A stretch of 50,565 nucleotides of DNA from Clostridiaceae bacterium. Lineage in GTDB: Bacteria > Bacillota > Clostridia > Saccharofermentanales > Saccharofermentanaceae. Of the stretch, positions 1-50,565 are shown piece by piece. Numbering within the stretch: position 1 is the first letter of the stretch; each line of letters begins with the position of its first letter. The stretch covers positions 1-50,565 of the forward strand of contig JAAYBI010000095.1 in NCBI GenBank assembly GCA_012718915.1, given 5' to 3'. A model generated the notes under the pieces. The model saw only the letters and a list, made by a program, of their open reading frames with translations, did no database searches and was not told the origin of the DNA. Both the position numbers and the translations under genes were made by a program.

Positions 1-12
1 CAAACTCTCAAA
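1..12 (-). rRNA. rrs: 16S rRNA, extreme 5' end only
   Basis: Read on the minus strand, the first bases of the window are TTTGAGAGTTTG, the conserved start of bacterial 16S rRNA (the primer-27F region). The gene runs off the left edge. The leader and strong promoter found just upstream on the same strand support the call. Only about a dozen bases are present, so the exact mature 5' end cannot be fixed. Confidence 0.7.
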
Positions 13-19
13 TCAATGC

Positions 20-119
20 TTGAGAGCCTTTTGGCTCTTTGTTTACTTTTCTTTTTCAACTCTTTTGAATTGAACTTAGGCTCGTTGTTTGTTTTGCTCT
101 TCTATTCAATTTTCAAGGT
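20..119 (-). promoter_or_regulatory. rRNA operon leader
   Basis: The transcribed leader between the rrn promoter and 16S. On the minus strand it holds ACCTTGAAAATTGAATAGA (101-119), similar to the CTTTGAAAACTGAA-type element common in Firmicute rrn leaders and spacers. It also holds a hairpin, AGAGCC-AAAA-GGCTCT (23-38), just before 16S. The hairpin is followed by 16S sequence rather than a T-tract, so it looks like a processing or antitermination structure and not a terminator. Confidence 0.5.
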
Positions 120-150
120 CCGGTCGCGCCGTTTCGTGAAGCGCTTGATT

Positions 151-179
151 ATATTAGCATCCACCCCTTGAACTGTCAA
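151..179 (-). promoter_or_regulatory. rRNA operon promoter
   Basis: Minus strand: -35 TTGACA (174-179), 17-base spacer, -10 TAATAT (151-156) preceded by TG at the extended -10 position. An overlapping TATAAT lies at 148-153 with a 20-base spacer. Upstream (about 180-240) the strand is rich in A-tracts, as in an UP element. From here to 555 I see no credible gene; the short plus-strand frames at 321-551 lack ribosome binding sites. Confidence 0.7.
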
Positions 180-555
180 CCGCTATTTCTGCTTTTTTTC
201 TGTTTTTTTCAACATTTGTGAAATCGACTGTTTTTGCGATTTTTATATTAATAGTATATTAAGGAAAAGCAAGTCATTTCGTAACGAACCTTTGTCACTA
301 CCTGATCATTTATCGATATTTTGTGTCCCTTCTCCAATTTAACTTATCTGCATCTTCTCCTTGGATGCCTCGCATTGTTCCTGCGCAAAAACTTCATCCC
401 CTGTCTAGTCCTGATACAGATTCTTATTTTTCATGGCATTTTTGCCTTGAGTGCCCAGATGCGACTACTCCCTATCGCTCGTTCTTTATTTTTACAAATA
501 ATGCGTCAGTTTTTTTCATACTTTTATGCATATAGTGTTTTTTCTTGTTAAGTCC

Positions 556-584
556 TTGATTTGCAGACTCTTTGCGATTACAAT
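556..584 (+). promoter_or_regulatory. candidate ldh promoter
   Basis: TTGATT (556-561), 17-base spacer, TACAAT (579-584). It would give a leader of about 100 bases before the ATG at 691. The match is moderate and was chosen by position as well as sequence. Confidence 0.4.
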
Positions 585-690
585 ACGCTTGCCGGAAATT
601 AATCATTTATTTTTCGGCTTGATCGAACACAATCATAGACGATGGCGTAATGTCCGATCATCGCTTAATGGGAAGCAGGGGTAGGAAAAT

Positions 691-1650
691 ATGATGATTA
701 AGAAGAAACACGGCTCGAAGGTTGCTATCATCGGAGCCGGCGCGGTCGGAGCAACCACCGCATTTGCTATGGCTATTCAACAACTCTGCACGGAACTTGT
801 CCTCATTGATGTCAATAAGGATAAAGCCACCGGAGAGTGCCTCGACATCTCTCATGGCCTGCCTTTTTTGGGTCAGATGGACATCTATGCCGGAGATTAT
901 TCTGATGTTAAGGATTGTGACTTGATTATCATTACTGCGGGTATTCCGAGAAAACCCGGTGAAACCCGACTTGATCTGGCTAAAAAGAACGTCGCACTTG
1001 CAAAAAATATCACGGCAAGCATCATGGAGCATTACAACGGCGGCATAATTCTGGTGGTTTCCAACCCCGTTGACGTCCTTACTTATATGATTACCAAGTG
1101 GACCGGATTACCGCGCAATCGTGTCATTGGTTCGGGTACAGTTCTTGACAGCGCACGTTTCAGAACTCTTCTTTCTCAGAAGCTCGAGATCGACGTTCGA
1201 AACGTCCACGGATATATAATCGGCGAGCACGGCGACTCCCAGCTGCCTGCTTGGAGCGCAACAAACATTGCCGGTCTTTCAATCGACGATTACGCCAAGA
1301 CTTCAGGCATATCTTTTACGCAAGCTGACCGTATCGAAATTGCAGAAAAAACCCGTTACGCCGGTGCTGAGGTCATCAAGATGAAGGGTGCAACTTTCAA
1401 CGGTATCGCAATTTCTATATGTACAATAGCTAAGTCCATCCTCAAAGGCGAAAACACCATCCGCACTGTCGGTTGTGTCTTGAACGGAGAGTACGGAATT
1501 TATGATGTTGCAACCAACGTGCCGACAGTTATAGGCGCAGACGGAATAGAGCGTGTACTTGAGCTCGAACTCGAACCGCAGGAACTTCGCTTTTTGCATA
1601 GCTCTTCGGAGCAAGTCAAAAAAATACTTGCCGAGCTTAAAGAAGAGTAA
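691..1650 (+). CDS. ldh: L-lactate/malate dehydrogenase family protein
   Basis: NAD-dependent 2-hydroxyacid dehydrogenase of the LDH/MDH superfamily, 319 residues (family usually about 315). Rossmann motif GAGAVG at 15-20, followed by Asp40, which favours NAD over NADP. Active-site loop at 84-96, SNPVD at 124-128, DSARFR at 153-158 (catalytic Asp and substrate-binding Arg), and catalytic His180 in GEHGDS. In a fermenter the expected role is pyruvate to L-lactate with NADH reoxidation. Oddity: the loop reads GIPRKPGETR, with Arg87 at the discriminator position (102 of Bacillus LDH), where lactate enzymes normally carry Gln; Arg there is typical of malate dehydrogenase. The rest of the loop (PGETRLDL) is LDH-like, so the substrate remains open. 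Transcribed alone, with its own terminator. Confidence 0.9.
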   Translation: MMIKKKHGSKVAIIGAGAVGATTAFAMAIQQLCTELVLIDVNKDKATGECLDISHGLPFLGQMDIYAGDYSDVKDCDLIIITAGIPRKPGETRLDLAKKNVALAKNITASIMEHYNGGIILVVSNPVDVLTYMITKWTGLPRNRVIGSGTVLDSARFRTLLSQKLEIDVRNVHGYIIGEHGDSQLPAWSATNIAGLSIDDYAKTSGISFTQADRIEIAEKTRYAGAEVIKMKGATFNGIAISICTIAKSILKGENTIRTVGCVLNGEYGIYDVATNVPTVIGADGIERVLELELEPQELRFLHSSSEQVKKILAELKEE

Positions 1651-1679
1651 TATACTTCCGCTGATATAACCATTATTGC

Positions 1680-1725
1680 ACTGCCTCATTTGACTACTAA
1701 CCAAGTCAGGCGAGGCAGTTTTTTT
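1680..1725 (+). terminator. ldh terminator
   Basis: Outer stem ACTGCCTC (1680-1687) with GAGGCAGT (1712-1719), inner stem TGACT (1691-1695) with AGTCA (1704-1708), then a run of seven T. Closely resembles the terminator at 29819-29860. Confidence 0.9.
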
Positions 1726-1842
1726 GACTGTTTTTTTGACTGTTTAACAGGCACCCTTTTTCATTTTCTTATCCGCTGTTATAATGGACTCGATACTTTG
1801 AGTTTTCTATGCTCTGCCGATTAATATACACGGAGGCGACGC

Positions 1843-2379
1843 ATGCCCGATTTTTTTGAATCTCTTCACAACCGTTCGAGTTATCGAGGTAAATACCTCT
1901 CTGACCCAATTCCGCGATCGGATTTACGAAAAATAATCGAGGCTGGATTGGCTGCGCCGTCCGGTTGCAACAAGCAAACGACATCGATAATTGCCGTTGA
2001 TGATGCCGCTCTTTTAAGCCAATTACGCGCCATAATCGTCCCGCCAATCGGTGAGACGGCACCGGCGATAATTTGTGTGTTGACCCGGCAAATCAATGCG
2101 TATCGAGACCGTTGTTTTAGCGTTCAGGACTATTCTGCAGCAATTATGAATATGCTTCTGGCAATTGAGGCTCTCGGTTACAACAGCTGCTGGATTGAAG
2201 GCCATATCACAGATGTCGATCAAATTGGCAGACAAATGGCAGACATCTTAGGCGTCCCGGAAAATTATGATCTTGTATGTTTTCTGCCGGTCGGCATAGC
2301 GGCAGAGGAACCTACGCATGCCAAAAAAAGACCCTTCGAAGAAAGGGCCTGGTTTAATGGTTTTGAGCAATTCGACTGA
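1843..2379 (+). CDS. nitroreductase family protein
   Basis: FMN-dependent NAD(P)H oxidoreductase of the nitroreductase fold, 178 residues. Early Arg/Ser motif RSSYRGKYL (about 11-19, phosphate and flavin contact in the family), AAPSGCNKQ (37-45; the usual form is APSGGNxQ), hydrophobic YNSCWIEG (about 108-115), and a late PVGIA strand. GGAGG lies about 10 bases before the ATG. The in vivo substrate of this subfamily is not predictable from sequence. It converges with galK, and the galK terminator lies inside its last codons. Confidence 0.85.
   Translation: MPDFFESLHNRSSYRGKYLSDPIPRSDLRKIIEAGLAAPSGCNKQTTSIIAVDDAALLSQLRAIIVPPIGETAPAIICVLTRQINAYRDRCFSVQDYSAAIMNMLLAIEALGYNSCWIEGHITDVDQIGRQMADILGVPENYDLVCFLPVGIAAEEPTHAKKRPFEERAWFNGFEQFD
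2323..2350 (-). terminator. galK terminator inside the nitroreductase gene
   Basis: On the minus strand, GGCCCTT and AAGGGTC pair (one G-T wobble) around TCTTCG and are followed by seven T. It lies about 40 bases past the galK stop, within the coding sequence of the convergent nitroreductase gene. Confidence 0.8.
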
Positions 2380-2391
2380 GAAGAAAACGAT

Positions 2392-3579
2392 TTATGTCGA
2401 TTCAATCCTGCGCTCTCCTGCGCCATCGGTGATGTCAGCATAGTAGAACTCCGGAGAATAACCGGTCTTTTTTCTATAGATCTCGCCAGCGTTCGCAATA
2501 AGAGCATCCGAATGTCGCGTCTCAACCAAAGCGATTGCGCATCCGCCAAATCCCGCACCAGTCATTCGTGCTCCAATAACACCCTCTTGACTTTTGCATG
2601 CGTCCACCATCGCATCAAGCTCTATTCCGGTGACTTCAAAATCTTTCCGGAGTGACTCATGCGACTCATTCATAAGTCTTCCGAAAGCGACCAAATCGTC
2701 TCTTTCAAGAAGTTCGCAAGCGCTGATGGTCCGAGCATTTTCATAGACAACGTGACGGGCTCTCTTAAGTGCAACCGGATTGGCAATAATCGATTTGTTA
2801 TCCTCAAACTGTTGCGGTGTGACATCGGCCAGACATTTGATATCAAGCGCCTTTTCGAGTGATTTATAAGCTTCATCACACTCTTTCCGACGCTGATTAT
2901 AAGCGCTTTCAATCAACGATCGAGGCTTTTTAGTGTTGCACAAGACGAGTCGATAACCATATTGGTCAAATCGAACCGGAACATATCTGTATATCAGATC
3001 GGAACATCGCAAAAAGATTGCGGAATCTTTTTGCCCCATTGATGAAGCAAATTGATCCATGATGCCACAATTCATTCCGACATACTGATTCTCGGCTTCT
3101 TGCGCTATTAATGCAATTTCCACATAGTCAACCGGCGTGGAAATCTTTTCGTGACTGAGAGTCGCAATCGCAGTAGCCATAGCGACTTCTATGGCTGCCG
3201 AAGAAGAAAGTCCGCTGCCGTGCGGAACGGTCTCGTCAAACAGCACATCCATTCCCGTAACTGAATATCCCTTTTGCTGCATCACATATGCGACACCAAT
3301 TTGATAAGCACCCCATCCAATCGTCTTATACTTTGATAAATCACTGATATGAGCCTCAACCGTGGTGTCTATATCAGATGCACGCAAACGAATGATACCG
3401 TCGTCACGTTCTCGCAACAGACACATTGACCTTAGCGAAATCGCCGCAGGCAGGACGTATCCTCCTTGGTGGTCTGTATGTTCCCCGATAAGGTTGACTC
3501 TTGCAGGTCCGCAAAACGCGCGAACAGAGCCTTCGCCATAGTATTTCACAAACATTGATTTTAGTGATTCAATTTCCAT
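2392..3579 (-). CDS. galK: galactokinase
   Basis: Phosphorylates alpha-D-galactose to galactose 1-phosphate in the Leloir pathway; GHMP kinase superfamily, 395 residues (normal length). Galactokinase signature at 24-38 (GPARVNLIGEHTDHQ), ATP-binding loop PHGSGLSSSAA at 119-129, and the C-terminal GHMP motif TGAGFGG. The ATG follows GGAGG with good spacing. galT and galE are not adjacent. The gene starts 33 bases after the upstream carboxypeptidase gene on the same strand, so they may share a transcript. Confidence 0.95.
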   Translation of the reverse strand: MEIESLKSMFVKYYGEGSVRAFCGPARVNLIGEHTDHQGGYVLPAAISLRSMCLLRERDDGIIRLRASDIDTTVEAHISDLSKYKTIGWGAYQIGVAYVMQQKGYSVTGMDVLFDETVPHGSGLSSSAAIEVAMATAIATLSHEKISTPVDYVEIALIAQEAENQYVGMNCGIMDQFASSMGQKDSAIFLRCSDLIYRYVPVRFDQYGYRLVLCNTKKPRSLIESAYNQRRKECDEAYKSLEKALDIKCLADVTPQQFEDNKSIIANPVALKRARHVVYENARTISACELLERDDLVAFGRLMNESHESLRKDFEVTGIELDAMVDACKSQEGVIGARMTGAGFGGCAIALVETRHSDALIANAGEIYRKKTGYSPEFYYADITDGAGERRIEST

Positions 3580-3612
3580 GGCATCCTCCGAATGAAATTT
3601 GATTCAGACGAT

Positions 3613-5004
3613 TTATATGCGTCGAATACCGTCTTGAGAAGAACGATGTGACCGCTTTCTGCGCTTTCGGTGAACGACTGCGGGAATAATAACTAAAAAT
3701 ACAACGGCTACGATGAACACTATAATAACCAATCCGATTATTGAAATTACCGGGTGTTTCGAGAAGAAATTCCCCTCATCTTCTGATATGTTCTCAGTGT
3801 TTTTCGGTTCATTGGGTTGTTGGACTTCGGATGGTGTGATTGGTATGTCGGGCGTGATCTCCGGTTCCGGAACAGTAGGCTCGACAACACCCTCCGCTTC
3901 GAAGCCGACAGGAGAGTTGCACGGACGATAATCCATGACATTTCCGCTTATGCGATCCACCGGGTCCTGATCATAGCAAACCTGAGCGCCGGCATCCATA
4001 ACGGAAGCAACAAATATGGTTTGTTTTTTTGAAAGGTCATAGGGAATTCCGCATACTATGGTAATCATTTCACTTCCGTTCTTATTGAGAGAAAATGCTG
4101 CCATTCCGGTGCCGGCAACGATGGTGGTTCCTGTCTTACCTCCGACCACCTGAGCTACTTTTGTATCCTTGCCAAGAATCCAGGGATCATTAAGGAGATA
4201 ATTCGTATTGCGAGCGATACTCCATCCATCATATGTATGCTTGTTCGTTGCCTTAAAAACGTGTGTCGGCGAATTAATAATCGTCACAAAGTCCTGAAAG
4301 GAAAGTGCATAATTCATAATGACCGCAAGATCAGCGGCAGTTGTGTAATGATTGTCATTGTGAAGCCCATTAGTATTCGTGAAATTCGTATTCACTAACC
4401 CTAACTCGGCGGCTTTGTTGTTCATCATTATTGTGAATACATGCATTAGTGACGGCTCTGTTGGATCAATCGTTTCGCCTGTCTCTGAAGTATCCGTCGC
4501 GCTCGGAGTCGGCAACACAACGCACGATAGTTCAAGACCCTTTGCCGCAACCGCTTCTCCGATAACATTCGCTGCATCGTTCCCCGACGGAAGCATTGCA
4601 CCATATAACAGCTCACTAATTTGCACCTCTTCACCGACCACAAGCCCCATCATCGTAGAATTCGGAGTTGTCGCATCCATGGCAGTTTGGCTGACCGTCA
4701 CATAGTCCTGAGGATCAAGATATTCAAGCGCCAAAGCGACGGTCATGACCTTTGTCATGCTGGCAGGAAATATCTTCGTATCGGCATCTTTTGAAATAAC
4801 GACCTCTCCGGTTGTGCGATTAACAACAATATATGAAGCACATTCAACCTCTTCGAGGGGCGGAATATTTATCGGAGGTTGTTCAACGTCTGCAGATATC
4901 CAAATCGAAAACAGACTTAAAACCATCCCAAGCGCGACGAGGAACGATAATACACGTCGCGGGTTAGTACTGTTAATATTTTGAAATAAAGCCTTGTTTA
5001 TCAT
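3613..5004 (-). CDS. D-alanyl-D-alanine carboxypeptidase (class A PBP, peptidase S11)
   Basis: Trims the terminal D-Ala of peptidoglycan stem peptides at the outer face of the membrane. 463 residues. N-terminal hydrophobic signal (about 18-36), catalytic SMTK at 82-85, SGN at 140-142, KTG at 290-292. A Thr/Ser/Pro-rich insertion (about 165-185) lies between the second and third motifs. The C-terminus is unusual for DacA/DacF: an acidic/Pro linker, then a true transmembrane helix (about 425-450) and a basic tail, in place of the amphipathic anchor. The ATG at 5004 is chosen because TTTAGGAG sits 5 bases before it; the TTG six codons upstream has no ribosome binding site. The gyrA terminator lies directly upstream. 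Confidence 0.9.
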   Translation of the reverse strand: MINKALFQNINSTNPRRVLSFLVALGMVLSLFSIWISADVEQPPINIPPLEEVECASYIVVNRTTGEVVISKDADTKIFPASMTKVMTVALALEYLDPQDYVTVSQTAMDATTPNSTMMGLVVGEEVQISELLYGAMLPSGNDAANVIGEAVAAKGLELSCVVLPTPSATDTSETGETIDPTEPSLMHVFTIMMNNKAAELGLVNTNFTNTNGLHNDNHYTTAADLAVIMNYALSFQDFVTIINSPTHVFKATNKHTYDGWSIARNTNYLLNDPWILGKDTKVAQVVGGKTGTTIVAGTGMAAFSLNKNGSEMITIVCGIPYDLSKKQTIFVASVMDAGAQVCYDQDPVDRISGNVMDYRPCNSPVGFEAEGVVEPTVPEPEITPDIPITPSEVQQPNEPKNTENISEDEGNFFSKHPVISIIGLVIIVFIVAVVFLVIIPAVVHRKRRKRSHRSSQDGIRRI

Positions 5005-5013
5005 GTTCACTCC

Positions 5014-5048
5014 TAAAAACAACAGGCCGCGCTTTACAGCGCGACCTG
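5014..5048 (-). terminator. gyrA terminator
   Basis: CAGGTCGCGC and GCGCGGCCTG (about 5023-5048) form a GC-rich stem around TGTAAA, followed on the minus strand by TTGTTTTT. The T-tract runs straight into the AGGAG of the downstream carboxypeptidase gene, leaving no room for a separate promoter. Confidence 0.9.
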
Positions 5049-5060
5049 CTTTATTCTTGA

Positions 5061-7712
5061 TTAATCTTCGGCCGAATCGACCTGCAGATCGTTTCCGGTC
5101 ATTGAGAAGTCACAGGAATCTGATGCGTCAGCAGTATCTTCGGAAGATGTCTCTGAATCAACGTCCGGCTCCTCAGCCTCAGGTTCTTCGTGCTCAACCA
5201 CAGCGATATCCACAATCTTTCCGTCCTTGGAACGCATGAGCGTAACGCCTTGAGTTACTCGAGACAGAATCGGTATTTCGGAGACAGCCAATCGTATGAC
5301 AACGCCATTGTCGTTAATTAGTAGCAGGTCCTGATTCTCGTCAACCAAGGCAATTCTGACCAGAGGCCCGGTCTTGTCGGTAATTTTGTAAGTCATGAGA
5401 CCCTTACCGCCCCTGCTCTGAGTGCGATACTCATCCATCTCCGTCCGCTTCCCAAAGCCGTTTTCGGAAACAACGAGAAGATTGAGACCTTCTACGATAG
5501 GTGCCATGCCGATGACGCGATCATCATGACGCAGGCTGACGCCTCTGACTCCCATCGTGTTTCTGCCCGTGCTTCGAACGTCATCTTCCGAAAAACGAAT
5601 GGACAAGCCTCTTCGTGTTACTAAAACGACTTCTTGCTTGCCGTCAGTCAATTGCGCTCCGACTAACTCATCATCTTCACGAATATTTATTGCAATTAAG
5701 CCGCCCTTGTTAATCTTTGAATAATCCGAAAGCAGCGATTTTTTAACGATACCTTCCATCGTCGCCATCATCAGATAGGCGTCATTTTCGAAAGAACTCA
5801 CAGGAATCACCGTCTTGACCTTTTCGCTCCCTTCGAGTTGAAGCAGGTTAACTATGGCTGTGCCTTTCGCTTGTCTGCTCGCTTCCGGAACTTGATAGCC
5901 CTTTAGCCTGAAGACTCGACCGCGGTTCGTGAAGCAGAGAAGTGTCGCATGCGTTGACGTCGTGATTATCTGTTCGACAAAATCTTCTTCTCGCGTGCTC
6001 AATCCCGTAACGCCTCGGCCTCCTCTGTGTTGGCTGCGGTAGGTGTCAACCGGCAAGCGTTTTACATATCCGAGATGCGTCAAAGTGACAACGACGTCTT
6101 CTTCTCTAATTAATGATTCGTCATCAATATCTTCATCCTCTCCGGCAATGATTTCGGAGCGACGATCGTCGGCATACTTCGACTTAACCGCAAGAATTTC
6201 TTTTTTGATAATCTCGTGAAGAAGCACATCATCTTGTAAAACGAGACGAAAATAATCTATCTTGTCCTGAAGATCCTTGTGCTCAGTTTCGAGTTTTTCA
6301 CGCTCGAGGCCGGTCAATCGACCCAGTCGCATATCAACAATATGCTGGGCTTGTCTTTCAGTAAAACCAAATCTCTCGCTTAATCTAGCCTTGGCTTGAT
6401 CTTCAGTATGTGAAGATCTAATGATTGCGATAACTTCATCGATATTATCAATTGCTATCAGCAGGCCTTCAACAATGTGTTGACGCGCTTCTGCCTTTTC
6501 TAAATCAAATCGCGTTCTTCGGAGTACAACATCTTCCTGATGACGAATATAGTGAGTCAGGGCATCAAGAAGGGTTATGGTCTTGGGCTCAAGTCTTCCC
6601 GCCTCATCAGGCACCAACGCCAGCATATTGGCATTGAAAGCATCTTGAAGCGCAGAATGTTTGTACAGCTGATTGAGAACAACGTTAGCGTTTGCATCCT
6701 TTTTAAGTTCGACAACAATACGGACGGCTTCATTACGGTCGGACTCATCGCGAATATCTGAAATACCTTCAATTCGCTTGTCCTTAACAAGTTCCGCAAT
6801 CTTTTCAATCAGCCGGGCTTTATTCACCATGTACGGAAGATCATGGACGACAATTCTCTGTCGGTTGGTCTTCATAATTTCAATATCTGCATGCGCACGG
6901 ACGACAATTCGACCACGACCTGTACGATAAGCATCTCGGATACCGCGCTGTCCTAAAATCGCTCCTCCGGTGGGAAAGTCCGGTCCGTGAACGACCGTCA
7001 TTAATTCTTCGACCGAAGCATCCGGGTTATCCAGCAGCATGACCACGCCGTCAATAACTTCACCCATATTATGAGGAGGAATATTGGTTGCCATACCGAC
7101 GGCTATACCTACAGATCCGTTAACCAGCAAGTTCGGAAAGCGAGCCGGCAACGCAATCGGTTCCATCTCATGTTCATCGAAGTTAGGGCGAAAATCGACG
7201 GTGTTTTTGTTAATATCACTCATCATCTCGAGTGACACCTTCTCTAGGCGCGCCTCCGTATATCGGTACGCCGCCGGCGGATCACCATCCATCGAACCGA
7301 AGTTGCCGTGACCGTCGACCAAGGTATGTCGCATCGAAAAATCCTGAGCGAGACGAACCAGCGCGTCATAAACCGACATGTCGCCATGTGGGTGAAAACG
7401 ACCGAGCACATCACCGATCGTCGTTGCGCATTTACGAAATGGCTTCTCCGGCGTGAATCCTTGTGTATACATTGAATAGAGAATACGTCTATGAACCGGC
7501 TTCAGACCGTCTCTGACATCCGGCAGTGCACGATCAGAAATAACACTCATCGCATAGTCGATGAATGACTTCTTCATTTCGTGTTCGAGATCAACCGGGA
7601 TAATTGTATCTTGTACTGAGCGAAATACTGCGTCGACTTCTTGTTCTTTCCGTTTTCTTATATCCTGAACCGAATTTTCATCGGCTTGATTCGGACCTTT
7701 TGCTTCGGCCAT
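5061..7712 (-). CDS. gyrA: DNA gyrase subunit A
   Basis: Breakage-reunion subunit of gyrase, 883 residues. Catalytic Tyr151 in AYRYTEAR, active-site Arg150, GyrA box QHRGGRG (about residue 565) at the start of the beta-pinwheel C-terminal domain, and an acidic tail. The GyrA box supports gyrase over topoisomerase IV ParC. Start: GGAGGGG about 6 bases before the ATG. In the quinolone-resistance region HPHGDMSVYD, Met112 occupies the position of E. coli Ser83, while the Asp87 equivalent is kept. gyrB is not adjacent, and gyrA has its own promoter and terminator. Confidence 0.97.
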   Translation of the reverse strand: MAEAKGPNQADENSVQDIRKRKEQEVDAVFRSVQDTIIPVDLEHEMKKSFIDYAMSVISDRALPDVRDGLKPVHRRILYSMYTQGFTPEKPFRKCATTIGDVLGRFHPHGDMSVYDALVRLAQDFSMRHTLVDGHGNFGSMDGDPPAAYRYTEARLEKVSLEMMSDINKNTVDFRPNFDEHEMEPIALPARFPNLLVNGSVGIAVGMATNIPPHNMGEVIDGVVMLLDNPDASVEELMTVVHGPDFPTGGAILGQRGIRDAYRTGRGRIVVRAHADIEIMKTNRQRIVVHDLPYMVNKARLIEKIAELVKDKRIEGISDIRDESDRNEAVRIVVELKKDANANVVLNQLYKHSALQDAFNANMLALVPDEAGRLEPKTITLLDALTHYIRHQEDVVLRRTRFDLEKAEARQHIVEGLLIAIDNIDEVIAIIRSSHTEDQAKARLSERFGFTERQAQHIVDMRLGRLTGLEREKLETEHKDLQDKIDYFRLVLQDDVLLHEIIKKEILAVKSKYADDRRSEIIAGEDEDIDDESLIREEDVVVTLTHLGYVKRLPVDTYRSQHRGGRGVTGLSTREEDFVEQIITTSTHATLLCFTNRGRVFRLKGYQVPEASRQAKGTAIVNLLQLEGSEKVKTVIPVSSFENDAYLMMATMEGIVKKSLLSDYSKINKGGLIAINIREDDELVGAQLTDGKQEVVLVTRRGLSIRFSEDDVRSTGRNTMGVRGVSLRHDDRVIGMAPIVEGLNLLVVSENGFGKRTEMDEYRTQSRGGKGLMTYKITDKTGPLVRIALVDENQDLLLINDNGVVIRLAVSEIPILSRVTQGVTLMRSKDGKIVDIAVVEHEEPEAEEPDVDSETSSEDTADASDSCDFSMTGNDLQVDSAED

Positions 7713-7750
7713 TATTTACCCCTCCGCGACTGATAATTTTTCCTCTGAAC

Positions 7751-7759
7751 ATTATACCA
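7751..7759 (-). promoter_or_regulatory. gyrA promoter, extended -10
   Basis: TGGTATAAT on the minus strand about 40 bases before the gyrA ATG: a perfect -10 with a TGn extension. No convincing -35 is visible at the right distance. Confidence 0.5.
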
Positions 7760-7919
7760 AACTTTTCTCGCGCGCGTGTTATTACATATATAAACATTTC
7801 AGAGGCAAAATTTGATTTGCCGATTATGTAAAATATCTATCCATAATTGAATCAAATTGTTAATATGTTCATGCAATGATTGAGATTAACGAATCGTCTA
7901 TATATTAGAGGAGACCGGC

Positions 7920-8504
7920 ATGGAAAAGCCGACAGCTAGCGGCAACGACACTCAGACACCATTTATTTTCCCGGATGTCGAAGAGCTTTTCGAGCTCTAC
8001 GCGAACGATATTCTGCGTGTTTGTAACGTTTATCTTCGCAAACGCGGGCTGGCTGAAGATGCTTTCCAGGATGTTTTTGTTAAAGCCATAACTCGTTCAG
8101 AAACATATCGAGGCGAAACTCCAATAAAGTTCTGGTTGTTACAAATTGCCAGAAATGTTTGTAAGGATTATCTGAAGTCAGCTTGGTTCACGAGAGTAGG
8201 TTTTTATGAAGACTACGCCGAAACGGACACAGGAACCTCCGGAATTCCTGAAATTGCTGATCACAGCCGATACGACGATGAAGAGAATCGTATTATCGAC
8301 AACATCGATTGTGATTCAGACCTTATGGTCGCTGTCAAAGCTTTGCCGTTTAAGTATAAGGATGTGATTTTAATGCGGTTTTATCTTGACCTCTCCACCG
8401 CCGAGATTGCTGAACAGCTTGGGATCTCGGAAAATACTGTTCGCAGCCGACTTTTCCGTGCGCGGAAAATGTTGTCACCGTATATGAGTGAGGGCGATAA
8501 ATAA
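7920..8504 (+). CDS. ECF-type RNA polymerase sigma factor
   Basis: Sigma-70 family protein of 194 residues with only regions 2 and 4. Region 2 (about 20-95) carries AEDAFQDVFVKA and the helix FWLLQIARNVCKDYL. Region 4 (about 140-190) carries PFKYKDVILMRFYLDLSTAEIAEQLG and the helix-turn-helix ISENTVRSRLFRARKML. The linker is acidic. GAGGAG precedes the ATG. The stop codon shares a base with the start of the next gene (TAATG), so the pair is translationally coupled, as with a sigma factor and its regulator. Divergent from gyrA. No consensus sigma-A promoter was found upstream, so autoregulation is possible but not shown. Confidence 0.88.
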   Translation: MEKPTASGNDTQTPFIFPDVEELFELYANDILRVCNVYLRKRGLAEDAFQDVFVKAITRSETYRGETPIKFWLLQIARNVCKDYLKSAWFTRVGFYEDYAETDTGTSGIPEIADHSRYDDEENRIIDNIDCDSDLMVAVKALPFKYKDVILMRFYLDLSTAEIAEQLGISENTVRSRLFRARKMLSPYMSEGDK

Positions 8505-9583
8505 TGTTCAAGGATGATTTGAAGACCGAGCTGAATAAACTTACGGCAGACGAAGCGTTGCTCAACCAAACGCGTCGCCGAATTCTTGATGCGCAGAATG
8601 TCTCTTCATACAGCAGCGTCGCCAATCAATACGTCGTCAACAGAAGAAAAATAAGCACTACCTTTAAGAGACATTCGGTCCTTATTGCTGCCTTGTTGAT
8701 GGGCATTGTTGGTTTGAGCGTATTCATTTCTATTTTGTCGTCCGGAGTTTTCGAGAAATCTGCGAGCCCCCAAGCAAAAATTGCCGATCAAGACGTCTAT
8801 TCCGCGAACATTCTTAGCACGACCGGTACCGGTGAGGCCGAGACTTCTTTATTCAATTATCAAGAAGATGAAGCGAAAGAGAACTCGAATACGCAAAATG
8901 CTTTCAGTTGTTCTTCCGAAGAGCCCGCACCCGAAATTCAAATAGATGCCGGCACGCCAATTCAGCCCTCATTGCGTAATAGCATTAATATCGCCAATGC
9001 CGAACAGACCGTCGTTTATACGACTAATCTACCGGAGAGTTCAATTAATCTGACTATTTGCGAGTATATTGATTCCGATTTGGATTCTGGCACAGACGCG
9101 GTTGAAAGCGAACCGGAATTGCCCATTATTGAGATTGTGCTCTCAGATGTCGCAAACCTAAATGAACCTGTGCTCTTAACGTCTTATTGGATTCCCGGGC
9201 AGTATGATTCCGCTGTCATCGTTGATGATTACCTCTACATCGCTACATTATCTTCTATACCTTCTTCAAAATCGTCAGACGAAATGGTGTTCCGGTATGC
9301 AATTGACGGATTACCTTGGCAGATTATTGAGGAAGTAATCAGTCTCTCGGATTCCGTCCAATCTTCTGTCATCGTCAGTGCAATCCATTTGCATGATGAA
9401 CGAATATCATCAACTGAAACAAACCCACCTTGCTTCGTCGCTGTGACCGGAGGAATTTTGGATATTTCTGTTGACCATTCTGAAATAGTTGTTCGAGATA
9501 TTTCCGGTTTTGGCGATGAGGATAAATCTGCTAAGAACGTCCGCTTTAGGACTCTTCCGAATCTTGAGCGCAATTCGCCATAA
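8504..9583 (+). CDS. putative membrane anti-sigma factor, unknown sensor domain
   Basis: 359 residues: a cytoplasmic N-terminus of about 52 residues (FKDDLKTELNKLTADEALLNQTRRRI), one transmembrane helix (about 54-78), a polar low-complexity linker (about 85-160), and an extracytoplasmic region of about 200 residues that I do not recognise. The position right after the ECF sigma gene with a 1-base overlap implies an anti-sigma role. The HxxxCxxC zinc motif of ZAS anti-sigma factors is absent; the N-terminal peptide resembles the short tails preceding a helix in several clostridial sigma regulators. Function is inferred from context only. Ends 12 bases from the convergent AEC transporter gene, with no terminator seen between them. 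Confidence 0.65.
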   Translation: MFKDDLKTELNKLTADEALLNQTRRRILDAQNVSSYSSVANQYVVNRRKISTTFKRHSVLIAALLMGIVGLSVFISILSSGVFEKSASPQAKIADQDVYSANILSTTGTGEAETSLFNYQEDEAKENSNTQNAFSCSSEEPAPEIQIDAGTPIQPSLRNSINIANAEQTVVYTTNLPESSINLTICEYIDSDLDSGTDAVESEPELPIIEIVLSDVANLNEPVLLTSYWIPGQYDSAVIVDDYLYIATLSSIPSSKSSDEMVFRYAIDGLPWQIIEEVISLSDSVQSSVIVSAIHLHDERISSTETNPPCFVAVTGGILDISVDHSEIVVRDISGFGDEDKSAKNVRFRTLPNLERNSP

Positions 9584-9595
9584 ACACCCCGACGG

Positions 9596-10558
9596 TCAAA
9601 ACAATCGATCTGTTACGAGCACCCACACCGGCAAGGTCAGGACGGACAGCAGCGTAGTAATCAGGACGCATTGAGCCGCCTTGATTTCGTCTGCTTTTGC
9701 TCTCATCGCAATGACCGCGGACGCCGCTGCAGCCGGAAGCGCACAATAAATGACAGACACTTTGACAACAATCGGATCCAAGCTTATTTGTCGCGTGATA
9801 ATAAAAAATATGACGGTGACAATCAAAGGTGCCGCTATAAGTCGCAAGAGAGATATAAAGAATACTCGCTTGTCCGTGAACATCTTCGAAAGTGGTATTC
9901 CGGCCAGAGTGACTCCGCAGAGCGCCATGCCCATTGGGGTTGCCGCAGAGGCCAGAGAGTCTACGGCTTTAAGGAACGACTCCGGAAGAGGTATTTTCGT
10001 ATAGTATATGATAAAACCTATCGGAACCGCCAAAACCGGAGGAGACATGAGTGCCTGCAGTACGGTTTTTCCCATGATTTTCGAGTCGCATCGGTCAGAT
10101 TCAGAACTCCGCCCAACGATAAATAGAATGGGTGTGACGATATAAAACAGAACACGGACCGGAGTAGTGTACGCGACTATGAAAAGGTTTCCGGTATCCC
10201 CATACAAAGCCTCCATGACCGGAAATGCCATGTAGGTAAAATTTGTAAACATGAGATTCATAATCATTATTCGTGATAAGTTGTCATTCTTCTTGAAAAG
10301 CATATTGATGCCAATTCCGAAAAGTGCCATTAACCCCATCGTAAGGGTGCTGATAATCACAAGTAAACTCATATCCGAAATTTTCGACAAATCAAAATCG
10401 CGCAACATTGAACGAAAAACGACACACGGAAATATTATATTGTAAATGAATCCGGCAAGCGACGGAGCGAATTTATCATCGACTATTTTCAACTTGCCGG
10501 ACATAAATCCGACAAGCATTAACAATGCCATTTGCACCGCCAGATGAAACGCCGTCAT
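9596..10558 (-). CDS. AEC family transporter
   Basis: Auxin-efflux-carrier family membrane protein, 320 residues, about ten hydrophobic helices in two halves with a charged middle loop. Family hallmarks are the helix near FIYNIIFPCVVFRSML (about 37-52) and PVLAVPIGFIIYY in the second half. Bacterial members export or exchange organic acids such as malate; the substrate here is unknown. The ATG overlaps the rsmG stop by four bases (ATGA), so it is the last gene of the rpmH-to-rsmG block and translationally coupled. In many Firmicutes rsmG is followed by parA/parB-type genes, which are absent here. Confidence 0.85.
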   Translation of the reverse strand: MTAFHLAVQMALLMLVGFMSGKLKIVDDKFAPSLAGFIYNIIFPCVVFRSMLRDFDLSKISDMSLLVIISTLTMGLMALFGIGINMLFKKNDNLSRIMIMNLMFTNFTYMAFPVMEALYGDTGNLFIVAYTTPVRVLFYIVTPILFIVGRSSESDRCDSKIMGKTVLQALMSPPVLAVPIGFIIYYTKIPLPESFLKAVDSLASAATPMGMALCGVTLAGIPLSKMFTDKRVFFISLLRLIAAPLIVTVIFFIITRQISLDPIVVKVSVIYCALPAAAASAVIAMRAKADEIKAAQCVLITTLLSVLTLPVWVLVTDRLF

Positions 10559-11520
10559 AATATCGGATCCTTTTCAGGTTTTCCCGCGGCGCGGGGGTAT
10601 TTCGGCGGTGTCGGTCGCAATTTTCGAATGACAACGACCGCGCGCTTCATATCCGTGCCCGGCAAGACAAATTGGTGAACCGATTCGATTGTCCCGCCCA
10701 TCGTCACAACCGCTTTTTGTGACACTTCGATTTCGTCCTCAACATGACCCTTCATTGCCAAAAATATACCGCCGACTTTTACAAAGGGCAAACATAGCTC
10801 ACATAATATCGGAAGTGCCGCAACGGCTCGTGCGGTCGCGACATCAAAGCGTTCTCGATGTAGTTTAGAACGCCCGGCATCCTCTGCGCGAGAATGAAAG
10901 CACGTTATCTTTTTAAGCGACAAAGTGTTGCAAACTTCTTCCAAAAAATGAATTCGTTTTTTAAGTGAGTCAAGCAACAGAACTTCTATCTCAGGCATCG
11001 CTACTTTTAGCGGAATACCGGGAAAACCTGCGCCTGTTCCGACATCAATCAGCGAGAGCATCTTTGTGTTCTGTTTGGCCATTTCTTCATTTAAAAACGT
11101 GACCAAAGTCAGGGAGTCCACAAAATGTCGCAAAGCAATGCCGTGATCGTCCATAATTCCGGTCAGATTCATACGGTCGTTCCACTCTTTGAGTAGCTTG
11201 GCGTATGTTTTGAATGCGTAAATACTTTCGCCGGAAAGCGGAACAGATATCTCGGCCGCACCGGTCGACAGTACGGGGGCAATCTCATCGTTCTGATCTT
11301 CGAATCGACCATCACTATAAGTGCTCATAATTGGGTTAGTCGCTGAAGTACCCGGCAAATAATCGGTCTCTATCTCATTTTGTGACCGCTTTCCGGCATT
11401 AACTGCAGCGCCTGTCGCTTTATTTTTTGCAGCGCGCTTATCGGATTTATTGCGAGCATTTTGGTCTGATTTTGCGTCTTTTATCTTGTCTCCGGGCCGA
11501 ACCCTTCTGTCCTCATTCAT
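10555..11520 (-). CDS. rsmG: 16S rRNA (guanine-N7) methyltransferase with long basic N-terminal extension
   Basis: SAM-dependent methylation of the conserved G in the 530 loop region of 16S rRNA (G527 in E. coli). The SAM-binding loop is DVGTGAGFPGIPL (about 159-171), and the catalytic core aligns from about residue 85. The protein has 321 residues against about 240 in the family, because the first 75 or so are extra: Lys/Arg/Asn-rich, then Ser/Thr/Asp-rich, probably disordered. The start is set by GGAG inside the mnmG tail and the TAATG overlap with the mnmG stop; the Met at residue 65 has no ribosome binding site. Standard position after mnmG. Confidence 0.93.
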   Translation of the reverse strand: MNEDRRVRPGDKIKDAKSDQNARNKSDKRAAKNKATGAAVNAGKRSQNEIETDYLPGTSATNPIMSTYSDGRFEDQNDEIAPVLSTGAAEISVPLSGESIYAFKTYAKLLKEWNDRMNLTGIMDDHGIALRHFVDSLTLVTFLNEEMAKQNTKMLSLIDVGTGAGFPGIPLKVAMPEIEVLLLDSLKKRIHFLEEVCNTLSLKKITCFHSRAEDAGRSKLHRERFDVATARAVAALPILCELCLPFVKVGGIFLAMKGHVEDEIEVSQKAVVTMGGTIESVHQFVLPGTDMKRAVVVIRKLRPTPPKYPRAAGKPEKDPIL

Positions 11521-13454
11521 TATGAGCAGCTCCTTTTTTTTGCATCTAAATAAACCAGAAGCACTGCAATATCCGCCGGCGAGACACCCGAAATGCGTGA
11601 AGCTTGACCGAGAGAAATCGGCCGAAATTTCACGAGCTTCTGTTGTGCTTCGATTCGAAGACCCTTTATTTCTTCGTAAGGTAAGTTCAGTGGTAATGAA
11701 CGGGCTTCGAGCGCCTTAAACTTATCAATTTTTTGCTTTTCGAGCTTCAAATAACCTTCGTATTTGATGTCCACTTCAACAGTGAACGTCACAGCATCAT
11801 TAAGTTTGGGCCGATTAATATCGACGACGCTTAAATCTTTGTATTTGATTTCCGGTCGCTTTAACAAATCCGAAAGCGACACACCCGATGTCACCTGAGT
11901 ACTTGAGCATGATGTCAGAAAATTATTGAGCGTATCGGACGGCGGCAATACGGTCTGTCGTAACCTCTTTATTTCAGTCTCAATCGCCTCTTGCTTAGAC
12001 ATAAAAAGCAAGTATCGCGCTTCGGATATCAACCCCAGGCGGTACCCATGCGGTGTAAGCCTCGCATCGGCGTTATCTTGTCGCAGGAACAGTCGATATT
12101 CGGCACGTGAAGTCATCATTCGGTAAGGTTCTTGAGTCCCCTTAGTCACTAAATCATCAATCAACACACCGATATATGCCTCTGATCGGTCCGGAATGAA
12201 AGGCGATTCGCCACGAATAAACCGAACCGCGTTAATGCCCGCAATCAGACCCTGAGCTGCAGCTTCTTCATATCCCGACGATCCATTTATTTGGCCGGCA
12301 CAGAATAATCCTGCAACCATCTTCGTTTCCAGAGAAGGAAACAGAGCCGTCGGATCTATACAATCATACTCTATAGCATACGCGGATCTCTGGATCACTG
12401 CGTTCTCAAGACCGGGTAACGAACGGACCATTTGAACCTGAACATCTTCCGGCATACTTGTGCTCATGCCCTGAAGATATAGTTCGCAAGTGTCTTCTCC
12501 CATTGGTTCGACAAAAACTTGATGTCGCTCTTTGTCTTTAAACTTAACGAATTTATCTTCAATCGAAGGGCAATATCTCGGACCTGTTCCCTCGATTGTT
12601 CCGCTAAAAAGAGGAGAGCGACCCAGATTCTCATGAATGATTTGTCGGGTTTTTTCGGTTGTCCATATCGTCCAGCAAGGCATCTGTGTGCGAATCGGAC
12701 GCAACTCACTCATCTCGTGAACAAAAGAAAACGGCGGCATATCCTCCTCGCCGGGCTGAATTTCCATTTTTGAAAAATCGACCTTTCTCGCATTCAGACG
12801 CACCGGGGTTCCGGTTTTAAAACGCTGAATCGGCACGCCGAGATCAGCTAAACTGCCGGATAGTCCAATCGACGGAAAAAGATTATCCGGACCGCTATCA
12901 ATTATCACTTCGCCCATGATAATTCGAGATTGCATATAAGTGCCCGAGCATATAACTACCGACGATGCGGTATATACAGCGCCCGACCTCGTTACGGCTC
13001 CACTGACGCAAGTCGTGCCACTCTCATGGTCAACAAGAAGTTTGACTATTTCACCCTGTCTTATTTCAAGCCCATCAATACGCTCCAACATGGACTTCAT
13101 TTTTCGGCTGTAACGGTTGCGATCAATCTGAGCACGTGGCGAAAATACCGCGGCCCCCTTTGAACGATTAAGCATTCGAGTCTGAATCGCACAAGCATCC
13201 GCCAACTCTCCCATGATGCCGCCCAATGCATCAATTTCCCGAACCAACTGGCCTTTCGCTGTTCCTCCGATACTCGGGTTACATGGCAGATTTGCCAAGG
13301 AGTCCAAGTGTAGCGTAAATAATGCCGTGTGCATACCTGACCTTGCGGCGGCCACGGCTGCTTCACAACCTGCATGTCCGGCACCGACAATTAAAACATC
13401 GAAGTGCCCGGCCTCGTATGTGCCTTTTTGCGCTAAAGCTTCCTCAACGGTCAT
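11520..13454 (-). CDS. mnmG: tRNA uridine-5-carboxymethylaminomethyl modification enzyme MnmG (GidA)
   Basis: FAD protein that, with MnmE, installs the cmnm5 group on U34 of certain tRNAs. FAD-binding [17 protein letters not shown] near the N-terminus, the second family signature [10 protein letters not shown] (about residue 275), and the C-terminal helical MnmE-binding region with [14 protein letters not shown]. 644 residues from the ATG at 13454, chosen because GGGGGG lies just upstream. The in-frame ATG at 13469 overlaps the foot of a hairpin and has no ribosome binding site. Overlaps rsmG by one base. Confidence 0.95.
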
Positions 13455-13467
13455 AGTCCCCCCGGCC

Positions 13468-13488
13468 ATCCACGCAAAATGCGTGGAT
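13468..13488 (-). other. hairpin between mnmE and mnmG
   Basis: Perfect 8-base stem ATCCACGC / GCGTGGAT with a 5-base loop, touching the mnmE stop codon and ending just before the G-rich mnmG ribosome binding site. No T-tract, so it is not an intrinsic terminator; an mRNA processing or translation-tuning role is possible. Confidence 0.5.
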
Positions 13489-14954
13489 TATTTACCTATA
13501 CAAAATCTCGAAAAAATTGTATCTACCAAAGTATCACTGACAGAATCTCCGGTCATTTCACCGAGATCATCCATCGCAAGTCGAATCAATGCACAAGCGA
13601 CCTCTGTCGGCGTTTGATCTTGAAGTGAAATAATTGACTGATTGATTTTGTCCATTGCTTTCCGAATCTGTTCAAAATGCCTGTTATTCATCAACAGAAG
13701 CTCGCTTTGCCCACTCATGCCCGTCTCATCGTAAATCGCTTTAATAGCATCGGCAATCGATTCAACACCCTCTTGTGTATAAGCCGACACAACGCCGGAA
13801 AATCGAATCTTCTTTCCTAAACCGAGGAACCTTACAGCAGATACTATCGAATCCAGCATGTGCTCCGCTTCCTGTTCGTCGACCAAGTCTGATTTACTGA
13901 TGAGTATCGCCAACCGCTGATCTCCGATCATGTCTGCAACCATTTTGAATTGAGAAAAGTGAGATTCAATCCATGACGACTCGCCATACGCGATGGCACA
14001 ATCCTCTGATGAGACCAACCATATTACCAAATCGGCCTCTTTTGCCGCTTCATATGTTCTTGATATTCCAAGACTTTCGATTTCATCATCCGTATTTCTA
14101 AGTCCTGCCGTATCAATAAGCCTAACTGCTACACCACGAATCGAAGTTAACACTTCAAGCGTATCTCTTGTCGTTCCGGCAACAGGGGTTACAATTGCAC
14201 GATCGTATCCGGACAAACGGTTGAGTAACGACGATTTCCCACTGTTCGGAACGCCCGCTAAGACAACCGTCATTCGCTCCGTCAATAATTTGCCTTTTGC
14301 GTATGATTTTTCGAGGGCGGTCAGGCGATTCAAGTGATCAAGAAGTCTTACTTCTGCTTGTTTTCGTATAACGGATTCATCCTCTTCTTCGAACTCAACC
14401 AACATCTCTAACTGAGCAAATACCTCGTAAAGCTTTTCAGATAACGAACGGATTTCATTTTTTAAAGCACCGAGCAGATGAATCTCCGAAACACGCAACG
14501 CTTCGGCAGACTCGGCAGAAATAATGTCCATGACGGCTTCCGCCTGAGTAAGATCCATTTTCCCCGAAAGAAAAGCTGCTTTAGTAAATTCTCCGGGATC
14601 TGCAGGCCTGGCACCATTTTCACAAAGTACTCTCATCACTTCGTGGCGAACCGCGGTTCCGCCATGACAGGATATCTCAACCATGTCTTCTCCGGTATAC
14701 GAATGCGGCATGCGAAAAACCGACAGCACAACCTCATCAATTATGCGCCCGTCCGACGGATCGATGATACGGCCAAAAGCCATCGTATATCCGGGCATTT
14801 CAGACACAGAATCAATTGCAGAATCCGAAGCCCGCAGAACGCAGAAAATCCGATCCGCCACTGTTGTTGCGTGGCGACCGGACATTCTTATTACCGATAT
14901 TCCGCCGACACCCGGTGGTGTCGCCGGGGCACAAAACGGACGGTCATCTGTCAT
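13488..14954 (-). CDS. mnmE: tRNA modification GTPase MnmE (TrmE)
   Basis: GTPase partner of MnmG in U34 modification. N-terminal tetrahydrofolate-binding domain (MTDDRPFCAPATPPGVGG..., about 1-120), helical domain interrupted by the G domain: P-loop GVPNSGKSS (234-242), TTRD switch (261-264), DTAG (281-284), SKSD (G4, about 353-356). The C-terminal FCIGK carries the essential Cys485. 488 residues, a little longer than usual (about 450-460). GAGGA precedes the ATG, 2 bases after the khpB stop. Confidence 0.96.
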   Translation of the reverse strand: MTDDRPFCAPATPPGVGGISVIRMSGRHATTVADRIFCVLRASDSAIDSVSEMPGYTMAFGRIIDPSDGRIIDEVVLSVFRMPHSYTGEDMVEISCHGGTAVRHEVMRVLCENGARPADPGEFTKAAFLSGKMDLTQAEAVMDIISAESAEALRVSEIHLLGALKNEIRSLSEKLYEVFAQLEMLVEFEEEDESVIRKQAEVRLLDHLNRLTALEKSYAKGKLLTERMTVVLAGVPNSGKSSLLNRLSGYDRAIVTPVAGTTRDTLEVLTSIRGVAVRLIDTAGLRNTDDEIESLGISRTYEAAKEADLVIWLVSSEDCAIAYGESSWIESHFSQFKMVADMIGDQRLAILISKSDLVDEQEAEHMLDSIVSAVRFLGLGKKIRFSGVVSAYTQEGVESIADAIKAIYDETGMSGQSELLLMNNRHFEQIRKAMDKINQSIISLQDQTPTEVACALIRLAMDDLGEMTGDSVSDTLVDTIFSRFCIGK

Positions 14955-14956
14955 GA

Positions 14957-15676
14957 TTATTCCTCGGCATCTCCGGATTTTCCGGGAGCGACAACAACAC
15001 GACGGTTCGGCTCTTCACCAACGCTGTGTGTGCTGACGCCATCATATGACTGCAATGCAAAATGCACGATTCTTCTCTCGGAAGGAGACATGGCTTCCAT
15101 TTCAACGGATTCGCCTGAGCGAAGAACTCTCGAAGCGGCACGATTAGCAAGCCCTACCAATATGGACTCTCTCTTCTTCTTGTAGCCTCCGATATCCAGC
15201 GAAATACGCACGTATTCTTCACTGTACTTGTTAGCGACCAAAGACGTAAGGTAAGAAATTGAATCCAAAGTTTCACCATGGCGACCGATTGCCGTCCCGC
15301 AATCCGATCCGGTGACAGAGATATAAATTGTATCGTCTTCGCGATATGAATCCAATTTACCATGAATGCCAATCCCGGATAAAATCTCTGCAACAAAAGC
15401 AACGGCCTCTTCTTCTGCTTGGCTGACTGCGTCACCTTCGAACGATTCATCGTCACCATAATATTCCGAATCTTCATCTTCTTGTTGCGAAACTGCATCA
15501 ACGTCCGCAGTGACTTTGACAACCGCTTCCTTTTTGCCTATGCCAAGAAAACCGCCGCTTCCGCCTTCTTCTATAACTTCAATAACGGCATCTTGCTCTG
15601 ATACGCCCAACTCTTCAATCGCCAGAGCGATCGCCTCTTCGACGGTCTTGCCCGATTTAGTAATTGTCTTCTCCAT
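14957..15676 (-). CDS. khpB: RNA-binding protein KhpB (Jag/EloR)
   Basis: 239 residues with the three Jag parts: Jag_N (1-50, MEKTITKSGKTVEEAIALAIEELG then GGSGGFLGIGKKEA), an acidic linker (about 60-85), a KH domain with the GxxG-type loop IGRHGETLD (about 130) and a C-terminal R3H domain with MSPSERRIVHFAL (about 195-207). Binds RNA and in several Firmicutes influences cell elongation with KhpA. Lies directly downstream of yidC, the classical spoIIIJ-jag pair. GGGAGG precedes the ATG. Confidence 0.92.
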   Translation of the reverse strand: MEKTITKSGKTVEEAIALAIEELGVSEQDAVIEVIEEGGSGGFLGIGKKEAVVKVTADVDAVSQQEDEDSEYYGDDESFEGDAVSQAEEEAVAFVAEILSGIGIHGKLDSYREDDTIYISVTGSDCGTAIGRHGETLDSISYLTSLVANKYSEEYVRISLDIGGYKKKRESILVGLANRAASRVLRSGESVEMEAMSPSERRIVHFALQSYDGVSTHSVGEEPNRRVVVAPGKSGDAEE

Positions 15677-15702
15677 ATTGGCCTCCCAATCAGTGCTGTG
15701 GA

Positions 15703-16770
15703 TTATTTTTTCTTTTTCTTCTTCGATGAGTTCAGCGCTTCATCTTCCGCATTGTCCTTGGACTTTTTGAAAGCATTGGCCTTGAGCAACTCCATTTCAG
15801 CAAGCTTAAGCTCGTAAGGCTTGGTAAACATATAGAATATTATAATCTGCTGAATGACACCCATAATGTTACCGACAATCCAGTAGAAAGCCATTGCCGC
15901 CGGCAGCATAAAGGTAGTAAACAGCATAAATACCGGCATCATCCATAACATCATCTTCATGGACGTCTCCATAGAATTCGGCTCAGTCTGTCCTTGTCTG
16001 GCAGGATTATTTTTTGCGCGCTCTTTAGCCTCTTTAGCCTTCTTATCTGCGAGACGAGTCGGTTTCAGAACATTGGTAATCCGTGTCTGAAGTAATGTTG
16101 TTAATAAGACCAAGAGAGGAATGACTAATAATGGCAGGTAAGTCTTCCAATCACTGCCTAATAATTTCGTCGGATTAATTGTTGGCGTTAAAGAAAGGTC
16201 CAAACCCAGAAAGTTCATGTTGATAAGCTGATCAAGTCTAAGTAAGCCATCTGATACTGCTTGTCTAAGAATCTCCGGGGACTCCCTCAGATTGTTAATT
16301 ATCGAAATATTGTTATCAATGGCTTCGTTTGCCTTCATATTGAACAATGAGCCCAATGCAACCAAGTTATCTCTTGACATGCCGGAAATATAGCGAAGCG
16401 GTCCTCTGACGACCGCATATATCGGCAACAGAAAGACGAGCTGCAAGAAGGGCAACAAACATCCGCCGAAAGATGCAGCGCCATTAGCTTGCAAGAGCTT
16501 CGTGATTTCTTCCTGCTGCTTAGTCTTGTCATCCGGATACTTGCGTCGAATCTCAGCCTGTTGTGATGCTAACGCCTGCTGCTTAAGCATGGATCTCTGA
16601 GAACGGACATTAAGCGGAATGAGTAATGCACGCGTCACTACGGTGAGGAAAATAATCGCCAATCCATAACTGTCGAAAAAACGATAGAAAGCCGTAGCCA
16701 TCCATCCAAAAAACAAGTTTAGCGGATTCGTAAATCCATATCCCGCTAAAACAAAAATATTCATTCCCAT
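15703..16770 (-). CDS. yidC: membrane protein insertase YidC
   Basis: Oxa1/YidC/Alb3 insertase of the Gram-positive short type, 355 residues. Helix near the N-terminus (about 25-47, ATAFYRFFDSYGLAIIFLTVV), then the conserved VTRALLIPLNVRSQRSM with the groove Arg, Gln/Lys-rich cytoplasmic hairpin, LPFLQLVFLLPIYAVVRGPLRY, and the C-terminal helices WMMPVFMLFTTFMLPAAMAFYWIVGNI. Lys-rich tail for ribosome contact. No lipobox is seen at the N-terminus, unlike B. subtilis SpoIIIJ. GAGGAG precedes the ATG. An extended -10-like TGGTATACT in the 79-base gap before it may add transcription. Confidence 0.95.
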   Translation of the reverse strand: MGMNIFVLAGYGFTNPLNLFFGWMATAFYRFFDSYGLAIIFLTVVTRALLIPLNVRSQRSMLKQQALASQQAEIRRKYPDDKTKQQEEITKLLQANGAASFGGCLLPFLQLVFLLPIYAVVRGPLRYISGMSRDNLVALGSLFNMKANEAIDNNISIINNLRESPEILRQAVSDGLLRLDQLINMNFLGLDLSLTPTINPTKLLGSDWKTYLPLLVIPLLVLLTTLLQTRITNVLKPTRLADKKAKEAKERAKNNPARQGQTEPNSMETSMKMMLWMMPVFMLFTTFMLPAAMAFYWIVGNIMGVIQQIIIFYMFTKPYELKLAEMELLKANAFKKSKDNAEDEALNSSKKKKKK

Positions 16771-16849
16771 TATTTCTCCTCTATAACTGAGCCGGCCTTA
16801 GAACCGCTCAAATAGTATACCATATCCATCAGGCCTTGAGACCCGGCTT

Positions 16850-17059
16850 CTACTTGACCGGATCATAGCCGCCTTTACTGAAAGGATTACATCTCAGCAC
16901 TCGCCATATGGCCTTCATCGATCCCTTGAATGCGCCATATTTTCGAATCGCGTCGACCGCATAGACTGAACACGATGGCGAGTATTTGCACATTGGCGGC
17001 AATATCGGAGATATGAATCTCTGATACAGCCGAATCAAAAACAACAAAAAACGCTTCAT
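16850..17059 (-). CDS. yidD: membrane protein insertion efficiency factor YidD
   Basis: 69 residues, normal for the family. Amphipathic N-terminus [16 protein letters not shown], the invariant [15 protein letters not shown] block with its cysteines, and the C-terminal [13 protein letters not shown]. Thought to assist YidC-dependent insertion. The ATG overlaps the rnpA stop (ATGA). Sits in the standard rnpA-yidD-yidC order. Confidence 0.95.
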
Positions 17060-17439
17060 GTCTGATCACCGTTTGATAAAATATCCATACGTCTCAGCAG
17101 TCTCCTCATCTCGTCTTGAATCTGATCAAACGCGGGAATCGGGTCGATCTGCTTTAGCATAAATACTATGTCGTAACCTACTCGAAGTTCTCCCTCAATC
17201 AGTCTATAGCTTTCCTTGAGCAACCGACGACATCGATTACGCTCAACGGCACTGTTGACCTTCCGAGTCACCGAGAACCCAATTCGGTTAATGTCTGTAG
17301 GCACCCGTAGATTATTGTGTCTCAAATGCAGCGGGCGCTTAAAACAGTGAACCACAATAAACCTGCCGGGAATAAAACGACCCCGCTTGTAGACTCGCGA
17401 AAATTCGTAATTGAACCGAAGCGGCAGACTATGTTGCAA
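17056..17439 (-). CDS. rnpA: ribonuclease P protein component
   Basis: Protein subunit of RNase P, which binds the 5' leader of pre-tRNA. 127 residues from a TTG start. Family core: [12 protein letters not shown] (about 10-21), the RNR signature [15 protein letters not shown] (about 65-79) and a C-terminal YDIVFMLK strand. GAGG is 8 bases before the TTG at 17439; the in-frame GTG at 17448 abuts the GAGG with no spacing, so the later start is preferred. Preceded by an intrinsic terminator downstream of rpmH. Confidence 0.9.
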
Positions 17440-17464
17440 AGGAATCACCCTCAGTCCGAAAAGT

Positions 17465-17494
17465 AAAAATAAGGATCACTGATGGGTGACCCTT
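17465..17494 (-). terminator. rpmH terminator/attenuator
   Basis: AAGGGTCAC and GTGATCCTT (17471-17494) pair over nine positions with one wobble, loop of six, then ATTTTT. It begins at the rpmH stop codon and ends about 25 bases before the rnpA start, so rnpA depends on read-through. Confidence 0.85.
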
Positions 17495-17627
17495 AAGCTG
17501 AAAGCTGCTTTCTACCCTTTAAACGTCTGCTCTTGAGGACCGATCTGCCCGATTCAGTCTTCATTCTCTTGCGAAAACCATGAACTTTCGAGCGCTGTCT
17601 TTTCTTGGGCTGATATGTCATCTTCAT
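17493..17627 (-). CDS. rpmH: ribosomal protein bL34
   Basis: 44 residues, highly basic: [18 protein letters not shown], then [17 protein letters not shown], then LKGRKQLSA. This is the full bL34 pattern. GGAGG lies 8 bases before the ATG. First gene of the rpmH-rnpA-yidD-yidC-khpB block, with a strong promoter upstream. dnaA, which usually diverges from rpmH near the origin, is not here; ispE lies upstream instead. Confidence 0.97.
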
Positions 17628-17711
17628 GTGGTTTACCTCCATGTACTATACGGGAAATATGCTCACTTTACCAACAATATAAATATATAGATATTAGGGA
17701 ACAGCGTTAGA

Positions 17712-17741
17712 ATTATACAAGGCTCACTACGGTTCTGTCAA
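17712..17741 (-). promoter_or_regulatory. rpmH promoter
   Basis: Consensus sigma-A promoter: TTGACA (17736-17741), 18-base spacer, TATAAT (17712-17717), about 85 bases before the rpmH ATG. No DnaA box of the TTATCCACA type was found nearby. Confidence 0.85.
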
Positions 17742-17808
17742 CCTTGGCGCAGGCATCGCGCGAAAGAATATTCTGATTCACAAACATCAGACCAAAAGAA
17801 ACCAAAAA

Positions 17809-18738
17809 CTAAGACCGGAGAGAAGATATCGTCCTGGTCTTCCCGACAAAATAACGATCATTCCCGAATCTTTTCAATGCTTCGGAATACGCAGCAACAA
17901 GAGCCTCTTCATTCGAAAAACATCCATACATCGTGCTGCCGGACCCGCTCATCGAAGCATACAAGGCTCCCATATCATATATAAATCTCTTTATTTCGGA
18001 CAATTCCGGAATAGCGGCGAAAGCAATTGGCTCAAAATCATTATGCCATGACGCTTTATTGTTATTGACACGCTTAACTGTATCTTCAAAAGTATTGTCA
18101 ATATAATCCGCATCGAAAAATACCTTCGGCTCTTTTCGCAATCGCTCTCCTTGAGCCAAATCAAATGACTGGTATGCCTGAATCGTCGAAATGCCGGTGT
18201 CGGGCTTAATTAATAAGACATACAAATCCGAATATGCCGGTACATTTGTAATTATCTCTCCAATGCCACGACACACTGCCGCGCCGCCTTGAAGAGCAAA
18301 AGGCACATCCGCACCGATGGTAAGTGCAAGCTCGGAAAGGAATTCTTCAGACAAGCGTTCAGAAAACGCCTCATTCATGAGTTTCAAAGCAGCAGCAGCA
18401 TCAGCGCTGCCTCCGCCAAGACCCGCGCGATCGGGTATACACTTGTGAATATCGGCATGCACTCTATAGCCCTTGGCCGAAATAGCATTCATATAGAGTG
18501 CGACAGCATCCATAACGGTATTGCGACCGGTGTCATTTATCTCAAGACCCGAAAGCGAGTATGTCAAAATATTGTCATCACTTTCATCATGATCCGAAAC
18601 TGAAATCCGGACAAAATCGGCCAGCTCAACACTCTGCATCAAGCTGTACAATAAGTGGTACCCGTCTTGTCTATAACCGCTCATATACAAAAAAAGATTT
18701 ATCTTAGCATGTGCCTTCAATTGCTTATCAAATCTCAC
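17809..18738 (-). CDS. ispE: 4-diphosphocytidyl-2-C-methyl-D-erythritol kinase
   Basis: GHMP kinase of the MEP isoprenoid pathway, phosphorylating the 2-hydroxyl of CDP-ME. 309 residues. AHAKINLFLYM (9-19) is the family N-terminus with the substrate Lys, the ATP loop is AGLGGGSADAAAALK (about 105-119), and the third GHMP motif is MSGSGSTMYGCF (about 271-282). Start is GTG, with GGAGG 10 bases upstream. It sits after veg, as in Bacillus, but separated by a terminator whose T-tract lies next to the ispE ribosome binding site. Confidence 0.94.
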   Translation of the reverse strand: MRFDKQLKAHAKINLFLYMSGYRQDGYHLLYSLMQSVELADFVRISVSDHDESDDNILTYSLSGLEINDTGRNTVMDAVALYMNAISAKGYRVHADIHKCIPDRAGLGGGSADAAAALKLMNEAFSERLSEEFLSELALTIGADVPFALQGGAAVCRGIGEIITNVPAYSDLYVLLIKPDTGISTIQAYQSFDLAQGERLRKEPKVFFDADYIDNTFEDTVKRVNNNKASWHNDFEPIAFAAIPELSEIKRFIYDMGALYASMSGSGSTMYGCFSNEEALVAAYSEALKRFGNDRYFVGKTRTISSLRS

Positions 18739-18757
18739 AAACAGATATCCTCCGAGG

Positions 18758-18790
18758 AAAAAAACCGCCGCTCTACATAATGAGCAGCGG
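18758..18790 (-). terminator. veg terminator/attenuator ahead of ispE
   Basis: CCGCTGCTC and GAGCGGCGG (18765-18790) form a nine-pair stem with one wobble, then seven T (18758-18764) on the minus strand. The ispE GGAGG follows within about five bases. Confidence 0.9.
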
Positions 18791-18826
18791 CCTTAATGTC
18801 ATGGTCAGCATATAATTCAAACAAAA

Positions 18827-19096
18827 TTAACCAACCTGTACCGAAGCACCAGAAACCATCGCAATCTCAACAGCTCGAGTCAAAACATCTACATAGCTGT
18901 AAGAAACAACCTCCGGAGAAGTGTCGCACTCATTGCGTCTGCACTTAACCGTAAAAACGTTGGGGTAACAATGATCTAGAACACCCTCATGCGTGATGAC
19001 ACGCTTACGTCCGCCATTAGAAGTGAGTCTGATCTTACGTCCGACGAAACCCTCAAGACTCTTCTTACAAGCATCTAAATCTGACTTAACAATCAT
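18827..19096 (-). CDS. veg: Veg family protein
   Basis: 89 residues matching the Veg family: IVKSDLDACKKSLEGFVGRK, then IRLTSNGGRKRVITHEGVLD, then a Tyr/Pro-rich VFTVKC strand and SYSYVDVLTRAVEI. Veg is abundant and highly transcribed in Bacillus and has been linked to biofilm gene control; its biochemistry is unclear. GGAGG lies 10 bases before the ATG at 19096; the longer frame reaching 19237 has no ribosome binding site or family similarity. Next to ispE, the conserved neighbour. Confidence 0.9.
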   Translation of the reverse strand: MIVKSDLDACKKSLEGFVGRKIRLTSNGGRKRVITHEGVLDHCYPNVFTVKCRRNECDTSPEVVSYSYVDVLTRAVEIAMVSGASVQVG

Positions 19097-19284
19097 GAAC
19101 CATGTACCTCCGTTCTGAATTGTGGCCCGAGGCAACAAATAGGCACAAAGACTGCAAGAAAACCACAAAAAGCAACTTCGTGACACAACAAAAGCAAAAC
19201 CGGTCGGCTTTGCTTGATTGGTATCGCCAGATGCCATATACTTAATGAAAAACTAGCGGTCTTTGCCGTTCCTACTGTTAAGAG

Positions 19285-19313
19285 ATTATAACAAATTCAT
19301 GACGTATTGTCAA
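19285..19313 (-). promoter_or_regulatory. veg promoter with long leader
   Basis: Perfect consensus: TTGACA (19308-19313), 17-base spacer, TATAAT (19285-19290). The predicted start near 19278 gives an untranslated leader of about 180 bases before veg, in which I see no recognised riboswitch. Confidence 0.88.
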
Positions 19314-19320
19314 CAAACGG

Positions 19321-19370
19321 CACAATCTATTGTGGTCTATTTGTGCACACTGCGCCAAATATTGTGGTCT
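19321..19370 (+). repeat. ATTGTGGTCT direct repeats and CACAAT palindrome between veg and fhs
   Basis: ATTGTGGTCT occurs at 19329-19338 and 19361-19370, 32 bases apart (about three helical turns). The first copy is part of the perfect inverted repeat CACAAT-CT-ATTGTG (19321-19334), and TGTGCACA (19342-19349) lies between. The cluster is directly upstream of the veg -35 and in the fhs upstream region, a plausible operator for either gene. The rest of 19371-19479 shows no clear promoter. Confidence 0.5.
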
Positions 19371-19479
19371 CATGTCATCCGGATAACGCAATGACACCGT
19401 AAAAAAATCCAATTAACGAAGCATCCGACGTACGGAAGCTTTATGAGAGTACCATATTCCGAATTGAAAGGATAATCAG

Positions 19480-21153
19480 ATGCTTACAGACATTCAAATT
19501 GCACAAAATACCACGCTAAAACCCATTAACGAAATCGCAAGCCAGCTTGGATTATCACCAGACGATCTCGATTGTTACGGCAGATATAAGGCTAAAATTC
19601 CGCTTTCCGTCGCATCCCGACTCCGTGATAAGCCGGACGGAAAACTCGTACTCGTGACCGCCATGAACCCCACTCCCGCCGGCGAAGGAAAAACAACCGT
19701 CAGCATCGGTTTGGCTCAAGCTCTCTGTAAGTTAGGAAACAAGGCGCTTTTGGCTTTGCGCGAACCCTCGCTCGGACCTGTTTTCGGTGTAAAGGGCGGC
19801 GCGGCCGGTGGCGGATATTCGCAAGTACTACCGATGGAAGATATCAACCTGCACTTCACCGGCGATCTTCATGCCATCACTTCAGCGAATAATCTCTTGT
19901 CCGCCATGCTGGATAATCATTTGTTCCAAGGAAACGCGCTCGACATCGATACCAACAGAATTTTGTGGAAACGTTGCCTGGATATGAACGATCGCGCCTT
20001 GAGGTCTCTTGAAATCGGCGTCGGTGCAGGCCTGAACGGCGTGCCGAGAAAAGAAGTGTTTTCGATTACCGCAGCTTCCGAGGTCATGGCAATACTTTGT
20101 CTTTCAACCGATATTATCGATCTCAAAGCGAGGCTTGCATCGATTGTCGTTGCATACAACAACTCGGGCAGACCTGTGACTGCCGGGGACCTAAATGCAC
20201 ACGGCGCAATGGCTTCACTGCTTAAAGACGCTCTGTCTCCCAATCTGGTACAAACACTCGAACACACACCGGCACTCATTCATGGCGGACCTTTTGCCAA
20301 TATCTCTCACGGATGTAACAGCATTATCGCGACTAAGCTCGGTCTTAAGCTCTCCGATATTCTGGTTACCGAAGCGGGTTTCGGTGCAGATCTCGGCGCA
20401 GAAAAGTTCCTGGACATCAAGTGCCGAACAGCCGGTATCTGGCCGGATGCGATCGTGCTCGTCGCAACGATACGTTCTCTCAAGTATAATGCCGGTATTC
20501 CAAAAGAAAAACTATCCGAGCCTAACGCGGATGCCCTCCGTGCCGGATTTAGAAATCTCGAAAAACACATCGAGAACATTACCGCTTTCGGGGTGCCTTG
20601 CTTCGTCGCCGCCAATCGCTTTTTGACTGATACTGACGAAGAAATCGATCTTTTAAGATCTCTGAGTGCCCAAAAAGGCGCCCGTTTTGCGCCTGTCGAA
20701 GTATATGCAAAGGGCGGAGAAGGGGCACTCGAGCTCGCCGACAAGCTTTCCGAATCATTAATTTCTTCACCGAAGATTCAACCTCAATATGTATACGATA
20801 CCGATTCTGAACCCGAAGAAAAAATCCGCGCAATCGCGACCACCATTTACGGTGCAAAAGACATTGACATACTACCGGAGGCCAAAGCAAAAATTAAAGA
20901 ATTTACCGAGCTTGGTTTTGGAAAACTCCCTATTTGTATAGCCAAAACACAATACTCTCTATCCGATAATCCAAAGGCGCTCGGGAGACCGTCGGATTTT
21001 ACCCTGACTGTCCGCGACGTATGGCTTTCTGCCGGAGCCGGATATCTCGTGGTATTAACCGGAACCATCGTCACAATGCCCGGACTGCCTCCGGTGCCGG
21101 CAGCCGAAGGCATCGACCTTGACGAGTGCGGCCAAATCACCGGATTGTTTTGA
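19480..21153 (+). CDS. fhs: formate--tetrahydrofolate ligase
   Basis: ATP-dependent synthesis of 10-formyl-THF from formate, feeding purine and one-carbon metabolism; in acetogens it is part of the Wood-Ljungdahl methyl branch. 557 residues, normal. ATP-binding loop TPAGEGKTT (65-73), then GKLGNKALLALREPSLGP-type signature and FGVKGGAAGGGYSQV (about 105-119). No other Wood-Ljungdahl gene is in the window, so an acetogenic role cannot be claimed. AAAGGA precedes the ATG. Confidence 0.97.
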   Translation: MLTDIQIAQNTTLKPINEIASQLGLSPDDLDCYGRYKAKIPLSVASRLRDKPDGKLVLVTAMNPTPAGEGKTTVSIGLAQALCKLGNKALLALREPSLGPVFGVKGGAAGGGYSQVLPMEDINLHFTGDLHAITSANNLLSAMLDNHLFQGNALDIDTNRILWKRCLDMNDRALRSLEIGVGAGLNGVPRKEVFSITAASEVMAILCLSTDIIDLKARLASIVVAYNNSGRPVTAGDLNAHGAMASLLKDALSPNLVQTLEHTPALIHGGPFANISHGCNSIIATKLGLKLSDILVTEAGFGADLGAEKFLDIKCRTAGIWPDAIVLVATIRSLKYNAGIPKEKLSEPNADALRAGFRNLEKHIENITAFGVPCFVAANRFLTDTDEEIDLLRSLSAQKGARFAPVEVYAKGGEGALELADKLSESLISSPKIQPQYVYDTDSEPEEKIRAIATTIYGAKDIDILPEAKAKIKEFTELGFGKLPICIAKTQYSLSDNPKALGRPSDFTLTVRDVWLSAGAGYLVVLTGTIVTMPGLPPVPAAEGIDLDECGQITGLF

Positions 21154-21171
21154 TATGGGGAACCATTATTA

Positions 21172-22428
21172 ATGAAAAACCCAAAAAGTAAATTCGTCAG
21201 CAACTTCAATCGCGCCCAAAAGAAGCGCCAGACTCGCAATCTCATAATTTTGAGCATCGCAGCATTCCTGGCACTTTTTGTCATTCTGGTGCTATACATG
21301 TCTGCGCTTAAAAACCAGTTTGATAAATCATTCCCTTCATCCGATGTCACGACTCTGGCTTCAAGCGTCACAACCCAACCCGAAAGTCACGCCCTAACAT
21401 CCGAATCCACCGGCACATCCGTTACCGAAAGCCCGACGACTAATCCGACTGAAAGCACTACGATTGAGACCACCCCCGGTGATTCAACCGATACTTCTTC
21501 CGGTTCGACAGGCACATCAGAAACGCAGAAGAGCGAAGCACCACTAGATGTAGTAATTCCGGAGGGCAATACTCTTTTCCCGGAAACTGAGTTTATCCAA
21601 AAGATTAATCACAATGAGCGGGATATCGCTTTTTCTGAATTGAAAAAGGACGTGAAACAATACATCGAATCTCAATCCGGTTCAAGAATCGGCGTTTATA
21701 CTATTAATTTGAGCAGCAAAGAGGAGTTTGGATATAACGATTTCTCCCCGTTTGTTGTGGGAAGCACATTTAATCTACCCATAAATCTCATGCTGTATGA
21801 CGCAATCGCTAATTCGACGGTTCTTCCGGATGAATTTATCACATACACTTCTGACTATAACACGGACGCCTACAGTCTGCTTTCCGGAACAAAAACAGGA
21901 GTTCATTACTCATTGCGCCAGCTTACTTACCTTTCCATGTCTCAAAGCGATGCAATCGCAACATCAATGCTTCTCAACAGGCTCGGTGGTATAGACAACT
22001 TGAATCCGAAACTTCTTGAAATCAGCAAAATTATCGACTTCACTCAAGTCCAAACCTATAAGGATTACAGAAAAATCGTCATGAAGGGATCACAGCGAAG
22101 TTGTGCATACGATATGTCCAATTTTGCCGAAGAAGTCTATTATCGCTACATGAGAAACCCGGATATCTATCAGAATATGATTAATGATTGGAACAATTCA
22201 GATAATGCATCTGTGATTAAAGAGACTTTCGGTACAGACACTCTGACACTCAGTAAGATGGGTATTAACCAACAATATGACGCCTATGCCGAGGTTGCTT
22301 TGGTTATAGCACAAGAGCCGGTCATTATTTGTATATTGATTGAAACACCAAACCAAACCCACGCCGATACCATAACGCGAGATCTCTCCTCTCTTTATAA
22401 GAATTATATCGACTATTGTTATTCCTAA
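21172..22428 (+). CDS. membrane-anchored beta-lactamase-fold protein, probably inactive
   Basis: 418 residues: short cytoplasmic basic stretch, one transmembrane helix (about 24-46), a Ser/Thr/Pro-rich linker (about 53-125), then an extracellular domain resembling the class A beta-lactamase-like family (PF13354 type). Where SxxK is expected the protein has GSTFNLP: Ser198 is kept but the Lys is Asn201. The SDN motif appears as SQSDA (257-261) and the KTG strand as SKMG (361-364). Without the SxxK lysine, acyl-enzyme chemistry is unlikely, so a wall-binding or regulatory role is possible. It starts 18 bases after fhs on the same strand. Fold assignment comes from the spacing of the three degenerate motifs. 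Confidence 0.75.
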   Translation: MKNPKSKFVSNFNRAQKKRQTRNLIILSIAAFLALFVILVLYMSALKNQFDKSFPSSDVTTLASSVTTQPESHALTSESTGTSVTESPTTNPTESTTIETTPGDSTDTSSGSTGTSETQKSEAPLDVVIPEGNTLFPETEFIQKINHNERDIAFSELKKDVKQYIESQSGSRIGVYTINLSSKEEFGYNDFSPFVVGSTFNLPINLMLYDAIANSTVLPDEFITYTSDYNTDAYSLLSGTKTGVHYSLRQLTYLSMSQSDAIATSMLLNRLGGIDNLNPKLLEISKIIDFTQVQTYKDYRKIVMKGSQRSCAYDMSNFAEEVYYRYMRNPDIYQNMINDWNNSDNASVIKETFGTDTLTLSKMGINQQYDAYAEVALVIAQEPVIICILIETPNQTHADTITRDLSSLYKNYIDYCYS

Positions 22429-22497
22429 GATAATTTCACATATTTATCTGTTCCGGATTCTTTATTGATTCTGGTATTCGAAAAGTCTGACAATGTA

Positions 22498-22506
22498 TGA
22501 TATAAT
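22498..22506 (+). promoter_or_regulatory. SRP RNA promoter, extended -10
   Basis: TGATATAAT (TATAAT at 22501-22506 with TGn extension), about 15 bases before the first paired base of the SRP RNA. The -35 region (TTCGAA around 22477) is weak. Confidence 0.6.
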
Positions 22507-22521
22507 CGTTTCACGCTTTTC

Positions 22522-22661
22522 GCCCCGTCCGGTCTGCGGTCGGCTTCGGGTCTCGTGCGATGTGACCCGCGAACCCTGTCAGGTCCGGAAGGAAGCAGCA
22601 GTAAGCGGTCAATCACAGGTGCCGCGAGGGTGCCTGATGTCGACCGCGGACCCGACGGGGC
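22522..22661 (+). ncRNA. ffs: signal recognition particle RNA
   Basis: The conserved domain IV hairpin is unmistakable: GTCAGGTCCGGAAGGAAGCA (about 22577-22596) facing the symmetric-loop partner ending in CAGGTGCCGCGAGGGTGCCTG. The ends pair as a long rod, GCCCCGTC (from 22522) with GACGGGGC (to 22661), giving about 140 nucleotides. Binds Ffh for co-translational targeting. The exact ends are set by pairing and could differ by a few bases. Its position just before dnaX matches many Firmicutes. Confidence 0.92.
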
Positions 22662-22689
22662 GAATTTACTTTTATCGGAGGTTTTTGGC

Positions 22690-24642
22690 ATGGATCAAGT
22701 GGCTCTGTATCGCCGGTATCGGCCTATGACCTTTGATGAGATTGTTGAACAAGAACACGCCGTAAATGCATTGAGACAGTCCGTTATTTCCAAAAGAGTC
22801 GCTCATGCTTATTTATTTAGCGGCACGCGCGGAACCGGAAAGACTTCCATCGCTAAAGTTTTTTCAAGAGCAATAAATTGTCTTAGCCCTAACAACGGCA
22901 ACCCATGTAATCAATGTTCTATTTGTCGGGGGATATTAGACGGCTCGCTTCTGGATGTTATCGAAATGGACGCTGCCTCCAACAACAGTGTGGATAATAT
23001 CCGTCGCATCTGTGACGAAGTATTGTTTATGCCCGCACAGGCTAAGTACAAAGTTTATATTGTTGACGAAGTTCACATGCTTTCTACCGGGGCCTTCAAC
23101 GCATTGCTTAAAACGCTCGAAGAGCCGCCGGAACATGCTATTTTTATTTTGGCGACGACGGAGCCGCATCGGATTCCCGCAACCATTATTTCCAGATGTC
23201 AGAGATATGACTTTCGACGAATTCCGAATGACAGCATCGTCGGAAGGTTGCGGTCGATTTCAGACGACTCCGGCATTCTTATCGAGGACCAAGCCCTTCA
23301 ACTGATTGCCACTTTGTCGGACGGAGCGATGCGGGATGCCATATCTCTTCTTGATCAAGTCGGGACCGGTACTGCGGTAACCATCACCGAAAGCGACATT
23401 TTCAAAATGATCGGCATGGTAGACCGAACCGTATTTTTTGATATGGCCAGGTTCATACTCACGTCAAACGTCTTCTCTGTATTGACTTTGTGCAACAGGA
23501 TCATCATGGACGGAAGAGATATTCTTCGATTTACGCTCGACTTGGCTCATTATTTCAGAGATCTGACCGTCATTTCCTTATCTGCAGACCCTCAAGAGCT
23601 TGTTTCGGCAACAGATGAGGAGATTTCTCGAATGAGATCGTTATGCAAAACTACTAACGTGTCGCAGCTTCTCTCTGTGATTAAGAGACTATCGTCACTG
23701 TCCAGCGAGCTCAAGTGGTCACCGGATATGAAGACATCCTTTGAAACCTCGCTTATCGCGCTTGCTTCTGCATCCGTTCCGGAACCCGCGATTTTCCCGA
23801 GACAGTCATCCGGCGATTCGAAGATACTCGAACCAAGCGTTCCGACCGAATCTTCTCCTCAAGTTGATATTCAACATGCAGAGCCCCCCGTTTCGATTGC
23901 TCCGTCAATCGCCATCCGGTCGTCGGCTTCAGACCAGAGACCCGATCCGTCAGAAGATCTAACGCCTCCGCCGGCCGAAACGGAAATGCATCAGGATAGC
24001 CTCGACGAGCCGCCCACTTCTTCTTTTACCGATGAATCACATATCGATTCACCGTTGCCAAATCTAAAAAGAGCTTTTGAGCCGGCACCTCGCTCCAAGG
24101 GCGAATCGACAAATTTGTCCAAACTCATCCATAAACCGTTAGTCAGAAGTGCTAATATTCCGCTACCTCCTGACATTGACGATTCAGATTTTCAGACTTC
24201 TCTTTCCGATTATTCGACGGTCGCCGATACCTCTGTATCGCCCGCGACGAATAGAGCCGTTTCGAATTCCGAGGCGGTTACGAGCGACCCCGCTGACCTC
24301 CAATCTCAGTGGCCAATAGCTCTGTCTGCTCTTCAATCGGCACGTTATGGCGACGCATTGCGATTCAGAAATGCCCGAGTCCATGCAGACGGCTCGACAT
24401 TAGCAATCGTTTTCCCCACCAACATGCAAACTTACATCAACGATTTAGAGCAAAAGGGCGGATATGAATCTTTAAAAGCGCTCATACTCAGTCACTTTAG
24501 CGGTTTTTCGGATTTATCTCTTTCGGTCACAAAGGACGATCCAGATCCGCCTTCCGACCGTCCATCACAACCGCAATGGGTACAGCAGATGTTGGATTTT
24601 GCAGACAATAACGGTATAGTAATTGAAGAAATAGTAGATTGA
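22690..24642 (+). CDS. dnaX: DNA polymerase III subunits gamma/tau
   Basis: Clamp-loader ATPase, 650 residues. YRRYRPMTFDEIVEQEH N-terminus, Walker A GTRGTGKT (45-52), zinc-binding Cys64, Cys73, Cys76 and Cys79, Walker B VYIVDEVHML (about 120-129), sensor SRC motif (about 165). A long Pro/Ser/Glu-rich tau linker (about 360-550) precedes a C-terminal domain. The longest reading frame begins inside the SRP RNA; the ATG at 22690 follows GGAGG by 7 bases and gives the family N-terminus. No A-rich slippery heptamer was noticed. Confidence 0.95.
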   Translation: MDQVALYRRYRPMTFDEIVEQEHAVNALRQSVISKRVAHAYLFSGTRGTGKTSIAKVFSRAINCLSPNNGNPCNQCSICRGILDGSLLDVIEMDAASNNSVDNIRRICDEVLFMPAQAKYKVYIVDEVHMLSTGAFNALLKTLEEPPEHAIFILATTEPHRIPATIISRCQRYDFRRIPNDSIVGRLRSISDDSGILIEDQALQLIATLSDGAMRDAISLLDQVGTGTAVTITESDIFKMIGMVDRTVFFDMARFILTSNVFSVLTLCNRIIMDGRDILRFTLDLAHYFRDLTVISLSADPQELVSATDEEISRMRSLCKTTNVSQLLSVIKRLSSLSSELKWSPDMKTSFETSLIALASASVPEPAIFPRQSSGDSKILEPSVPTESSPQVDIQHAEPPVSIAPSIAIRSSASDQRPDPSEDLTPPPAETEMHQDSLDEPPTSSFTDESHIDSPLPNLKRAFEPAPRSKGESTNLSKLIHKPLVRSANIPLPPDIDDSDFQTSLSDYSTVADTSVSPATNRAVSNSEAVTSDPADLQSQWPIALSALQSARYGDALRFRNARVHADGSTLAIVFPTNMQTYINDLEQKGGYESLKALILSHFSGFSDLSLSVTKDDPDPPSDRPSQPQWVQQMLDFADNNGIVIEEIVD

Positions 24643-24680
24643 TCCATCACAAATATGCTTAGAAACAAACAGGAGGATTT

Positions 24681-25022
24681 ATGGCAAAAGGATTTAAGGG
24701 TATGCCCGGAATGGGCGGAGGAGGCATGAACAACCTTCTCCAACAAGCACAACGCATGCAACAGGCCGCCGAGCGCGCTCAAGAAGAAATTAAGCATTCC
24801 ACTTTTGAAGCTACTGCCGGAGGCGGTGTTGTCAAGGTCATCGTTGGCGGTGACCACGAAATCAAATCACTCGAGATAGATCGCAGCGCTGTTGACCCGG
24901 AAGATGTCGAAATGCTTCAAGACATGATTATTGCAGCTTGCAACGAGGCCCAGAGAAAACTCGAAGAGTTTTCGAGTGCAAAAATGGGCCAAGTAACCGG
25001 CGGCATGAAGATGCCTTTCTAG
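24681..25022 (+). CDS. nucleoid-associated protein YbaB/EbfC
   Basis: 113 residues: Gly/Met-rich N-terminus, an amphipathic helix (NNLLQQAQRMQQAAERAQEEI), then the family sheet GGGVVKVIVGGDHEIKSLEID and C-terminal helix. A DNA-binding dimer of unclear role, almost always between dnaX and recR as here. AGGAGG lies 6 bases before the ATG. Confidence 0.95.
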   Translation: MAKGFKGMPGMGGGGMNNLLQQAQRMQQAAERAQEEIKHSTFEATAGGGVVKVIVGGDHEIKSLEIDRSAVDPEDVEMLQDMIIAACNEAQRKLEEFSSAKMGQVTGGMKMPF

Positions 25023-25035
25023 CTCGGAGATCATA

Positions 25036-25635
25036 ATGCGATATTCACCTTCGGTCACTCAGTTAATAGCCGAACTAGCGAAGCTTCCGGGCATAGGAAG
25101 CAAATCTGCTCAGAGGCTTGCTTTTCATATCCTTTCCTTAGAGAAATCACAAGTTAAGGATCTGACTGAAGCCATTGTTTCTGCGCATCACAATACAAGA
25201 CTTTGTCAAGAGTGTCAGAATTACACGGACGAAGATCCTTGTGCGATATGTTCGGACACGAGGCGTGACCGAAGTACTATCTGTGTCGTCGAAAGCCCCA
25301 AGGACGTATCCACCATCGAGCGAACACGAGAGTACAAGGGTCTTTATCATGTTCTTCATGGCGTCTACTCTCCTCTTCAAAACGTCGGATTGGATGCGCT
25401 AAAGATTAAAGAGCTTTTTTCGCGTTTGCAAAGGCATGACGATATTCGCGAAATAATTCTTGCGACCAACCAAACCGCCGAAGGCGAGGCTACCGCAATG
25501 TATATTTCTCGACTGGTTAAGCCTTCCGGCATAAAAGTAACCCGAATCGCCTCTGGCTTACCGATGGGTTCGGATATTGAATTTGCGGACGACATTACGT
25601 TATCAAAAGCGCTAAAAGCAAGGCACGATTTCTAA
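25036..25635 (+). CDS. recR: recombination mediator RecR
   Basis: 199 residues, normal. N-terminal helix-hairpin-helix LAKLPGIGSKSAQRLAFHIL (14-33), C4 zinc finger Cys57, Cys60, Cys69, Cys72, Toprim domain (about 80-175) with VVESPKD and the acidic TNQTAEGEAT. Works with RecO/RecF to load RecA at gaps. Third gene of the dnaX-ybaB-recR operon, 13 bases after ybaB. Confidence 0.96.
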   Translation: MRYSPSVTQLIAELAKLPGIGSKSAQRLAFHILSLEKSQVKDLTEAIVSAHHNTRLCQECQNYTDEDPCAICSDTRRDRSTICVVESPKDVSTIERTREYKGLYHVLHGVYSPLQNVGLDALKIKELFSRLQRHDDIREIILATNQTAEGEATAMYISRLVKPSGIKVTRIASGLPMGSDIEFADDITLSKALKARHDF

Positions 25636-25657
25636 CGATCGCGCCTTGCTTTTAGCG
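25610..25657. terminator. recR bidirectional terminator
   Basis: A perfect 15-base inverted repeat, CGCTAAAAGCAAGGC (25610-25624) and GCCTTGCTTTTAGCG (25643-25657), with a smaller GAT/ATC pairing in the loop. The A- and T-tracts lie inside the stem, as in bidirectional terminators. The left arm encodes the last residues of RecR. It can also serve the convergent divIC operon. Confidence 0.8.
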
Positions 25658-25727
25658 TTGAATAACTTGTAATTCGACGTATTATCTATTATCGCCTGTG
25701 ATTTCGGGCATTCTATCAATGACGAGG

Positions 25728-26051
25728 TTAATTGCTGTCGGTAACGAAGACCGTCTCTTGAGTCTTCACGAGGCCAAGCTTTTCTCGAGCAATTTCTTCT
25801 ATATAGTCATCCGATCCAATACGATCATTCATGTGACGGACATTCTCGTTTTCTGCCAGCGCTTGCTTTTCGAGCTGATCGAGATTTTGATTTTTTTCGA
25901 GAACTCTGTCATAGGCTTTTTTTTGATTCAAAAGCATAGATCCGACAACAACAAACAAAAGCAAGAAAACGAGCATAACAACTATCCGAACCAACGGATA
26001 TCCGCCCTTGACTCGAATTGATTTATTTCTCTTGCTGCCCGATCGTGACAT
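25728..26051 (-). CDS. divIC: septum formation initiator, FtsB/DivIC family
   Basis: 107 residues: basic cytoplasmic N-terminus, one transmembrane helix (about 20-42), then a coiled coil (about 45-75) and the family motif EEIAREKLGLV (about 84-94). Part of the FtsL-DivIB-DivIC divisome subcomplex. GAGGAG precedes the ATG. It follows rqcP in the order seen in Bacillus (mazG-rqcP-yabP-yabQ-divIC), but yabP and yabQ are missing from the 134-base gap. Confidence 0.88.
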   Translation of the reverse strand: MSRSGSKRNKSIRVKGGYPLVRIVVMLVFLLLFVVVGSMLLNQKKAYDRVLEKNQNLDQLEKQALAENENVRHMNDRIGSDDYIEEIAREKLGLVKTQETVFVTDSN

Positions 26052-26078
26052 AGTCGCTCCTCAGTCCATGATATAACC

Positions 26079-26107
26079 ATTCTATCCTGTCTCAAATATT
26101 TGAGCAA
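26079..26107 (-). promoter_or_regulatory. candidate divIC promoter with palindrome
   Basis: TTGCTC (26102-26107), 17-base spacer, TAGAAT (26079-26084). The perfect 14-base palindrome CTCAAATATTTGAG (26091-26104) occupies the -35 edge and spacer, so it could be an operator. Confidence 0.4.
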
Positions 26108-26185
26108 TCCGTCGGCCTTACTGCAAGAGCTCACAATCCACTAAAATGCCGAAACGTAGCCTTGATGTAACAATTCCGAAACGAA

Positions 26186-26437
26186 TCAATCCGCTTCGGT
26201 AATGATTTCATACAAAGATGATGCGTCTTCCTTCTTCACGGTCTCTTTGACGGCGAGTACGCGAATAGCCGTCACTCCATTGCCAAAAGTTACATCAATA
26301 CGATCACCGACCTTAACCGTCGAAGATGGTTTCGCATCCTTCCCGTTAATTTTGACACGCCCTACCTGGCAGATATCATTCGCAACCGTTCTTCGCTTAA
26401 TCACACGCGATACTTTTAGAAATTTATCGAGTCTCAT
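26186..26437 (-). CDS. rqcP: S4-domain RNA-binding protein RqcP
   Basis: 83 residues, essentially one S4 domain: MRLDKFLKVSRVIKRRTVANDIC, then VGRVKINGKDAKPS and VGDRIDVTFG. The length and its place after mazG match RqcP (YabO) of Bacillus, which acts with RqcH in C-terminal alanine tailing on stalled 50S subunits; Hsp15 is the related E. coli protein. Start at 26437: the ATG overlaps the mazG stop (ATGA) with GGAG upstream. The longer frame would begin inside mazG. Confidence 0.85.
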   Translation of the reverse strand: MRLDKFLKVSRVIKRRTVANDICQVGRVKINGKDAKPSSTVKVGDRIDVTFGNGVTAIRVLAVKETVKKEDASSLYEIITEAD

Positions 26438-27297
26438 TTCTGTTCTTTCTCCTTTGCCGCTTCCCAAAGTTGATCCATTTCTTCGAGCGATATTGTGCTA
26501 AGCCCGCCAAATTTCTCGATAGCCATGAGCTCCATCTCAGTAAAGCGCTTAATAAATTTATTATTGGCTCGATTCAAGGCAACTTCCGGATCAATCCCCA
26601 AAAGCCTTGCATAATTGACTGAAGCAAAAAGCAAGTCCCCAAGCTCATCTTCAACCGCATCAAAGAGATCCGGGTTTTCTATATATTCAAGTTTAGAATG
26701 CGAAGGACACCCGGCCTCGACAAAAACACGTTCTATCTCTTCGGTTTCTTCGCTGATTTTATCCAACGCGCCTTTGGCATCCGGCCAATCGAAACCGACT
26801 TTTGCCGCACGTTTTTGAAGCTTTTCACTTCGCATAAGCGCCGGCAAACCCTCCGGTACGTCTGACAAAGTTTCGGAAAAAGACTCTTGCGATTTTTCCT
26901 TCATCTTGTTCTTATCCCAAAGACGGAGTACATCCTCAGGATTGTCTGCAGAATCATCGCCAAAAAGGTGCGAGTGCCGGAATATTAATTTGCGACACAA
27001 ATTATCAGCCACGTCGTCAACGTCAAAATCCGATTGTTTTTCAGCAATAGCCGAGTGAAAAAAAACTTGCAACAAGACATCTCCAAGCTCGTCCTTAATG
27101 CGATCAGAATCCCCTGAATCAATGGCATCCACTGCCTCATAAGCTTCTTCGATCAAGTTTTTTCGAATGGTTTGATGCGTCTGAACTCTATCCCAAGGAC
27201 ATCCGTTGTCTCCAATTAAAAAAGCCATAACCTGACGAAGATCGGAGAGATTGTATCGAGGTGACTCGAGTGAAAACGGGATTTCTTTGTTGCTCAT
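26434..27297 (-). CDS. mazG: nucleoside triphosphate pyrophosphohydrolase MazG
   Basis: Hydrolyses NTPs/dNTPs to monophosphates and PPi. 287 residues with tandem MazG domains: GCPWDRVQTHQTIRKNLIEEAYE (about 32-54) with acidic metal ligands EExxE and a DELGD motif (about 69-73), and a second domain with EVEDELGDLLFASVNYARLL (about 213-230). Unlike the longer Bacillus YabN, it has no N-terminal methyltransferase-like domain. Coupled to rqcP by a 4-base overlap. Confidence 0.94.
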   Translation of the reverse strand: MSNKEIPFSLESPRYNLSDLRQVMAFLIGDNGCPWDRVQTHQTIRKNLIEEAYEAVDAIDSGDSDRIKDELGDVLLQVFFHSAIAEKQSDFDVDDVADNLCRKLIFRHSHLFGDDSADNPEDVLRLWDKNKMKEKSQESFSETLSDVPEGLPALMRSEKLQKRAAKVGFDWPDAKGALDKISEETEEIERVFVEAGCPSHSKLEYIENPDLFDAVEDELGDLLFASVNYARLLGIDPEVALNRANNKFIKRFTEMELMAIEKFGGLSTISLEEMDQLWEAAKEKEQK

Positions 27298-27312
27298 CTG
27301 TATTGATTTCTC

Positions 27313-27573
27313 CTATCTGAGTCTGATTTGAAAACGATCGAACGACACCTTCTCTGTAAATTGATCAGAGAAAAAGATTGTCTGTCTGAATGCTGCAAAT
27401 TCGTGCGTATTTTTTGAGAGCCAAAGTGGAATCGGAACCTCTAGTGTGTGGCACAACAAGACCAGAGCGCCTTCTAACTCCTTCACAAAAGTATCTTTAT
27501 TCTCCTCGTATACAATTTCCGCCTGTCGGACCATAAGATTGGCCTTAAAGGTCTTACCCTCAAGCTTCACCAT
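27313..27573 (-). CDS. small conserved-looking protein upstream of mazG, unknown
   Basis: 86 residues, mixed alpha/beta composition: an N-terminal VKLEGKTFKANLMVRQAEIVYE, an acidic middle, then LEVPIPLWLSKNTHEFAAFRQTIFF and a short basic C-terminus. No motif I recognise, no signal peptide or membrane helix. GGAGG five bases before the ATG at 27573 sets the start; the longer frame to 27606 has none. Only 15 bases separate it from mazG on the same strand, so it heads the mazG-rqcP-divIC operon. A TATAAT on the minus strand (27614-27619) could be its -10, without a clear -35. Confidence 0.75.
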   Translation of the reverse strand: MVKLEGKTFKANLMVRQAEIVYEENKDTFVKELEGALVLLCHTLEVPIPLWLSKNTHEFAAFRQTIFFSDQFTEKVSFDRFQIRLR

Positions 27574-27710
27574 TTTTGCCTCCTTTGCCACAATTCTGCC
27601 GACCATCTGTTACATTATATTCATTCCAAATGTACGAGACCGAAACATATGGTTGGTATTATCTAAGTGTATCGAGCAGAAACTCCTTACTTCATAACAC
27701 CCTCCTTACA

Positions 27711-27743
27711 GATGCCGACGCCCCCCGTCGGTATCTTCTTTTT
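27711..27743 (+). terminator. terminator-like hairpin upstream of the metzincin gene
   Basis: GATGCCGACG (27711-27720) and CGTCGGTATC (27726-27735) pair over ten positions with one wobble around five C, followed by TTCTTTTT. No plus-strand gene precedes it within 2 kb, so it may terminate a short unknown transcript or attenuate the leader of the gene starting at 27830. Confidence 0.6.
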
Positions 27744-27829
27744 ATTATAAGCATATCCGGGCTGAAAGTGATATTATTAATTTGCGAGATTCTGTTTTAC
27801 TATCACTCAGCGCAAAGGAGCGATGACAG

Positions 27830-28741
27830 GTGTCGACAACGGACCGAGTAGATATACCGATTCGCTTAAGACCCAAGCAAACTCTGGAAATGCGATACCC
27901 GATTAAGTATCGCGACCCGAGCCGTGTTCCTGTGCAATTAATCATCAAAGGCAATGCTCTTCGTATTCGCTTTTTTGTGTCTTATTCAAAGGAGTTCATG
28001 CGCTGCTTTCCAGGCACCGACCTGACTTACGCCGATATTTTCGAGGCCGGAGTTCGTTCTAATTGGGCCGGCAAATTCAACATCGACTGGTTATTGGATG
28101 ACGGATATGAACTCGCCAAAGCAAAAGCGAGCTTCCGAGTCCTGACTGATGAAAACTTCCCCAAAAAAACCGACGTCACACCTCAATCCGCAGCAGTCCG
28201 GGTTGCCGTCGAATTTGTCCGAAAAGACAAACCGGAGGCGAAAGAGATTTACAATCAACATCGATTTATTAAAATTGTATTCTCAAAAAGCAAGAATATG
28301 CCTTCTCATGTCGTCAGTCCGATTTGGCGACGATTCTGGGGTGTTTTTTCGAACGGCCAACTTGAAGCACTGATGCTCAACTGGTCTGTGTTGCATCCCG
28401 GTAACATGTATATACAAAGAAACCTTTCGAGGCATTTATTCCAAAAGACAGGCGCACACGAAGTTGGCCACATTCTGGGGATCGGGGATGCCTATGCCGC
28501 CAGTTATCGCTTTTATTATGAGGCACCGGGTACAACCCATTATATGATGTCCCATAACCGCAAAGTACAGCCGCAAGAGATTGAAATGGCTGTTGCCGCT
28601 CATTTTTTTAATCAGATGCAATTTTTCCCGAGGCGTTTTATCCTCAAGACTTTCACGAACGGAATGTCGCGCTCATTGAGGCTAAAAATCAACCACTTAT
28701 CAAAATCTGATCGAAAACAATATCGTGTATCGAAAAATTAG
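27830..28741 (+). CDS. metzincin-like zinc metallopeptidase, unsecreted, unknown family
   Basis: 303 residues. HEVGHILGIGD (210-220) is an HExxHxxGxxD zinc site, the metzincin pattern with Asp as third ligand, as in snapalysins. A Met-turn candidate THYMMSHN (236-243) follows at about the expected distance. The N-terminal 150 residues are beta-rich (RIRFFVSYSKEFMRCF, ADIFEAGVRSNWAGKFNIDW) and I cannot name the domain. There is no signal peptide or transmembrane helix, so it is predicted to stay in the cytoplasm or leave by an unknown route. The basic C-terminus (about 263-303) is Arg/Lys-rich. Start is GTG with GGAG 9 bases upstream. Monocistronic. Confidence 0.75.
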   Translation: MSTTDRVDIPIRLRPKQTLEMRYPIKYRDPSRVPVQLIIKGNALRIRFFVSYSKEFMRCFPGTDLTYADIFEAGVRSNWAGKFNIDWLLDDGYELAKAKASFRVLTDENFPKKTDVTPQSAAVRVAVEFVRKDKPEAKEIYNQHRFIKIVFSKSKNMPSHVVSPIWRRFWGVFSNGQLEALMLNWSVLHPGNMYIQRNLSRHLFQKTGAHEVGHILGIGDAYAASYRFYYEAPGTTHYMMSHNRKVQPQEIEMAVAAHFFNQMQFFPRRFILKTFTNGMSRSLRLKINHLSKSDRKQYRVSKN

Positions 28742-28991
28742 CGCCCCGCAATTTTATCGCCGAAGTTTGATCTTTTGCATTGTCTTATATTGCTCTATGG
28801 CGATTCAAATGTGTCCGTGTTTTTTTAGCATCTAAATCGTGAACAAGTCGTAAATAGATGTCTTTTTCGCCACAATTCACCTGTTTTGTCAATGCTCTCT
28901 TGTTGTAGTGTTTTCGCTTTCGGGGTAAAATGATTGTACAAATCCCAGAAACGCGATACATCTTTGAACGGTGTGTCCAGAGGAGGTTCTT

Positions 28992-29774
28992 ATGAAGAAG
29001 TGTCCAGACTGCGGTATGGTTATCGCTAACCAAGCAATAAGATGCCCAAAATGCAAATATGATTTCACGGACGGTCAGGGTGCCGGTGCTGCGCAAGGTT
29101 CTGCTCCGACTTCCGGCTCTAAGGCTCCGGCGGCTGTTATGCCGATGATACTCGTGACCAAGGATAATGTAGATGAGCTTTACAATGAACTAAAGACCAA
29201 GATTATTAAGCGCAAGACGGAATTCGATCACTTTATTGATTTTCTCGAGAATCGGACATCTTGGATGACTGCTCCCGCCGCAATAGAGGGACCTCTGGCG
29301 CACGAGAAAGGTCTTGTCATTCATTCTGTCGGCGTTGCCTATCAGCTTCTCCGGATCAAGGAAAGCCTGATGCCTCAACTCGATGACGAGTCTGCGATTG
29401 TTATGGCTTTATTCCATGATGTTGGCAAAGTTGGTGTCGAAGGTAAGCCCCTCTATCTGGTCGAAGAGAAAATTACTACATCTGCTCTCGGACTCGGATT
29501 GGGAAGAAGCACAACGTCTTCCTCTTACATTATTAACCCCAAGCTTGTTCACATGAGTGTTGGCGTCAGAAGCCTCTTTCTTGTGTCCCAGTACATGTTA
29601 TTATCCGACGATGAGGCGCAGGCCATTTGCTATCAGAGTGATGGAGGACAGATTGAAGGCAAGCAGAATCCGTTGACCATGATCCTTGAGACTGCAAACA
29701 AATGGCAGACCAAGATCTATGAGAACGACGAGACCATTCGCCAGTATAATTTTTCTTCTACGGCTGCGAAGTAA
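28992..29774 (+). CDS. zinc-ribbon HD-domain protein
   Basis: 260 residues. An N-terminal zinc ribbon (CPDCG at 4-8 and CPKCKY at 19-24) is followed by a Gly/Ala/Ser linker (about 30-55) and an HD phosphohydrolase-like domain: His in VIHSVGVAYQLL (about 110) and HDVGKVG (about 140-146). HD domains hydrolyse phosphates of nucleotides or cyclic dinucleotides; the substrate here is unknown. The C-terminal half carries a Gly/Ser-rich stretch (LGLGLGRSTTSSS) and a helix. GAGGAGG precedes the ATG at 28992; the longer frame starting at 28971 spans that ribosome binding site. Monocistronic with a strong terminator. The 250 bases upstream hold no gene. Confidence 0.8.
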   Translation: MKKCPDCGMVIANQAIRCPKCKYDFTDGQGAGAAQGSAPTSGSKAPAAVMPMILVTKDNVDELYNELKTKIIKRKTEFDHFIDFLENRTSWMTAPAAIEGPLAHEKGLVIHSVGVAYQLLRIKESLMPQLDDESAIVMALFHDVGKVGVEGKPLYLVEEKITTSALGLGLGRSTTSSSYIINPKLVHMSVGVRSLFLVSQYMLLSDDEAQAICYQSDGGQIEGKQNPLTMILETANKWQTKIYENDETIRQYNFSSTAAK

Positions 29775-29818
29775 TTCTTAACCTCACCGGTTTGTTTGAT
29801 TGATCTCGATTCAAAAAG

Positions 29819-29860
29819 CTGTCTCAAAAGACTTGAAAAAGTCAATTGAGGCAGTTTTTT
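29819..29860 (+). terminator. terminator of the HD-domain gene
   Basis: CTGTCTCAA and TTGAGGCAG form the outer stem, AAGACTT/AAGTC the inner stem, then TTTTTT. Same TGAGGCAGTTTTTT ending as the ldh terminator. Confidence 0.9.
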
Positions 29861-29887
29861 GTTGGGAGCACTACGATCGAAACCGAC

Positions 29888-31669
29888 TTACATCGCGCTT
29901 ATAATTTCGACGAATACGTCCACAACTACGGGGTCGAACTGAGATCCCGAATTTACCTTTAATTCTTGAATCGCGAGTTCTTTGCTCATCGCTTTTCTGT
30001 AAACGCGATCTTGAGTCATAGCGTCATAGGCATCGACCACTGAAAGAATTCTGGAAATCAACGGAATAGCGGTACCGGAAAGTCCCTGCGGGTAACCCTT
30101 TCCATCCCATCGTTCGTGGTGTGTCAGGATGTAATCCGCTATCGAAATTAACTCCGGTGAAGACATCGCGATGCGGTAACCGATCTCGGTGTGCTTTCTC
30201 ATCTGAGCCCACTCTTCATCCGTTAACTTTCCGGGCTTATTCAAGATCTGATCGTTAACACCGATTTTGCCGATATCGTGAAGTGTTGCCAATAGCGCCA
30301 GTTCCGAAAGTTCCGTTTGAGATAAAGACATCTTCATGCCGACCAGTTTTGACAAATCCGATAAACGTTCAGAATGCGCCTCGGTTTCTTGACTGCGGGC
30401 GTGCATAGATTGCTTAATGGACTCGACAATGGAACTGTGCGAGCTTTTTCGCTCTAATAGCTTATGCTTGTTCATGTTTTCTTCAGCGAGTTTTTGTACC
30501 GACTCCAAAAAAATATCCGGATAATCCTTCGTTGCAATACCATAGGAAACATATATCCGGTCATAATCATTGGCTTGAGATCTGTTGTATTCGTGAAAAC
30601 CATTTTGGAGGCGATCCCAAAATGCCTCTGCTGATAATAAATCAGTATTTGGCATCAGAACCGCAAAATCGTCACCGCCCAATCGTGCAAACAAATACGA
30701 CTCTCTCAACATTTTTGTAATAATCCGCGAAGTCTCTTGGAGTAACAGATCTCCTCGTCTCATGCCAAAAGCATCATTGATGAGCTTCAATCCGTTAATG
30801 TCCAAAATCAATATGGACACCGGAATCGCTTCGGGATCATTGTCATATCGCATTTTCTGCTGCAGATACGTCTGTCGATTCAATGCACCGGTAAGATTGT
30901 CATGCGTCAAAAGATAATTAACCTGACTCTCTTTGTCTTTGCTTGCGGACACATTTATTATGAGTCCTTCTAAAGCTATAAGATTACCGTTATCATCGAA
31001 AACCGGCACACCTTGCTCGAGTACCCATAAACTCTCACCCGTAATTGTAATTATCGGATACTCCATCTTAAACGATCGGCGGTTGCGAACAGCCTCCTCC
31101 CAAGCATCCCAAACCATATCTCGAAAACTGGGATTAATGATGTCGTTGTATGTCAAATCGCGATTATGAATAAAACTTTCTGCTTTGTATCCGGTCAGCT
31201 CAAAGCATCCTTCTGATACCTCAAGCATGGTCCAATCCCTATCGTATCGGCACCGATATGCCATTCCCGGCAGGTTTTGAAAGAACACTTCCTTGCTTCT
31301 CTTGCTTTCATGAAGCTTGTCCTGAGCCATTTTTCGTTCTGTAACATCAAGAAGCAACAAAAGCGCACCATCCATAAACGGAGAAATACGGCACTCAAAA
31401 ACTTGACTCTCGGTGAAATGAATATAGTCCATTACAATTAATTTTTGCTCGTCGATTGCACGGCGAACCGCAGATATTAATGTGCTCGGCTCAATGGTGG
31501 CCGAATCGTACATTGGTTTTTTATTATCAATGAAAACGTCCGTCGAAAACAACTGCATTCTTGAATCGGAGTCAATCATGCAACCTTGATAGTCCACATA
31601 TGCAATACCGTCGAACATCTTTTCGAGCGAAAAAATAAATTCATGAAGTGTTGCTCTGTTAAAACCCAC
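29888..31669 (-). CDS. PAS-GGDEF-HD-GYP signalling protein
   Basis: 593 residues, cytosolic. PAS-like region 1 (about 10-110), PAS region 2 (about 125-245, with FQNLPGMAYRCRYD and WVLEQGVPVFDDNGN), GGDEF domain (about 250-405) and HD-GYP domain (about 415-593). The cyclase signature reads LGGDDF, a Glu-to-Asp change that may weaken or abolish c-di-GMP synthesis. The phosphodiesterase part is intact: HDIGKIG, then HHERWDGKGYPQGL with the GYP triad. Likely net activity is c-di-GMP hydrolysis controlled by PAS ligands. GTG start with GAGGAG 6 bases before. Convergent with the HD-domain gene; the 29819-29860 hairpin lies between. Confidence 0.9.
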   Translation of the reverse strand: MGFNRATLHEFIFSLEKMFDGIAYVDYQGCMIDSDSRMQLFSTDVFIDNKKPMYDSATIEPSTLISAVRRAIDEQKLIVMDYIHFTESQVFECRISPFMDGALLLLLDVTERKMAQDKLHESKRSKEVFFQNLPGMAYRCRYDRDWTMLEVSEGCFELTGYKAESFIHNRDLTYNDIINPSFRDMVWDAWEEAVRNRRSFKMEYPIITITGESLWVLEQGVPVFDDNGNLIALEGLIINVSASKDKESQVNYLLTHDNLTGALNRQTYLQQKMRYDNDPEAIPVSILILDINGLKLINDAFGMRRGDLLLQETSRIITKMLRESYLFARLGGDDFAVLMPNTDLLSAEAFWDRLQNGFHEYNRSQANDYDRIYVSYGIATKDYPDIFLESVQKLAEENMNKHKLLERKSSHSSIVESIKQSMHARSQETEAHSERLSDLSKLVGMKMSLSQTELSELALLATLHDIGKIGVNDQILNKPGKLTDEEWAQMRKHTEIGYRIAMSSPELISIADYILTHHERWDGKGYPQGLSGTAIPLISRILSVVDAYDAMTQDRVYRKAMSKELAIQELKVNSGSQFDPVVVDVFVEIISAM

Positions 31670-31781
31670 GAAGTTCTCCTCTTTGATTAATCATACATAC
31701 TAAAATTTTATCGCGATTGATAAAATCAATCAACGCAATACCGGAATAATTCACACTTCGTTTTATTCTAGATTATATCTT

Positions 31782-31817
31782 AAAGCAAAAGCCGAGTCGC
31801 ACATCAGCAACTCGGCT
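31782..31817 (-). terminator. terminator of the NifX-MinD-Mrp operon
   Basis: On the minus strand AGCCGAGT pairs with ACTCGGCT (31790-31817) around a 12-base loop, then TTTGCTTT. It lies 28 bases past the end of the flavin-reductase remnant. Confidence 0.85.
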
Positions 31818-31844
31818 CCATAGATATAATAACAAACCGTTGAA

Positions 31845-32050
31845 TTATAGAATATCGGCATCCACGTATATCTTGCCCAAATCATCCGGATACCTCGGAT
31901 CGGCTCGAATTATTCGATTATTTCCACAAACATCTCATGAGAACCGGTCCGAATGGAGTCAACCACCGTACACTTAAAATTGTCGGGACAATCCTCGAGA
32001 ACCGGTGCGCTGATCAGATACGCTCTTCGAGCACCGCTATAATCACATGA
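31845..32050 (-). pseudogene. flavin reductase / flavoredoxin fragment, frameshifted
   Basis: In frame directly after the mrp stop, 46 codons read SCDYSGARRAYLISAPVLED then CPDNFKCTVVDSIRTGSHEM and FVEIIE before a stop at 31910-31912. This matches the C-terminal half of flavoredoxin-type flavin reductases (the CxVVxxIxxGSHxxFxGEV strand pair). A +1/-1 shift near 31915 continues as RADPRYPDDLGKIYVDADIL, the family's usual ending, to a stop at 31845. There is no start codon and the N-terminal FMN-binding half is missing, so this is a decayed last gene of the operon. Confidence 0.65.
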
Positions 32051-33307
32051 TCAAGAACATGACCCATCATGTTCATGCTGATGTTCATGACAGATAGAGT
32101 CCGTAGACTTCAGATCACCCGAAAGATAAGCCTTAACCACATCCTCGGCCTCACCGGATGCGCCTACAATAACTTCAATACCCTTCTCGTTGAATATGTC
32201 TACTGCACCACCGCCCATGCCGCCTGCGATGATAACGTTTACACCAAGATCATTCAAGTAATTCGGCAAGAATCCCGGCTTATGTCCCGGGTTCTCATAA
32301 ACCTTTTCGCCGATAATCTGACCATCTTTCGCCTCAAACACAACGAAATGCTCGCAATGGCCAAAGTGCTCGGTGACTTTCTTATTCTCAGCGGCAACAG
32401 CAATAATCATTTTGCCATTACCTCCCACTGTACTCGAACCGGTCTTCAAATCTTTCTCCTCCAAACTCTTCTCGAGTCTATCCGCAACCTGATCCAACCA
32501 GTCCACGGTAAAGAACTCAATCAAACCCTTGTCGCAAGCCTTGGCAATTCGAGGGTCTAGAGGAATGCGCGCCAAAATATCCAACCCGTATCCCTCGGCG
32601 ATCTCTTCGAGATTACTCTTTCCGAAAATCTCATGTTCGCCGTCACAATCCGGACACTTGAAGTATGCCATATTCTCAACAAGCCCGAGAATCGGCACAT
32701 TCATCATGCGCGCCATCTTAACGGCTTTCTCTACAATCATAGAAACGAGTTCCTGAGGCGACGTAACGACAATAATTGCATCAACCGGCAAGGATTGAAA
32801 TACCGTCAACGCAACATCTCCGGTCCCCGGTGGCATATCAATAAACATGAAGTCAACATCACTCCAAAGTACATCGGTCCAAAACTGCGTCACGGTCGAT
32901 GCGATAATAGGGCCGCGCCACACGACCGGGTCAGACTCATTTTCGAGAAGAAGATTGATGGACATCAGTCTTGTTCCCTGCTGAGTTACAACGGGGAAAA
33001 GGCCATTCTCGGAACCTTTCGCGCGTTCCTTCACGCCAAAAGCTTTCGGAATTGACGGACCGGTCAAGTCGGCATCTAAAATGGCGGTTTCGTATCCGCC
33101 GCGGCGCATTCTGGCGGCCATCATTGAGGTAACTAATGATTTGCCGACACCTCCCTTGCCGCTGACGATACCGATAACCTTCTTGACACTGCTATACTCA
33201 TTGAGCTTTGCTTTGTTGTCAACGGGCGTCTGAGGCGCGCTTCCTGTCTTTGCACTATCGCAATTCGAAGCGCAACTGCTACAATTCTGATCACATTGGT
33301 CTGTCAT
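32051..33307 (-). CDS. Mrp/NBP35-type Fe-S carrier ATPase fused to NifX-like domain
   Basis: 418 residues. Cys-rich N-terminus (CDQNCSSCASNC), deviant Walker A GKGGVGKS (50-57), Walker B region MFIDMPPGTGD (154-164) and the cluster-bridging CPDC (218-221), all hallmarks of Mrp/NBP35 scaffolds that bind and transfer [4Fe-4S]. Residues 300-400 add a dinitrogenase iron-molybdenum cofactor (NifX/NifB-C) domain, including EHFGHCEHFVVFE and IIAGGMGGGAVDIF. The last 13 residues are His/Cys-rich (CHEHQHEHDGSC), likely metal-binding. Last intact gene of the operon, 34 bases after the MBL-fold gene. Confidence 0.92.
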   Translation of the reverse strand: MTDQCDQNCSSCASNCDSAKTGSAPQTPVDNKAKLNEYSSVKKVIGIVSGKGGVGKSLVTSMMAARMRRGGYETAILDADLTGPSIPKAFGVKERAKGSENGLFPVVTQQGTRLMSINLLLENESDPVVWRGPIIASTVTQFWTDVLWSDVDFMFIDMPPGTGDVALTVFQSLPVDAIIVVTSPQELVSMIVEKAVKMARMMNVPILGLVENMAYFKCPDCDGEHEIFGKSNLEEIAEGYGLDILARIPLDPRIAKACDKGLIEFFTVDWLDQVADRLEKSLEEKDLKTGSSTVGGNGKMIIAVAAENKKVTEHFGHCEHFVVFEAKDGQIIGEKVYENPGHKPGFLPNYLNDLGVNVIIAGGMGGGAVDIFNEKGIEVIVGASGEAEDVVKAYLSGDLKSTDSICHEHQHEHDGSCS

Positions 33308-33341
33308 AATATTCTCCTGTTCTATAAATTATTCATGTCCT

Positions 33342-34175
33342 TTAGATCTCTATTGTTGAGCCTGCATAGGCATACTCAATTTGATTCCCAAGCACTCCTT
33401 TTAGGTATCGAAATGCCGGTAAGCCCGTACAATGCATCGTATGCAATTTTGAGCCGGTACTTTTGAGAAAAATTGCAAGATTATGAAGTTCTTGCGGTAC
33501 ACTTTGTGACACATTAGGTTGGTATCTCAGATGAAAACCTCCGATGACATCATCCGGAAATGCACCATATTGGTTATATACCCATTGCATGATATTCGCA
33601 ATCCCGCGATGCGCGCAACCACATAACAATACTCTTTTTTCGCCCGTATTCACCAGTAGATTCTGCTCATGCGCGAAATCATCACGAAGATATTGCCCGG
33701 TCACATCTTTCTCAAACAGCTTGCTATTGCCTTCAGGTTCCGGAAAATCCGCAACATTTGTCGAAAATAGAATTGATCCGTCCCTGAGTTCGAAAACTTC
33801 ATCCGATCGAATTATTCGGAGATTCTTACTTGCCAAAATATCTTCCGGTAACCCGATATATTCCATAGTATTTGAGCCTCGATCCGCAAAACGAGGCAAC
33901 AAGGCCTTTTCTCGAACAAAGATTGGCACCATAGGATATTGAGCGGTAAATCTTAACACGCCACCCGTATGGTCATAGTGACCATGCGAAATAACAGCCA
34001 AGTCAACCGACGATAAGTCAATCTTCATCTGAACCGCGTTATTATAATACGCCTCACTTTGTCCAAAATCAAAAAGAATTCTTTGGTCTTCATCTTCGAT
34101 CAGCATAGACAATCCGTGCTCAGTGAAAATTCCGGGCACTTGCGATTCATTATCCAAAAGAACATTAATCTTCAT
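33342..34175 (-). CDS. metallo-beta-lactamase-fold hydrolase
   Basis: 277 residues. Begins MKINVLLDNES and carries SHGHYDHTGG (about 63-72), the HxHxDH dinuclear metal site, plus GCAHRGIANIM (about 184-194) and a C-terminal HCTG (about 248-251). This matches the COG1237 group annotated as dihydropterin-aminobenzene phosphate synthase-like hydrolases; the real substrate in this gene setting is unknown. The ATG at 34175 follows GAGG; the longer frame to 34310 would overlap the upstream ATPase gene and has no family N-terminus. Ten bases after that gene. Confidence 0.88.
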   Translation of the reverse strand: MKINVLLDNESQVPGIFTEHGLSMLIEDEDQRILFDFGQSEAYYNNAVQMKIDLSSVDLAVISHGHYDHTGGVLRFTAQYPMVPIFVREKALLPRFADRGSNTMEYIGLPEDILASKNLRIIRSDEVFELRDGSILFSTNVADFPEPEGNSKLFEKDVTGQYLRDDFAHEQNLLVNTGEKRVLLCGCAHRGIANIMQWVYNQYGAFPDDVIGGFHLRYQPNVSQSVPQELHNLAIFLKSTGSKLHTMHCTGLPAFRYLKGVLGNQIEYAYAGSTIEI

Positions 34176-34185
34176 CGCACTTACC

Positions 34186-35151
34186 TCATCGCTCCATGAA
34201 TACGTATTCTTTGACTTGCGAAAAAATGGTCTTGATTGCATCTGCTGCCAGCCCACCGAGATCCACAATGGACTTGCCGGAGTTGGTAGCGACAAGTACG
34301 TTCTCATCATACGGAATACATGCTAAAAACGGAATGTTATGCGAGTCCGCAAAAATTCTCACATCCTCAGTCCGTTGAGGATTCGTATCCGCCTTGTTAA
34401 CGCAAATCGCAATCCTAACCCCAAAGAAAGCGGCTGTGTCGACGAGTCTTTGCATATCGCTGATTCCTGAAATCGAAGGTTCGGCAACAATCAATACCAT
34501 ATCCATACCGGTAATCGACGCAATCACCGGGCATCCGATTCCGGGAGAACCATCAATGATTGCGAGCGTCTCTTTCTCATCTGCTGAATCATTCAAATTC
34601 TTTTTGACCTCAGAAACAAGTTTCCCCGATGTGCCGCTCCCCATTTTGAGCTCCGCACTCGAAAATACGACACGAGACCTCTCAACAGGATTGTCCATGA
34701 TGATGATTGCGTCATTCGAATTGCTATTCGAAATTTCTCCTTCCATGCCAAACACATTTTCTTTCGTTGATGTAAAAAGCATCGTGCGGCCGGCAACATT
34801 AGGCTTCATTTTGATTGCGTGTTGTGGACACACATATTCACACAGACCACAGCCTTCACAAGCAAAAGAATCACAATACGCGTAGCCTTTCTGCACTTCG
34901 ATCGCATGGAATCTACAATGCGCCTCGCAAATACCACAACCGTTACAAATCGATGTATCAATCTCGGGCACACCCATGCCGTAGTAGTCTGACGTCTTAG
35001 GCGTCGGCAAATCAAGATACAAAAGATGTAAATTTGGGGCGTCGACATCACAATCGGCAAATGCGCCCACTCGTCCCAATCGAACAAAAGCACCGGCAAG
35101 TGTCGTCTTTCCTGTACCGCCCTTACCGCTGAGAATCAGAAGTTTCTTCAT
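34186..35151 (-). CDS. MinD-superfamily P-loop ATPase with inserted 2x[4Fe-4S] ferredoxin domain (B)
   Basis: 321 residues. Deviant Walker A SGKGGTGKT (8-16), then an inserted bacterial ferredoxin with two CxxCxxCxxxC motifs, CNGCGICEAHC (about 70-80) and CEGCGLCEYVC (about 99-109), then Walker B with IIDGSPGIGCPV (about 198-209). Family COG1149; expected to couple ATP hydrolysis to Fe-S or cofactor transfer. The ATG at 35151 shares a base with the upstream stop (TGATG) and follows GGAGG by 9 bases; the GTG one codon earlier is less well placed. Confidence 0.92.
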   Translation of the reverse strand: MKKLLILSGKGGTGKTTLAGAFVRLGRVGAFADCDVDAPNLHLLYLDLPTPKTSDYYGMGVPEIDTSICNGCGICEAHCRFHAIEVQKGYAYCDSFACEGCGLCEYVCPQHAIKMKPNVAGRTMLFTSTKENVFGMEGEISNSNSNDAIIIMDNPVERSRVVFSSAELKMGSGTSGKLVSEVKKNLNDSADEKETLAIIDGSPGIGCPVIASITGMDMVLIVAEPSISGISDMQRLVDTAAFFGVRIAICVNKADTNPQRTEDVRIFADSHNIPFLACIPYDENVLVATNSGKSIVDLGGLAADAIKTIFSQVKEYVFMER

Positions 35152-36026
35152 CACATCTCACCTCCGAATCTTCTCGTTATGCGTTTCAAAATAGACTCAA
35201 ACATCTCTTTAAAGCGGTCCTCTTCTTCGGCAGCAATTCGTGCTTCAGAGTGATAGTGTGCGATTTGAACGTCAAAAGGTATTCGATGCAACACTTCAAT
35301 ATTTTCCTCTTCACACAAGGTTTCCGAAGGATTCTCGGCCCCCTCGACATATTTGTTCAATATGGCCGCGAAGGGCTTTTCGAACAAACGCAACAACTGA
35401 ACAACCATTTTCATGTTGTGCGCTCCGAAGACACTGGGTTCAGCAACTACGATACAAAAATCAGCATCCTTAATGCTCTCCATAACAGTACACGCGCTAC
35501 CGGGCGGGCAATCAATAATTGTGGGCAACGTACTTCCCTTGGCCATTTCCAAAATCTTTGCAATAATCGGGATTCCAAAAGCTTGCTTCGTTTGCATCTG
35601 ACCGGACAGCACACGCGTGTTGCCAACTTTGTAGTCATATACATGCCCGATGGGTCTCGCTTCTTCTGTAATCGCCCGGGCAGGGCAGACAATATAACAT
35701 CCACCACAAGAGTGGCAAACTTGATCAAATACCTGAACTCGCTCACCGACTCGAGCCAACGCGTTAAATCGACAGAAGTCAACACACTTCGCGCACGCAT
35801 CCTTATTCTGAGAGAGCAGACACTTTGACGAGTCGACCACCGGATATAATCTGCTAATTGTTTCTACATTCTTGTCAGATTCTTCTGTCCGGAAATACAA
35901 ATGACCATTCGGTTCTTCTACGTCGCAATCCACGTAAATGCTATCGCCTTCAACGACAGATGCTAAGTTTACGGAAACGAGCGTCTTGCCGGTTCCGCCT
36001 TTACCGCTTAATACCGCAACGATCAT
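35151..36026 (-). CDS. MinD-superfamily P-loop ATPase with inserted ferredoxin domain (A)
   Basis: 291 residues, a divergent paralogue of the next gene. Walker A SGKGGTGKT (7-15), ferredoxin insert with Cys69, Cys78, Cys81, Cys85 and Cys104, Cys107, Cys110, Cys114, Walker B IIDCPPGSACTV (about 167-178). The first cluster motif has a nine-residue spacing between its first two Cys instead of CxxC, so that site may be altered. Two adjacent MinD/ferredoxin ATPases probably form a heterodimer. The ATG follows GGAGG and TGAGG, 2 bases after the NifX-like gene. Confidence 0.92.
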   Translation of the reverse strand: MIVAVLSGKGGTGKTLVSVNLASVVEGDSIYVDCDVEEPNGHLYFRTEESDKNVETISRLYPVVDSSKCLLSQNKDACAKCVDFCRFNALARVGERVQVFDQVCHSCGGCYIVCPARAITEEARPIGHVYDYKVGNTRVLSGQMQTKQAFGIPIIAKILEMAKGSTLPTIIDCPPGSACTVMESIKDADFCIVVAEPSVFGAHNMKMVVQLLRLFEKPFAAILNKYVEGAENPSETLCEEENIEVLHRIPFDVQIAHYHSEARIAAEEEDRFKEMFESILKRITRRFGGEM

Positions 36027-36028
36027 CC

Positions 36029-36394
36029 TCAGCCTCCGTGCCCGTGAAAACCCGGATGAATGTCACTGAGTTTATTTAATAGTCCATTCTGGTATGCCTC
36101 TATATTCGCTTTCAAATTATCGCCGACTGATCGATATATCTCGATGCCGGAACCCAAAAGAACATCTGCAGCATTCTGCCCACTTCTGGGTGCAATAACA
36201 ACGTTCACACCGCGGTCGACCAAGAGTTGTGCTGCGGCAATTCCTGCCCCGCCTGCACTTTGAGCCGCAGAATTCACCATGTACTCCTTTGCTTTTGTTT
36301 CTGTATTAAATACAAAATAGTACGGTGAACGCCCAAAAGAAGGGCAAATTGTTGTATTGTCTGAATTGTCGTTAATCGGAATTGCTATAATCAT
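36029..36394 (-). CDS. dinitrogenase iron-molybdenum cofactor (NifX-like) protein
   Basis: 121 residues: IIAIPINDNSDNTTICPSFGRSPYYFVF, then GGAGIAAAQLLVDRGVNVVIAPRSGQNAADVL and GIEIYRSVGDNLKANIEAY, the whole NifX/NafY-type fold, ending in a Gly/His tail (HPGFHGHGG). Relatives bind Fe-Mo or Fe-S cofactor intermediates. No nif structural genes are here, so nitrogen fixation is not implied. GGAG 6 bases before the ATG at 36394 sets the start. Confidence 0.9.
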   Translation of the reverse strand: MIIAIPINDNSDNTTICPSFGRSPYYFVFNTETKAKEYMVNSAAQSAGGAGIAAAQLLVDRGVNVVIAPRSGQNAADVLLGSGIEIYRSVGDNLKANIEAYQNGLLNKLSDIHPGFHGHGG

Positions 36395-36420
36395 AATATT
36401 CTCCATTCCAGAAATGGATT

Positions 36421-36789
36421 CTATACGCGATCGTCCGGATCCATATTCTGTTGACCTCTTCTGTGACAAGATCGTCCACAATGATAGTGTTCGGTATCTT
36501 CCCGCAGTTTGTAATCTCCGCCTTCTATACGAAGGACCGCACCCTCTACTAGAACCTCTGATAATTTCTTTCGTGCGTCAAAATAGATGCGCTGAACAGT
36601 GGTTCGTGCCACCTTCATCAAATCGGCACACTCTTCTTGAGTCAATCCCTCATAATCGATTAAGCGAATGCTTTCATATTCTTCGACAGTCATCACAATT
36701 TGCCGAAGATTGGCTTTAGGGCCTCTTGGCCCAAAAACATCAGTCTCCGGCAAACCGCAAACCTGTCTCCATTTTCTCGGGCGCGACAT
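36421..36789 (-). CDS. DUF134 family putative DNA-binding regulator
   Basis: 122 residues. [21 protein letters not shown] (about 3-23) is the DUF134 (COG1342) N-terminus, followed by a sigma-region-4-like helix-turn-helix ([44 protein letters not shown]). The C-terminus carries His/Cys residues ([13 protein letters not shown]) that could bind metal. Widely found beside NifX-like and MinD genes, so a local regulator is likely. GGAGG precedes the ATG at 36789; a TATAAT at 36817-36822 has no good -35. Confidence 0.88.
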
Positions 36790-36896
36790 AATCAACCCTC
36801 CAATATATTTTTATTCATTATAACTCGAGAAATACGCACGCGCCTTCATAATAGGGTAAACGAGCAAATGTCATCTTGAGCAAATTTCTGTCAAGA

Positions 36897-37208
36897 TCAT
36901 TCATCAGCGTTTTCCAACGCCTTGTTCACTCTTTGCAGCTGCTCCTTAAGGTACTCCGCCTGTGCACGCAGCGCCTTATCGCGATCAATCGAATCCGGCA
37001 TTGGCTCGTATGCACCGATAAAACCATCCCGCGACACATAATTCGTACGCCGGCCATAACCACAACCTTGACCGCAACGTGCGCCTCTGTAATAACCACT
37101 CACAGCACCGCCACGTGGCATATTGCTGAAATGACCATTGCAAACGCCCATGCCTCTTCCGGTCATCGGTCCCTCGCCGTATGGTCCTGTCCCATTTCTT
37201 CCTGGCAT
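36897..37208 (-). CDS. DUF5320 family protein
   Basis: 103 residues. PGRNGTGPYGEGPMTGRGMGVC at the N-terminus is the DUF5320 hallmark, followed by a Gly/Arg/Cys-rich middle (GARCGQGCGYGRR) and a C-terminal helix that may form a coiled coil (DKALRAQAEYLKEQLQRVNKAL). Function unknown; the family almost always accompanies NifX-like and MinD/Mrp genes. GGAG lies 8 bases before the ATG at 37208. First gene of the operon, behind its best promoter. Confidence 0.85.
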   Translation of the reverse strand: MPGRNGTGPYGEGPMTGRGMGVCNGHFSNMPRGGAVSGYYRGARCGQGCGYGRRTNYVSRDGFIGAYEPMPDSIDRDKALRAQAEYLKEQLQRVNKALENADE

Positions 37209-37235
37209 ACTATCACTCCTTTCATTCATTATGTT

Positions 37236-37251
37236 TTGGTCATATGTCCAA
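37236..37251 (-). promoter_or_regulatory. palindromic operator candidate at the DUF5320 start site
   Basis: TTGGTCATATGTCCAA is a 16-base palindrome with a single mismatched pair, placed over the expected transcription start between the -10 and the ribosome binding site. Position and symmetry fit a repressor site. Confidence 0.55.
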
Positions 37252-37255
37252 TATC

Positions 37256-37283
37256 ATTATGCGCTATTTTGAACATTTGTCAA
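37256..37283 (-). promoter_or_regulatory. promoter of the DUF5320-NifX-MinD-Mrp operon
   Basis: TTGACA (37278-37283), 16-base spacer, CATAAT (37256-37261) on the minus strand. Confidence 0.7.
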
Positions 37284-37648
37284 TAACTTGCTTCTATTTT
37301 GATATTTCTGGCAGAATTTTTCATCGATTTATCATATTTTTTTCCTTATAAAAAAGTGCCTAAAATGCAAGATTTACGGTAAATTACAGGTGTTTGTAAT
37401 TTTTTCTATATTGTAACCAATACAGAAAGAACGAAAAAAATGCAATTTTTTATTCTTTTCTTTGCATTTGTTAATTTCCCTGAAACATGCGATTTTCTAA
37501 GGGTATCTTTGTTGAATAACCTTCCGAATTATGCTAATCTTGATGTGCTTTGCATTTGGAAAACATGTGCGAAGAGATACGCAGATCCCGCACTCGTTGC
37601 ACGTAATATAATACGTTTGTCGGATCAATTACCGGAAGGAGAATGTCT
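37284..37648 (+). other. AT-rich pckG upstream region
   Basis: No supported gene. The 70-codon frame from 37440 lacks a ribosome binding site and ends inside pckG. It contains a weak AT-rich hairpin followed by T (AAATTAC...GTAATTTTTT, about 37381-37405) and a TATAAT at about 37608 without a clear -35. The pckG transcription start is therefore uncertain. Confidence 0.4.
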
Positions 37649-39442
37649 ATGATTAAACACAAGAAATTGCAAGCCTGGGTTGATGAAGTTGCAAAGCTTA
37701 CAAAGCCCGACAAGATTCACTGGTGTGACGGTTCGGAGGAAGAGAACCAGTCGCTCCTGGACATGATGGTTGCCAACGGTGCCTGTGTCAAACTCAACGA
37801 AGAAAAGCGCCCCGGTTGTTACCTCTTCAGAAGTGACGCATCCGACGTCGCCCGTGTTGAAGATAGAACCTACATCGCATCCAAGACCAAGGAGGCCGCC
37901 GGCCCAACCAATAACTGGATTGATCCGGATGAACTCAAGAAGACTATGACCGCTCTTTATGACGGTTGTATGAAGGGTCGCACACTATACGTCATTCCTT
38001 TTTCGATGGGTCCAATCGGCTCACCAATAGCAAAGATTGGTGTTGAGATTACAGATAGCGCCTACGTTGTTGTCAATATGCGCATTATGACTCGCATGGG
38101 TCTGGCCGTATTGGATGAACTTGGAGAAGACGGCGAATTTATTCCATGCCTCCACTCTGTCGGTGCCCCTCTTGAAGAAGGCCAGCAGGATGTCCCTTGG
38201 CCGTGTGCCCCCATGGACAAGAAGTACATCAGCCATTTCCCCGAAGAGAGATTGATCTGGTCTTATGGTTCAGGTTATGGCGGCAACGCCCTTCTCGGCA
38301 AGAAGTGCTTAGCTTTGCGTATCGCATCTTCTGTAGCACGTGAAGAAGGATGGCTCGCTGAGCACATGCTCATCTTGAGATTGACCAGCCCTGAAGGCGA
38401 TGTAAAGTATGTTACCGGTGCTTTCCCGAGCGCATGTGGCAAGACCAACCTGGCTATGCTCGTTCCAACCATACCGGGCTGGAAGGTGGAGACAATCGGT
38501 GACGATATCGCTTGGATGAAGTTCGGAAAAGACGGTCGTCTTTACGCGATCAATCCGGAGGCCGGCTTCTTTGGCGTTGCACCGGGCACATCTATGGAAT
38601 CTAATCCGAATGCTATGCACAGTGCTTCAAAGAACACCATTTTCACAAATTGTGCGTTAACCGACGACGGCGACATCTGGTGGGAAGGCATCGGCTACGA
38701 TGCCCCGGATCATTTGATTGACTGGAAGGGTAACGACTGGACGAAGGGTTCTGACGTTAAGGCAGCTCACCCGAATGCCCGCTTTACCGCTCCTGCAGCT
38801 CAGTGTCCTTCGATTGCTCCTGAGTGGGAAGATCCGGCCGGTGTTCCGATTGACGCAATCCTTATTGGCGGACGCCGCAAGTCGACCATACCGCTCGTAC
38901 ATGAAAGCTTTGACTGGAATCACGGTATATTCCTTGGCTCAATCATGGGCTCTGAGGTGACCGCCGCGGTTATCAGCGACAAAATCGGCCAGGTTCGTCG
39001 CGATCCTTTCGCAATGCTTCCGTTCATGGGATATCACGTTTGCGATTATCTCCAACATTGGGTTGATATGGCTTCCAAAACATCCGCAGATAAGTTGCCG
39101 AAGATTTTCTACGTCAACTGGTTCCGTAAGGATGATGATGGTAAGTGGCTGTGGCCTGGCTTCGGCGACAACAGCCGAGTCTTAAAGTGGGTTGTCGAGC
39201 GCTGCGCCGGCAAGGGCAAAGCCGTCGAGACCCCAATCGGCATGATGCCGACCGCAGATGCCATTGATGTTGAAGGCTTGGATGTCAGTGCTCACGATAT
39301 GGAAGAGCTCCTCAAGGTCAACAAGGATGAATGGCTCGCTGAAGTAGAGTCAATTCGTGCTCATTACACCGGTTATGGCGAGAAGCTCCCGGTTGAGCTT
39401 GCAAATCAACTCAATGCCCTCGAGGCACGTCTGAAGGCTTAA
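37649..39442 (+). CDS. pckG: phosphoenolpyruvate carboxykinase (GTP)
   Basis: Interconverts oxaloacetate and PEP with GTP/GDP; in fermenters it often runs towards oxaloacetate, fixing CO2. 597 residues. The nucleotide P-loop [12 protein letters not shown] (about 262-273) contains the reactive Cys typical of the GTP class, preceded by [15 protein letters not shown] and followed by [30 protein letters not shown]. The ATG at 37649 is preferred because GGAG lies 7 bases before it; the ATG two codons earlier is too close. Own terminator. Few Firmicutes use the GTP form; Clostridia often have the ATP form. Confidence 0.96.
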
Positions 39443-39465
39443 TTCCTTCAAATTCAAATTCAATC

Positions 39466-39495
39466 AAAAAGCGCCGATGGAAGTCGGCGCTTTTT
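39466..39495. terminator. pckG bidirectional terminator
   Basis: GCGCCGA and TCGGCGC (39471-39490) around six bases, flanked by AAAAA and TTTTT, so it can serve pckG and the convergent lipoprotein gene. Confidence 0.92.
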
Positions 39496-39539
39496 CATGT
39501 CAAAAAATTGAGACCATTACATCTCGAAGTATTCTCGAA

Positions 39540-40796
39540 TTATTCTTCCAAAGGTAAATTCTCTTCCGTGTCAACGCTGTAGTGATCCAAAAGTGCTTCA
39601 AGGATATTTTCACAATATGGTTCTATACTATTTCGATTCGATAAAATGAGAATAACAATATCCCTTTGGGGATCAAATACTTGAATGCAATCAAAACCCC
39701 CGATTTCGCTTTCTATACCAAGAAAAGACTCATCAATCCATTCCACTCCGAATAATCGATAGTCATTAGCAGCTGGGTCCGGCGGAATAATCCCGTCTTC
39801 TCCTGCGACCGGCAATTCTCTTCTTTGCCAGTCTTTCAGCAAATCTCGCATGACAAACGTCCATATCAACAAGTCAGAGGCATTCATTCTAAGCCCGGCC
39901 TCTGTCGAAAGATTAGTCGGTCCAATTATAGTTTGTATTTGATTACGCGCCACATAAGGAGTCGCCGTTTTACTGCTCTGCTCAAAAGCCGCAGCCTCTA
40001 ATCCCAAGGGTGTTAATACATTTTTCTGAGCGAAATGAACATAAGGAATCCCTGAAATACGCTCAACAACCTCAGCCAGCAAAACATTATTCGTATGACT
40101 AAAGAGATATTCGCTACCTGGTGTAAAAAGTAAGCCCTCAGCATTAAGCTTCTCGATAAGCAGATCCATATCAAGCGACAAATTTTCAAATTCATATATT
40201 GCCGCCAAGCCTTTATCACTGAAAAGAGCATTCGCAAACACTTCGTCACGATATGAAGGATCAGCCAACGTATTGTCCAGATAGTCCGGAATACCTGAGG
40301 ACATATCCAACATCTGTCGGATTGTCACGCGATCCGAGAAGGCATACTCAGGCATATAGAGGGACAGTGTGTCATCAAGCGTTATTAAGCCTTGGTCCAC
40401 CAGCAGGCGAATACAGGCCGACGTGACCTGCCATGAAATACGTCCGACCTCAAAATTTGTCTCGGCATCAAGCAACAGATTGGATTCGACGTCAGCCCGA
40501 CCGGAATAACTCTGATACACAATGCGATCTTGCTCAGATACCAATATTATGCCTTGAAAATCATCCACGCCAGCTTCAATAATTACTTGTTCAAGGGTGT
40601 AGTTCGGAACTCCTTCGTCCGAATCATTATCAGCGGTCATTAAAATTGCCGAATTAGTCCGAGAAACATCTGATTGCAGTCGAATCGCTTGAATCTCGGG
40701 TATCACTTTCGCTTTGGGTTCGCAAGCAGACATGGTCTGCATGACCAATCCAATGCATACAGAAAGTATTATGCTTCGAATTCGAAATCTACTCAT
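39540..40796 (-). CDS. lipoprotein with class C beta-lactamase fold, catalytic residues lost
   Basis: 418 residues. Signal peptide with lipobox MSAC (Cys25). The domain from about residue 70 to 400 follows the serine beta-lactamase/PBP4* layout (VSEQDRIVYQSYSGRAD, then LVDQGLITLDDTLSLYMPE, VTIRQMLDMSSGIPDY). At the SxxK site it reads GRISWQ: Arg119 and Trp122 replace Ser and Lys. At the YxN site it reads FSHTNN: Phe232 and His234 replace Tyr and Asn. Hydrolysis by the usual route is not possible, so a binding or sensing role is inferred. The ATG at 40796 follows GAGAGG; the TTG four codons earlier has none. Monocistronic. Confidence 0.82.
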   Translation of the reverse strand: MSRFRIRSIILSVCIGLVMQTMSACEPKAKVIPEIQAIRLQSDVSRTNSAILMTADNDSDEGVPNYTLEQVIIEAGVDDFQGIILVSEQDRIVYQSYSGRADVESNLLLDAETNFEVGRISWQVTSACIRLLVDQGLITLDDTLSLYMPEYAFSDRVTIRQMLDMSSGIPDYLDNTLADPSYRDEVFANALFSDKGLAAIYEFENLSLDMDLLIEKLNAEGLLFTPGSEYLFSHTNNVLLAEVVERISGIPYVHFAQKNVLTPLGLEAAAFEQSSKTATPYVARNQIQTIIGPTNLSTEAGLRMNASDLLIWTFVMRDLLKDWQRRELPVAGEDGIIPPDPAANDYRLFGVEWIDESFLGIESEIGGFDCIQVFDPQRDIVILILSNRNSIEPYCENILEALLDHYSVDTEENLPLEE

Positions 40797-40937
40797 ACAT
40801 CCTCTCAAAAAAACATCAAGACACCACTAGTGGCAATGAGGCTTCTTTCCTATTTTAACCCATCGCGTCACGTATTGAAACGCGAATAATAAATCTCATT
40901 GAGGATTTGCGACTTCAATATCAATATTCTTTGCATT

Positions 40938-41084
40938 TTAGTCCTCGCCATACACATCAGATTGACCCTCTATGGAAATTTCTTCCTTCATCTCACCCAA
41001 AGCATCCGTAACGCCATTCTTTACCGCCGTTCTTACGGTGAAATATATAGCAATCAGTAATAAAATCGCCGTGCCGAAACTCAT
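40938..41084 (-). CDS. 48-residue membrane peptide in the padR operon
   Basis: A short hydrophobic helix (GTAILLLIAIYFTV, about 4-17) followed by a charged tail (VKNGVTDALGEMKEEISIEG and more). AGGAGGAG lies 6 bases before the ATG, which directly abuts the stop of the DUF2812 gene. The strong ribosome binding site and tight spacing make it a real gene; function unknown, possibly a partner of the DUF2812 membrane protein. Confidence 0.75.
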   Translation of the reverse strand: MSFGTAILLLIAIYFTVRTAVKNGVTDALGEMKEEISIEGQSDVYGED

Positions 41085-41612
41085 CTATTCTCCTCCTGAT
41101 TTGGTCAATCGCTTTATTCTTCGCGTTAAGCCGACAAGGGGAAAGGATGAGAATACAAATATTGACCAAACGATCATTAATACCATCTTCATTATCATAG
41201 AATCCGGATAGACCCATATTGCACAAATTAATGACGATAGCAGAAGCATTCCGACAAATATGGTCATAATCGCAAACCGTTCTTTGCTCTTTTTTAGCAT
41301 CTCAATCTGTGTCTCCGGTTCACTATATATCGGACTGGCTTCTCGGCCCGCCCGAAAAATCTGAATCGCGGATTCGTCAACAACAAGTTGCCATCCCGCG
41401 GCTTCAAATATGGACATCATTTCTCGGCTTGTCGTTTTCTCAAAGTAAAACACATATTGATATTCCTCCGGATTTCCTTTTTCAAACCGATACAGCAATC
41501 CTCCCGCAGCAAAAGATGCTAAATGCCATCCCTTGGCACTCATTTCCGCCATCATCCGACAATCCTTCTCCGGGAACAGCGCTACCCCATTATTAAACCT
41601 GAACTTGCTCAT
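41085..41612 (-). CDS. DUF2812 family membrane protein
   Basis: 175 residues. Soluble N-terminal part (about 1-110) with SAKGWHLASFAAGGLLYRFEKG and YVFYFEKTTSREMMSIFEAAGWQLV, typical of DUF2812, then two transmembrane helices (about 113-134 and 140-161) and a basic tail. Such genes commonly lie after padR-type repressors; function unknown. The start overlaps the padR stop by four bases. Confidence 0.85.
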   Translation of the reverse strand: MSKFRFNNGVALFPEKDCRMMAEMSAKGWHLASFAAGGLLYRFEKGNPEEYQYVFYFEKTTSREMMSIFEAAGWQLVVDESAIQIFRAGREASPIYSEPETQIEMLKKSKERFAIMTIFVGMLLLSSLICAIWVYPDSMIMKMVLMIVWSIFVFSSFPLVGLTRRIKRLTKSGGE

Positions 41613-41932
41613 TGCTCTTCCTCCAAAAACGCCTTAGCCACATCCACTACATTTTTCTTTTTTTGATAGTCTAAGAGTAGAATATCTTTACCTTTTTGAG
41701 TAATCTCGTAGAGTATTCTACCCTCATCTTCACTAACTTCTGATATCCATCCGGCGTCCTTCATTTTTTTCAATGTCGTATACATTGTCGCAGGACCAAC
41801 AATAACATCATCAATCATATCCTTAAGCTGTTGCATAATCCGATACCCGTAAGTCGGTCTCGTTAACACAAGCAGTATCAGAAATATACTTTCTGTCAGC
41901 TCACCGCTTTCGTACGGACTTGACTTTGCCAT
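41609..41932 (-). CDS. PadR family transcriptional regulator
   Basis: 107 residues. Winged helix: LTESIFLILLVLTRPTYGYRIMQQL (about 11-35), VGPATMYTTLKKMKDAGWISEV (about 45-66) and wing GRILYEITQKGKDIL, with a short C-terminal dimerisation helix. First gene of padR-DUF2812-small peptide. The palindrome over its promoter is the expected autoregulatory site; the ligand is unknown. Confidence 0.92.
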   Translation of the reverse strand: MAKSSPYESGELTESIFLILLVLTRPTYGYRIMQQLKDMIDDVIVGPATMYTTLKKMKDAGWISEVSEDEGRILYEITQKGKDILLLDYQKKKNVVDVAKAFLEEEQ

Positions 41933-41946
41933 TAAGCGACACCCCC

Positions 41947-41983
41947 CTATCCATCATGGATATAGTATATCCATGATGGATAG
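41947..41983 (-). promoter_or_regulatory. PadR operator palindrome
   Basis: CTATCCATCATGGATAT and its exact reverse complement are separated by three bases, giving a 37-base perfect inverted repeat. Each arm contains the smaller palindrome-like ATCCATnATGGAT. It covers the spacer, -10 and start site of the padR promoter. Confidence 0.8.
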
Positions 41984-41992
41984 CCATGTCAA
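41964..41992 (-). promoter_or_regulatory. padR promoter
   Basis: TTGACA (41987-41992), 17-base spacer, TATACT (41964-41969). The -10 and spacer lie inside the palindrome, so repressor binding would block polymerase. Confidence 0.8.
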
Positions 41993-41993
41993 C

Positions 41994-42031
41994 AAAAAGA
42001 TCGAAGCAACACGACGGGATCGCTTCGATCT
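41994..42031 (-). terminator. ABC exporter terminator
   Basis: AGATCGAAGC and GCTTCGATCT (41998-42031) form a perfect ten-pair stem, followed on the minus strand by TTTTT. The padR -35 begins two bases later. Confidence 0.88.
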
Positions 42032-42077
42032 AAAACACTATGTATGATCGCCAATTCAAAGACATACTGTGTATAAC

Positions 42078-43874
42078 TCAAGAAAACGTACTATACTCGA
42101 TCATTGAATTGTACAGACGATGATATAAGCCATCAGATGCCATCAGAGAATCATGACTGCCTTGCTCCCTAATCCCCTTTTCGTCAAGATATACAATACA
42201 ATCTGACCCGCGAATTGTCGTCAGTCTATGGGCGATGACGACGCACGTCCTACCGACCGACAGGCGGGCGATAGCCGACTGAATGCGCTTCTCGGTCTCA
42301 TTATCCAATGCAGACGTCGCCTCATCCAAAATCAGAATCGAAGGATCCTTCAGAATGACCCGTGCAATTGAAATCCGTTGCTTCTGGCCACCGGAAAGAC
42401 GGACTCCACGTTCGCCGACTATCGTATCATAACCTTCCGGAAGCGTAATGATGAAATCATGAAGATCCGCCTGCCTTGCCGCCTCCTGAACCTCATTATC
42501 AGAAGCGGTCAAACGTCCGAAACGAATATTTTCTCGAATGCTTCCGGCGAACAAAAATACATCCTGCTGAACAATGCCAATGTTTTTTCTTAATGAAGAC
42601 AGATCATAACGCTTGATATCAATCCCATCAATTGTAATGGCACCGGCACTGACATCATAGAACCTGGGTATCAGGTGACATAGTGTTGTTTTTCCGCTGC
42701 CGGATGGACCAACAATTGCCGTCGTCTTACCTTTACGTATGTGCAAATTCAAATTTTTGAGAACATTCTCCGCTTCTTCTTCATCGTTATATGAAAAAGT
42801 GACATTTTCAAATTTAATGTCGCCATCGAATCGATTCACAGTAATGGGTTCCACGCCATTAACAATATCGGGCTTCTCACGCATAAGTTCCACAAAACGT
42901 TGAAATCCAGCCATTCCGGCCTGATATAATTCTGCGAAATTGGTCAATTTTCGAATCGGAGACGTAAAAATACCGATATACAAAGTAAATGCAATGAGGT
43001 CAACAACGTTCATCTCGTTTCGCATAATTAAGTAGCCGCCATAACCAATCGCCACGATACCAAGAGACCCAATCAGAAATTCCATGCCCGAAAAAAATGT
43101 CGCCATAACCTTGTAAAATCCGGCTCGTGCCTGTCGATACTTCGCACTACTCACTTGAAATTTCCTGGCTTGGGAAGCTTCATTCGCAAATGCAGTCGAT
43201 ATGCGTATCCCGGAAAGACAAGACTCGAGTTCTGTGTTAACACCGGCAGTACCCTCCTTAACTCGCCTTGACGCCTTGCTCATCCTCTTTCTAAGCCATA
43301 TCGTAAAAATAATCAGTATCGGCATAATGAGCAACACCAGAATAGCCAGTTTGGGACTAATGAAAAACAAGGCGATCGCCGCACCGGTCAATGTCAGGAA
43401 CGAAATAAATAAATCTTCCGGTCCATGATGTGCCAATTCAGTGATTTCAAATAATTCCGGCAAAATACGGCTCATTAACTGACCGGTACGATTGTTATTA
43501 TAAAATCGATATGACAGTGTTTGAATATGCGTAAACAGATCATATCGCATTCGCATTTCAATGTTTGCTCCCATGATGTGTCCCCAATAGGTCACAACAA
43601 ATTGAAGTCCTGCTCGCAATAAAAAGGCCAATATCATGATTGAAATGAAAATAAAGAACTTAGCGAACTCTTTACCCGGAAGGAACTCAGACAATATATA
43701 CCTAGTAATCATCGGATAAAACAATTCAATGATTGCGACAAAAAATGCGCAAAGCATATCTATCACAAACAGTTTCATTTCAGGCCTATAGTAAGCCGTA
43801 AACAATGCTAGCGGCTTCTTATCGCGAAAATCTTCCGGCGACACGGTGTTGGACAACTCACTGTATTTATTCAT
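42078..43874 (-). CDS. ABC transporter, fused permease and ATPase (MsbA/LmrA type exporter)
   Basis: 598-residue half-transporter acting as a dimer. Six transmembrane helices (about 35-325), then the ATPase: Walker A GPSGSGKTT (about 390-398), Q-loop IVQQDVFLF, signature LSGGQKQR (about 495), Walker B ILILDEATSALD, switch His in IAHRLTT. The substrate is unknown; lipid, peptide or drug export are all possible. The ribosome binding site before the ATG at 43874 is weak (only TAGGTAG, distant), so the start is the least certain part. It lies between the padR operon and the xylan operon and has its own terminator. Confidence 0.93.
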   Translation of the reverse strand: MNKYSELSNTVSPEDFRDKKPLALFTAYYRPEMKLFVIDMLCAFFVAIIELFYPMITRYILSEFLPGKEFAKFFIFISIMILAFLLRAGLQFVVTYWGHIMGANIEMRMRYDLFTHIQTLSYRFYNNNRTGQLMSRILPELFEITELAHHGPEDLFISFLTLTGAAIALFFISPKLAILVLLIMPILIIFTIWLRKRMSKASRRVKEGTAGVNTELESCLSGIRISTAFANEASQARKFQVSSAKYRQARAGFYKVMATFFSGMEFLIGSLGIVAIGYGGYLIMRNEMNVVDLIAFTLYIGIFTSPIRKLTNFAELYQAGMAGFQRFVELMREKPDIVNGVEPITVNRFDGDIKFENVTFSYNDEEEAENVLKNLNLHIRKGKTTAIVGPSGSGKTTLCHLIPRFYDVSAGAITIDGIDIKRYDLSSLRKNIGIVQQDVFLFAGSIRENIRFGRLTASDNEVQEAARQADLHDFIITLPEGYDTIVGERGVRLSGGQKQRISIARVILKDPSILILDEATSALDNETEKRIQSAIARLSVGRTCVVIAHRLTTIRGSDCIVYLDEKGIREQGSHDSLMASDGLYHRLYNSMIEYSTFS

Positions 43875-43914
43875 AAATGATATTCTACTACCTATTGTGA
43901 ATTCTTCAAAGATA

Positions 43915-43946
43915 GAAAGAAACCGCCGCCCGAAATCGGACGGCGG
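43915..43946 (-). terminator. xylanase operon terminator
   Basis: CCGCCGTCCG and CGGGCGGCGG (43923-43946) pair around four bases, then TTTCTTTC on the minus strand. Confidence 0.85.
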
Positions 43947-43969
43947 CTATTAAAACGAAGAGATGAACA

Positions 43970-46588
43970 CTACTCGCCCAGAACAACCAGACCAAATACT
44001 GATGTATCTTTCCACCCGGAATCCGTCATATCCCAGAAATTCATCAGATGACGTCTTCCACCGGAAGTAATGTTGTTGTATCGAACATCCAATCCATGAA
44101 CGTCACCCATTTCAGTTGCAGAAGCAAACGGAATGGCAAATTCTGCAATAAATCCATCCTCTGTAATCCAAGTGCGAGTGACCACTTCTGCGGTACCATG
44201 ATCTGCACTGAAAATATTGTTGAAATTCACACGATATTGGCCGTCATCATCTCCGTATTCTCCGGAACGATCGTTATTTTCGTCCAGGAAAATCTCGGCA
44301 GAATCTTGTTCGTAATTTGTGGCAGATGAATCATCCAAATGCGGATCGGTCACTTCAACCAACACATACAAATGATCTTCAGACCACATCGTCTTAAAGT
44401 TAACCGCAACTTTTCCACCTTCAAATGCATCCGAAGACAATGCCTTGTCGACCGGTGTGGCTTCGACATCATCCCAGACTTCATCAAGCTCACTCCCTGA
44501 AATGTCCGGAGTACCGTAAACTGCTGTTACTGCTCCCGGCATAGCCTTTTTACCAAGCTTACCTAGTAATCTTTCGTCAGCGCCGTTGCTTGCATCATTC
44601 CATGCAGAAGGCACTCCGGCATCCATTACAAGAACATCAAAATCATTCAGGGTCTTCGACTTCTCAATCAGCGGTAGAGAAAAGTTGGCTATATAACCGC
44701 CATCGACTTCAGTCGCTTCCGAACGGCTCAGAGAATGAATTTCATCAATAATGAAAATCTTGACCTCATCGTTGTCGTCGACTGTTGTGTCTGATACTTC
44801 TACACGAACATAGAAATTAACATCATCATAAAGGACTCGGAAATAATCATCTCCAAATGAATACTTAGTGGCTTTCGAGAAATTTTCATCGTCAGGAGAT
44901 ACACTTCCAAATGAGTTTGCAAACTTCTTTTCTGCGGGCAACTTTGATGGATCCGTCAACGCCCAGAAAGCGAGTTTGGGCTGCATTTCTTCATCAAAAA
45001 GCAATGGAAATTTATCGGCCTTCCAGCTCGTTGCATCTGAAATGCCCCAGATAACGACCGCATCGATGATGTCATCGTTCGCAGCAAAAGCGTCCATCAA
45101 GGCTTTATAACGCTTTGCAAGCTTGATCATTTCTTCTTCACCATTATTAGCGGCTTCAATATCGAGCTCCGTCACGCGAATACGCAAACCTAAATCCGCA
45201 AAACGCTTCATTGCTGTAATGACCTGCTGAGGCGCAGGATTAGCCATCTGATAGTGCGCTTGAAAGCCTACACCATCGATATTTCCGGCATCAACAATCG
45301 GCTTCACCAAATCGTAGATACCTGTCTGCTTAGGCTCATAAGGCACACTGAAATCATTGTAGAACAACTTCACATCCGCAGGCGCATATTTACGAGCATA
45401 TTCAAATGCCTTCGGAATATACTCAGCACCAATTGTATCCATCCACAAAATACCATTTTCGGGATCTTCCGCACGAGACGGTCTTAACTGGCCATTATCT
45501 CCAACGGCTTCATTCACAACATCCCACGACATGACAACGCCGGGATAGTTTTCGTTCATGAAAGCAAATACGGCTGCAATATAGTTCTCCATACGCGCAA
45601 GCATGACGTCTTTAGTGACCAGCTCGCCATCCGGATTATAACCTACCTTGAAAAATGCATCCGGTGTCTGAGAAAACCATACCAGAACATGACCGTTTAC
45701 GGTATATCCGTTCTCTTTTGCAAAATCAAGCAAAGGCTTAGCTTGATCGAATTTGAGAGCAGGATGGGTCTCATCTCCGGCCTCAGCCAAAGCTCTGGAT
45801 GCCTCAAGATCAAGAACATTCTCAGGTTTTAATTCGTTTTCATGAGTAAAAGTACTATATTGATTAGACAAGAACTCCACAAGGTCAGGATCTGAGAATG
45901 TGGATAAAGGAACCGCACATCCAATCGGAAAAGAATCCGCATAAACCTCTTTTAGGCTAGGCAAATCTGTTAGAAGTGCCTTGGATTCCTGTTCCTGAAC
46001 CGAGATGTCGTCAATATAGAAATCCATGCCCTCTGCACCGAGAGTTTCGACATAGATCACGGTCTTTTCTGCATCCGCTCCTGCCCGGAATGTTCCTGAC
46101 AGTTCAACCCACTCCCCGCTTGCACAATCTGTTCTATAAACATTCTGATAACCGGCAACCCCGTTCACGATAGCTTCGGCGGACAGAACCATGGTTTTTG
46201 TCGAACCTGATTCCTGATACACCCAAACTGAGATGGTATATGTATTACCACCGACAAAAGGAAAAGCAGCGCCGGGCCCGTTCCAATCAAGAACTCGCCC
46301 TTGGGTCAAAAGACTATTTGCTCCGGTATGTGCGATAACATTTGATTTCGACACAATTACCGTATCTCCCTCACCTCTGCCGATCCACCCGACGAGATCA
46401 CTGTCCTCTTCAAAACTGTTCGTTCCTAGATAAGAAAGTTGGTCTTCAACAATTGCCGATGTCTCAGTCGACTCCGGAGGAGTAATTTTTGAAGAAGTAG
46501 AATCCGGCGTATTACAAGCAGAAACGACAGACATTATCATGGCCATTAACAGAACTATTCCCAATATGCGGGCCTTAATACTGTGCAT
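43970..46588 (-). CDS. modular GH10 endo-1,4-beta-xylanase lipoprotein
   Basis: 872 residues. Lipoprotein signal with lipobox VSAC (Cys25), linker, CBM22-like domain (about 55-197), GH10 catalytic domain (about 210-560) with acid/base Glu360 in DVVNEA and nucleophile Glu474 in VTELDI, then two CBM9-like domains (about 585-715 and 720-872). Substrate-site motifs ENELKPE, GHVLVW and GFQAHY are kept; the residue after VLVW is Phe where many GH10 enzymes have His. Cleaves xylan at the cell surface, and the anchored enzyme would release oligosaccharides for the linked transporter. The ATG at 46588 has GGAGG 8 bases upstream; the longer frame (to 46639) has none and adds a non-signal sequence. Distal gene of the transport operon. 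Confidence 0.94.
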   Translation of the reverse strand: MHSIKARILGIVLLMAMIMSVVSACNTPDSTSSKITPPESTETSAIVEDQLSYLGTNSFEEDSDLVGWIGRGEGDTVIVSKSNVIAHTGANSLLTQGRVLDWNGPGAAFPFVGGNTYTISVWVYQESGSTKTMVLSAEAIVNGVAGYQNVYRTDCASGEWVELSGTFRAGADAEKTVIYVETLGAEGMDFYIDDISVQEQESKALLTDLPSLKEVYADSFPIGCAVPLSTFSDPDLVEFLSNQYSTFTHENELKPENVLDLEASRALAEAGDETHPALKFDQAKPLLDFAKENGYTVNGHVLVWFSQTPDAFFKVGYNPDGELVTKDVMLARMENYIAAVFAFMNENYPGVVMSWDVVNEAVGDNGQLRPSRAEDPENGILWMDTIGAEYIPKAFEYARKYAPADVKLFYNDFSVPYEPKQTGIYDLVKPIVDAGNIDGVGFQAHYQMANPAPQQVITAMKRFADLGLRIRVTELDIEAANNGEEEMIKLAKRYKALMDAFAANDDIIDAVVIWGISDATSWKADKFPLLFDEEMQPKLAFWALTDPSKLPAEKKFANSFGSVSPDDENFSKATKYSFGDDYFRVLYDDVNFYVRVEVSDTTVDDNDEVKIFIIDEIHSLSRSEATEVDGGYIANFSLPLIEKSKTLNDFDVLVMDAGVPSAWNDASNGADERLLGKLGKKAMPGAVTAVYGTPDISGSELDEVWDDVEATPVDKALSSDAFEGGKVAVNFKTMWSEDHLYVLVEVTDPHLDDSSATNYEQDSAEIFLDENNDRSGEYGDDDGQYRVNFNNIFSADHGTAEVVTRTWITEDGFIAEFAIPFASATEMGDVHGLDVRYNNITSGGRRHLMNFWDMTDSGWKDTSVFGLVVLGE

Positions 46589-46639
46589 TAATGATACCTC
46601 CAATTTGTGCGCGAAACGATTTATTCTCTTTTTCATCAA

Positions 46640-46669
46640 GAAGGAGAAGTCCTTACGGGCTTCTCCTTC
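46640..46669 (-). other. intercistronic hairpin before the xylanase gene
   Basis: GAAGGAGAAG and CTTCTCCTTC, a perfect ten-pair stem with a ten-base loop and no T-tract, between the second permease and the xylanase. The stem buries a GGAG. Probably an mRNA stabiliser or partial barrier. Confidence 0.5.
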
Positions 46670-46697
46670 AAGTCAACATAATTTTGTCTTAATCAGG

Positions 46698-47561
46698 TTA
46701 CTCTTTGACAGCACCTAAAGTCAAACCACCAACTATCTGTTTTGACATAAAAATGTATATAACAACAACCGGCAGTAATGACAATCCCATACCGAGATAA
46801 ACCGCACCTAATTCTGTACGATACGCATCACCGTTAAGAAGCTTAACAACGAGCGGAACCGTGTACTTACTCTTAGATGTCAGAATCAAAGAAGGTAAGA
46901 AGAAGTTATTCCACGATGATACCAATGACAAGATAGATAGGGTAAAAATACCCGGCTTAGCCATTGGCATCATGACTCTATGGAAAATTGTGAACTCTCC
47001 GCAACCGTCGATACGGGCAGACAAGATCAGATCTTTAACCAACGAAGTCTGTAAGTACTGCTCAGCAAAAAATACAGAAGCCGGAGCAGCGACTGCAGGG
47101 AGGATAAGTGGGACAAAGGAATTGACTAAGCCAAGCTTATTCATATAGGCGAAGAAGCCCATAACAGAAACTTGCTGAGGGATCAAAACCAAAACATAGA
47201 TAATTTTTCTGAACGTATTTTTGAACTTAAAGTCGTAAACTTCAATCGCGTAAGCTGTCAACATTGAAAAATATACAGTTAAAGCTGTAGAACTGAAGCT
47301 AATAATCGCACTGTTCTTATATCCGCTCAGAATACTGGTATCACGACTATTAATAAATCTCCAGTTAAACCCGAAAGATTTACTCGGAATTATTGACAAT
47401 CCTGCGCGAATTTCAGCTGAAGATCGCGTAGCGTTGACAAGAACCAGCCATACAGGAATGACAGCCAACAACGAGAGAACAACCAAAACAATGTAAATTA
47501 AAGTTCTGAATACAAGCAAACGGGCACTGTTGCTTTCCGATAAACTTACACCACTTTGCAT
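46698..47561 (-). CDS. carbohydrate ABC transporter permease (CUT1, MalG type)
   Basis: 287 residues, six transmembrane helices, the second at about 88-110. The EAA loop that contacts the ATPase reads SARIDGCGEFTIFHRVMMPMAKPG (about 183-206). The C-terminal QIVGGLTLGAVKE is typical of MalG-type subunits. Starts one base after the first permease gene ends. Forms the membrane channel with that protein; with the xylanase in the operon, xylo-oligosaccharides are the likely cargo. Confidence 0.93.
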   Translation of the reverse strand: MQSGVSLSESNSARLLVFRTLIYIVLVVLSLLAVIPVWLVLVNATRSSAEIRAGLSIIPSKSFGFNWRFINSRDTSILSGYKNSAIISFSSTALTVYFSMLTAYAIEVYDFKFKNTFRKIIYVLVLIPQQVSVMGFFAYMNKLGLVNSFVPLILPAVAAPASVFFAEQYLQTSLVKDLILSARIDGCGEFTIFHRVMMPMAKPGIFTLSILSLVSSWNNFFLPSLILTSKSKYTVPLVVKLLNGDAYRTELGAVYLGMGLSLLPVVVIYIFMSKQIVGGLTLGAVKE

Positions 47562-47562
47562 G

Positions 47563-48594
47563 TCACATCACCATCCTTTGTCTTAGTTTTCTCTCTTTTG
47601 CTGCCAATTTCTTTGCTTTTGCCTCAGATGCAGCATCCCGATCTCTCAGGACTCTGAAGATAATTAAAGAACAAACAGTCGTTATCAAGAGAATGACAAT
47701 GCCGACTGATGCTGCTGCACCAATAAACTTCTTTCCTGCATCGTACTTACGGAACATAACCGTGTACATCGTAGAAATAGCATTGCCGGGACCACCTTGT
47801 GCAGCGATAAAGTATGGGATTTCAAACATCTGCATACCACCAACCAACGATGTGACCAATGTATATACAAGAATTGGACGAAGTGCAGGAAGAGTAATAT
47901 ATCTGAACATCTTCCAACCATTAGCTCCATCAATCATACCTGATTCATAGAAAGAGGCCGGAATGGATGACATACCTGCGACGAGAATAATGATCGTATT
48001 GCCATACCACATCCACCATTGAATATATGCAGTCAACATCTGCAAAAACACAGGTTTATCCAAAAAACGGATGGGTTCAGGAATAGCATTGATCATAGTT
48101 AAAAACTGGTTAGCCGGGGAGTAAATGTCTTGGAACAGCTTGAAGTACAAAACACCAACGGTCGCCGGCATAAACATATTCGGAAGGTAGAGTAACGAAC
48201 GCCACATTCCGACTAATTTTAATTTCAAAAATGAACTGGTAAACCACACACTGAGCAGCATCGCGATTCCGAGCTGCGGAATAAAGTTAAGAAGCCAAAT
48301 CTTCCAGGTATTGCCAATCGACTTAATAAATACTCTATCTTTTAATAGTCTCTGAAAATTATACATCCCGACAAACTTGCCGGAAGACGGTACCAAAAGT
48401 TGAGTATCTGTGAAAGCCAACCAAATGGTATTTAAAACTGAATACAGAGAAAACACGATAAATACAACAACAAAGGGGCTAATCATGATGTAGCCCATGT
48501 ATCCTTTTTCGAGACTCCCAATTTTACGACTACCACCGGCCATTCCTTGCGAGGCAACAGATCCTGAGACACCACTACCTTTGCCAATACGCAT
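47563..48594 (-). CDS. carbohydrate ABC transporter permease (CUT1, MalF/UgpA type)
   Basis: 343 residues. Gly/Ser-rich N-terminal tail, first helix at about 35-57 (GYIMISPFVVVFIVFSLYSVL), five more helices, EAA loop ESGMIDGANGWKMFRYITLPALRPI (about 217-241) and a Lys-rich cytoplasmic C-terminus. GGAGG 7 bases before the ATG at 48594 sets the start; the longer frame to 48645 would run through the upstream hairpin. No ATPase gene is present in the operon. Confidence 0.93.
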   Translation of the reverse strand: MRIGKGSGVSGSVASQGMAGGSRKIGSLEKGYMGYIMISPFVVVFIVFSLYSVLNTIWLAFTDTQLLVPSSGKFVGMYNFQRLLKDRVFIKSIGNTWKIWLLNFIPQLGIAMLLSVWFTSSFLKLKLVGMWRSLLYLPNMFMPATVGVLYFKLFQDIYSPANQFLTMINAIPEPIRFLDKPVFLQMLTAYIQWWMWYGNTIIILVAGMSSIPASFYESGMIDGANGWKMFRYITLPALRPILVYTLVTSLVGGMQMFEIPYFIAAQGGPGNAISTMYTVMFRKYDAGKKFIGAAASVGIVILLITTVCSLIIFRVLRDRDAASEAKAKKLAAKERKLRQRMVM

Positions 48595-48629
48595 AGCCAA
48601 TCCTCCATTACGTAATTTATATCGGGCAA

Positions 48630-48662
48630 CAAGCGCCTGCGTCAATTAAGACGCAGGCCTTG
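48630..48662 (-). other. strong hairpin after the sugar-binding protein gene
   Basis: GCCTGCGTC and GACGCAGGC (48635-48658), a perfect nine-pair stem with a six-base loop, extended by CAAG/CTTG. No T-tract follows. By analogy with malE-malF hairpins it should protect the upstream message and favour the binding protein over the permeases. Confidence 0.65.
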
Positions 48663-48698
48663 CCACCACGATTAAACTAATTATTTAGGTCTCTGAAA

Positions 48699-50153
48699 TT
48701 ACTCAACGATGTATTCCGGGAAGTCAGATGCTACAGAATCTTTGAAATTCTGGATAGCAGTATCTTTGTCGACCTCACCAGCAGCGTAGAGATTGATAAC
48801 TTCTGTCAAAATGTCTTGTACGCGTTGGTCAGAACCTTGGAACAGTCTTGCGCTGACATTAGGAGCAGCAGCTGCAAAACCAGAATATGAGTTCTGTCCG
48901 CCGAGGTATGAGCTCATCTCAGAATCATCAAATGAAGCAGTGATAGCATCAACAACCTTCTTGGAGCTAACGAAGTCACCAGCAGCCTGCTTGATACCGT
49001 TTTCAGCATCGAGAGGAACCAATTCAGGATCGATAGCATTGAGGTATTCGTTGGTGTAAACACCGGTTGCCCAGTTGGTCAGGTTCTCTTCGTTGAGAGC
49101 AACGAACTTAATGAATTCTTTTGCAAGCTCAGGGTTCTTAGCATTCTTCATAACGCCAACCCATGTGCCGCCCCATTGGTAAGGAAGAGGACCAGCTACG
49201 CAGCCCCAGTCACCAGCGGTGTCAGGACCATTGGAAGCGAGAACATAAGGAAGACCCCATGTAGGCAGGAAGAATGTAAAGATTTGGATCGGGTTGCCAT
49301 CAACATCGGCCAAAGTATCATTCATACCCTGGAACCATGCTTCTTGCCACTGACGAGCCTGTGCTTCATATCCGTTCCCACGGAAGGTCTTAGCAACTTC
49401 AAAAAGCTCATCAACTACCGGATCGATAACGAGCGTGTCGTCAACGAACCAAGGATCAGCACGGTTAGCAAAATAAGCATTACGGAACTCATCAACTGAT
49501 GCAACCATAAATACTTTTCCGCCAGACTTCTCTTTGAGAGTAGCTGCCATTTCTTCGAACTTGGTCATGTCGGACATCATAGCCTGGATTTCTACCGGAT
49601 CATCTGTTCCGAAGTATTCCGTAGCGATGCTACGACGATAGAAGACTGCACCAGGTGTTGTCTGATAAGAGAAAGCGCGGATTTCTCCGGTTGCCGGATC
49701 AGTACCAACATCAATGGTGTTCTGGTAGGTCTCAAGGTAGTCAGCCAAGCTCTTCAGATCAGAGAGATCATAAAGAAGGTCTTCAGCTTCAACAAATTCC
49801 TTAACGAAAGCAGCCTCAAGGCCGACAACGTCCGGGCACTCATCTGTGTTAGCAGATGCGATAACCTTGTTCTGGAACTCGTTGTTGTCTGTCGGAATCT
49901 CAACATAATCAAGAACGACGTCCGGGTTGAAACCCTTAAACGCAACAGCATGTGTCTTCAACTCATTGGTAAAAGACCATACCTCAAGATTACCGGAGAG
50001 ACCGGTCGCCATTGTCGTCGACTCAGTAACAACTACAGGCTCGGTCGACTTTGTTGTCGTTGTGCCTTTTGTTGTTTCTTCTGTGCCGCCGCAAGCTGCT
50101 ATCCCGCCAAGCGCCAGAAGCGAAGCAAGGACAAGTGCAATTAGCTTTTTCAT
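48699..50153 (-). CDS. extracellular sugar-binding lipoprotein of the ABC transporter
   Basis: 484 residues. Lipoprotein signal with lipobox IAAC (Cys21), Thr-rich linker (about 24-50), then a family 1 solute-binding domain beginning GNLEVWSFTNELKTHAVAF. Aromatic-rich stretches (RADPWFVDD, WQEAWFQGM, FFLPTWGLPY, YQWGGTWVGV) fit sugar stacking. First gene of the operon, behind an extended -10 promoter and an AGGAGG site. It would capture xylan-derived oligosaccharides for the two permeases. Confidence 0.94.
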   Translation of the reverse strand: MKKLIALVLASLLALGGIAACGGTEETTKGTTTTKSTEPVVVTESTTMATGLSGNLEVWSFTNELKTHAVAFKGFNPDVVLDYVEIPTDNNEFQNKVIASANTDECPDVVGLEAAFVKEFVEAEDLLYDLSDLKSLADYLETYQNTIDVGTDPATGEIRAFSYQTTPGAVFYRRSIATEYFGTDDPVEIQAMMSDMTKFEEMAATLKEKSGGKVFMVASVDEFRNAYFANRADPWFVDDTLVIDPVVDELFEVAKTFRGNGYEAQARQWQEAWFQGMNDTLADVDGNPIQIFTFFLPTWGLPYVLASNGPDTAGDWGCVAGPLPYQWGGTWVGVMKNAKNPELAKEFIKFVALNEENLTNWATGVYTNEYLNAIDPELVPLDAENGIKQAAGDFVSSKKVVDAITASFDDSEMSSYLGGQNSYSGFAAAAPNVSARLFQGSDQRVQDILTEVINLYAAGEVDKDTAIQNFKDSVASDFPEYIVE

Positions 50154-50217
50154 TAACTTTTCCTCCTAAAATATAGTGTGGTAAATTGTTCGCCGAAAGG
50201 GTATTTCGACGTTCTTG

Positions 50218-50246
50218 ATTATAGCATCTGTTCATTTTATATGCAA
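50218..50246 (-). promoter_or_regulatory. xylan operon promoter
   Basis: TTGCAT (50241-50246), 17-base spacer, TATAAT (50218-50223) preceded by TGC, an extended -10. About 65 bases before the binding-protein ATG. Confidence 0.65.
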
Positions 50247-50565
50247 CACCTTCAAGATTACACCGATTTTGCCTCTTTTTTCATGACACATTGCCTAAAA
50301 CCCATTAATTTTGACGGAAATTTGAGGTATTTTGATAATCGGGTCGAAACAAGTATTTTTTTTGCCGAAAACGCTGTTTTGTAAATTTTCTTTCGCACAG
50401 TCTGATAATTACACTAATCTCACAGATTATGCGCAGCCATGGTATCGTTCGCTCCGCGCCTCGTCCCGTCTGCTCCTTGGTATGCTCGACTCTGCAACCT
50501 CTTTCTTTTCTTCTGCACGAGCGCATCCATGGTTGGAGGCATTAATTTGCGAGCCTGACGAGATC
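50247..50565. other. right-edge region, no supported gene
   Basis: AT-rich to about 50400. On the minus strand a frame open from the right edge encodes 47 basic residues ending at 50420; it could be the tail of a gene beyond the window, but nothing in it is recognisable. No terminator follows it. Confidence 0.3.

What the first reader, a model, noticed from the sequence alone, without database searches (positions are those of the whole stretch)
27830..28741. Unsecreted metzincin-like protease with HExxHxxGxxD
H210-E211, H214 and D220 plus a Met-turn candidate at 238-241 fit metzincins, which are almost always secreted. This protein has no signal peptide, a novel beta-rich N-terminus and a basic C-terminus.
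Basis: partly seen in the sequence, partly recalled or inferred. Interest (0 to 1): 0.6.

Follow-up and report, generated by a model that had tools for sequence, protein, structure and literature searches.

The report
Leaderless metzincin, kin of Rhs toxins
This gene encodes a zinc-protease-like enzyme of a fold that is normally secreted, but this version has no export signal, is kept as a single copy across many relatives in one order of Clostridia, and its nearest relatives outside that order are mostly the tips of large secreted Rhs toxin-like proteins.

Summary
The 303-aa ORF has HExxHxxGxxD at 210-220, a Met-turn candidate (M240) and no signal peptide; an in-frame stop lies two codons before the GTG start. 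In 45 homologues the motif, D220 and M240 are invariant. The AlphaFold model (pLDDT 88) matches only metzincins among its best solved-structure hits: adamalysin Z 8.6, snapalysin Z 8.0 over 121 of 132 residues. The window protein reaches no Pfam or NCBIfam cut-off. One correction: the 'novel beta-rich N-terminus' is the metzincin N-terminal subdomain, not an extra domain. The leaderless family is a single-copy clade in 81 of 188 genomes of one clostridial order, under strong purifying selection. Its closest relatives outside the order are mostly C-terminal domains of Rhs-repeat proteins (profile E 1e-32). The standalone clade differs by lacking an export signal and by a basic, often amphipathic C-terminal helix. 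In four related genera it sits in an overlapping or near-overlapping operon with a two-helix membrane protein. Best reading: a new leaderless metzincin family acting in the cytosol, probably at the inner membrane face; activity and substrate are unknown. In passing I found an undescribed candidate small RNA about 90 nt upstream.

The parts
27830..28741 (+). CDS of the leaderless metzincin, 303 aa, GTG start
   Evidence: 81 of 188 genomes of the order encode a relative
27814..27820 (+). Shine-Dalgarno-like AAAGGAG, 9 nt before the GTG; in-frame TGA at 27824-27826 closes the frame upstream
   Evidence: read directly
27932..28429 (+). residues 35-200: metzincin N-terminal subdomain (strands 35-40, 43-52, 122-131, 147-151, 192-195; helix 67-79), including the clade-specific stretch S163-R167-W170-G171
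   Evidence: AlphaFold model, structural alignments spanning model 35-263, shared with Rhs C-terminal domains
28457..28489 (+). HEVGHILGIGD, residues 210-220: putative zinc ligands H210, H214, D220 and catalytic E211, on the end of helix 201-215
   Evidence: invariant in 45 homologues and in 7 Rhs domains; aligned with snapalysin HETGHVLGLPD
28541..28552 (+). Met-turn candidate YMMS, residues 238-241; M240 invariant
28571..28630 (+). residues 248-267: C-terminal helix of the metzincin core and the invariant F266-P267 that ends the shared domain
28643..28735 (+). residues 272-302: basic C-terminal helix present in the standalone clade and absent from the Rhs domains
   Evidence: Rhs domains end soon after the core

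Best explanation
The gene encodes a metzincin-type zinc endopeptidase that stays inside the cell. It is the founder-type sequence of an unnamed, leaderless family restricted, as far as sampled, to one order of Clostridia. H210, H214 and D220 would bind zinc, E211 would activate the water, and M240 would form the Met-turn. It has no propeptide and no conserved cysteine, so it is not a classical secreted zymogen. The basic C-terminal helix, amphipathic in many lineages, most likely holds the enzyme at the inner face of the membrane or docks it on a partner. There it would make limited cuts in a specific protein. Shown: motif, invariance, fold match, absence of export signal, vertical single-copy inheritance, purifying selection. 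Inferred: zinc binding, proteolysis, membrane-face location, substrate specificity.
For: Invariant HExGHxxGxxDAY and M240 in 45 homologues. Model pLDDT 87.9, pTM 0.83. Foldseek's best PDB hits are metzincins though with E values above 0.001, and the alignments re-scored by VIA give Z 8.6 adamalysin II-type and Z 8.0 for snapalysin 1kuh (121 of 132 residues, 3.2 A), model range 35-263. No export signal: upstream in-frame stop and low N-terminal hydropathy in the family. Single match per genome in nearly all of 81 positive genomes, 13 of 30 genera. One clade in a maximum-likelihood tree, 99/99 support. pN 0.08 against pS 0.74. C-terminal tail net positive in the family (median +7), with amphipathic 18-mers beating shuffles at p < 0.1 in 23 of 43. 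In four genera of family f2 it overlaps or nearly abuts (-38 to +24 nt) a membrane protein with two predicted long N-terminal helices.
Against: No experiment. Zinc geometry was not measured in the model. The structural Z values (8 to 8.6) are only just above the level the tool warns can be a common arrangement; it is the agreement of motif, invariance and uniformly metzincin hits that carries the claim. For the window protein itself the amphipathic signal is weak (p 0.22). The membrane partner is absent from the window's family (0 of 115 genomes) and is present in relatives that lack the protease, so it is not an obligate partner. Export without a signal peptide cannot be excluded.
Confidence: 0.68

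Rival explanations
1. It is a secreted protease or effector that leaves the cell by a route that needs no signal peptide, and acts outside like its Rhs relatives.
For: The nearest relatives outside the order are mostly C-terminal domains of Rhs-core proteins, one of which starts with a hydrophobic leader in a 3844-aa protein. Almost all well-known bacterial metzincins are secreted (general knowledge).
Against: No secretion genes, delivery domain or immunity-like gene lie next to it; the neighbours are housekeeping genes that differ between families. A single vertically kept copy under purifying selection is unlike polymorphic effectors. No match in the phage or plasmid collections.
Confidence: 0.12
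2. It is a catalytically idle zincin scaffold or a zinc-binding regulator rather than a protease.
For: Metallopeptidase-fold proteins without activity are known (PMC11266112, by its abstract); no activity has been shown here.
Against: The general base E211 and all putative ligands are invariant in every one of the 45 homologues, which is not expected if catalysis were lost.
Confidence: 0.12
3. It is a housekeeping protease that works on nucleic-acid-bound proteins, the basic tail binding DNA or RNA; in the window's family the gene stands beside dnaX-ybaB-recR.
For: Basic tail; neighbourhood of dnaX, ybaB and recR in several genera of family f1.
Against: That neighbourhood is not kept in the other families, where neighbours are a ribokinase and thrS, aroE, or other genes. 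The tail is amphipathic in many lineages.
Confidence: 0.08

Closest known systems
C-terminal metalloprotease domains of Rhs-core proteins in other Clostridia (L080-L097; not named in Pfam or NCBIfam at cut-off)
   Same: Homologous over residues 31-268, profile-profile probability 99.9, E 1.1e-32, including the N-terminal strands, NWS-PG stretch, HExGHxxGxxDxY, Met-turn and the closing QxF(P)
   Different: They are tails of secreted-type Rhs proteins (TIGR03696 core found in L081, L082, L085 and L092); they lack the S163-R167-W170-G171 signature and the basic C-terminal helix; the standalone clade separates from them with 99/99 support
Snapalysin, MEROPS family M7
   Same: HExxHxxGxxD with Asp as third ligand, D-x-Y, short metzincin; Z 8.0 over 121 of 132 residues; profile match E 1.6e-4 over the motif
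   Different: Secreted enzyme of Streptomyces; Met-turn about 10 residues after the Asp (PMC3890501) against 20 here; extra helices before the active site here; Pfam and NCBIfam cut-offs not met
Immune inhibitor A, MEROPS family M6
   Same: HExxHxxGxxD motif; all 45 homologues match NCBIfam TIGR03296 weakly (best 9e-7); one relative (L036) passes Pfam M6 narrowly, 23.2 against 22 bits
   Different: The window protein has no Pfam M6 match at E 5 and reaches 20.5 of 110.8 bits for TIGR03296; M6 enzymes are large secreted proteins (general knowledge)
Archaemetzincin (M54) and DUF1025 minimal zincins (PF06262, M94)
   Same: Precedents for zincins that are not obviously secreted; PF06262 has HExxHxxGxxD and Acel_2062 has no signal peptide and is presumed intracellular (PMC3890501)
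   Different: Archaemetzincin has a His third ligand and four conserved cysteines (PMC3427221); PF06262 lacks the Met-turn and is far smaller

Membership tests
Metzincins, clan MA(M) | HExxHxxGxx(H or D) zinc-binding motif | tested here: met
   residues 210-220, invariant in 45 homologues
Metzincins, clan MA(M) | Met-turn after the third ligand | tested here: met
   M240 invariant in 45 standalone members and the equivalent M in 7 Rhs domains; turn and short helix at 239-242 in the model. The packing under the zinc was not measured
Metzincins, clan MA(M) | two-subdomain metzincin fold | tested here: met
   metzincins fill the top structural matches, Z up to 8.6, model 35-263
Metzincins, clan MA(M) | bound catalytic zinc and peptidase activity | not testable with these tools
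   needs purified protein
M7 snapalysin | curated sequence-profile score (PF02031, NF033628) | tested here: not met
   window protein has no PF02031 match at E 5 and no NF033628 match; best listed relative 19.9 of 25 bits
M6 immune inhibitor A | curated sequence-profile score (PF05547, TIGR03296) | tested here: not met
   window protein: none for PF05547, 20.5 of 110.8 bits for TIGR03296. One distant relative, L036, passes PF05547 by 1.2 bits
Polymorphic (Rhs) toxin | toxin domain at the C-terminus of an Rhs or other delivery protein | tested here: not met
   standalone 303-aa ORF closed upstream by a stop
Polymorphic (Rhs) toxin | adjacent immunity gene | tested here: not met
   no conserved small partner gene in the window's family; the neighbours are an HD-domain protein with its own ribosome site, 110-290 nt away in most genomes, and housekeeping genes
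Archaemetzincin M54 | HExxHxxGxxH plus four conserved cysteines | tested here: not met
   third ligand position is Asp in all 45; no invariant cysteine

The most novel reading that the evidence does not exclude
A toxin-type metalloprotease module of Rhs proteins was taken into the cell early in the history of this clostridial order, lost its export route, gained a basic membrane-binding tail, and became a vertically inherited cytosolic housekeeping or regulatory protease (or the reverse: the toxins were recruited from the cellular enzyme).
Probability: 0.3. Interest if true: 0.62.

Novelty: new variant of a known kind. Interest (0 to 1): 0.47.

Why it matters
Metzincins are among the best studied protease folds, yet nearly all the familiar ones work outside the cell. 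A leaderless metzincin family conserved as a single copy across an order of gut and digester Clostridia, and homologous over its full domain to secreted Rhs tips, would link toxin protease domains with cellular housekeeping and gives a compact target for finding an intracellular substrate. It also gives the Rhs metalloprotease domain, which no Pfam or NCBIfam model reached at cut-off here, a well-populated reference family.

Tried and rejected
Named families: Pfam, NCBIfam, PHROGs and PADLOC give no match at cut-off for the window protein. Weak hits to a Tudor domain, PdxR, ClpX-like chaperone and PDC-S19 cover unrelated stretches and were dismissed. Phage and plasmid collections and viral contigs gave no relative, so a mobile-element origin of this copy is not supported. 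The membrane protein of family f2 was tested as an obligate partner and rejected: it occurs in 54 of 188 genomes, including genera without the protease, and in no genome of the window's family except one weak partial match. Its model best resembles the cytosolic domain of rhomboid YqgP (Z 7.9) and restriction-endonuclease-like folds, below the level that can be trusted; the analogy to YqgP's metal-sensing adaptor role (PMC7231995) stays a lead only. Operon with the downstream HD gene: rejected as an operon, since the gap is usually 110-290 nt and in 14 genomes of genus g4 that lack the protease the HD gene is still there. The first-look idea of a separate novel N-terminal domain was rejected. 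Apparent in-frame TGA codons in some homologues lie at the C-terminal end of the match, where the relatives' ORFs stop, and are no sign of recoding.

Full report
What is there. The window is one contig (C88) of a 2.2-Mb clostridial genome, 96% complete.

Is it more than chance. A relative is encoded in 55 of 115 genomes of the same family and 81 of 188 genomes of the order, in 13 of 30 genera. I fetched diverse loci, extracted the ORFs and aligned 45 (A1). Invariant residues are P34, W79, S163, R167, W170, G171, N184, W185, G191, H210, E211, G213, H214, G217, D220, A221, Y222, A224, Y226, R227, M240, E250, A257, F266 and P267. Between the window gene and its sister in the same genus, pS is 0.74 and pN 0.08 (dS is saturated, so the ratio is only a rough indication). 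The gene is functional and under purifying selection.

Fold. AlphaFold2 on A1 gives pLDDT 87.9 and pTM 0.83. The helix 201-215 carries HExxH, a short turn and helix lies at 239-242, and a C-terminal helix follows at 248-260: the metzincin order of elements. Foldseek's PDB matches are metzincins from rank 1 on (ADAM10, ADAMTS, snake-venom enzymes), though its own E values are weak (0.008 at best). Re-alignment gives Z 8.6 for an adamalysin-type enzyme, 8.3 for MMP-11 and PAPP-A2, and 8.0 for snapalysin 1kuh with 121 of its 132 residues at 3.2 A; rows span model residues 35-263. The tool warns that Z under 8 can be a common arrangement, so I rest the claim on three things together: motif, invariance and uniform identity of the hits. 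The beta-rich N-terminus is thus the metzincin N-terminal subdomain. Coordinates of the model were not available, so ligand distances were not measured.

Sequence relations. The window protein reaches no Pfam or NCBIfam cut-off. Over the whole alignment the weak matches are all metzincins: M6, M7, M10, M12, DUF4953. One distant relative, L036, passes Pfam M6 by 1.2 bits. The A1 profile finds snapalysin as the best solved sequence, E 1.6e-4, on the stretch AHExGHxxGLxDxY. Across the class, 17 of 391 genomes match, 5 of them from the order itself. The strongest outside the order are long ORFs. L081, L082, L085 and L092 carry the Rhs core TIGR03696 in front of the metalloprotease domain. Profile-profile comparison of A1 with seven such domains gives probability 99.9 and E 1.1e-32 over residues 31-268, and in those seven domains H, E, G, H, G, D, Y and M of the active site are invariant too. 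One other relative, L084, is standalone with an N-terminal Sel1-like stretch (my reading) beside pnp, rpsO and nad genes. Across the phylum only one further weak match was seen in 398 genomes. The published survey of polymorphic toxins describes several Rhs-linked metallopeptidase toxin families, Tox-MPTase1-5, said to be distantly related to Wss1 (PMC3482391); whether the domain here equals one of them was not resolved, but no Pfam model hit it at cut-off.

Standalone against Rhs. A maximum-likelihood tree puts all 45 standalone members on one side of a branch with 99/99 support. Some Rhs rows have long branches and the root is unknown, so the direction of exchange is open. Two features mark the standalone clade: the helical stretch with S163, R167, W170 and G171, and a C-terminal tail after P267. 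The tail is net positive (median +7 in the last 25 residues), forms helix 272-302 in the model, and its best 18-residue stretch is more amphipathic than shuffles at p < 0.1 in 23 of 43 members, though not in the window protein (p 0.22). The Rhs domains end soon after the core. No member shows a signal peptide; the highest N-terminal hydropathy belongs to a likely mis-extended start.

Context. In the window's family the gene lies by dnaX-ybaB-recR, divIC and mazG-type genes and is followed by a zinc-ribbon HD-domain protein (PF01966) in most genera, usually after 110-290 nt, and the two need not be co-transcribed. In genus g4 many genomes have the HD gene without the protease, so the protease is dispensable there. 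In family f2 it overlaps or nearly abuts (-38 to +24 nt) a membrane protein with two long N-terminal helices in genera g7, g8, g9 and g12, and overlaps a ribokinase gene in g11. The membrane protein is absent from the window's family and found without the protease elsewhere, so it supports a membrane-side location in f2 only.

Mechanism. The most likely picture is a leaderless zinc endopeptidase, held at the inner membrane face or on a partner by its basic tail, making limited cuts. The catalytic chemistry is inferred from the metzincin family; the location is inferred from the missing leader, the tail and the f2 operon. Activity, substrate and regulation are unknown.

Novelty. This is a new leaderless metzincin family, not a new fold or chemistry. 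Non-secreted zincins have precedents: archaemetzincin (PMC3427221) and the DUF1025 minimal zincins (PMC3890501). The new parts are its conservation across an order, its invariant clade signature, and its full-length homology to Rhs metalloprotease domains.

In passing. A conserved noncoding element about 90 nt upstream looks like a small RNA of about 75 nt that ends in an intrinsic terminator. It is described under Noticed in passing and is independent of the protease.

Noticed in passing
window 27669-27743 (+), core block 27684-27707, terminator stem 27710-27736: Candidate small RNA, no Rfam family. The block TCCTTACTTCATAACACCCTCCTT is nearly invariant and is followed by an intrinsic terminator; an extended -10-like TGGTAnnAT precedes it. 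One copy each in 73 of 188 order genomes, all in genera g1-g4 of the window's family, none for the reversed control, with or without the protease gene. In the terminator stem 8 of 11 pairs change on both sides, 40 cells against 7.6 expected in shuffles.
   Followed up: partly
window 27684-27707 and 28980-28997: The small RNA's core block is the complement of a whole ribosome site: AAGGAGG, 5 nt, ATGAAG. In the window's genome the only other site within 3 mismatches is the start of the neighbouring HD-domain gene, with a computed duplex of -21.8 kcal/mol; the energy is weaker in most other genomes, some without the RNA. Whether this is targeting or chance is open.
   Followed up: partly
L155:1502-2599 and L160:4338-5423: Directly downstream of two Rhs-type genes with the metalloprotease domain lies a predicted lipoprotein with repeated 'KYGYID/KWGFIN' motifs (WG-repeat-like, my reading), in two unrelated genomes: a candidate immunity or inhibitor protein.
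   Followed up: no
L045:7026-7832 (and A2): Unnamed two-helix membrane protein family of families f2 and f4 (54 of 188 genomes) with a soluble domain whose model weakly resembles the cytosolic domain of rhomboid YqgP, Z 7.9.
   Followed up: partly
L158:3846-4943: A second standalone relative outside the order (genome G321): 366 aa, Sel1-like N-terminal part followed by the metalloprotease domain, no leader, next to pnp, rpsO and nad genes.
   Followed up: no
window 22474-22667 (+): Large bacterial signal recognition particle RNA, RF01854, 95.7 bits, just upstream of dnaX.
   Followed up: no
window 27313-27606 (-): Unnamed 97-aa protein with no Pfam match, conserved in 13 loci of the family next to the small RNA.
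   Followed up: no

Follow-up and report, generated by a model that had tools for sequence, protein, structure and literature searches.

Remnant of a flavoredoxin-type flavin reductase gene between mrp and its terminator in a member of the Saccharofermentanaceae

Positions 31845-32050 of the window (the whole stretch of 50,565 nucleotides of contig JAAYBI010000095.1 that was analysed) are almost certainly a pseudogene, the dead form of an accessory flavin reductase gene of the flavoredoxin type. The remnant itself (31845..32023, minus strand) is the equivalent of codons 104-162 and the stop codon of a 162-codon gene. It is preceded directly upstream by an intact mrp gene (32051..33307, minus strand), encoding a MrpORP-type Fe-S carrier ATPase with a C-terminal Nitro_FeMo-Co domain (NF041136, PF10609 and PF02579). 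The window Mrp passes the NF041136 (MrpORP) model with 458.4 bits (cut-off 450) and is 92% identical to the Mrp of G001, the only genome of the same genus among the 39 genomes compared and the 31 listed of the 188 genomes of the order.

After the TGA of mrp, the mrp frame remains open and reads SCDYSGARRAYLISAPVLEDCPDNFKCTVVDSIRTGSHEMFVEIIE up to a TAA at 31912-31910 (minus strand), so the remnant does begin in the frame of mrp, as the preliminary description of this DNA had stated. Past the TAA, the flavin reductase homology continues in another frame as IRADPRYPDDLGKIYVDADIL, with the natural end of the protein, DADIL and the stop codon, at 31845. In a whole-genome profile search, PF01613, a family of flavin reductases with an FMN-binding split-barrel fold, matched 31907-32014 (minus strand) with an E-value of 0.0017 and 18.9 bits, with one TAA inside the match. 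This score is below the curated cut-off of 27 bits and only profile positions 96-131 of 153 are covered, as expected when only a fragment of the gene is left. A translated search gave a much clearer flavin reductase match: the intact G001 protein aligned with 31910-32047 (minus strand) at an E-value of 1.9e-12 and 59% identity, again with one TAA inside. At the DNA level, 31845-32024 matched the G001 locus with 77.0 bits (97 nt at 77%), versus 31.9 bits for the best of 200 single-base shuffles. The stretch had been described as the C-terminal half of a flavoredoxin-type protein; it is indeed the C-terminal part, but with 59 of 162 codons left it amounts to about a third. The intact G001 orthologue matches the solved flavoredoxins 3bnk (E 6.4e-20) and 2d5m (E 7.2e-19), which have 190-196 residues, compared with about 160 in the orthologues considered here and roughly the last third, with the frame broken, in the window.

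In G001 (contig C12), a flavin reductase gene of 162 codons starts 60 nt after the mrp stop codon and is followed by a terminator hairpin matching that of the window; this locus is apparently DUPM01000068.1, a metagenome-assembled 'Clostridiaceae bacterium'. An intact orthologue also directly follows mrp in G011 (contig C5), a genome of another genus of the same family, in which the order of the cluster is as in the window. Its neighbours before mrp are presumably, as judged by eye, two ATPase genes and a gene of the metallo-beta-lactamase fold. The one genome of the same genus and one of a further genus of the family carry the whole gene after mrp, where the preliminary description had proposed to look for it. 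A further mrp-flavin reductase pair, cut by the contig end, is present in L079, a contig assigned to a Smithella bin. The occurrence of a clostridial-type mrp cluster with a flavin reductase gene in a Smithella sp. bin is possibly a binning error. The orthologues of G001, G005, G011, G024 and G033 pass PF01613 at 105-112 bits (112.9 for G011). Since the pair is found in G001, G011 and L079, it was probably in place before the lineage of the window lost the gene. The ancestor of the genus would have had a short flavoredoxin-type gene as the last member of an ORP-type mrp cluster, directly after mrp.

Set against G001, the window has a gap of about 339 nt, which covers the final 32 nt of the mrp-flavin reductase spacer and 307 nt of the gene itself; the latter include the start codon and correspond to about codons 1-103. 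The N-terminal part has therefore gone through a large deletion. The 25 nt of the old spacer that survive at its 5' end (32026..32050, minus strand) align with nucleotides 1-28 of the G001 spacer, which has 60 nt. The deletion junction lies at approximately 32020..32028 (minus strand; its exact position is ambiguous), close to GAAGAGCG (32028-32021); the mrp stop codon and GAGCG are 25 nt apart. Contrary to the earlier proposal, the deletion did not set the tail of mrp against the remnant, as the junction sits in the spacer, 25 nt past the mrp stop. In G001 the spacer contains GAACAGAGCG and the flavin reductase gene GAACGAGC, and the two ends of the deletion therefore have a short similar sequence in common. 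The G001 spacer also contains a perfect 9-bp hairpin (-20.9 kcal/mol, without a T run), possibly an attenuator or a processing site; visual inspection of the G011 spacer showed no comparable hairpin. The left end of the deletion falls in the loop or the 3' arm of this hairpin. Slippage between the short similar sequences beside the hairpin is a plausible mechanism of the deletion, with the reservation that 4-5 matching bases can occur by chance.

The frameshift reported in the preliminary description was confirmed: compared with G001, a single nucleotide has been lost near 31912, close to the TAA (31910..31912, minus strand) that closes the first frame of the remnant. In addition, the Gly of an FVG motif has been replaced by Glu and the Glu of an NIE motif by Lys, both residues being invariant in 11 aligned orthologues (one of which, G005, is cut at its 5' end by a contig edge). 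Bacterial pseudogenes can arise by internal deletion and frameshift, and the remnant carries disabling lesions of both kinds with respect to an intact orthologue (a 5' deletion of 339 nt with the start codon, and a frame break with a TAA); in its truncation and broken frame it is like ordinary bacterial pseudogenes, with no notable difference. The claim that the operon lost a redox gene by deletion therefore stands, G001 having the whole gene at this place. In the proposed course of events, a deletion of about 340 nt in the lineage of the window would have taken out the distal half of the spacer together with the start of the gene, start codon included, as far as about codon 103, the loss of one nucleotide would independently have broken what remained, and substitutions, some at residues invariant in the orthologues, would then have accumulated.

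The loss had been thought recent, a view that the divergence of the remnant does not bear out, as it is about as far from G001 (59 of 179 sites differ, 33%) as the third codon positions of mrp (132 of 417, 32%; Fisher p 0.77). At codon positions 1 and 2, differences from G001 were found at 30 of 120 sites in the remnant versus 34 of 834 in mrp (p 1.6e-12), and the ratio of differences at positions 1+2 to those at position 3 was 30:29 versus 34:132 (p 2e-5). The comparison with mrp overstates this contrast, because intact flavin reductases also evolve faster than mrp. As a control, we compared the intact genes of G001 and G011, which differ at 40, 33 and 101 sites at codon positions 1, 2 and 3, respectively, over 162 codons. 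The corresponding ratios were 26:38 for the same region and 73:101 for the whole gene, from which the 30:29 of the remnant does not differ significantly (p 0.28 and 0.29); the G001-G011 pair is more distant than the window and G001, and its third positions are presumably nearer to saturation. When the differences were polarised with G011, a distant outgroup that left 16 of the 59 unassigned, changes on the side of the window fell at codon positions 1/2/3 as 9/6/7 and those on the side of G001 as 3/5/13, a contrast of 15:7 to 8:13 (Fisher p 0.069). The case for a dead gene thus rests on the lesions, the evidence from codon positions being weak alone. The divergence numbers lean to a loss that came soon after the lineages of the window and G001 had separated.

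The truncation could be an artefact of assembly if the genome had a whole gene and the contig were misjoined at this place. The genome is in 113 contigs and 96.22% complete, which gives some room for such an error, but mrp, the remnant and the terminator run on in the order seen in G001, and nothing close to the missing half was found in the rest of the assembly. A misjoin would also leave unexplained the divergence of the retained part, the break of its frame and the changes at invariant residues, and we regard it as very improbable. The lost half does not appear to have moved either: at E <= 10, residues 1-103 of the G001 protein matched in the window assembly only a paralogue on contig C77, at 33% identity. 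The whole-genome profile search returned two other PF01613 genes, on C77 and C80. Both have G001 orthologues (83% and 90% identity, respectively) with matching flanks, and neither is therefore a new substitute. The replacement copy for which the preliminary description had suggested a search was thus not found in the assembly, nor was the lost half found there a second time. At the completeness given above, the assembly may lack about 4% of the genome, and a replacement copy hidden in that part is possible yet unlikely. The flavodoxin family PF12724, with one match each in G000 and G001, led nowhere.

An intrinsic terminator-like hairpin with a T run is kept beyond the remnant, as had been noted earlier (31787..31818, minus strand). 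It has a 12-bp stem and a predicted energy of -21.6 kcal/mol, and its counterpart in G001 occupies the same place (-18.5 kcal/mol); a simple terminator scan gave one terminator-like site versus a shuffle mean of 0.3 (sd 0.8). With mrp and the terminator intact, the remnant is presumably transcribed as an untranslated tail of the mrp transcript. Several short ORFs overlap the stretch, of 40 aa (31763-31885) and 24 aa (32014-32088) on the minus strand and of 45, 37 and 29 aa (31840-31977, 31937-32050 and 31953-32042) on the plus strand; the 40-aa ORF shares the frame of mrp but lies beyond the TAA, in a region whose flavin reductase homology is in another frame. The remnant could in principle be a working element, coding for a short peptide or regulating mrp from its 3' untranslated region. 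These ORFs on both strands speak for it, as does the position between mrp and the terminator, where the remnant is probably transcribed, but this reading is very improbable, given that none of the 8 ORFs of at least 20 aa overlapping 31670-32050 gives a flavin-reductase-like reading, that no Rfam family matched 31500-32200 at the gathering threshold, and that, in what is a weak test, the changes on the side of the window show no excess at third positions. As a dead gene, the stretch would have no function of its own.

Among the best 80 of 483 named mrp loci, some of which end near mrp, a flavin reductase gene directly follows mrp in three (L070, L078 and L079), of which the first two are apparently identical with G001 and G011; the pair is thus not widely conserved. 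The matches in L148 and L134, about 0.7 kb and 4.6 kb past the mrp match, are paralogues with 24% and 21% identity, respectively. The short flavin reductase subfamily is itself patchy, with matches at E <= 1e-40 in 11 of the 188 genomes of the order. In two of these 11 (G001 and G011) mrp adjoins the gene, in two others (G005 and G173) less than about 0.35 kb of contig lies upstream, so that the presence of mrp cannot be judged, and in the remaining seven no mrp was found within the stretches of 6.8 to 11 kb around the gene; in one of the seven, G024, a DUF134-like match lies 2.8 kb away. Since mrp stands beside the gene in only 2 of 11 genomes, the flavin reductase is, on this genomic distribution, an accessory and not a core part of the mrp cluster, in one lineage. 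G024 also has a second, decayed flavoredoxin copy (G024:C22:34963-35328, minus strand; about 1440-1860 of L160), truncated at the 5' end and with several breaks (7 TGA were counted inside), while an intact copy is kept on C16. The decayed copy directly follows a gene that by eye is DUF5320-like and is near what looks like a transposase remnant. Together with the remnant in the window, it indicates that such genes have decayed at least twice in the order.

The two ATPase genes upstream of mrp in the window resemble, by eye, Orp3 and Orp4. The N-terminus of the window Mrp is rich in Cys and its tail, CHEHQHEHDGSCS, in His and Cys; by eye, both look as if they were metal-binding. An orange protein (ORP) gene cluster with MrpORP is known in Desulfovibrio vulgaris (PMC6345978), and the window is similar to it in that its Mrp passes the MrpORP model; the main text of the paper contains neither 'flavin' nor 'flavoredoxin'. 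Our literature search gave no paper joining flavoredoxin, flavin reductase and Mrp. One could speculate, with considerable doubt, that the short flavoredoxin subfamily, in an accessory role, provides the MrpORP/ORP complex of this lineage with electrons or flavin and is dispensable enough to be lost more than once (in the window, and as the second copy in G024, whose decay took another form).

The decay described here is ordinary gene decay, a familiar piece of biology that touches no open question. In practice, 31845-32050 should not be annotated as coding. The case is an example of an Fe-S carrier operon that has lost a single accessory redox gene, and a sister genome provides the intact arrangement for comparison. 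The adjacent flavin reductase may therefore be dispensable for the mrp cluster of this family.
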